Origin: a virus
Length of the DNA stretch: 21,287 nt
Reading direction: 5' to 3' (one strand)
Virus record (IMG/VR): IMGVR_UViG_3300020054_000715
Location: 1 to 21,287 of that record
Part shown: positions 1 through 21,287 of the stretch, one piece after another
Numbering within the stretch: position 1 is the first letter of the stretch
Layout: each line of letters starts with the position of its first letter
Made by a program: the position numbers and the translations under genes
The notes under the pieces: model-generated
Databases searched by the model: none
The model's input: the letters and a program-made list of their open reading frames with translations, nothing else
Told to the model about the DNA's origin: nothing

Positions 1-57
1 CAACAGGTCCTTGAGTTCAGCCTCGTTAGCGCTGCAGCTGGGATTCCGAGAGGTCAT
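1..57 (-). CDS. partial small gene, cut by window edge
   Basis: An ATG at 57-55 opens a frame of 19 codons that runs off the left edge without a stop (MTSRNPSCSANEAELKDLL). It would be the next member of the leftward small-gene array. Only the N-terminus is seen and there is no clear Shine-Dalgarno sequence, so the call rests on array position and an open frame. Function unknown. Confidence 0.35.
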   Translation of the reverse strand, partial: MTSRNPSCSANEAELKDLL

Positions 58-111
58 GGGTCTGCGGTAGTGGCGGTGGGACCGGGATGGAAAGGACGAA
101 GTGCAGGGTGA

Positions 112-378
112 TCAGGTTGAGGATTCCGAGGACGATGATCGGGCCGTGCGATCGGATTGCCTTTTGCGCTGGGCGTCGAGCAGGAGCTGGCGTCGCAATT
201 GGTCGCTCATAGGTTCGGAACCTTGGGAGCTTGATCGGGCGTCGTCCGTTGGCGGCAAGAGGTTGAGGTTCTTTCCTTCGGAATCGATCTGAGCTTGAAG
301 GTGCCTTGCGAAAGCTCCTCGGGATGGAGCTGTGTAGCGATCCGTGCGTCGCTTGTTCTTGGAGCGGGGTCGGCCCAT
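112..378 (-). CDS. small basic hypothetical protein
   Basis: This frame gives 88 residues with a strongly basic N-terminus (MGRPRSKNKRR), a hydrophilic middle and a Gln/Arg-rich, Ser-rich C-terminus, suggesting a nucleic-acid-binding or disordered small protein. I preferred it to the two other leftward frames across 112-541 because its amino-acid mix looks more natural; those alternatives are Arg/Leu- or Thr/Ser-biased. The start is uncertain: ATG at 378 has no good ribosome site, and the same frame is open upstream to the TAA that ends the 442-711 gene. A second internal start at 210 overlaps a TGA of another frame in the ATGA style used elsewhere in this array, so a 32-residue product from 210 is also possible. 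No family recognised. Confidence 0.45.
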   Translation of the reverse strand: MGRPRSKNKRRTDRYTAPSRGAFARHLQAQIDSEGKNLNLLPPTDDARSSSQGSEPMSDQLRRQLLLDAQRKRQSDRTARSSSSESST

Positions 379-441
379 GCGGAGAGGTCGAGACGTGTAG
401 ACGATGCCGTAGACGTAGGAGACGTGCAAGTAGCTGTCGCA

Positions 442-711
442 TTAGATAACGTCTCCTGACTGGTAGTCGAGCAGATCGCCGTCGTCGCCTGGGTTCTCGA
501 ACGGCTTGTCCAGTGGGTCGTTGTAGTAGACACGCATCCACTTCATGGGTTCACCACCGTGAGGGAGCTTCCAGATGGCGTGGTCCTGCTTGGTGTCGTC
601 GACTTCCTTGCGGGCCAGGATCTCGGCCTGGGGGAAGGTCATGCAGGTGAAGTACTCGCCATCCTTCAGCTCGTTGTACTGGTGGGGTTGGATCGCATAG
701 GAGTAGATCAT
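442..711 (-). CDS. small hypothetical phage protein, 89 aa
   Basis: This encodes 89 residues with a balanced composition, an aromatic N-terminus (MIYSYAIQPHQYNELKDGEY) and an acidic, Gly/Asp-rich C-terminus (NPGDDGDLLDYQSGDVI). No signal peptide or membrane segment is seen. Its ATG overlaps the TGA of the upstream 708-866 gene as ATGA, which predicts translational coupling. The frame stays open past its TAA for another 110 codons. I do not recognise the family. Position in a leftward array of tiny genes suggests an early or accessory role such as host modulation, which is inference only. Confidence 0.7.
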   Translation of the reverse strand: MIYSYAIQPHQYNELKDGEYFTCMTFPQAEILARKEVDDTKQDHAIWKLPHGGEPMKWMRVYYNDPLDKPFENPGDDGDLLDYQSGDVI

Positions 712-866
712 TGGTTGAGAGGCAGGGTGTCCATGTCGAGGAGCGCAGCTTCCAATTGGTCGACTCGGATTCCCCAGAAGGCTTTGTCTTCGAGGGTGTC
801 GGCAATGGACAGTTGCATCTCGGCGTAGGTCAGTTGGGCTTGGACCTGGCGTTGATCGGCGGTCAT
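708..866 (-). CDS. 52-aa helical protein in coupled array
   Basis: Reading the minus strand from the ATG at 866 gives 52 residues (MTADQRQVQAQLTYAEMQLS at the N-terminus) ending in TGA at 710-708. The protein is rich in Gln, Ala and Leu with a heptad-like spacing, so a helical or coiled-coil hairpin is likely. Its stop overlaps the next start by four bases (ATGA). Its own start lies one base beyond the preceding TGA (868-870), in a TGACATG arrangement. It was found by reading frames by hand. Function unknown. Confidence 0.6.
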   Translation of the reverse strand: MTADQRQVQAQLTYAEMQLSIADTLEDKAFWGIRVDQLEAALLDMDTLPLNQ

Positions 867-867
867 G

Positions 868-963
868 TCAGCCTCCGGCGGCGAACGTGAGAAGGATCAG
901 AATGCTGAAGAGCATTGCTGGGCTCAGTAGTAAAACCAGAAGCTCGAGTTCAGGCAGTGTCAT
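868..963 (-). CDS. 31-aa single-span membrane mini-protein
   Basis: The minus strand from ATG 963 encodes 31 residues: an N-terminal MTLPELELLVLLL followed by SPAMLFSILILLTFAAGG. Nearly the whole chain is hydrophobic, predicting one membrane helix. It overlaps the end of the 950-1117 gene by 14 bases and is followed after one base by the next start. Being so short it could be a chance frame, but its hydrophobicity, its tight fit between two neighbours and the lack of any gap otherwise explained favour a real gene. Tiny membrane proteins of this kind are common in phage early regions. No function is assigned. Confidence 0.5.
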   Translation of the reverse strand: MTLPELELLVLLLSPAMLFSILILLTFAAGG

Positions 964-1117
964 GGGGCACAAGCTTGATCTGTTCGATCCAATGGTCAGG
1001 GTGAGTCTGTTGAAGGAACTCAATGGCGTCATCCATATCGACACACTCAGTCACAGTTGTAAATAGTGCCTGATCTGGGTTGTCCTTGGATGACATGATC
1101 ACGTCGAATGTTTTCAT
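950..1117 (-). CDS. 55-aa hypothetical protein in coupled array
   Basis: The minus strand from ATG 1117 gives 55 residues starting MKTFDVIMSSKDNPDQALFT and ending with a C-terminus of ordinary globular composition (His, Trp, Ile, Glu). Its ATG overlaps the TGA of the upstream 1114-1245 gene as ATGA. The segment matches the style of small alpha/beta phage proteins of unknown function; I do not recognise a family. It overlaps the 31-residue membrane mini-gene by 14 bases. Confidence 0.6.
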   Translation of the reverse strand: MKTFDVIMSSKDNPDQALFTTVTECVDMDDAIEFLQQTHPDHWIEQIKLVPHDTA

Positions 1118-1245
1118 TGGTCAGTACAGAATGGGATCTTGGGTTGGCAGTTGTTCGTTAGAACTTGGTAGTAGATGTCACCTGCTGCAAGGAAGATAAA
1201 AGGAACAACAAACCACTTGAAGATGCGTTCGAGGTCCTTCTTCAC
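1114..1245 (-). CDS. 43-aa membrane protein with GTG start
   Basis: The frame starting at GTG 1245 encodes 43 residues: a basic N-terminus (KKDLERIFK), one hydrophobic helix (WFVVPFIFLAAG) and a C-terminal part with two cysteines (NNCQPKIPFC), so a single-span protein with a possible extracytoplasmic disulfide. The GTG overlaps the TGA of the upstream gene as GTGA, giving the same four-base coupling seen through the array. An upstream-extended frame to 1536 exists but would overlap the neighbouring gene completely, so I use the GTG. Function unknown; lysis accessory or host-membrane effector are possibilities only. Confidence 0.6.
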   Translation of the reverse strand: MKKDLERIFKWFVVPFIFLAAGDIYYQVLTNNCQPKIPFCTDQ

Positions 1246-1463
1246 TTGAGTTTCTCCAGGTTGTGGATGTTGGCTCCGCCGCAGAGCATGCCTTGAGGAT
1301 CGGGGAAGTCCCACACGATGTGGGCTAGCTCCTTCTTGTGGCCCCAGAAGCCGGTGATGACTCCCCTGGCCTGTGGAGTGAAGCCTGAGATGGCTCCGAT
1401 CTGGCGGCAGAACTTGGAGCTGTAGCGGATGCGGTCGCCGATCTTGAAGTTGGGTTTGGTCAT
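1242..1463 (-). CDS. 73-aa SH3-like small protein
   Basis: This encodes 73 residues with an opening MTKPNFKIGDRIRYSSKF and later GVITGFWG, then a strand-rich tail. The pattern of a 'F-K-x-G-D-R-V/I-R-Y' strand followed by short Gly-bounded strands is typical of small beta-barrel (SH3/KOW-like) domains, although no exact family is claimed. The start is ATG 1463 and not the upstream in-frame alternative at 1487: it carries GGAG just upstream and overlaps the previous gene's TGA as ATGA. The stop overlaps the next GTG. The three adjacent overlaps indicate one translationally coupled message. Confidence 0.65.
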   Translation of the reverse strand: MTKPNFKIGDRIRYSSKFCRQIGAISGFTPQARGVITGFWGHKKELAHIVWDFPDPQGMLCGGANIHNLEKLK

Positions 1464-1708
1464 GCTCCGACCTCGTGCCAGGTGCAAGGGGCGTCGATGT
1501 CATCCGGGCACCACGCCCAACGCTTGATGGGCTCACCGTCGTCGTCGAGGATCTGAATCTCGTCGCAGCTATTGAAGTCGCTGTCGATGTCGTGATCGAT
1601 GGTGCGCTTGGCGTCGGCCAGGGCCGCCTCGAGGGTGGCGAAGGTCCGCTTGTGGGAGGTGCTCCAGGTGTAGTAGGAGACCCGGTTGAAGTGCTTGAGA
1701 GTGAACAT
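1460..1708 (-). CDS. 82-aa hypothetical protein
   Basis: This 82-residue protein has an alternating aromatic/polar N-terminus (MFTLKHFNRVSYYTW), a helix-prone middle (FATLEAALADAKRTIDHDID) and a C-terminus with DDDGEPIKRWAW and two further cysteines. The layout resembles small beta-alpha-alpha-beta phage proteins, but no family is assigned. It is the last gene preceded by the shared leader repeat (copy at 1712-1732, separated from the ATG by three extra bases) and the first member of the ATGA-coupled group, so it joins the two styles of the array. Confidence 0.65.
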   Translation of the reverse strand: MFTLKHFNRVSYYTWSTSHKRTFATLEAALADAKRTIDHDIDSDFNSCDEIQILDDDGEPIKRWAWCPDDIDAPCTWHEVGA

Positions 1709-1711
1709 CAG

Positions 1712-1732
1712 GGTTGCCGTTGTGGGGTGGGC
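1712..1732 (-). repeat. start-associated leader repeat, copy 1
   Basis: Divergent copy upstream of the 1460-1708 gene. It keeps the AACGGCAACC end but has three extra bases (CTG) between this and the ATG, and changes in the distal half. Confidence 0.7.
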
Positions 1733-1747
1733 GATTGAGAGGTGGGA

Positions 1748-1942
1748 TCAGATGATGCCCCAGCCGGTTGCTTCGATCTCAGCGACCAGTTGGCTGTTGT
1801 TCATGGCCTCCAGCTCTGTTCGAATCAACATGGCTTCTGTCTCGGCTTCAGCTTCGGTTGAGTAGCTGTTGGTATCCCACCAACAATCGAGGTACTGCTC
1901 GATCAGATCCTGGCGGCGATCCTTGCTGATGTAGGTGTTCAT
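1748..1942 (-). CDS. 64-aa acidic hypothetical protein
   Basis: This encodes 64 residues starting MNTYISKDRRQDLIEQYLDC and continuing with an acidic helix-rich segment (EAEAETEAML). The ATG at 1942 is chosen and not the longer in-frame start at 2005 because the shared leader repeat ends exactly at 1943, as for its neighbours; translation from 2005 would run through that repeat and overlap the previous gene. A second in-frame ATG lies three codons upstream, inside the repeat, created by a base change in this copy. The fold is probably all-helical; function unknown. Confidence 0.6.
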   Translation of the reverse strand: MNTYISKDRRQDLIEQYLDCWWDTNSYSTEAEAETEAMLIRTELEAMNNSQLVAEIEATGWGII

Positions 1943-1963
1943 GGTTGCCATTGCGAGGTGAGC
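1943..1963 (-). repeat. start-associated leader repeat, copy 2
   Basis: This copy abuts the ATG of the 1748-1942 gene. Reading leftward it ends in CTCGCAATGGCAACC, one base different from the common form, which creates an extra in-frame ATG. Confidence 0.75.
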
Positions 1964-1979
1964 TAGAGGTGGTGAGAAA

Positions 1980-2162
1980 TCACCAGACGTAGAAGCCTTC
2001 AGCATCCTTTGTACCGATCCAGGTGGCCCCGTGCCAGGGCACTTGCGCGAGAGCTTCAGACAGGCTGTCGGCTGTGACGTGGAGCGGATCGACGCTCAGG
2101 TCGTGGTGGTGGAAGGTCCAGGTGAAGGGTGCCTTGCCTTCGGTGCCGTTGCCGCGTTTCAT
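1980..2162 (-). CDS. 60-aa duplicated cassette protein, copy A
   Basis: This 60-residue protein starts MKRGNGTEGKAPFTWTFHHH and ends in TKDAEGFYVW. It is almost identical to the product of 2446-2628: only residue 4 (Gly/Ser) and residue 58 (Tyr/His) differ. It is His- and Trp-rich with a likely beta hairpin and one helix (DSLSEALAQVPW). The leader repeat abuts its ATG. No family is recognised. Retention of two near-identical proteins that differ mainly at silent sites suggests that the product is functional. Confidence 0.7.
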   Translation of the reverse strand: MKRGNGTEGKAPFTWTFHHHDLSVDPLHVTADSLSEALAQVPWHGATWIGTKDAEGFYVW

Positions 2163-2183
2163 GGTTGCCGTTGTGAGGTGGGC
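2163..2183 (-). repeat. start-associated leader repeat, copy 3
   Basis: This copy abuts the ATG of the 1980-2162 gene, with one base change in the middle (CTCACAACGGCAACC). It belongs to the duplicated block. Confidence 0.8.
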
Positions 2184-2198
2184 TGGAGGTGGTGGGAA

Positions 2199-2402
2199 TC
2201 AGTCCCAGAGGAGGAACTGTGGTTGGTTCAGGTCAACGCAGATACGGTTGAAGCGTTGGGTGACGTACTCAGAGACAGCGTCTTCATCGATCCCCTGCTC
2301 CTGCATGTCCTTCCAGAAGGAGTCGGGCATTGAGCTGATCTCGATCTGAGAGCAGATCCAGGCTCGGACGTGCTCGGCTTGTTTGCGGGTGAGCTTGGTC
2401 AT
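2199..2402 (-). CDS. 67-aa hypothetical protein between duplicated cassettes
   Basis: This encodes 67 residues, MTKLTRKQAEHVRAWICSQI at the start, then a stretch with two cysteines, acidic and helix-prone (FWKDMQEQGIDEDAVSEY). It is probably all-alpha. It lies between the two duplicated 60-residue cassettes. Its leader repeat copy (2409-2429) is separated from the ATG by six extra bases. Function unknown. Confidence 0.65.
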   Translation of the reverse strand: MTKLTRKQAEHVRAWICSQIEISSMPDSFWKDMQEQGIDEDAVSEYVTQRFNRICVDLNQPQFLLWD

Positions 2403-2408
2403 GGTCAG

Positions 2409-2429
2409 GGTTGCCGTTGCGAGGTGGGC
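2409..2429 (-). repeat. start-associated leader repeat, copy 4
   Basis: Common form (CACCTCGCAACGGCAACC reading leftward), separated from the ATG at 2402 by six extra bases. Confidence 0.8.
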
Positions 2430-2445
2430 TTGAGGTGGTGAGCGA

Positions 2446-2628
2446 TCACCAGACGTGGAAGCCTTCAGCGTCCTTTGTACCGATCCAGGTGGCTCCGTGC
2501 CAGGGCACTTGGGCGAGAGCCTCGGACAGGCTATCGGCGGTGACGTGGAGGGGATCGACGCTCAGATCGTGGTGGTGGAAGGTCCAGGTGAAAGGTGCTT
2601 TGCCTTCGGTGCCGTTGCTGCGTTTCAT
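2446..2628 (-). CDS. 60-aa duplicated cassette protein, copy B
   Basis: Near-identical partner of 1980-2162 (see there): 58 of 60 residues agree. By eye the two genes differ at 13 bases, of which 11 are silent, so the protein has been held constant while the DNA drifted. The similarity continues through the leader repeats on both sides, so a whole cassette (leader plus gene) was copied. The leader repeat ends directly at its ATG (2629). Function unknown. Confidence 0.7.
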   Translation of the reverse strand: MKRSNGTEGKAPFTWTFHHHDLSVDPLHVTADSLSEALAQVPWHGATWIGTKDAEGFHVW

Positions 2629-2649
2629 GGTTGCCGTTGCGAGGTGGGC
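2629..2649 (-). repeat. start-associated leader repeat, copy 5
   Basis: Common form directly next to the ATG of the 2446-2628 gene; it fills most of the 30-base gap between genes. Confidence 0.85.
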
Positions 2650-2658
2650 TTGAGGTGA

Positions 2659-2880
2659 TCAGGAAAGGGTCGGATCGAAGTCCCAGCCAGCGGAGATGAC
2701 TCCGCAGACTTCGTAGTCGTCGTTGCGGTCGACCTGGCCCAGGTCCATGTTGCGGTAGTAGGCCAGCTCTTTGAACTTGCTGCGGGCTTGTGCAGCAGAG
2801 CGTGCTGTGAGCGTCTCCAGGTAGCCGTTGTCCTGGCCTTTGAAGAAGAGCTCAGCGGTGTAGTGGAAAGAAGCGTTCAT
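2659..2880 (-). CDS. 73-aa hypothetical protein
   Basis: This encodes 73 residues beginning MNASFHYTAELFFKGQDNGY, with a strand, then a helix rich in Ala/Arg/Lys (ARSAAQARSKFKELAYYRN), then strands towards the C-terminus. The beta-alpha-beta outline is common among tiny phage proteins and does not identify a function. The leader repeat (2881-2901) abuts the ATG. The 30-base gap to the next gene consists almost wholly of another leader copy. Confidence 0.65.
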   Translation of the reverse strand: MNASFHYTAELFFKGQDNGYLETLTARSAAQARSKFKELAYYRNMDLGQVDRNDDYEVCGVISAGWDFDPTLS

Positions 2881-2901
2881 GGTTGCCGTTGCGATGTGGG
2901 C
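2881..2901 (-). repeat. start-associated leader repeat, copy 6
   Basis: One base different from the common form (CACATCGCAACGGCAACC), directly next to the ATG of the 2659-2880 gene. Confidence 0.8.
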
Positions 2902-2912
2902 TTGAGGTTGAG

Positions 2913-3107
2913 TCAGGCGTCGAGCTGATGCAGCTCGTGCTCGATTGACCGGATCATGTGACCGGCCCAGGCCTGCTGCTCGGGTGAAGCAGGGTCCCAG
3001 AAGATGGCGCGGAAGTCGGCCAGCTCTTGGGTGAGCTCCTCACGCAGCCTGCGATCGGCGCGGAATGCTGCGAGGGCGTTGAGCTCGTCTTGGGATTGCC
3101 AGAACAT
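2913..3107 (-). CDS. 64-aa helical protein, first of leftward array
   Basis: This 64-residue protein is strongly helical and charged (MFWQSQDELNALAAFRADRR, then LREELTQELADFRAIFW and a final HELHQLDA), so an alpha-helical hairpin or coiled coil is likely. It is the promoter-proximal gene of the array: upstream of its leader repeat (3108-3128) lies the long non-coding region to 3633. Function unknown. The frame, composition and leader repeat together make it a confident gene. Confidence 0.65.
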   Translation of the reverse strand: MFWQSQDELNALAAFRADRRLREELTQELADFRAIFWDPASPEQQAWAGHMIRSIEHELHQLDA

Positions 3108-3128
3108 GGTTGCCGTTGCGAGGTGGGC
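3108..3128 (-). repeat. start-associated leader repeat, copy 7
   Basis: Common form next to the ATG of the first gene of the array (2913-3107). A short inverted repeat (AGCGAA at 3132-3137 with TTCGCT at 3152-3157) lies just upstream and could form a leader hairpin. Confidence 0.8.
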
Positions 3129-3207
3129 TGAAGCGAAGCCGTTATCTCGATTTCGCTGCGCTCAATCTACAACCCAGACCCAGCCACCCAGCCAGAAAGT
3201 AACAACG

Positions 3208-3226
3208 CTTAATATTAAGTGCACTT
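3208..3226. promoter_or_regulatory. overlapping palindromes, candidate operator
   Basis: CTTAATATTAAG (3208-3219) and AAGTGCACTT (3217-3226) are both perfect palindromes and share three bases. They lie about 100 bases upstream of the first array gene. The AT-rich centre could also include the -10 of the leftward promoter. Confidence 0.45.
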
Positions 3227-3447
3227 ATCAGTTCCTTATGTGTGATCAAGGTGAAGTCGGAGTGACTACGGGTTAGGACAGCACCAGATGAGCCTCTCGG
3301 TTATTGAGAATAGATTGCAATAAGAGTTTTCCCCAGGGGCTTACGCGCTACAGGCGACCCGAGAGATCCACCAGCTACCTGGCCGCCCGGCCCTGCTTTC
3401 CTGCGAATAATTCGCAATAAAGGGGCAAAATAGGGGGTAAAACGGCC

Positions 3448-3488
3448 AATTTGTCAAGAATTTGTCACATTTCCGTCATATTTGACAG
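3448..3488. promoter_or_regulatory. 11-bp phased TTTGTCA repeats
   Basis: AATTTGTCA occurs at 3448-3456 and again at 3459-3467; a third, weaker unit ending in GTCA follows at 3470-3478 with the same 11-base step, and an opposing TTTGACA lies at 3481-3487. One helical turn between units puts them on the same face of the DNA, as expected for a cooperative operator or origin iterons. Confidence 0.45.
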
Positions 3489-3633
3489 AATTCCCTCGAT
3501 GTGATCCAGATTTCCCACCTGATTCCTGTCCAGATGTGTCCAGGCCACTGGTCCAGGTCCCCGGATCCCTCTCCCTGACTGCCCCCGGCCCCTTGCGTAC
3601 CTGTCTGAAGTGCAGATACGCAGGATTGACCAC

Positions 3634-3655
3634 AAAAAAAGGGGCTCGAGGCCCC
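3634..3655 (-). terminator. intrinsic terminator of the leftward four-gene unit
   Basis: Read leftward, the stem GGGGC/GCCCC with loop CTCGA (3655-3641) is followed immediately by seven T (3640-3634). It lies about 30 bases after the stop of the 3687-3893 gene. Confidence 0.8.
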
Positions 3656-3686
3656 GTGAGACTGGTTTGGTACGGGTGAGACGGCC

Positions 3687-3893
3687 CTAGTCCACCTCGA
3701 TCAGGGTGATCTCGGCCTTCCGGAGGGGTCCGAACTCTCCCAGGGGCTCCGGATCGTCCCGCTTCTGGACCTCCCAGACCTGGCGGCCCCGATCGTCCCG
3801 GTGATGGGCGGCGTAGGCCGCGATCCAGTCCAGCATGTCCAGGAGATCGGCCTCCCCGGCCTTGACTTGTGCTCTGATCAGGTGTCTGCCCAT
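3687..3893 (-). CDS. 68-aa hypothetical protein
   Basis: This encodes 68 residues starting MGRHLIRAQVKAGEADLLDM, with a helical first half (LDWIAAYAAHHRDDRGRQVW) and a C-terminal strand ending AEITLIEVD. It is probably a small alpha/beta protein; no family recognised. It is the last gene of the leftward unit 5424-3687 and is followed by an intrinsic terminator. The 56-base gap upstream holds an inverted repeat (AAATTCC 3917-3923, GGAATTT 3944-3950) and TTAATTAA, so a separate promoter or mRNA processing point is possible. Its ATG has no obvious Shine-Dalgarno sequence. Confidence 0.6.
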   Translation of the reverse strand: MGRHLIRAQVKAGEADLLDMLDWIAAYAAHHRDDRGRQVWEVQKRDDPEPLGEFGPLRKAEITLIEVD

Positions 3894-3949
3894 GGTTCTG
3901 CAAATAAAATCGACGAAAATTCCTTAATTAATGTTGGGGGAGGGGAATT

Positions 3950-4210
3950 TCACTCCTCGGGGTACACCAGATTGGCGATCTCCTGCATGGTTTCACTGTA
4001 TTGGGGGGCCTCATCCTGCTCCGCGTCATAGATCTGGTCCCGGAGGTCGGAGATAATGGCCTCTAGTTGGTAGGACCTGGGCTGAGTGGCCTCATCCAGG
4101 GCGGCCTCCAGGGAATCGAGCTGCCAGCGGGCCTCGTTAATATCGTCAGCCTCCCAGACTGAGTAGTCCTGGCCGTATTCGTCGGTACGGGTGATGGAAA
4201 AGCGTGGCAT
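3950..4210 (-). CDS. 86-aa acidic hypothetical protein
   Basis: From ATG 4210 it encodes 86 residues: strand-forming MPRFSITRTDEYGQDYSVWE, then an acidic helical region (WQLDSLEAALDEATQ and LEAIISDLRDQIYDAEQDEA). The likely helical hairpin and net negative charge resemble small DNA-mimic or adaptor proteins, but that is only a resemblance. The longer in-frame extension upstream to 4354 is rejected because it runs into the neighbouring gene with an unnatural Pro/Ser/Gly composition. The next gene lies 49 bases upstream. Confidence 0.6.
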   Translation of the reverse strand: MPRFSITRTDEYGQDYSVWEADDINEARWQLDSLEAALDEATQPRSYQLEAIISDLRDQIYDAEQDEAPQYSETMQEIANLVYPEE

Positions 4211-4245
4211 GGGTCCGTTGTTGTAAGGGTTGACAGGATGGAGGG

Positions 4246-4261
4246 GAGCCCCGTAGGGCTC
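4246..4261 (-). other. perfect 6-bp hairpin at a stop codon
   Basis: GAGCCC-CGTA-GGGCTC forms a perfect stem with a four-base loop, overlapping the stop of the 4260-5099 gene. No T-run follows on the minus strand, so it is more likely an RNA stability or processing element than an intrinsic terminator. Confidence 0.4.
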
Positions 4262-5099
4262 AGGCGATACAGAAGGCGCGGCGCTGTTCTTCAGTCTGGC
4301 CAGGGGTCCGCTTGATCCGCAGGAGCACGACGTGGGTCCGGCCTGCAGTGTCACCGGGGCGCCAGTCGGTCACGTCCCCATCCAAGGTGGGGTAGGTCTG
4401 GCCATCGATCACCACCGTCTCGGGCAGGGTCGCGCTACGGGGCAGGGTGATGGCGGCGGCGTAGTTGAGGCCCAGCTCAGAGGCCTTGGCCAGGGTGTTG
4501 AACCGGGACCCGTGAGACAGGGTGAGGTGATAGCCCTGCCGGGCAGCGGCTGCCCAATCGCGATCGGTCCGTTTCGTGTAGTCATACGGCTTCAGGGCAG
4601 GGACCACGGCTCGCAGCAGGCTGAAGAGGGACCACGTCCCCACGGGCAGGGTGAAGCCAAAGGCCTGGCCAACGTAACCGGCCAAATCACTGTCCACGTC
4701 TACGGTCTCGCGCTCCCAGGCAAAGTCGGAGGTCCCGTTAAGGCGCAGGCCCAGGGTGGCGGCCCCGGCATGCTTACTGGCGAAGCGCAGGATCTCAAGA
4801 ATCAGCAGGCGCTTAAAGGCCCTAGGGCTCTCGTGGAAGGCCTGGCTCCGGAGCTTCCGGCGCTGCAGCTTGCCCTTGAGATAGGCCGGGTTACCGGCAC
4901 GGTTCAGGCAAACGGCCTGGCAGGACCCGGCAGCCGGGCAGGATCCCAGCCACATCGGGGTTAGGTGCAAGACGGCGGTGGGAGCGATGCTCTCAGACTT
5001 CAGAACCTTAGGGTTCGTCAGCGTCAGAACGTTGCTGGACGTGAAGCCATAGCGGGCGCGGAGGTCGCGCAGGTCAGAGGGAAGGATGAGACGGGGCAT
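4260..5099 (-). CDS. cysteine-motif protein resembling phage Gene product 88
   Basis: This 279-residue protein has CPAAGSCQAVC at about residues 54-64 (spacing C-x5-C-x3-C), followed by an Arg/Lys-rich stretch and later LRLNGTSDFAWE (about 118-129) and KPYDYTKR. The order 'three clustered cysteines, then R-x-N-G-x-S-D, then Y-D-Y-T-K' is what I associate with the phage Gene product 88-like family, widely found in tailed phages without a known biochemical role. The cysteines could hold a metal or Fe-S cluster and the repeated strand motifs would suit a TIM-barrel-like core; both are inference. The start is ATG 5099; a TTG three codons upstream is less likely. A run of nine C (on the coding strand) precedes it. 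Confidence 0.6.
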   Translation of the reverse strand: MPRLILPSDLRDLRARYGFTSSNVLTLTNPKVLKSESIAPTAVLHLTPMWLGSCPAAGSCQAVCLNRAGNPAYLKGKLQRRKLRSQAFHESPRAFKRLLILEILRFASKHAGAATLGLRLNGTSDFAWERETVDVDSDLAGYVGQAFGFTLPVGTWSLFSLLRAVVPALKPYDYTKRTDRDWAAAARQGYHLTLSHGSRFNTLAKASELGLNYAAAITLPRSATLPETVVIDGQTYPTLDGDVTDWRPGDTAGRTHVVLLRIKRTPGQTEEQRRAFCIA

Positions 5100-5123
5100 G
5101 ACGATCAAGCGATGAGATCAGAA

Positions 5124-5132
5124 GGGGGGGGG
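5124..5132. repeat. homopolymer G9 tract
   Basis: Nine consecutive G on the plus strand lie in the 40-base gap between two leftward genes, about 25 bases upstream of the ATG at 5099. Such tracts slip easily in replication and in sequencing. Confidence 0.7.
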
Positions 5133-5139
5133 TGAGGGA

Positions 5140-5424
5140 TCAGCAGGGCTGGCCCATGGTGCGCTTTAGCTCCAGATACAGGCCGGGACGGATGTCGACG
5201 CGCTCGGCCTCCCTGGCCATAGGCCAGAAGTGGGAGGGAACGCAGTGATAGCCCCGGTAGCCCTCATCCCAGGCAGCCACCCGGCGCCCGTCCTGAACCA
5301 GGACGAACAGCCGGCGCGGGTTGCCGTTGCGGTCGTTGTGCGTGCAGCAGTGCTGGAAATACATCGGGCGATCAGCGAAGAGATCAGAAGCGGCCAGAGC
5401 TGCCGCTGAATCCATCTTGCCCAT
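5140..5424 (-). CDS. 94-aa hypothetical protein
   Basis: This encodes 94 residues starting MGKMDSAAALAASDLFADRP, then HCCTHNDRNGNPRRLFVLVQ, then aromatic, strand-rich sequence (WDEGYRGYHCVPSHFWP). Three cysteines and several histidines could bind a metal. The NGNPRRLFVLV strand resembles short beta-sheet proteins of cyanobacterial viruses in style, not by any confirmed match. It is the first gene of the second leftward unit and faces the divergent control region. A second in-frame ATG three codons in could be the true start. Confidence 0.6.
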   Translation of the reverse strand: MGKMDSAAALAASDLFADRPMYFQHCCTHNDRNGNPRRLFVLVQDGRRVAAWDEGYRGYHCVPSHFWPMAREAERVDIRPGLYLELKRTMGQPC

Positions 5425-5711
5425 AGATCGCGCCAGAAGTCAACCGATCGCGATCGAATCGCCAATACATATAGAAGCGATCGGCTTTGTAACTGAATGT
5501 GACTTGCTTAATGAAGCGTTCGTAACACTGTTACAAACCCGTTACACAGGGTCTTTTTTTTCCTACAACGTGAAGTTATGTGACGGGCGGGCCAGATGTC
5601 TCTCCAAAATATTCCCCCAATTTGACCCCAATATAGGGCACTTAGGGGGATCCGGCCATAGGGAGTTGAGTCAATTTAAACTGAGGAATAACGTGGTAAA
5701 TAGAGATAGTT
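5425..5711. promoter_or_regulatory. divergent control region
   Basis: This 287-base gap separates the leftward genes from the rightward virion operon. It includes GTAACA-C-TGTTAC (5522-5534, perfect inverted repeat) with a further GTTACA at 5541-5546, exactly 11 bases after the one at 5530; a T8 run (5553-5560) preceded by a weak ACCC/GGGT stem; and GGAGTT-6-ATTTAAACT (5662-5682), a motif shared with two other late genes. Promoters for both directions must lie here, but no textbook -35/-10 pair is convincing. Confidence 0.55.
5662..5682 (+). promoter_or_regulatory. shared late-gene upstream motif, copy 1
   Basis: GGAGTT, six bases, then ATTTAAACT, ending 29 bases before the ATG at 5712. Copies occur upstream of the genes at 9227 and 13565. 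It could be a phage-specific promoter element or an mRNA site. Confidence 0.4.
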
Positions 5712-7154
5712 ATGCCTGTATCTCCGGCAGACTTCGAGTTTTATTCCCGGATGACGGGGCAGCCCATTCCCAATACTCCAGCAGGGCGTATGGCTATCGC
5801 CCCGCAGGTGTATAACATGCGTCGCGGCGGAGGTGGTTTTGGCCGTGTTCTCCGTGGTGCCGCCAAAGGTGCATTAGCTGCAGGTGCTCTTGCTGGTGCA
5901 GGCGCTTTGGCATTAGCCACTCAGGAAGAGGTGGCCAAGACGGGTGGAGAGAAGAAAGCGAAAGTCACTGAAAACCTGACCGATACGGGTCGCTCCACTG
6001 AAACCACCACTGGCGGTCAAAAGGTGACTGTCAGTGCAACTGATAGTGAAGTTGCTGCGCCCTCGATTCGAGATAAGGTCCAGGACTTTGTTCAAGGCTT
6101 CAAAACTGATTCCGGTGAAGAGTTAGTTGGTACTGCTGCAACTCCAGAGCAGATTCAGGAGTTCCGCAACCGCTACTCAGGTCAGACGCAGATTCCTGTT
6201 GCTTCTCCTGAAGTTGAGAACGAAAGCCTGGCGGCCCAACGTGCTTCGGTCCAGGCCCCGACTGAACCTCGGGTCGGTGTTCGTCAACAACCTTCTTCTG
6301 GCGTAATACAGACTGATTTATCGAACGTTGCCGCGAAAGAATACAGCGTTGGCAAGATCGAGCCAGGCACTGAAATGATCACGGACCCTGAGCTGAATAA
6401 GTTAGCTCAGCAGTACGAGTTTTACGAAGCCTCTCAAGACATTAGTCCTTTCCAGGCACCGGGGACAGAAGCTTTCCCTAAGAGTGGCATGGAGTTACTC
6501 GCTGAACAGAGTAGGTCTGTTGACAAGCAAGAAAAGGACTTGGCACGAGAAATCCTTTCAGGTCTTGCGGACGAAGGAAAGGTTCGCATGGCAGGCTCCG
6601 TCTTTACGACTGACATTCCTGGAAGCTCTGCAGTTAGCAGTATTCAACTTGATCCTCAAGACCCTCAATACATGGGTGTGGCCTACACCAGTAATCCGAG
6701 TAAAACTTACAGGCAAGCCGTTACCCCGACTTTCGCCCGCGCAATGATGTCTCAGATGGATCGCCTTTCCGATCCAGAACAAAGCAGTCTCGAGCAATCC
6801 GAGATGGGTTCCATGGGGAAACTGCTTTCTGGAATGAAAAAGACGGGAGCAATGGTCAAAGAGGGTCAAACAGCTCCAGAAAGTCTCACTCCTTCTGCTT
6901 TTGTGACAAATAAAGGCCGTGAAGTCGGAGCTGTGATGAAGCGAGTAGAGGAAGCAAAGGCTGCAGCAGCTAAGCCTGTCACCCTTGGTGAAATCGCTGG
7001 AGATGTTGTCAGTGCTTTAAACCCTTTCAAAGATAGAAAGGCGGAAGCCCAAAAACGGCAACAAGCCGAGCAGTTGGTCATCAAGAGCCACGGCGATGTG
7101 AAAGATCCTGTTCAGAGGCAAAAGCTTATTGATTTCTACATGAAGCAAAAATAA
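5712..7154 (+). CDS. 480-aa putative internal virion protein
   Basis: This 480-residue protein opens the rightward operon. After a short N-terminus it has a Gly/Arg patch (RRGGGGFGRVLRGAAKG) and a long Ala/Gly hydrophobic segment (about residues 46-66), then a Thr/Glu/Gln-rich, probably disordered region, and near residues 295-375 a more ordered part (SSIQLDPQDPQYMGVAYTSN, then a Met-rich helix). That part has the outline of a KTSC-type small domain, which I offer only tentatively. The C-terminus is basic and helical. A glycine-rich membrane-active segment plus a location ahead of terminase and portal suggests an internal/ejection protein. The start at 5712 is the first ATG after the motif copy; the ribosome site is weak. 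Confidence 0.65.
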   Translation: MPVSPADFEFYSRMTGQPIPNTPAGRMAIAPQVYNMRRGGGGFGRVLRGAAKGALAAGALAGAGALALATQEEVAKTGGEKKAKVTENLTDTGRSTETTTGGQKVTVSATDSEVAAPSIRDKVQDFVQGFKTDSGEELVGTAATPEQIQEFRNRYSGQTQIPVASPEVENESLAAQRASVQAPTEPRVGVRQQPSSGVIQTDLSNVAAKEYSVGKIEPGTEMITDPELNKLAQQYEFYEASQDISPFQAPGTEAFPKSGMELLAEQSRSVDKQEKDLAREILSGLADEGKVRMAGSVFTTDIPGSSAVSSIQLDPQDPQYMGVAYTSNPSKTYRQAVTPTFARAMMSQMDRLSDPEQSSLEQSEMGSMGKLLSGMKKTGAMVKEGQTAPESLTPSAFVTNKGREVGAVMKRVEEAKAAAAKPVTLGEIAGDVVSALNPFKDRKAEAQKRQQAEQLVIKSHGDVKDPVQRQKLIDFYMKQK

Positions 7155-7155
7155 C

Positions 7156-7186
7156 TTCGAAGTAATATATTCATATATACTTTGAA
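7156..7186 (+). other. AT-rich hairpin filling an intergenic gap
   Basis: TTCGAAGTA (7156-7164) pairs with TACTTTGAA (7178-7186), nine pairs counting one G-U, and the AT-rich interior can extend the stem. It occupies almost the full gap between two genes and ends three bases before the ATG at 7190, where a Shine-Dalgarno sequence would normally lie. Confidence 0.5.
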
Positions 7187-7189
7187 TCC

Positions 7190-7582
7190 ATGTCCTTCCT
7201 CGAACCGGTTATTGCGTCTATCCTCGGCGCAGCGGTCACTGCCCTGGCGGTGTTCCTGAAGAAGAATATGACTGCCCAAGCTATTCTCAAGTACGGCCCT
7301 CTTGTTGAGAAGGCCTATGACATTATCGACCCGGTTCTTGATAAGAACCTGAGCAACTGGGATGGCTCTAAGGTCGATAAGGCTTTCGAACTCGCAGTTG
7401 AGTCGGTGGCTGACGGCAAGCTTTCTTCTGACGAAATCAAGAAACTGGCTGTCCACATGGCGCAATCCTGGCTGCCTGGTGCAGCTGCCCAGAAGGTGCG
7501 TCTGCTTGAGCAAAACGGCATGCCCCTCGAACAGCGTAAAGCCGCTGAAGAGATCACCGCTAAGGTCAACACTTCCGCCTGA
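7190..7582 (+). CDS. 130-aa membrane protein, holin-like
   Basis: An N-terminal hydrophobic helix (about residues 3-22, EPVIASILGAAVTALAVFLK) is followed by a basic turn and a helical cytoplasmic part (AYDIIDPVLDKNLSNWDG, then ELAVESVADGKLSSDEIKKL). One N-terminal membrane span and an amphipathic, lysine-rich C-terminal region is the plan of LL-H-type phage holins and also of small phage inner-membrane proteins. Position inside the virion operon is not typical of lysis, so another membrane role is possible. No Shine-Dalgarno sequence is seen; the start lies just after an AT-rich hairpin. Confidence 0.6.
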   Translation: MSFLEPVIASILGAAVTALAVFLKKNMTAQAILKYGPLVEKAYDIIDPVLDKNLSNWDGSKVDKAFELAVESVADGKLSSDEIKKLAVHMAQSWLPGAAAQKVRLLEQNGMPLEQRKAAEEITAKVNTSA

Positions 7583-7584
7583 TA

Positions 7585-8031
7585 ATGGTAAGTTTCAACC
7601 GACGAACTAATACGTCCGACGAAAAATTTCTATCCGGAGACACCCCCTATAAGGGGACTTTGGGGCCGAACCGTGATACGGATACTTTTGATGCGTTTGC
7701 CTCCCGGCTTCGCAAAGAGAATCCCCGTTACGACGACTTCTACTCCGGGAGCAGGACTTTCAACGACGTAGCGGCTATGTCGCAGGCGAAGATTGATCAG
7801 GCCGCAGCGAGTCCCGAACCGACGTTTGCTAATCCTGGCGACAACAGTTTTGCTAAGGATTTCTTGGCAAAATACAGTGTTGGCGTACAACGCGGATTTG
7901 TCGGAGAAGATGAGGCCGTGGGTCCGCAGACTGTCGCTAGAATAGCTTCACAACCTGCAACGGCAGCTTCTAACGAAAGCAGCCAAAACACCGCTGGGAA
8001 GTTCCCCGGTGCTAGTGGAGTAAAAGTTTAA
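7585..8031 (+). CDS. 148-aa hypothetical virion-operon protein
   Basis: This encodes 148 residues, polar and Asp/Arg-rich at the N-terminus (MVSFNRRTNTSDEKFLSGDT), with FLAKYSVGVQRGFVG in the middle and a Ser/Ala/Thr-rich tail. No membrane span or recognised motif. The ATG follows the previous TGA by two bases (TGATAATG), and its TAA shares a base with the next ATG (TAATG), so it is translated within a coupled set. Probably a minor virion component, from position only. Confidence 0.65.
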   Translation: MVSFNRRTNTSDEKFLSGDTPYKGTLGPNRDTDTFDAFASRLRKENPRYDDFYSGSRTFNDVAAMSQAKIDQAAASPEPTFANPGDNSFAKDFLAKYSVGVQRGFVGEDEAVGPQTVARIASQPATAASNESSQNTAGKFPGASGVKV

Positions 8032-8711
8032 TGACAGGAGCAATTAGACCAGCAGGAGAAGTTCTGCTTAAGTTTTTAGAATCTGAACAAGGCCGTAAAG
8101 CTTTAGGTGAAGGGGCCAAATATGGCATGGCTGCTGCAAGGAAAGGTGGCCAGGCATTAGGTAAGTTTGGTTCCATGGCCGGACGCGCTGCTGAAGAGGC
8201 AGTCCTTACTGGTGGTCCTGCTGCTGCAAAGTTTGCAGAGCGCTTTGTAGATAAACCCGGATTGGTCGGTAAGGTTGCCGAACGTGTGGCGACTACACCG
8301 ACTAATCAGATTATCGATGCTGCGGTGATGGCTGGGCAAGTTGCCAAGCCAGTATCTCAAGCAGTGGCTGTATTAGGAACAGGTGCTCTTGTCGGTGGTG
8401 CACTGACAAAACCTGAAACTGCTTACTCGGCAGCAATGGACACGATTGCCGCCCGTGAAGCTTCGGCCTACGGGATCATCGATGCCAAGCTCCAGGCTGA
8501 TGCAGCTCGTCAGCTCGGCAACGAGCAACTCGCTATGAAGAAGTTCATGGGCTCCGCCTACTTGCAAGAGCAGCGTCAACAACACGAGTTGATGATGGCT
8601 CAAGCGCGTCAAGAGGCACGCACTCCGCGAAATCAGCCAATGTCTGGCGCCAACCTGTTTGACCCATTGGCGATGGGACAACAAATGCTTGGTTCTATTC
8701 CTCAGTACTAA
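8031..8711 (+). CDS. 226-aa Ala/Gly-rich putative internal virion protein
   Basis: The first ~140 residues are Ala/Gly/Lys-rich helices with hydrophobic faces (AKYGMAAARKGGQALGKFG; later VSQAVAVLGTGALVGGALT). The rest is a Gln/Met/Arg-rich coiled coil (QEQRQQHELMMAQARQEART). This combination of amphipathic membrane-active helices and a coiled coil is found in internal or ejection proteins of podovirus-type phages, though no homolog is claimed. The start overlaps the previous stop as TAATG. Confidence 0.65.
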   Translation: MTGAIRPAGEVLLKFLESEQGRKALGEGAKYGMAAARKGGQALGKFGSMAGRAAEEAVLTGGPAAAKFAERFVDKPGLVGKVAERVATTPTNQIIDAAVMAGQVAKPVSQAVAVLGTGALVGGALTKPETAYSAAMDTIAAREASAYGIIDAKLQADAARQLGNEQLAMKKFMGSAYLQEQRQQHELMMAQARQEARTPRNQPMSGANLFDPLAMGQQMLGSIPQY

Positions 8712-8720
8712 TTAAAAACA

Positions 8721-9170
8721 ATGTTTGGTGAATACGCGAACAAGGTCGACTTGAACGGACCTACATTAGGAAGCTTCAGTTCTGAAACCTCTGGGGGCTC
8801 CAAGGGTTGGAATTTTGGAGACTGGTCTCAAAAGAACCCAAAGACCGCAGGATTTCTTAAAGGTTTCATGAAATCCCGAGGCATGACCGGTAGCGGCGCA
8901 GGTGCAGGCGAAGGTCAGGGAAAAGACAAGAAACCGGAGATGTTCGGATTCGGCGCGACCACCAGACAACTTGCAGAAGGTCTGACAGAGACTCGTGATC
9001 CCTTCTACATGCACATGACCCCTGGTCAGTACGTCCGTGGCAAGAAGGGTGCTGGCAAAGTTGCTCTTGAAGCAGGACTTGGAGCGCTACAAGGCTTTGT
9101 TGCCGGAGGCCCCATGGGTGCCGTTGGCGGAACTTTCGGCTCCCTTTCACAGAACTTAGACCAGTTCTGA
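8721..9170 (+). CDS. 149-aa Gly-rich hypothetical virion protein
   Basis: A Gly/Ser/Lys-rich first half (GSGAGAGEGQGKDKKPEM) leads to FGFGATTRQLAEGL and a hydrophobic Gly-rich C-terminus (LGALQGFVAGGPMGAVGG) that could insert into a membrane. The start at 8721 has a purely A/T-rich upstream stretch without a Shine-Dalgarno sequence. It is followed by a 56-base gap holding the second copy of the shared upstream motif. Likely an internal or minor virion protein by position and composition. Confidence 0.6.
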   Translation: MFGEYANKVDLNGPTLGSFSSETSGGSKGWNFGDWSQKNPKTAGFLKGFMKSRGMTGSGAGAGEGQGKDKKPEMFGFGATTRQLAEGLTETRDPFYMHMTPGQYVRGKKGAGKVALEAGLGALQGFVAGGPMGAVGGTFGSLSQNLDQF

Positions 9171-9179
9171 TCTGGTTGA

Positions 9180-9199
9180 GGAGTTACCTAATTTAAACT
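9180..9199 (+). promoter_or_regulatory. shared late-gene upstream motif, copy 2
   Basis: GGAGTT, five bases, then ATTTAAACT, ending 27 bases before the ATG at 9227. Both this gene and the one at 5712 also share AGTTATGCCTG around the start. Confidence 0.4.
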
Positions 9200-9226
9200 A
9201 ATTAACATAAGAAGAAGTATTTAGTT

Positions 9227-10033
9227 ATGCCTGCTCCAGTAGCAATTCCAGCATTAGCAGCGGCTGGAAAACTCGCGATGGGCAACCTCCCACTGCTCAT
9301 GGCAGCCGGGGCAGCCTTGCCTTCCCTTCGCCAGGGACGTCCGGTCGAGGCAGCTTTACAGGGTGGACTGGGTTATCTCGGAGGCGGCGCCTTGATGGGA
9401 CCCGCACGCGGCGTTCTAATGGCTGGTACTCGAAAGCTGCCAGGCCTCTTGACTGCCGTCGCTCCAAAGGTTGCCGAGAAGTTTACGCCCGCTGCTCTTA
9501 GTAGGGCGGCGTACGGTCTCACCGGCCTTGGGTTAGGCGCAGGTGCTTTAGCTCTAGGTGGTGCATCTAATCAAGTAGCTGGCCAGGCTGCTCAAGGTGT
9601 ACAACAAGGCTTAGGCCCAGTCGCTCAAACAGGTGCTGGTGTCATTGGCTACACCGCTGACGGTGCTCCTGTTTACGGCAACATCGGAGGAGGCGCACTT
9701 CCTCAGGGACTTGGCCAATATGGACCGACTTCTCCCTATGGTGGGCCTCTCGATGTCCTTGGCCCCGCAGGAATGGGCCAGCGTCTTCAGACCCTGAAGG
9801 ATGCCCAAACCCAGCGTGATGTCTTCCGCACTCTGATGCCCGAAGTTGTGGGTGTGCGTGAGGCGACTGCCAAAAAGGACATGGAGCGCCAAATGGCTGC
9901 AGCCGGCATCCGCCAGAACATTGCAACCCGCGCTGCAATGCAACAACGTGCTCAGCAAGCCGGTCTCCAGGCTGGTCTCGGGGCACTCCAACAAGCTGGT
10001 ACCGCTCTGACCCAGCAATATCAATATCAGTGA
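9227..10033 (+). CDS. 268-aa Gly/Ala-rich putative ejection protein
   Basis: This 268-residue protein is extremely rich in Gly, Ala and Leu. Hydrophobic stretches lie near residues 5-33, 47-65 and 95-113 (LTGLGLGAGALALGG), then a Gly/Tyr/Pro linker and a Gln-rich coiled coil (RAAMQQRAQQAGLQAG) at the C-terminus. Several membrane-compatible segments with a helical tail fit a protein that forms or lines a channel during DNA ejection, as in T7/P22-type phages; that assignment is by architecture only. An AAGAAG stretch upstream could be a weak ribosome site. Confidence 0.65.
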   Translation: MPAPVAIPALAAAGKLAMGNLPLLMAAGAALPSLRQGRPVEAALQGGLGYLGGGALMGPARGVLMAGTRKLPGLLTAVAPKVAEKFTPAALSRAAYGLTGLGLGAGALALGGASNQVAGQAAQGVQQGLGPVAQTGAGVIGYTADGAPVYGNIGGGALPQGLGQYGPTSPYGGPLDVLGPAGMGQRLQTLKDAQTQRDVFRTLMPEVVGVREATAKKDMERQMAAAGIRQNIATRAAMQQRAQQAGLQAGLGALQQAGTALTQQYQYQ

Positions 10034-10034
10034 T

Positions 10035-10745
10035 ATGACAGACCTTCAGATTGAGGTACTAAAAAGAGGGGGTTACCTCCCCTCTGATTTCAGTCTTTCG
10101 CCTGATTACGGCGGTCCTAAGACTGCTCAGGAAGGTCTGAACGAATTCTTTCAAGATCTTCCGGCGAATCTGACTTTTGGGTTGATCCCTAAGGCGAACC
10201 CTTATGGTCGACTTGATCCCGACCAAAAGCGTGATTATGAAGCTGGACGCGCCGCTGATATAGCGGAAGCCATTAAAAATCAGCAGCAGGCCGAGCTCAG
10301 GTCTTTCCAAGGAGAGGTCGACGAGAAGACTGAGCAGCAGCGCCGACGGAACGAGCAAGATAAAGCCACCGATACTGCTCGATACATTGATCTTTTAGAG
10401 CAAATCGAGAGAATGAGGGGTAAGTCTGCTCTTGAGCAGATTGAACGAGCTGGCGACGTTGGCACTAGGCAATCTATTGCTCAAATGCAGGCCCTCTATC
10501 CTTACCTGCGTCAAGCTGGTGTCGAAGGTAGAGAGGGAGCTCTAAGCGTCAGCCAGCGTTACAAGGCCTTCAAAGAGATGCTGCCCTCCAGCATCCAGGC
10601 CATCATGGAGTCGAAACAACGTCAGGCAACTGATGCCTCCAGAGCATTTGCCCTTGAAGCACAGGCCATTGCGAATCAGCAGCAAGCAGCCACTGGTTTC
10701 GGCACCCAAGGGATCGGTCGTTACTCTGGCCGTCGTATTGCCTAA
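10035..10745 (+). CDS. 236-aa coiled-coil virion protein
   Basis: This 236-residue protein has an aromatic N-terminus (MTDLQIEVLKRGGYLPSDFS), then a long charged coiled-coil region (about residues 80-140, Glu/Gln/Arg-rich, IDLLEQIERMRGKSALEQIE) and a Gln/Ala helical C-terminus. It starts one base after the previous TGA, so it is probably co-translated. The role is probably structural, adjacent to the ejection-like proteins. No homolog recognised. Confidence 0.6.
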   Translation: MTDLQIEVLKRGGYLPSDFSLSPDYGGPKTAQEGLNEFFQDLPANLTFGLIPKANPYGRLDPDQKRDYEAGRAADIAEAIKNQQQAELRSFQGEVDEKTEQQRRRNEQDKATDTARYIDLLEQIERMRGKSALEQIERAGDVGTRQSIAQMQALYPYLRQAGVEGREGALSVSQRYKAFKEMLPSSIQAIMESKQRQATDASRAFALEAQAIANQQQAATGFGTQGIGRYSGRRIA

Positions 10746-10774
10746 ACTAAAATAACAAAAGCAAAGGTATAACT

Positions 10775-11266
10775 ATGGGCGGATCCAGGCCTTCCCCTCC
10801 ACCACCACCGTCAATCGTCTACGCCCCGTCCCCTCCACCGCCGACGGTGACGCAGGCTCCTACGCAATCTGTGGCGACCCAGACTGCATTGAATGAGGTC
10901 AGCGGTAAGCAGACCCGTCTGAACATGGAGCTCGGTGCGAAGTTAGACCGTACCAATGCTGAGTTCTTTGCTGGTCAGGACATCCGCCGTACGCAAGCTG
11001 CAGGTTCTGAATCGCGCCTTACGCAGAAGCAAGCTGGTGAGATTGAAACTGGCCTGACCCGTGTTCGCGGCCAGGAAGAGCGAGCAGGCATCGTCGAGAC
11101 CGGTGCTCAGTATCGCCGTGGCCTTGAGACCGCTGGTGAGGAGACCCGGAAGACGACTCGTGTTGAGGGCGAAGAAACCCGAACCACTGACTTGCAAAGG
11201 GAGATGTTCCGTCGCTATAAAGAGCAAAGGGATTACGAGCAGGCCCAGAGCCAGTATCGAGCATGA
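10775..11266 (+). CDS. 163-aa proline-rich, coiled-coil protein
   Basis: The N-terminus is MGGSRPSPPPPPSIVYAPSP, a polyproline segment with a second Pro block, followed by a coiled coil with repeated short motifs of the type ETG-x(n)-R (GEIETGLTRVRGQEE, VETGAQYRRGLETAGEETRK). AAAGGT lies seven bases before the start, a reasonable Shine-Dalgarno sequence. The stop overlaps the next start (ATGA). A proline arm plus helical rod suggests a structural linker or minor virion protein; function unknown. Confidence 0.6.
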   Translation: MGGSRPSPPPPPSIVYAPSPPPPTVTQAPTQSVATQTALNEVSGKQTRLNMELGAKLDRTNAEFFAGQDIRRTQAAGSESRLTQKQAGEIETGLTRVRGQEERAGIVETGAQYRRGLETAGEETRKTTRVEGEETRTTDLQREMFRRYKEQRDYEQAQSQYRA

Positions 11267-11748
11267 TTGATTGGATTCACTCTCTGACTGACAAAGACCG
11301 TGAATCCTTTCTAGCTTTCTGCAAAAAGGCAGGAACTCCCATCCAGATCTACCTATACGCCCGTTTCTTGGGGTTCACTGGTTCCATCGTTGAAGCCGAC
11401 GAGTGGTCCCAGAAGGAATTCAAGAAGCGGGATTTTTCTGGCGTCTTGGAGATGGAGATCGACGCCATGACGATGGACATCTCGAAGCTGCGGGATGCGA
11501 TTGATATGGGAATGGTCAAGCAAGACATGGGCGCCTCTCGCATCGCGATGATGCAGAAGGAACTGCGCGGCAGCATCAAGCAATTGAATGACGAGAAGAT
11601 CTTGATGGACAAGCAGGGTTTGATCCTTGCTGGAGCCGACCGTGCACTTCGGGAGATGCTTACGATCTTCCGTGATGATCCGATCGAAGGTCCGCTTCAG
11701 GAAGCTTCAATGGGCGTCTGGACGAAGATCCTGCAAGAAGAGTCTTAG
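11263..11748 (+). CDS. 161-aa putative terminase small subunit
   Basis: The N-terminal 55 residues (DKDRESFLAFCKKAG, then YLYARFLGFTGSIVEADEW) have the helix-turn-helix-like look of small terminase DNA-binding domains. The remainder is helical and charged (MDISKLRDAIDMGMVKQDMG), suitable for a ring-forming oligomerisation domain. Size (161 aa) is normal for TerS, and it lies one small gene upstream of TerL, the usual place. It overlaps the previous stop as ATGA. The name rests on position and outline, not on a diagnostic motif. Confidence 0.5.
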   Translation: MIDWIHSLTDKDRESFLAFCKKAGTPIQIYLYARFLGFTGSIVEADEWSQKEFKKRDFSGVLEMEIDAMTMDISKLRDAIDMGMVKQDMGASRIAMMQKELRGSIKQLNDEKILMDKQGLILAGADRALREMLTIFRDDPIEGPLQEASMGVWTKILQEES

Positions 11749-11774
11749 TAGAATCAGAAAAAGAATCTGCGTCG

Positions 11775-11990
11775 ATGTCGGCCTTACCTTTACCAGGTAC
11801 TCCAGGGGCTATGCCGCCTGAAAAACCTTTTATCTTTGTGCCTGAGCGGGATACCCGTTACACGGATGTTTTCGGCAATCCTAAGTACGAGAATGACCTG
11901 AGCGATTTTTCTCAGAAGATTGACGAGGCAGATAAGCAGATGAATGAACTTCAGTTCCTGGTTGACTTCCTAAAACGTCGTTCTAATTGA
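11775..11990 (+). CDS. 71-aa hypothetical protein between TerS candidate and TerL
   Basis: This encodes 71 residues: Pro-rich N-terminus (MSALPLPGTPGAMPPEKPFI), then VPERDTRYTDVFGNPKYEN, then a charged coiled-coil tail (IDEADKQMNELQFLVDFLKR). The tail might pack with TerS or TerL; this is inference from adjacency only. The gap to TerL is 22 bases. Confidence 0.6.
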   Translation: MSALPLPGTPGAMPPEKPFIFVPERDTRYTDVFGNPKYENDLSDFSQKIDEADKQMNELQFLVDFLKRRSN

Positions 11991-12012
11991 TGTATGGAGC
12001 TATGCTTAGCGC

Positions 12013-13536
12013 ATGGCAGGAACCAGTATTTATAGCGTCTATCGACGTACTGCACGGGCTGCAGCACAGCAGCGTGTTGTAAAGAAGTCATCGAATATTG
12101 ATGTCGAACGGGCGCGTAAAGACTTTGCATATTTTTGTGATGTAGTTGGAGATAAACCCCCTGCAGCGCACCACCAGGAGTGGCATAAGTACCTGTGCAC
12201 CGGGGATGACAGCGAGTGTCTGATTGGTATCGGTGGCCCCAATATCGACATCCTGGCACCACGCGGTAGCGCTAAATCCACGATCCTCGGTTTGTACACG
12301 GCTTGGGCTGTTGGTGTCCATGCCATGGCGAAGAAACCTTTGAAAATCCTCTACATCTCCTACACGGTTGATGTGGCACGACCCAAAAGTGCAGCAATCA
12401 AGAGGATCATTGAAGAAAGTAAAAATTACAAGGAGATCTTTCCCACCGTCAAGATCGCAAAGGGCATCAATTCCAACGAGTACTGGAGTATTGATTGGAA
12501 GTTTGCCGGGATCAAGTCAACCGGTGAAGAAGAGTTCACGGTATGTTGTGCAGGTCTCAAAGGTGCTGTGACCTCGAAGCGTTCACATCTCTGTATCATC
12601 GATGACGCGATCAAGAGTGCGGACGATATCAAGAACCGGGACATCCGGCAAGCAATGGAGGACAACTGGAACTCCGTTATTGTTCCTACGATGTTTGAGG
12701 GCGGACGGGCGATTTGCCTCGGAACCCGATTTCGTCATGACGACATTCACAACTCCACTTTCATTCCAGCCAATGACTGGGTGCAAATCGTCCAATCTGC
12801 AATTTCGGTAGACGAAAACGGGGACGAAAAATCCTATTGGCCTGAAATGTGGTCTCTTGAATACCTTCAAGATCGCCGTCGCCAAGCTCCGGTCGCCTTT
12901 AGCTTTCAGTACCAAAATCAGGTCGTCCAAACGAGCGAGCTATCGCTCTCTCCTGATCTGATCGTCAAAGGAAACATCGCCACTGAGTTCGATTGTTTGG
13001 GAGTCGGCGTTGACCTTTCTGCAGGTGTCAGGGAACGAAACGACTATACGGTCTTCGTGATGGGAGGGCGAGTGGGAGGGAAGATTCATATCATCGATTG
13101 CAAACGTCTCAGGATCATGGGAAACCTCGAGAAGTTAGAGGCAATCATGGAAATGATGGAAGAGTGGGGTGTGGTGCACAAAGAAAAAGACCAATACTTC
13201 CCTTCAGGAGCCAATGTTGAGATCTGGTCAGAAGCTGTGGCCTACCAGGCTTCATTGGAAGCTGACTTCAAACGCATCTGTCTTGGAGAACATGGTCTCT
13301 ACAACCTGCACTGGCATCCGGTTAAGGGTTTCAGAGGCGATAAAGTCGCACGTTTCCGTGGCATCATGGGTTTGTTCGAGCAACGGAAAATAATTTTCAA
13401 CAAATATCGTAAATTCCAGGCGCTGACTGATGAGATCGTCAACTTCGGCGTGAGCTCACACGATGACTGCGTCGACGCTTTGGTTTGGTTGTGCAACGGA
13501 TTAATGACAAGAGGCAAACTGGAGTTAGAGTATTGA
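12013..13536 (+). CDS. terminase large subunit (TerL)
   Basis: This is the phage packaging motor: an N-terminal ATPase that translocates DNA into the prohead and a C-terminal RNase H-like nuclease that cuts genome units. Visible are an adenine-region motif (HHQEWHKYL, ~53-61), Walker A APRGSAKST (~82-90), Walker B LCIIDD (~193-198), a coupling region LGTRFRHDD (~235-243), and nuclease motifs GVDLSAG (~331-337), a Glu in EIWSEAVAY (~402-410) and SSHDDCVDAL near the C-terminus (~480-489). Its 507 residues are a normal full length. Immediately downstream lies an AbrB-like mini-gene, then the portal. GGAG sits 14 bases before the ATG, a little far. Confidence 0.95.
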   Translation: MAGTSIYSVYRRTARAAAQQRVVKKSSNIDVERARKDFAYFCDVVGDKPPAAHHQEWHKYLCTGDDSECLIGIGGPNIDILAPRGSAKSTILGLYTAWAVGVHAMAKKPLKILYISYTVDVARPKSAAIKRIIEESKNYKEIFPTVKIAKGINSNEYWSIDWKFAGIKSTGEEEFTVCCAGLKGAVTSKRSHLCIIDDAIKSADDIKNRDIRQAMEDNWNSVIVPTMFEGGRAICLGTRFRHDDIHNSTFIPANDWVQIVQSAISVDENGDEKSYWPEMWSLEYLQDRRRQAPVAFSFQYQNQVVQTSELSLSPDLIVKGNIATEFDCLGVGVDLSAGVRERNDYTVFVMGGRVGGKIHIIDCKRLRIMGNLEKLEAIMEMMEEWGVVHKEKDQYFPSGANVEIWSEAVAYQASLEADFKRICLGEHGLYNLHWHPVKGFRGDKVARFRGIMGLFEQRKIIFNKYRKFQALTDEIVNFGVSSHDDCVDALVWLCNGLMTRGKLELEY

Positions 13537-13547
13537 CGATTTAAACT
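13521..13547 (+). promoter_or_regulatory. shared late-gene upstream motif, copy 3
   Basis: GGAGTT, twelve bases, then ATTTAAACT, ending 17 bases before the ATG at 13565. The GGAGTT part lies inside the end of TerL and may be coincidental; the ATTTAAACT part is intergenic and exact. Confidence 0.35.
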
Positions 13548-13564
13548 ATAGATATTCACACGCG

Positions 13565-13747
13565 ATGTCTCCCAGCTATTACTTAGTTGAGCTCGAGCAG
13601 GATGCTTATGGTTCTGCAATCTTGCCTCTGCCTGACGAATTGTGTCACGACATGGCTCTGCAGCCGAACGAAAGTTTCGATGTAGAAGTTGAGGACGGCA
13701 CCATCATTTTCAAAAGGCTGGAAGCTGGGTACGATATTGATCAGTAG
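13565..13747 (+). CDS. 60-aa AbrB/SpoVT-like protein
   Basis: This 60-residue protein contains ILPLPDELCHDMALQPNESF followed by DVEVEDGTIIFKRL. The pattern 'I-x-L-P-x-E-L-x(4)-L-x-P-x-E/D-x-V-x-V-E-D-G-x-I-I' is the swapped-hairpin AbrB/MazE DNA-binding fold, used by bacterial transition-state regulators and antitoxins. No toxin partner gene is beside it. Lying between TerL and portal, it could autoregulate the late operon or be a moonlighting structural piece; both are inference. It has no clear Shine-Dalgarno sequence; the motif copy at 13539 lies just upstream. Confidence 0.65.
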   Translation: MSPSYYLVELEQDAYGSAILPLPDELCHDMALQPNESFDVEVEDGTIIFKRLEAGYDIDQ

Positions 13748-13761
13748 ACCTCTTAAACAGA

Positions 13762-16017
13762 ATGGGCGATAGTGCTAAATCACAGCTTGAATCTATCCTG
13801 AAGTCGGTAGTTTCACGCGACAGTACAGGCCCTGCGGACACCATGCTGGTGAACGCCCACCTGTCCCAAATGAAGATGTTTGGGATCCGCCAAGGTGTGG
13901 AGTTCTATCCGATGCAGGATAACTTCGGCACCCAGCGGTACGACTTTATCCAGCAGGTCATCAAGTTCAACAAACTGGACGCACGCTTAGATTCGATCTG
14001 GGACCGATTCCTCGCTTTCGGCAAGGGTCTTTTCTACATCCGGCCTACACAGAAGACATATCGTATTTACTGGTTCGATCGTGATGCGTACCGTACTTAC
14101 TACTCACCCGAAGGTGACTTAGAAGAAGTCATCATCATCTATCCATATAAGGTCAAGTCCTCGCGTGGTTTCCAGGGCGTTGGCCTGAACACTGACAAGC
14201 GTTACATGCGCTTGCGGATCACTGCGGACACCATTGAGGAGTACCACAGCGAGCAGGAAGTCAGCTTTGACAATCCGTCGATGGACTTCCCGTTCAACGA
14301 CAAGAAGGTGTTGAAGAACACCATGGAGTTCATTCCATGCGTTGAGGTTCTCAATAACCCAGATGCTTTCGGTACTGAGGGTAGCGGTGAGTTCGAATGG
14401 CTTGCCAACCAGATCGTCGCTCATGACGAGATGGTCAAGAACATCCGGGCAAACCTGTCGTTCTTTGGTAACCCCACCCTGCTTTCTTCTCGTCCTAAGC
14501 AGGACATTGTTGAGTTCGATCAGAAGGACGCGACCCAGCGCCCCAGCATCTCCAGCCAGTCTGGCTTTGAGTCTGAGTTCTTCCTTTCCAGCTCGACCTA
14601 CAAGCAGGACAATGTAACCAGGCAGTCCCCTGGGTACAACGGCAAGCCCGGTTCCGGCATGCGTGTCCCCCGCGTCATCGCAAACCTGGAGCCCACCGAC
14701 CGTGTCGGCTTCATCACGCCGAACGCGGTCAGCACTGACCAGGCTCGTTACGCCGAGCAGCTCCGGAGTGAGATTCGCCTTGCCCTGGGTGGTATCGACG
14801 ACCTGAGCATTACGAACGTCACTGCGACTGAGTACAAGTCTGCATACGGTCGGGTCAGCGCCACGGCCAAGAAGAAGTGCCTTCAGCTCTATACCTATGG
14901 CATCTGCCGTTGCTTGGAGCTGATCATCTTCCAGGAAGAGCAAATCTTCCGTAAGTCCCTGGCATACGAGAGCGGGATCAAGTATCCCGAGCTCCCCGAG
15001 GAGCCTGACGACAAAGACCTTGAGAAATACGATCGTGCGAAAGCTCGGTACGAAAAGAAACTTCAAGCTGCGATTGATAAAGCAATCGAAGAGCAGGAGA
15101 TTCCGGACGGAGTTTTAGGTCTTGCGCCGGATGGTGATAGAACCATTCAATGGCGTTGGTTAGGTCCTGTGTATGAAGACACAACACAGGATAAACTCAA
15201 CCAGTCTATCTTCACCAGAAACTTGCAAGAGTTAGGAGTTGATAGCATAGAAGCACTGAAGTATCTATTCCCTTCTAAAACGGATGACGAAATCGCGGGC
15301 ATGCTCTCCGGTTTCCCATTCCGTGTGGTAGGGGAAGTACAGAGGGCTTACTCCGCATTCATTGATCTAATCAATCAAGAGATGCGGACACCACATCCGC
15401 AGCAACCAAACCTTCCAATGGCTGCGGATCCGAGACTTGATCTCACCCCCTTCCTTTATCGCACACTCGAAAGCCTACAAAAAGAGGTAACTTATGCAGG
15501 CCGATACCGCAATGCCGACCCAATCGGCACCCCAAGTATCCCCGACCCAACCGACCAGCTACGCGGCTCCAGCGCAGACGGCGGCGCAGGCTCCGGCGGT
15601 TTCTACCAATCAGCAATGGGTGGCGCCTTACCAACAGGTGACGGCCCCAGCCCCAGTAATGCAGGCCCAGATGGGGACGCAGGCACCGGCCTCAATCCCT
15701 ACTCAGTACAGCCCCCAGCAGTACCAGGCGCCCCAACAAGCGGACAACCCTTACAAGGAGGCGTTCAACAAGGTGGTCGGACTCCTGAGTTCGCCCGTCC
15801 AATTCCCGTCCCTGGGTCAACAATCGAATCCGAACCAGGCAATCGACCCGGCCAGCTACGGTTCCCAGCAAACAACCCAGTTCAACAACCTGGGGATGCA
15901 GACCTCTACGCCTGGGATCAACAACAGCCAGGACTTCTCCAGCAACTCTTCCCAAACTTCGCTGGAAATAACTCCGGAAATGCTCCGCGCCAACGGGGTA
16001 AGCGAGGCAAGTCTTGA
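13762..16017 (+). CDS. portal protein with long C-terminal extension
   Basis: This 751-residue protein has the position (after TerL, before the scaffold and capsid genes), size and core character of a portal, the dodecameric ring through which DNA enters the head. Core segments include FLAFGKGLFYIRPTQKTYRI (about residues 86-105) and FDRDAYRTYYSPEGDLEEVI nearby, as in portal wing regions, and a long helical stem/clip part up to about residue 577. From residue 578 to 751 the chain is Pro/Gly/Gln/Ser-rich and probably disordered; this tail is encoded entirely inside the next gene in another frame. Codon use shifts to TTA/AGA-rich around 15,060. There is no good Shine-Dalgarno sequence. Confidence 0.75.
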   Translation: MGDSAKSQLESILKSVVSRDSTGPADTMLVNAHLSQMKMFGIRQGVEFYPMQDNFGTQRYDFIQQVIKFNKLDARLDSIWDRFLAFGKGLFYIRPTQKTYRIYWFDRDAYRTYYSPEGDLEEVIIIYPYKVKSSRGFQGVGLNTDKRYMRLRITADTIEEYHSEQEVSFDNPSMDFPFNDKKVLKNTMEFIPCVEVLNNPDAFGTEGSGEFEWLANQIVAHDEMVKNIRANLSFFGNPTLLSSRPKQDIVEFDQKDATQRPSISSQSGFESEFFLSSSTYKQDNVTRQSPGYNGKPGSGMRVPRVIANLEPTDRVGFITPNAVSTDQARYAEQLRSEIRLALGGIDDLSITNVTATEYKSAYGRVSATAKKKCLQLYTYGICRCLELIIFQEEQIFRKSLAYESGIKYPELPEEPDDKDLEKYDRAKARYEKKLQAAIDKAIEEQEIPDGVLGLAPDGDRTIQWRWLGPVYEDTTQDKLNQSIFTRNLQELGVDSIEALKYLFPSKTDDEIAGMLSGFPFRVVGEVQRAYSAFIDLINQEMRTPHPQQPNLPMAADPRLDLTPFLYRTLESLQKEVTYAGRYRNADPIGTPSIPDPTDQLRGSSADGGAGSGGFYQSAMGGALPTGDGPSPSNAGPDGDAGTGLNPYSVQPPAVPGAPTSGQPLQGGVQQGGRTPEFARPIPVPGSTIESEPGNRPGQLRFPANNPVQQPGDADLYAWDQQQPGLLQQLFPNFAGNNSGNAPRQRGKRGKS

Positions 16018-16495
16018 GGTTATTGATCACTTCGGTCCTGACGCCGCTGCGATCGTTAATAAGTATGCCTGTGATGTCGAAGACGCTCTGATTCAAACCA
16101 ATCAGCAGCTGATTCAAGCTTGTGAACTGCTTCAGGAACTCTCCAATGAGCACAAAGCTTATGAGACCATCCTGACTGATCCCGACGTCCTCGCCGACTA
16201 CACCTGCGAGTTCTTCGGTGAGAATGGCCCCCACCCCATCCCCGATGAAGCCGCTGCTCCTCAGGGTCAGCAAGTTGGCCAGCAGTTCCAACAGCAGCCT
16301 GCCGTTCAGCGCGTTGCTCCCCAGCGCCCTGAGATGCCTGTTCCTCCCCAGCCTCAGTCCCCCGCTAACGCTGGCGATTTCTGGAACAGCTTCGGCAACC
16401 TGGCCGACCGCGACCCCTCCAATGCCTGGCGTTATCTGAACTCCGCCGCGCAGAACCCCGAGGTGTTCCGCAACAAGCTCCTGGTGATGGAGTGA
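15494..16495 (+). CDS. scaffold-like head assembly protein, 333 aa
   Basis: This starts at ATG 15494 with AGAGGT eight bases upstream, a good ribosome site, and an in-frame TAA two codons before it. Residues 1-174 are Gln/Pro/Ala/Ser-rich and lie inside the portal gene; from about 158 (LEITPEMLRANGVSEASLEV) the chain becomes helical and acidic (CDVEDALIQTNQQLIQACELL, then a Gln/Pro stretch, then GDFWNSFGNLADRD). A flexible N-terminal half plus helical C-terminal half, placed between portal and capsid, is the usual layout of scaffolding proteins, which guide shell assembly and leave before packaging. The identity is by position and composition. Confidence 0.65.
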   Translation: MQADTAMPTQSAPQVSPTQPTSYAAPAQTAAQAPAVSTNQQWVAPYQQVTAPAPVMQAQMGTQAPASIPTQYSPQQYQAPQQADNPYKEAFNKVVGLLSSPVQFPSLGQQSNPNQAIDPASYGSQQTTQFNNLGMQTSTPGINNSQDFSSNSSQTSLEITPEMLRANGVSEASLEVIDHFGPDAAAIVNKYACDVEDALIQTNQQLIQACELLQELSNEHKAYETILTDPDVLADYTCEFFGENGPHPIPDEAAAPQGQQVGQQFQQQPAVQRVAPQRPEMPVPPQPQSPANAGDFWNSFGNLADRDPSNAWRYLNSAAQNPEVFRNKLLVME

Positions 16496-16503
16496 TCGCT
16501 AAA

Positions 16504-16511
16504 TATAAATA
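16504..16511 (+). promoter_or_regulatory. TATAAATA, late-promoter-like element
   Basis: TATAAATA equals the T4-type late promoter core. It lies just after the scaffold-like gene and 12 bases before a terminator hairpin, so transcription from it would meet that terminator; a chance AT-rich match is quite possible. Confidence 0.25.
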
Positions 16512-16522
16512 GTTCTAGAATA

Positions 16523-16553
16523 GGGGGTAGCTAAGGCTGCCCCCATATTTTTT
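16523..16553 (+). terminator. intrinsic terminator after the scaffold-like gene
   Basis: GGGGGTAGC pairs with GCTGCCCCC (nine pairs with one wobble, loop TAAG) at 16523-16544, followed by ATATTTTTTAT. It ends just before the ATG at 16561, so it probably gives partial termination that sets the ratio between early and capsid-proximal parts of the operon. Confidence 0.75.
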
Positions 16554-16560
16554 ATTTAAC

Positions 16561-16995
16561 ATGGCAAAGAAGAAGGCAGGAGCAAGAGAAAAAGCTGATC
16601 AGTTCCTGGCAGCGATTGGTACTGCCGGCGGGCCGATTGGCGCTCCCGGCCTTGTTCAATTCGGTGCTGGCGATACGTCGCGTCAAGTCATGTCTGGCAA
16701 CGTTGACGAGTATGCAGCTATTCGAATGCAGGACATGGAAGCAAAAGTTGGGGACCCCAGTGCTCCTCAGCCCCGCATGCCTCGCGATCTGGATAACGCT
16801 TATCTCAAGCTCAATCTCCCCGGTTCTCCTTTACCTGCTAACGGCCTCTTAGCTCCTCGTGCTCTGGGCCAAGCAGAGATGCTCCAGAACCAGATTCAAG
16901 TGCAGCAGCAGTATCAGTTACTCCCGATGATGCCTCCTACCGGACAGCTGCCGATGGGATACGCCCCCATGCCTAATCAAAAAGGACAAAAATGA
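16561..16995 (+). CDS. 144-aa Gln/Pro-rich hypothetical protein
   Basis: The N-terminus is basic (MAKKKAGAREKADQFLAAIG), then Gly/Pro-rich, then a Gln-rich stretch (QNQIQVQQQYQLLPMMPPTG) and a basic end. The chain is low in ordered sequence and may be a head-internal, linker or assembly factor; no family recognised. It starts eight bases after the terminator T-run and has no Shine-Dalgarno sequence. Its stop overlaps the next start (ATGA). Confidence 0.6.
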   Translation: MAKKKAGAREKADQFLAAIGTAGGPIGAPGLVQFGAGDTSRQVMSGNVDEYAAIRMQDMEAKVGDPSAPQPRMPRDLDNAYLKLNLPGSPLPANGLLAPRALGQAEMLQNQIQVQQQYQLLPMMPPTGQLPMGYAPMPNQKGQK

Positions 16996-17261
16996 TGGAC
17001 AACAGCAAAGCTAAGAAAGCCCTTTCGAAAGCCCTGATGGCAAAGGCTGTTGCAGAAGCCGCTGCACAACAAGCTGCTGCCGAAGGCCCTATCAATCCTG
17101 AGATCCAGGCCATGAGCCCTGCGCTCCAACCCGCTGATGGTCTTCTCAATCCTTACGGTCGCATTGGCACTGTTCCCCCGACTAAGTTTAGTCTCGGCAA
17201 CATGGTTGACGGATCTCCTGACCCCCGTGCTCGTGCTGTTGATCGCACTTTGATGCCGTAA
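16992..17261 (+). CDS. 89-aa Ala-rich hypothetical protein
   Basis: This encodes 89 residues with a Lys/Ala-rich N-terminal helix (KAKKALSKALMAKAVAEAAA) and a Pro/Gly-rich C-terminal half. It overlaps the previous stop as ATGATG, so either of two adjacent ATG could be used. It precedes the 129-base leader of the capsid gene. It may be another small assembly or internal protein; the function is unknown. Confidence 0.6.
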   Translation: MMDNSKAKKALSKALMAKAVAEAAAQQAAAEGPINPEIQAMSPALQPADGLLNPYGRIGTVPPTKFSLGNMVDGSPDPRARAVDRTLMP

Positions 17262-17298
17262 AAGTCGACGACTTTAATAATCCAGGTTGATAAAGCGT

Positions 17299-17307
17299 TG
17301 CTATAAT
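17299..17307 (+). promoter_or_regulatory. extended -10 promoter of the capsid gene
   Basis: TGCTATAAT is a perfect extended -10 (TG-n-TATAAT) of host sigma-70 type, 84 bases before the capsid ATG. No good -35 lies at 17 bases, which extended -10 promoters do not require. Confidence 0.6.
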
Positions 17308-17316
17308 TTTTTGTAA

Positions 17317-17354
17317 TGGAATGAAAAGTTCCATATCCAGAGGACTTTGTCCTC
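17317..17354 (+). other. two-hairpin 5' leader of the capsid gene
   Basis: TGGAA/TTCCA (17317-17321 with 17329-17333) and GAGGAC/GTCCTC (17340-17345 with 17349-17354, loop TTT) lie between the extended -10 and the capsid ATG at 17391. Stem-loops in strongly expressed phage leaders often protect mRNA or modulate translation. The second is not followed by a T-run, so it is not a terminator. Confidence 0.55.
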
Positions 17355-17390
17355 AAGTATCAGCGCTTAAAACTTAGCTGAGAAATTACT

Positions 17391-18545
17391 ATGTTCATCG
17401 ATAACGACTTTCCCAAGCTGTTGGGTGCGGAACTGTACCGCCCCCACCCGGCTTATGTCGTGGAGATGGCTTGCGAGCCCGTCGTAGTCCACGACTTCAC
17501 CAAGCAGCCTGGTCAGACCGTGCAGCTGGATCGTTACCGTTTCTTCGGTAACCCCGGCACGAAGACCAGCCGCGAGCGTACCCAAGACCAGACGATCGGT
17601 ACTGCCAACAGCCGTTCCATCGTCAAGGACAAGGTGCTTGTGTCTCTGCGTGAGTACACCGGCCCTGCTGACCCGAACAACACCAACCTCCCGAGCACCT
17701 TCAAGATTGCTCGTGAGACCCTCATGACCGCTCAGCGCCTGCTGCTGGACACCGGGAACCTCAACATGTTCCACCAGTCCATCGGTTCGCTGACCCTGCT
17801 CGACGACTACCGTCGTTGGCGCGATCGTGTGTTCCTGGACGAGCTGTTCAAGTCTGAGTCCCGTGGCCAGTCCGGCGACACCCAGGGTGGTTACTACTAC
17901 CCCAACGATCACACCAAGACCGGTGTCACCGTTTCTACCTATACCGCCGCTGAATACGCTGCTGAGCGCTTCAAGTTCAACGTCAAGTTTGACCTTCTGA
18001 ACGTTGTTAAGAGCCTGCGTAAGCGTAACGTTCCTGTGTTCCAGGACGGCTACTACCGTTGTATCGCTGATCCCTCCTTCATGAAGGATCTGCGTGCTGA
18101 CGACGGCTTCCGCGAAGTGGCACGTTACCCCGGCATGGGTGCTCCCAACCCTCTGATGGGTATGAGCGCTCCTAACGCTGCTCTGTACCAGGGCGGTCAG
18201 TACGGTCAAGCCCAGTTCGTTGCTGGCGAGCCCGTGATGCCTTCCGGCTTCGTGTTCGAAGGTGTTCGCTTCTTCGAGTCCACCAACTTCCCCAGCAAGA
18301 CCGCTACCACCACCCTGACTGGTGCAGGCACCGCTACTGGAACCCGCGACACCCCCGCTGGCCTGTTCTTCGGTCCTCAGGCCGTTGGCGTCGGCATCGG
18401 TGGCCCCAACGCCCAGGTGCTTATCAACAACAACGACGACTTCAGCCGCTTCATCATCCTGATCTGGCAGCTGTACGCTGGTTTCGCCAACCTGAATAAG
18501 GACTTCGTGACCACCGCCTTCACCATCAATGAGGAGGTCAACTGA
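17391..18545 (+). CDS. major capsid protein (HK97 fold, N4 gp56-like)
   Basis: This 384-residue protein forms the icosahedral shell. It has a long flexible N-terminus, a helical spine near residues 100-160 and, towards the C-terminus, RCIADPSFMKDLRADDGFRE followed by GEPVMPSGFVFEGVRFFEST. That order (a 'R-A-D-x-x-F-R-E' strand-turn followed by 'G-x-x-G-x-x-F-x-G-V-R-F-x-E-S/T-x') is what I associate with the N4 gp56-type major capsid group of HK97-fold proteins. Codon bias is the strongest in the window with C/T-ending codons, as expected for the most abundant virion protein, and it has its own promoter and structured leader. Confidence 0.85.
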   Translation: MFIDNDFPKLLGAELYRPHPAYVVEMACEPVVVHDFTKQPGQTVQLDRYRFFGNPGTKTSRERTQDQTIGTANSRSIVKDKVLVSLREYTGPADPNNTNLPSTFKIARETLMTAQRLLLDTGNLNMFHQSIGSLTLLDDYRRWRDRVFLDELFKSESRGQSGDTQGGYYYPNDHTKTGVTVSTYTAAEYAAERFKFNVKFDLLNVVKSLRKRNVPVFQDGYYRCIADPSFMKDLRADDGFREVARYPGMGAPNPLMGMSAPNAALYQGGQYGQAQFVAGEPVMPSGFVFEGVRFFESTNFPSKTATTTLTGAGTATGTRDTPAGLFFGPQAVGVGIGGPNAQVLINNNDDFSRFIILIWQLYAGFANLNKDFVTTAFTINEEVN

Positions 18546-18547
18546 TA

Positions 18548-19354
18548 ATGGCAACCTACACCGCTGAAAAGGGCGCAATCCTGCAGCCCGGTAATCAAAT
18601 CAACCGTCTGTCCTCGTTCAACACCGAAGGTGTGTACGCATGGCCAGGCCTCGAGTTCTACGAGCTCGTCGGCTACTTCAAGGTCGACTCCACCACCGGC
18701 GTGACCAGTGGTGATCTGATCGTTCCTTCCCCCGATCGCCGTTCTAGCGACCGTGTGCGCGATGACCGCACCTCCATGGTCGTTCAGGCCAGCAGCGATC
18801 GTCCTGCTTATATCTACTCGGCTTCTATTGCCCTGGGTCAGGACATCCCCGCCGCTGGTGAGCCTTCTTTCCCGGCTTCTCCCATCACCGCCGACCTCGT
18901 TGGTACTAACACCGAGATCGTCTGCCTGAAGCCTGCTTCTGGCGCTAACCCCGTCCCCACCCCCGCTACCGTCCTCAACGGTATTAAGGCTGCAACCGCT
19001 CAGTTGACTGCTTTTGCTTCGAGTGCAATCAGCCAGGGTGACTCCGGTGTTTCGACCTCTAAGGTTCCTTTCATCGACGCCGTCTCCGGCACCATCGATG
19101 ACAGCGACTTCGTCGACGCCATGATGTTCGAGTGCACCTCTGACACCACCATGAAGGTGTTCAACGTGACCGCTCTGACCGCCACCACCCCTGACGGTGC
19201 TGGTATCTCCATCAGCTCTGCTGACGTTGACGCTGGCAAGGCTGCTTACATCGTCGGTCGTGTTAACTACGTCCGTCCTGCTGCCGCAGCTACCTTCGCT
19301 GACATCCAAGGCTTCATCGACTTTGCCTCCCAAGTGGGCGGTAACGACGAGTGA
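18548..19354 (+). CDS. 268-aa abundant virion protein, decoration or fibre type
   Basis: A strong Shine-Dalgarno sequence (GAGGAGGT, about nine bases before ATG) and heavy codon bias point to high expression. The 268 residues are Ser/Thr/Ala/Val-rich and strand-prone (SGDLIVPSPDRRSSDRV; later TMKVFNVTALTATTPDGAGI), no membrane span. Directly after the major capsid gene, such a protein is usually a capsid decoration/cement or a second shell component. It is followed by an intrinsic terminator. Exact role unproven. Confidence 0.65.
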   Translation: MATYTAEKGAILQPGNQINRLSSFNTEGVYAWPGLEFYELVGYFKVDSTTGVTSGDLIVPSPDRRSSDRVRDDRTSMVVQASSDRPAYIYSASIALGQDIPAAGEPSFPASPITADLVGTNTEIVCLKPASGANPVPTPATVLNGIKAATAQLTAFASSAISQGDSGVSTSKVPFIDAVSGTIDDSDFVDAMMFECTSDTTMKVFNVTALTATTPDGAGISISSADVDAGKAAYIVGRVNYVRPAAAATFADIQGFIDFASQVGGNDE

Positions 19355-19378
19355 TGACTTTGTTCTGATCTTTACATG

Positions 19379-19403
19379 GCGGGTCGTAATGACCCGCTTT
19401 TTT
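19379..19403 (+). terminator. intrinsic terminator after the capsid pair
   Basis: GCGGGTC-GTAAT-GACCCGC (perfect seven-pair stem, 19379-19397) is followed by six T. It lies 24 bases after the stop of the 18548-19354 gene and marks the end of the highly expressed capsid transcript. Confidence 0.9.
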
Positions 19404-19429
19404 ATTGTCCGGAGGTATGAATTCCAGTA

Positions 19430-19438
19430 TGCTATATC
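19430..19438 (+). promoter_or_regulatory. possible extended -10 before the HhH gene
   Basis: TGCTATATC resembles an extended -10 (TG-n-TATATC) and lies directly after the terminator and six bases before the ATG at 19444. That distance would leave a nearly leaderless message, so the call is weak. Confidence 0.3.
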
Positions 19439-19443
19439 AGTAA

Positions 19444-19896
19444 TTGGATGTAATTATGCTGTACCAGAACCGTGTGACTGGAGGGCTTGTAGAAGTTGTT
19501 TCCCAGCACGGGGAAGGCATTCTCATGTGCTTGGATGCCAATGAAGAAGTCATTTATATTGACGAGTCGGACCTGACTCCTCACATCGATGCAACCTCTG
19601 AGCAGATCAGGAATGAAGAGCGTCTGACTGCAGACCTTGCTAAGGATGGAGCCAAACCTGCGAAGCCGACCAAGAAAGAGACTTTCCCTGTTGATACTCG
19701 CGTCAATGTGAACATGGCATCTGCTCGTCAGATCGCCGATGCACTTCCGGGCGTTGGTCTTAAGACCGCTCGTGAAATTAAGGACATCCAGCTTTCTCTT
19801 GCAGGTGAAAGGTACACCCGTTTGGAGCAGCTCCGTCAGATCAAGCGTGTTGACTGGGATGAGATCTTCAAGGAGAACCTTGTCCGCGTCGAGTGA
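19444..19896 (+). CDS. 150-aa protein with C-terminal helix-hairpin-helix
   Basis: The N-terminal half is strand-rich (LYQNRVTGGLVEVVSQHGEG; YIDESDLTPH) like a small barrel. A Lys/Pro linker leads to a ComEA-type helix-hairpin-helix: VNVNMASARQIADALPGVGL followed by KTAREIKDI (about residues 83-111), then a second helical motif (TRLEQLRQIKRVDWDEIF). The sequence 'N-x-A-S/T-x-x-x-I/L-x-x-L-P-G-V/I-G-x-K/T-A' is the HhH hallmark; such domains bind DNA backbone nonspecifically. In a virion operon it may act at the portal vertex or on entering DNA; this is inference. Confidence 0.7.
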   Translation: MDVIMLYQNRVTGGLVEVVSQHGEGILMCLDANEEVIYIDESDLTPHIDATSEQIRNEERLTADLAKDGAKPAKPTKKETFPVDTRVNVNMASARQIADALPGVGLKTAREIKDIQLSLAGERYTRLEQLRQIKRVDWDEIFKENLVRVE

Positions 19897-19964
19897 TTAT
19901 TGGCGCGTGTTAATGTGTTATTGGTGCATATAGTTCTTGCACAATAATGCATTGGTGAGCATTA

Positions 19965-20444
19965 ATGAAGCTCGATACCTTTCTTAAGTCTAAAATCCGC
20001 TGGCACTTGGGGTACAACACGACCTCAATCCCAGCGGGTGACTTAGCACGATTAGAAGAGGCTTTAGATAACGTTCCTGACTCCTTCTGGTACTCCAAGA
20101 TCGTGGAGCAGATTGAGCGGTGTGATGAAGCTGAAAAGCGCACCGACATGACAGGGACGATGAATAACTCGACAGTCCCAAGAGGGCGAGTAGAGTCAAT
20201 TGCAGGTGACGTCGATCGTACTATCGCGACCACTGACTTCAAGGAAACGTTGAAAACTTGGACTCAGATTTATATGTACGAGACTGACAGATTGGCGTTG
20301 CATCTATATGTTCCCAATTACAGGAATCCTGAACAGGCTCGTTACCGCTTCAACAGGGAAGGTGCCGAGTTTATTCAAGCTCTGCCTGGGCCTGCTGATG
20401 TTGCTGTCGGCACCCGCCTCATTCTCGAAACCAACCACCGATAG
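19965..20444 (+). CDS. 159-aa putative head-tail connector
   Basis: The N-terminus (MKLDTFLKSKIRWHLGYNTT, then IPAGDLARLEEALDNVPDSF) is followed by a helical part (IVEQIERCDEAEKRT) and a C-terminal region with a Tyr-rich strand (QIYMYETDRLALHLYVPNYR). Small 100-160-residue helical proteins right after the capsid genes are often head-completion or adaptor proteins at the portal ring. I offer it by position. GGTGAG lies seven bases before the ATG. The last ~46 codons are also covered by an upstream frame extension of the lysozyme gene in another phase. Confidence 0.4.
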   Translation: MKLDTFLKSKIRWHLGYNTTSIPAGDLARLEEALDNVPDSFWYSKIVEQIERCDEAEKRTDMTGTMNNSTVPRGRVESIAGDVDRTIATTDFKETLKTWTQIYMYETDRLALHLYVPNYRNPEQARYRFNREGAEFIQALPGPADVAVGTRLILETNHR

Positions 20445-20448
20445 GAAG

Positions 20449-21036
20449 ATGGCATTATCAATCCAAGAGACTGCGAACGTCCTTCGTCAGGCAGGTTTCA
20501 AAGAGTCAGAGATTCCTACGATGGTCGCCATCGGTATGGGCGAATCAGGTCTTAGGCCTGATGCACATAATCCAAGATATCCTGATAATTCTTACGGCCT
20601 GTTCCAAATCAACATGCTGGACGAGCCTGGATATGAACTTGGTAGAGAACGTCGCACTAGATATGGTCTGCGAAGCAATGAGCAGCTAAAAGATCCTCTT
20701 ACGAACGCTAAAGCTGCTTTAGATATTCGTAATCGCCAGGGTTTAAACGCCTGGTCGGTTTATTCCCAAGGCATCTACAAAAAGCACCTTCCTAAAGTAC
20801 AAGAAGTCTTGGGCTCCGGTGGCGATGTACAGAGCACCACCAAGCCTCAGCCGATGCTGACGCCTCCCCCTCCGGTCGAGGAGAAGGACAAGAAGCCTTC
20901 TTTAACCCTAGGTTTTTTGAAAGGCTACATACCCAAACTGTTTGGACAAAAGCAATCTTTCGTCGCACCTAAGTCCGGCTTAGATGTCCAAGGCATGCTT
21001 GCAAGCGCATTTAAAGCTCCTGAGTTCATGGACTGA
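20449..21036 (+). CDS. virion lysozyme / lytic transglycosylase
   Basis: The 195-residue protein from ATG 20449 has a Slt/goose-type lysozyme domain: VAIGMGESGLRPDAHN (likely catalytic Glu at about residue 32), then NSYGLFQINML (about 47-57) and a helical remainder with NAWSVYSQG. This cuts peptidoglycan glycan strands. A Pro-rich linker (PPPPVEEKDKKPS) and a hydrophobic/basic tail follow. Lying within virion genes and without a signal peptide from this start, it is probably carried in the particle to help DNA entry. The next gene overlaps its TGA (TGATG). A longer frame from 20308 exists but is less likely. Confidence 0.8.
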   Translation: MALSIQETANVLRQAGFKESEIPTMVAIGMGESGLRPDAHNPRYPDNSYGLFQINMLDEPGYELGRERRTRYGLRSNEQLKDPLTNAKAALDIRNRQGLNAWSVYSQGIYKKHLPKVQEVLGSGGDVQSTTKPQPMLTPPPPVEEKDKKPSLTLGFLKGYIPKLFGQKQSFVAPKSGLDVQGMLASAFKAPEFMD

Positions 21037-21287
21037 TGAGGTTCGCTCAAGTTCCCGGATACAGCCAGTCTTTCCCGGTCTTGTACAGAAACATGTACAA
21101 CGACTATCAGATGCAGACGGCTGGGTTCAGTGATCCGTTCAACATGGTCAAGACTGAGCAGCACACTCCTTGTAACTTTGTTGTTTCCTACACTGGGGAG
21201 AACGATCCCAGGTATCAGTTGAACAATCCGGCTTACATGCGAGAGGTGTCTAGATCGCATTCAGACAACATTCCGCCTGTTGTTCTA
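21036..21287 (+). CDS. partial virion gene, cut by window edge
   Basis: ATG 21036 overlaps the previous TGA (TGATG) and opens 84 codons to the window end without a stop. The start is MRFAQVPGYSQSFPVLYRNM, then Tyr/Asn/Gln-rich sequence (DYQMQTAGFSDPFNMVKT; VSYTGENDPRYQLNNPAYMR). Composition and position suggest a tail, adaptor or minor structural protein; only the N-terminus is seen. Confidence 0.6.
   Translation, partial: MRFAQVPGYSQSFPVLYRNMYNDYQMQTAGFSDPFNMVKTEQHTPCNFVVSYTGENDPRYQLNNPAYMREVSRSHSDNIPPVVL

Follow-up and report, generated by a model that had tools for sequence, protein, structure and literature searches.

Seven consecutive leftward genes in a cyanophage genome fragment are each preceded by a copy of the same element, which ends at the ATG or a few nucleotides before it. 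The element probably represents one lineage's variant of a start-associated sequence that occurs in many phages related to Synechococcus phage S-EIV1. The sequence comparisons described here somewhat favor its being a modular, largely Shine-Dalgarno (SD)-independent translation-initiation site that may also serve as an exchange point for gene cassettes. The window, by which we mean the whole stretch of DNA analyzed, is a virus record of 21,287 bases and represents a fragment of an S-EIV1-like cyanophage. Its terminase shows 66% identity to that of S-EIV1 (KJ410740), with 91% of the length covered, and a terminase scan of viral contigs detected at least 599 relatives.

Seven repeats in a leftward array of small genes

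The terminase, portal, and major head protein genes are read rightward from about 12 kb of the window. The small-gene array, which is presumably transcribed as one operon, is read leftward at 1 to 3.1 kb, on the strand opposite the terminase, portal, and capsid genes, and thus has a nonstructural setting. A second leftward gene group, at about 3.7 to 5.4 kb, adjoins the array and diverges from the rightward genes. A simple gene caller misplaced several starts and served for overview only. The features of the array and its leader, in window coordinates, are as follows.

3131..3640, minus strand: conserved untranslated leader and presumed promoter region of the array operon, from alignment with the relatives G017 and G011
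3132..3157, minus strand: leader hairpin AGCGAA...TTCGCT directly 5' of the first element, from the sequence and the aligned hairpin in G017 and G011
3108..3130, minus strand: element copy A, at the end of the leader
2913..3107, minus strand: gene A, 64 aa, resembling cyanomyophage proteins in its C-terminal part
2881..2908, minus strand: element copy B
2659..2880, minus strand: gene B, 73 aa, no known family
2629..2657, minus strand: element copy C
2446..2628, minus strand: gene C, 60 aa, paralogue of E
2409..2440, minus strand: element copy D, followed by CTGACC-ATG
2199..2402, minus strand: gene D, 67 aa, with a homologue that heads the array in G017 and G011
2163..2194, minus strand: element copy E
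1980..2162, minus strand: gene E, 60 aa, paralogue of C
1943..1974, minus strand: element copy F, with an in-frame ATG from a C-to-T change
1748..1942, minus strand: gene F, 64 aa
1712..1744, minus strand: element copy G, the most diverged, followed by CTG-ATG
1460..1708, minus strand: gene G, 82 aa, G017 homologue without the element
1242..1463, minus strand: gene H, 73 aa, overlapping G by 4 nt, without the element here; the G026 homologue has it

The 18-mer CACCTCGCAACGGCAACC is present in seven minus-strand copies with 0 to 2 mismatches (at 1712, 1943, 2163, 2409, 2629, 2881, and 3108, spanning 1712 to 3125), compared with 0.03 copies expected on average from dinucleotide shuffles, and no eighth copy was found in the window at up to 3 mismatches. 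Each copy precedes one of seven consecutive leftward open reading frames (ORFs), all seven in the same orientation, which confirms the one-repeat-per-gene layout described in the initial annotation. The spacing described there is also confirmed, with five of the seven copies abutting the ATG and those of genes G and D set 3 and 6 nt from it. Copy A, which ends the long leader, is the only shorter copy. Against the proposed length of about 21 bases, the internal copies are longer, at about 28 to 32 nt (CACCACCTCAAGCCCACCTCGCAACGGCAACC), and occupy nearly the whole of the 30- to 43-nt stop-to-start gaps of the element-bearing genes; gene H and several later element-less genes overlap their neighbors by 1 to 4 nt. 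A coding leader, against which the initial annotation already argued, is rejected here, because the gaps keep no constant frame and stop codons lie upstream of the element. The C-to-T change in copy F places its upstream ATG within the element. A CTG start was considered for copies D and G, where this codon is in frame, as it is in some relatives; it is out of frame in G011 (CTGACATG), and ATG is therefore preferred. Rfam gave no match in the window or its relatives. When viral and genome collections were searched for exact and near-exact matches to the 18-mer, G017 (contig L094) was the sole true relative, the other matches being judged chance from their context.

Genes C and E are about 92% identical, and the repeated block consists of element, gene, and element. 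The two genes differ by 11 synonymous and 2 nonsynonymous changes (dN/dS of about 0.04), indicating that these ORFs are selected as proteins. Apart from this pair, the array genes show no similarity to one another. The array proteins matched no significant family in Pfam or PHROGs, and no relatives of the gene C/E protein were found in viral contigs. The C-terminal part of gene A shows 51 to 60% identity to hypothetical proteins of Synechococcus phages, among them S-B68, S-N03, and MA01, which indicates that gene A is shared among cyanophage groups.

The gene preceding the leader ends in a terminator-like hairpin (3655-3641). The leader can be aligned over about 550 nt in G017 and G011, with a hairpin just before the first element, and CGAA..TTCG hairpins ahead of the first element also occur in other relatives; in the window, an upstream hairpin accompanies the first copy only. 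The leader contains an inverted repeat, TGCGAATTATTCGCA (3402-3416), which is conserved in G017 with one change and is a possible operator. The neighboring leftward group has a start-associated pair of its own on the minus strand (5101-5124 and 5367-5390), CTTCTGATCTCTTCGCTGATCG(cccg)ATG and CTTCTGATCTCATCGCTTGATCG(tc)ATG, which is unlike the array element and suggests operon-specific leaders.

A start-anchored core in S-EIV1-like phages

Many S-EIV1-like phages carry a core, CCAC(C/T)TAGNA(A/C)GGA, 1 to 11 nt before an ATG, and repeat pairs that end at starts are found in other contigs of this lineage, for example, CATCCACCTAGCAAGGATCACC-ATG (L082) and CCACCTAGCAAGGAGCAAC-ATG (L064). A motif profile was seeded from start-adjacent pairs, and sites were gathered without start information at a threshold of 16 bits, counting nonredundant sites outside the window in the contigs of the analysis set. 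Of the 35 sites, 31 are followed within 1 to 11 nt by an ATG that opens an ORF at least 40 codons long; the corresponding share of random positions is 4.5% (P of about 1e-37). In two further genomes, G033 and G035, all 10 sites are at starts; these genomes are mutually related and each was found through one element, which leaves eight of the 10 sites independent of the search. Column-permuted patterns, the control for these genomes, gave 0.1 hits per pattern, 13% of them at starts. The family search called for in the initial annotation thus shows that relatives of the element do adjoin start codons.

In a first scan, the pattern CAYCCACCTAGCAAGGA, which contains no ATG, was matched by 13 stretches across the entire viral collection, 11 of them on S-EIV1-like contigs. 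A second scan with the SD-less form TCCACCTAGYACGGAS returned eight; six belong to S-EIV1-like contigs, where all matches are start-adjacent, and the other two are away from starts on contigs without an S-EIV1-like terminase. One of the four stretches that the two scans together found outside the lineage has an ATG in place; on L132, an unrelated high-GC contig from the first scan, the ATG is 8 nt onward. The core was found in fewer than half of the S-EIV1-like contigs examined, a set with many fragments, and S-EIV1 itself gave no site. In the relatives, the start-associated sites occupy the strand that does not encode the terminase and adjoin the same divergent gene as in the window. In the marine S-EIV1-like contig L029 (G001), three minus-strand starts (near 2853, 2638, and 1853) in the same genome position carry another start-associated repeat, CACTTCTAAGGTTCACC, which is too diverged to assign; the contig also has a pair, CCATCAGCACC-ATG.

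Eight positions of the core (C0, C1, A2, C3, T5, G7, A9, and G12) are invariant in all 31 start-adjacent sites. Position 8 is free, and position 10, which distinguishes AAGG from ACGG, is A in 19 and C in 12 of them. Information falls sharply beyond the 14-mer, and the length of the spacer is free. In the relatives, a stem-loop precedes most core copies (mean z, -2.1; below -1.5 at 21 of 31), usually a GC-rich one closed by a UUCG- or UCCG-type loop. In several relatives, namely in the arrays of G024 to G028, G032, and L064, such GC-rich UUCG/UCCG stem-loops, which have no T tract, separate the array genes and lie just upstream of the element.

Homology between the window form and this core is likely, as judged by several agreements of sequence and setting. 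Position, orientation, layout, and leader context are alike, and the window element precedes the ATGs of a leftward array beside the g5712 homologue, the placement that is characteristic of the lineage family. In a start-anchored gapped alignment (CCACCTCGCAACG-GCAAC versus CCACCTAGCAAGGAGCAAC), none of 3,000 shuffles was as good for four of the copies, and 42, 19, and 596 were for the other three, the reference form having been chosen after both forms were seen. Intermediates, CCACCTCGCTAGGT and CCACTTCGCTAGGT, occur in G006 and G011 before an ORF of the neighboring leftward group, the G011 intermediate preceding the homologue of the window's 279-aa gene. The window form deviates from the core at 3 of 14 positions, and under an ungapped profile trained without the window lineage, its best copies reach 9.3 bits, with none above the mean chance maximum.

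The locus is shared with G017 (IMGVR 3300032194_000381, 67.7 kb) and G011 (3300030708_003001, 14.2 kb), in which the leader is followed by an element and the gene D homologue and then by elements of the form CACCTACCGGCAACCCTG-ATG before other genes. Contig L094, which is the G017 record, and L011 (3300032194_000310) come from one sample and end near the same gene; they are probably adjoining parts of one phage genome. Gene D, fourth in the window array, heads the array behind the same leader in G017 and G011, so that either the window gained cassettes in front of it or the relatives lost some. The element precedes gene G in the window but not in G017, and gene H lacks it in the window, G017, and G011 and has it in G026; orthologues of family F11 likewise exist with and without it. 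Where the element is missing, the gene usually overlaps or closely follows the preceding gene. The element is therefore not obligatory for a gene, and these comparisons place it with the cassette context more than with the gene. The initial annotation named, as evidence against its reading, relatives that have lost or misplaced the repeats although their genes are still expressed; orthologues without the element do exist for G, H, and F11, which bears out this objection in part. Cassettes, each an element plus a gene, vary in order and content among phages, with boundaries at the elements, as in the orders F11-F12-F13 (G024), F11-F22-F13 (G027), and F15-F12-F13 (G025), in which every gene has its element. 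Together with the C/E duplication, these orders suggest cassette exchange. The elements themselves may drive this exchange; the pattern could also arise from selection for functional starts.

Initiation, exchange, and alternative explanations

At all seven array starts, the anti-SD duplex is -1.5 to -1.7 kcal/mol, and no SD (complementarity to CCUCC) is present. By a crude measure, a duplex of -5 or better occurs at 22% of S-EIV1 genes of at least 100 aa versus 18% of random positions, and at 6 of the 22 other genes of the window. The absence of an SD noted in the initial annotation is thus real but nothing special in these phages. The stronger idea that the element is inherently SD-less fails, because 18 of the 31 core copies in relatives contain AAGG, often as AAGGA(G). 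ACGG is found in 12 of the 31, and the CCACCTAG box is nearly invariant throughout. Since the SD base is lost in these 12 while the box stays, the motif is more than an SD; the best-conserved part, CCACCTAG, is the part that cannot pair with the anti-SD. The array starts are less structured, with a mean unpaired value of 0.63 compared with 0.49 for 22 other window starts (P = 6e-4), and the trend recurs in the relatives (0.56 at element starts versus 0.40 nearby; P = 1e-12). The C/A-rich, G-poor makeup of the element (49% C and 14% G) partly accounts for this low structure. An internal mini-hairpin in the core (CCU-AGCA-AGG) is broken in ACGG copies and finds no support, and a CsrA-like ANGGA core fits the relatives (AAGGA/ACGGA) but not the window (ACGGC).

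In the mechanism that these data somewhat favor, a G-poor, weakly structured, sequence-specific box immediately ahead of the start codon (of the CCACCTAG type, with the window form CCACCTCGCAACGG-CAACC) would allow each nonoverlapping small cistron of a polycistronic mRNA to be initiated independently of its neighbors. In about 60% of the relatives' copies, the core includes an SD, and the window lineage keeps a GGCAACC-AUG form without one. Because the SD is absent there, recruitment would have to rest on the low structure and the box itself, which might be read by a ribosomal or phage-encoded factor. With internal cassettes flanked on either side by about 30 nt of identical sequence, the elements could also act as homology arms for the duplication, insertion, and replacement of gene-plus-leader cassettes. 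Both roles raised in the initial annotation find support, direction of initiation in the start anchoring, the low structure, and a core conserved beyond the SD, and recombination in the differing cassette orders and the element-bounded duplication. In a bolder and less likely version, the CCACCTAG/CCACCTCGC box would recruit ribosomes in a sequence-specific, SD-independent way through a dedicated factor (a phage protein or host ribosomal component) that reads it and would be a signal of its own kind, that is, the lineage's own start code, attachable to any captured gene.

The element could instead be primarily a recombination module, with homology kept by gene exchange, no expression role, and a position at the ATG that reflects the cassette boundary. 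Such a module could leave the order C-D-E, in which the element-gene-element blocks of C and E are about 92% identical, as well as the cassettes replaced between elements in relatives, the differing places of gene D (first in G017 and G011, fourth in the window), and the window identity of about 30 nt, which runs past the core. We consider this unlikely, because conservation in the relatives is confined to 14 nt, with positions 8 and 10 and the spacer free, which points to recognition of the sequence rather than to recent exchange alone, and because orientation and start anchoring are near-absolute. It is less probable still that each gene has a DNA-level site, either a phage-specific promoter whose transcripts would almost lack a leader or an operator bound by a regulator of the phage. 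Start anchoring is equally expected from a very short-leader promoter or a DNA site, the 14-nt core is highly specific, and the GC-rich hairpin that most of the relatives' copies follow might end the previous transcript. However, no sigma-70-like hexamers were found in the array, the element is nonpalindromic and occurs in a single orientation, and one long leader stands ahead of the whole array. A single-subunit RNA polymerase found no match in six related genomes, a weak result given that the control was also silent. Least probable is a functionless by-product, the 3' end of the leader copied with genes in tandem duplication, since the element is retained beside genes that, C and E aside, are mutually dissimilar, and the lineage-wide invariance of eight positions indicates selection, even though the conserved leader ends in the first copy and C and E are recent duplicates.

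Relation to known start-associated sequences

The start-associated sequence (SAS) of cluster K mycobacteriophages is a 13-bp sequence, GGGATAGGAGCCC, with at most 2 deviations, present in 11 to 19 copies per genome; its function is unproven, and an extended form (ESAS) has a 17-bp imperfect inverted repeat upstream (PMC3203893, PMC12699233). It contains AGGAG and is conserved beyond SD pairing (PMC3203893). The parallel with SAS/ESAS drawn in the initial annotation is apt, as the element is noncoding and start-associated in a layout like that of cluster K; it would work like the cluster K SAS but is not a member, its sequence and hosts being different. Both are short asymmetric repeats in one orientation, a few nucleotides before the ATG, at nonstructural genes of unrelated families whose orthologues occur with and without the repeat; both appear to be conserved past the SD and are sometimes extended by an upstream inverted repeat. 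The start position is shared in 7 of 7 window copies (0, 3, or 6 nt after the 18-mer) and in 31 of 35 sites elsewhere (1 to 11 nt after the 14-mer). In contrast, the sequence here is CCACCTAGNAMGGA or CCACCTCGCAACGG, outside the 13-bp SAS definition, the phages and hosts are others, and the SD can be lost. The upstream structures are GC-rich stem-loops in relatives and a hairpin at the first copy only in the window, outside the 17-bp ESAS definition, and the copy number is 1 to 7 per contig, the contigs being mostly incomplete. A limited literature search found no paper that pairs start-associated sequences with cyanophages, which is weak evidence.

According to a published study (PMC6847405), cyanophages mimic the SD use of their hosts, and SD-less cyanobacterial genes compensate through weak 5' structure. 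The SD-less, weakly structured starts of the array resemble this SD-independent initiation, whereas that study describes a general statistical trend and the element is a specific, conserved, and repeated sequence. If the initiation reading is true, a portable start-codon leader would let new small genes join an operon and be translated at once, and start-associated sequences would exist outside mycobacteriophages, apparently of independent origin, in a cyanophage lineage whose relatives are numerous in environmental sequence data. SD-plus and SD-minus versions occur together within single genomes, so that the function of the box can be tested directly. The element also provides a sequence tag with which accessory genes in these phages can be found and delimited.

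The cyanomyophage S-B68 (L091), compared in passing, also has repeats between short ORFs, one of which is related to gene A, and infects the same kind of host, but its repeats are longer and unrelated in sequence. They measure 44 to 77 nt and lie in gaps of roughly 72 nt, at 2717-2760, 2952-2995, 3183-3259, and 4218-4294.

Follow-up and report, generated by a model that had tools for sequence, protein, structure and literature searches.

A putative dif-like site in the gene-free gap of an uncultured cyanophage, with counterparts opposite the likely replication origin of picocyanobacterial chromosomes

The DNA analysed here, referred to as the window, is a virus record of 21.3 kb (21,287 nucleotides) whose terminase, head proteins and gene order resemble those of Synechococcus phage S-EIV1. 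The window is taken for an uncultured phage of picocyanobacteria and a relative of S-EIV1. Two of its leftward genes are separated by a gene-free gap that houses all the elements listed in Table 1. The only close relative covering the gap that was reached through the neighbouring gene is L004, while the others were reached through a 130-aa late-region protein and the site scan. A search of viral contigs with the neighbouring gene 3690-3893 confirmed no relative, and an exact search with GGAACTGATAAGTGCANTTAATATTA gave L008, which is the same contig as L004, as its sole match. The end of L003 and the start of L065 are two contigs of one sample that overlap by 46 bases, with the break about 200 bases from the dif-like site. 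Joined, they span about 79.1 kb, as S-EIV1 does, and carry one dif-like site.

Table 1. Features in and around the gene-free gap (window coordinates)
Feature	Position	Strand	Remarks
Leftward gene downstream of gap	2913..3107	-	64 codons and stop
Gene-free gap	3108..3690	.	583 nt, between two leftward genes
Second dyad O2, TTGAGAATAGATTGCAA	3304..3320	.	O1 half-site family
Operator-like dyad O1 (palindrome of the original prediction)	3401..3417	.	family TTGMGAA-N3-TTCKCAA
11-step repeats of the original prediction	3448..3487	-	
TGTCCA accessory repeat 1	3527..3532	+	points to dif-like site
TGTCCA accessory repeat 2	3537..3542	+	10-base step
Dif-like 11-7-11 dyad, TGCGTACCTGT-CTGAAGT-GCAGATACGCA	3594..3622	.	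conserved spacing; same kind as host chromosome-terminus site
Stem of intrinsic-terminator-like hairpin	3641..3655	-	T run follows; from terminator scan
Small leftward gene upstream of gap	3690..3893	-	without Pfam match; homologue in L004

The hairpin probably ends the transcript of gene 3690-3893. The scan found 2 intrinsic-terminator-like sites (2.2 expected in shuffles), and L004 has a G+C-rich repeat before a T run at the same place, by eye. A sigma-70 promoter was rejected: the minus-strand TTGACA at 3456-3451 is absent from L004, L065, L027, L028 and L029 and present in L011, and promoter-like sites numbered 1 against 1.2 expected. No Rfam match was obtained within the window at gathering scores, nor any tRNA or tmRNA in the window or in L003-L007. 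On the plus strand, GTTGCCGTTGCGANGTGGGC stands at 2879-2902 and at 3105-3128, ahead of at least two leftward start codons, and is a repeated translation-initiation leader. Elsewhere in the window, the late operon and the leftward genes diverge from an intergenic region at 5425-5711, which contains TGTTACA and CGTTACA repeats and is possibly a shared promoter or RNA. Positions 5370-5938 are 84.6% identical to L004, compared with 70-79% in other long aligned stretches.

Within the gap, the stretch 3402-3488 had originally been interpreted as an origin or operator, on the basis of a perfect inverted repeat followed by phased repeats. The inverted repeat, TGCGAAT-A-ATTCGCA, lies exactly at 3402-3416. 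By itself this palindrome is unremarkable, because the window contains 12 palindromes with arms of 7 and a spacer of at most 3 (5.4 expected from 50 dinucleotide shuffles) and one of this size appears in 10% of 2000 gap shuffles (P ~0.10). In an alignment of 10 sequences, the palindrome recurs in relatives as a 7-3-7 dyad of the O1 family, and the two arms change in matching fashion, from TTGCGAATTATTCGCAG in the window to TTGCGAATAATTCGCAG in L065 and TTGAGAACAATTCTCAA in L027 and L029. The dyad of L028, TTGCGAGCAATTCTCAA, is mixed, and that of L004 is degenerate. Conservation of a dyad among relatives, with half-sites that change in step, is the behaviour looked for in a phage operator, here found in few sequences. 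The frequency of such palindromes, the degenerate form in L004 and the small number of sequences would fit an explanation by chance, in which the palindrome and the repeats at 3402-3488 have no function and the dif-like site is the sole functional element of the gap. This explanation is considered unlikely, given that the dyad occupies the same place with two-sided changes in L065, L027, L029 and, in part, L028.

O2 is related to this dyad and lies at 3304-3320 in the window; L004 and L065 have one of this kind too. Among the contigs scanned, matches to the operator-family pattern are confined to this gap, at one place each in the window, the relative of about 79 kb (its two contigs taken together), the 49.6-kb contig G395, L029, L027 and L004. 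In the window and in L065/G393, the pattern finds O2 alone because the palindrome misses it by the last base. The original interpretation holds in part, in that its operator half has support from few relatives: the dyad is kept in place, with changes in both arms, but not intact in L004. The palindrome is probably the operator O1 of some regulator, adjoining A-tract-curved DNA, with O2 some 100 bases beyond it in the direction of leftward transcription. As far as sequence comparison goes, the region fits a candidate operator beside curved DNA.

The repeats were found as described. AATTTGTCA occurs at 3448-3456 and 3459-3467, a step of 11, followed by a weaker third unit at 3470 (5/9 match by eye) and an opposing TTTGACA at 3481-3487, all in an AT-rich stretch (GC 0.39 in 3402-3488 vs 0.54 for the window). 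A 9-nt exact direct repeat at a step of 9-13 arises in 1.45% of gap shuffles, in a post hoc comparison. The word AATTTGTCA is not kept in the relatives; what they repeat are short A-runs spaced 10-11 bases. In-phase A-runs are significant by shuffling in three of six sequences (L004, L065 and L027, P 0.001 or less) and fall short of significance in the window (P 0.06), L028 (0.08) and L029 (0.11). The DNA may be curved at these A-runs.

These observations bear on the idea that the gap is the replication origin of the phage, with the 11-step repeats as iterons and with TGGGGAAAAC and the AT-rich TGCAYTTAATA as initiator and unwinding elements. In the alignment, a DnaA-box-like TGKGGAAAAC is kept in 8/10 sequences (one A shorter in L029) and TGCAYTTAATA in 6/10; a passage of PMC6416890 gives TTTTCCACA as the DnaA box of a cyanobacterium. 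An iteron, however, should be conserved as a word, and AATTTGTCA is not. The GC-skew check, also proposed originally, was uninformative in the window and G393, with no clear switch, and 20 sampled pieces of the host genome G001 gave a weak skew signal. No initiator gene was identified. Consequently, an origin at this place is regarded as improbable.

The main feature of the gap, missed in the original prediction, is a 29-base dyad about 105 bases upstream of the 11-step repeats. Its pattern, TGCGTANCTGY-N7-RCAGNTACGCA, forms a 10-9-10 inverted repeat whose spacing is constrained. With 3 mismatches and spacers of 3-15 allowed, the dyad was sought in 63 records, some of which are overlapping pieces of one contig. 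The 11 distinct contigs that carry it, including the window, all have a spacer of 9, and the other matches among these records combine 3 mismatches with different spacers. Across viral contigs, the 10-base arms are found in at least 120 stretches at spacer 9 and in 3 at spacer 10. Because columns 11 and 19, which the scan pattern left free, are Y and R in 73/73 host sites and 118/119 viral sites among the matches listed, the anatomy is 11-7-11. Fixed spacing, two 11-bp half-sites and a variable 7-bp centre agree with the layout of dif sites, for which passages of the review PMC5357621 give 11-bp half-sites and a central region of 6-8 bp. Ten-base complementary arms could also fold into an RNA hairpin or transcription terminator, and some host copies (L245 and L247, for example) have longer complementary flanks by eye. 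Such a structure is very hard to reconcile with the rest of the data: the centre columns hold no base-pairing excess, arm pairs are broken in L055 (two) and L061 (three), the smaller genomes have unlike arms, and the spacer is fixed at 9.

A site of this kind is found on host chromosomes too. Among 84,980 species genomes, 79 stretches match the pattern, from which 6 asymmetric matches with non-cyanobacterial titles were dropped; of the 73 host sites kept, all but one come from records titled as cyanobacteria, and the exception, titled Bifidobacterium, corresponds to G064 in the picocyanobacterial family search. At up to 2 mismatches, the site is present in 195/392 picocyanobacterial genomes, in single copy in 183, compared with 6/392 genomes for a reversed-pattern control (own count of the listing). 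The distance from site to dnaN is 0.388-0.495 of the circle in 16/16 genomes with both on one contig. These genomes were chosen for having the site on a long first contig; for 11 of them sizes rounded to 0.1 Mb were used and the contig was taken as closed. G075 was left out because its site and dnaN are on different contigs. From genomes with several matches the best was taken, except in G277 and G279, for which the copy beside the RHH/DnaJ gene was used, and a shorter core pattern located the site of G280. Without G277 and G279, the remaining 14 genomes span the same range. A uniform spread would give such clustering with a probability of 4e-11 if the genomes are treated as independent, which they are not. 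In many picocyanobacteria, the site is thus present about once per chromosome and opposite the likely replication origin, as expected of dif.

Second sites were looked at in 10 hosts with multiple matches, and several of them look like chance; G076 and G077 likewise have two matches each. In G277 and G279, the terminus copy is not the best match, and copies with fewer mismatches are found at distances from dnaN of 0.30 and 0.19 of the circle. G279 has three extra sites within about 20 kb (L290 7826 and 18571, L291 8025), amid fragments of a T7-like RNA polymerase and of an integrase, and the extra site of G277 (L292 9807) has a full T7-like RNA polymerase gene about 4 kb away and an integrase gene 7 kb away. 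This setting suggests that the extra sites belong to mobile elements carrying the site.

No site was found at up to 2 mismatches in 197/392 genomes, though most of them hold the recombinase described below. Among them are G127-G274, 148 genomes of 1.2-1.8 Mb taken for Prochlorococcus on the strength of their size. Allowing 3 mismatches revealed a site in 0/15 consensus-lacking genomes, and a TAACTG-type core was present in 3/45. Seven smaller genomes were read in part, as 20-kb pieces near mid-contig, and in five of these a diverged site stands at the same locus, at 0.496-0.516 of the contig; it follows the DnaJ-domain gene that also precedes the site in SynAce01, G277 and G279. Its form is NACTGY-N7-ACAGTACTA in G149 (861,846), G128 (893,452), G167 (882,561) and G146 (865,101), and GTGCTGC-CTTAAAG-ACAGTACTAC in G160 (829,201-829,224, by eye). 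At 1,657,990 bp, G160 has the length of MED4. The stretches read of G136 and G158 contained no site, nor did 4-kb pieces of G150, G154, G156 and G168. According to Table 1 of PMC10913375, the ter stretch of MED4 is 826,000-832,000, and the G160 site falls inside it.

A candidate enzyme is almost as widespread as the hosts themselves. A core tyrosine recombinase (PF00589) is encoded in 374/392 genomes at E 1e-20, and in three of four genomes compared (G001, G002 and G004) its gene lies beside one of the ferrochelatase (hemH) family. By eye, four orthologues keep the motifs YGLRNHEV, KTGEHQVW, Y[ND]LRHAW and MMGH...TRTYHHW, so that the residues R, K, R, H and Y are present; in HxLRH, Tyr takes the place of the first His. 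Among solved structures, the XerC-like 4a8e comes closest (E 0.0018), and the NCBIfam models XerS, XerA and XerD match weakly, far below every Xer cut-off. This recombinase may be the enzyme that acts on the site.

On the phage side, 119 viral loci were considered among the matches listed. They include three disjoint phage groups. A T7-like terminase marks 60 loci; 19 encode a different terminase, closest among cultured phages to that of KBS-S-2A (45% identity); and 11, window included, have a member of the protein family encoded by the window at 5712. The other 29 belong to none of these. At up to 3 mismatches, no consensus site was found in cultured S-EIV1, P-SSP7, Syn5, P60, KBS-S-2A, MED4-184, S-H1 or MED4-117, of which MED4-117 was covered over 32.0/38.8 kb and P-SSP7 and KBS-S-2A over all but the last 0.2 and 0.6 kb. 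P-SCSP1a, a phage of MED4 whose group shares 74% terminase identity with L149, has TGCGGAACTGT-CATAACG-ACAGTACTACA in the matching gap, next to its terminase genes; this sequence departs from the consensus at 5 positions. The right arm, ACAGTACTAC, recurs in the terminus site of the smaller genomes, and P-SCSP1h, which also has MED4 as host, shows the same. The centres of the P-SCSP1 and G160 sites are different.

Phage and host sites also coincide in some of their centres. Among the matches listed, 13 of the 82 distinct viral 7-bp centres are shared with hosts, against a null mean of 4.3 and a largest value of 11 in 2000 draws, the null ignoring relatedness. At all 29 bases, one viral site agrees with 5 host sites; none of the 73 hosts has the centre found in the window. 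In arms, spacing and accessory repeats, the phage sites resemble the host site as the attP of an integrative mobile element exploiting Xer (IMEX) resembles dif. No protein family is common to the neighbourhoods of the 73 host sites and the 119 viral sites among the matches listed, and therefore no phage was seen integrated at the chromosomal site. A search with 12 query sequences found no tyrosine recombinase in the phage contigs of the relatives; therefore, the phage would depend on its host.

The resemblance extends to the flanking DNA. In 130-bp site flanks, compared with control windows 300 bp further out (unequal in number, as some loci end), TGTCCA is the most enriched 6-mer, present in 61 flanks vs 5 control windows in hosts and 106 vs 5 in viruses among the matches listed. 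In 72 host loci, 113 copies of TGTCC are directed toward the site and 40 away from it; in 107 viral loci among the matches listed, the figures are 174 and 59. TGTCC lies mostly 50-90 bp from the site in hosts and 40-80 or 0-20 bp in viruses, and its commonest step is 11 in both. Ribbon-helix-helix (RHH) proteins often bind short repeats spaced about one helical turn apart. A family of RHH/DnaJ proteins is encoded near the site in 55/73 host loci, at a median of 416 bases, and in 8 loci viewed individually the site is 311-409 bases downstream of the gene. The protein (L257 1302-2342 and orthologues), beside the chromosomal site, has a C-terminal DnaJ domain and a weak N-terminal RHH match, with RHH_1 hits in 4/5 orthologues (best E 0.0029, below cut-off). 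It is a candidate accessory factor.

This association raises the question of whether the dyad is instead bound by a terminus-organising or segregation protein, such as the RHH/DnaJ protein, without any recombination, in which case phages would be positioned or segregated together with the host terminus. The proximity of the gene, the weak RHH_1 matches and the TGTCCA repeats about one helical turn apart are all compatible with such a role. Nevertheless, the 11-7-11 layout with conserved arms and a variable centre suits the half-sites and central region of dif, as passages of PMC5357621 describe them, and viral and host centres match above the null, which would be unexpected if the arms alone were important. 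Segregation without recombination is therefore judged rather doubtful.

The explanation preferred here is that 3594-3622 is a putative dif, a copy of which phages probably carry for the host recombinase. From the features described, we infer a binding protein, recombination and a benefit to the phage. Together with the TGTCCA repeats at 3527-3542, the dyad would be the phage copy of the hosts' chromosome-terminus site. Two protomers of the core tyrosine recombinase encoded beside hemH would bind the 11-bp arms and swap strands in the 7-bp centre, and strand exchange would be controlled by a factor, possibly the RHH/DnaJ protein, that sits on the phased TGTCCA repeats. On the chromosome, the recombinase would resolve dimers at the terminus. 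On the phage, the host enzyme would either act on multimeric genomes, by resolving or circularising them, or join them to the terminus through transient recombination. The 583-nt gap as a whole is proposed, again as the probable explanation, to be a cis-acting region of the phage that holds the operator-like elements as well as the dif-like site.

Several known systems offer points of comparison. ColE1 cer is a plasmid multimer-resolution site in which a Xer core has accessory sequence on one side. The present arrangement is similar, but core and accessory repeats are here common to phages and chromosomes. As in dif/XerCD or the XerS, XerH and XerA systems, there is one short terminus dyad per chromosome, with 11-bp half-sites and a near-universal tyrosine recombinase, here a candidate for the cognate enzyme, and the 7-bp centre is within the usual 6-8. 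In contrast to them, no sequence resemblance to a known dif is established, the recombinase is far below all Xer model cut-offs, and the nearby TGTCCA repeats are an added element. According to parts of PMC5357621, the IMEX phages CTXphi, VGJphi (29-bp attP) and TLCphi use host Xer at dif. Like them, the phages considered here bring a dif site resembling that of the host and, in the contigs searched, no recombinase; unlike them, they are tailed phages of three groups that share the accessory repeats too, and no integrated copy was found. Passages of PMC8776855 (2022) describe T7-like cyanophages, P-SSP7 and S-TIP37, that integrate at tRNA-Leu via their own integrase, transiently and with no stable lysogens. 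Those are likewise cyanophages of lytic dynamics with an attachment site, but they rely on their own integrase and tRNA-Leu, and P-SSP7 is without the terminus-type site.

In passages of PMC3025954, dif was predicted in 0/5 cyanobacteria, and in those of PMC5101192 xerC is called rare in cyanobacteria. PMC10913375 (2024, on vesicles) marks a dif/ter stretch in Prochlorococcus MED4, with dif sites taken from the literature and no dif sequence in the passages available. Titles and abstract openings in the open-licence PubMed Central literature gave no site sequence of a cyanobacterial or cyanophage dif. The candidate described here supplies the site letter by letter, a candidate enzyme and accessory repeats. 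It is tentatively suggested that the 29-bp site, the phased TGTCCA repeats, the core recombinase beside hemH and the RHH/DnaJ protein adjacent to the site could be components of an undescribed Xer-like system of picocyanobacteria, with copies matched to host clade in at least three unrelated cyanophage groups, some of them regarded as lytic. Clade-matched phage copies would therefore point to a widespread Xer-dependent stage, either transient integration at the terminus or a circular episome. That phages have such a site matters for whether cyanophages of these hosts pass through any non-lytic stage, and cultures of both MED4 and the P-SCSP1 phages make a direct test possible.
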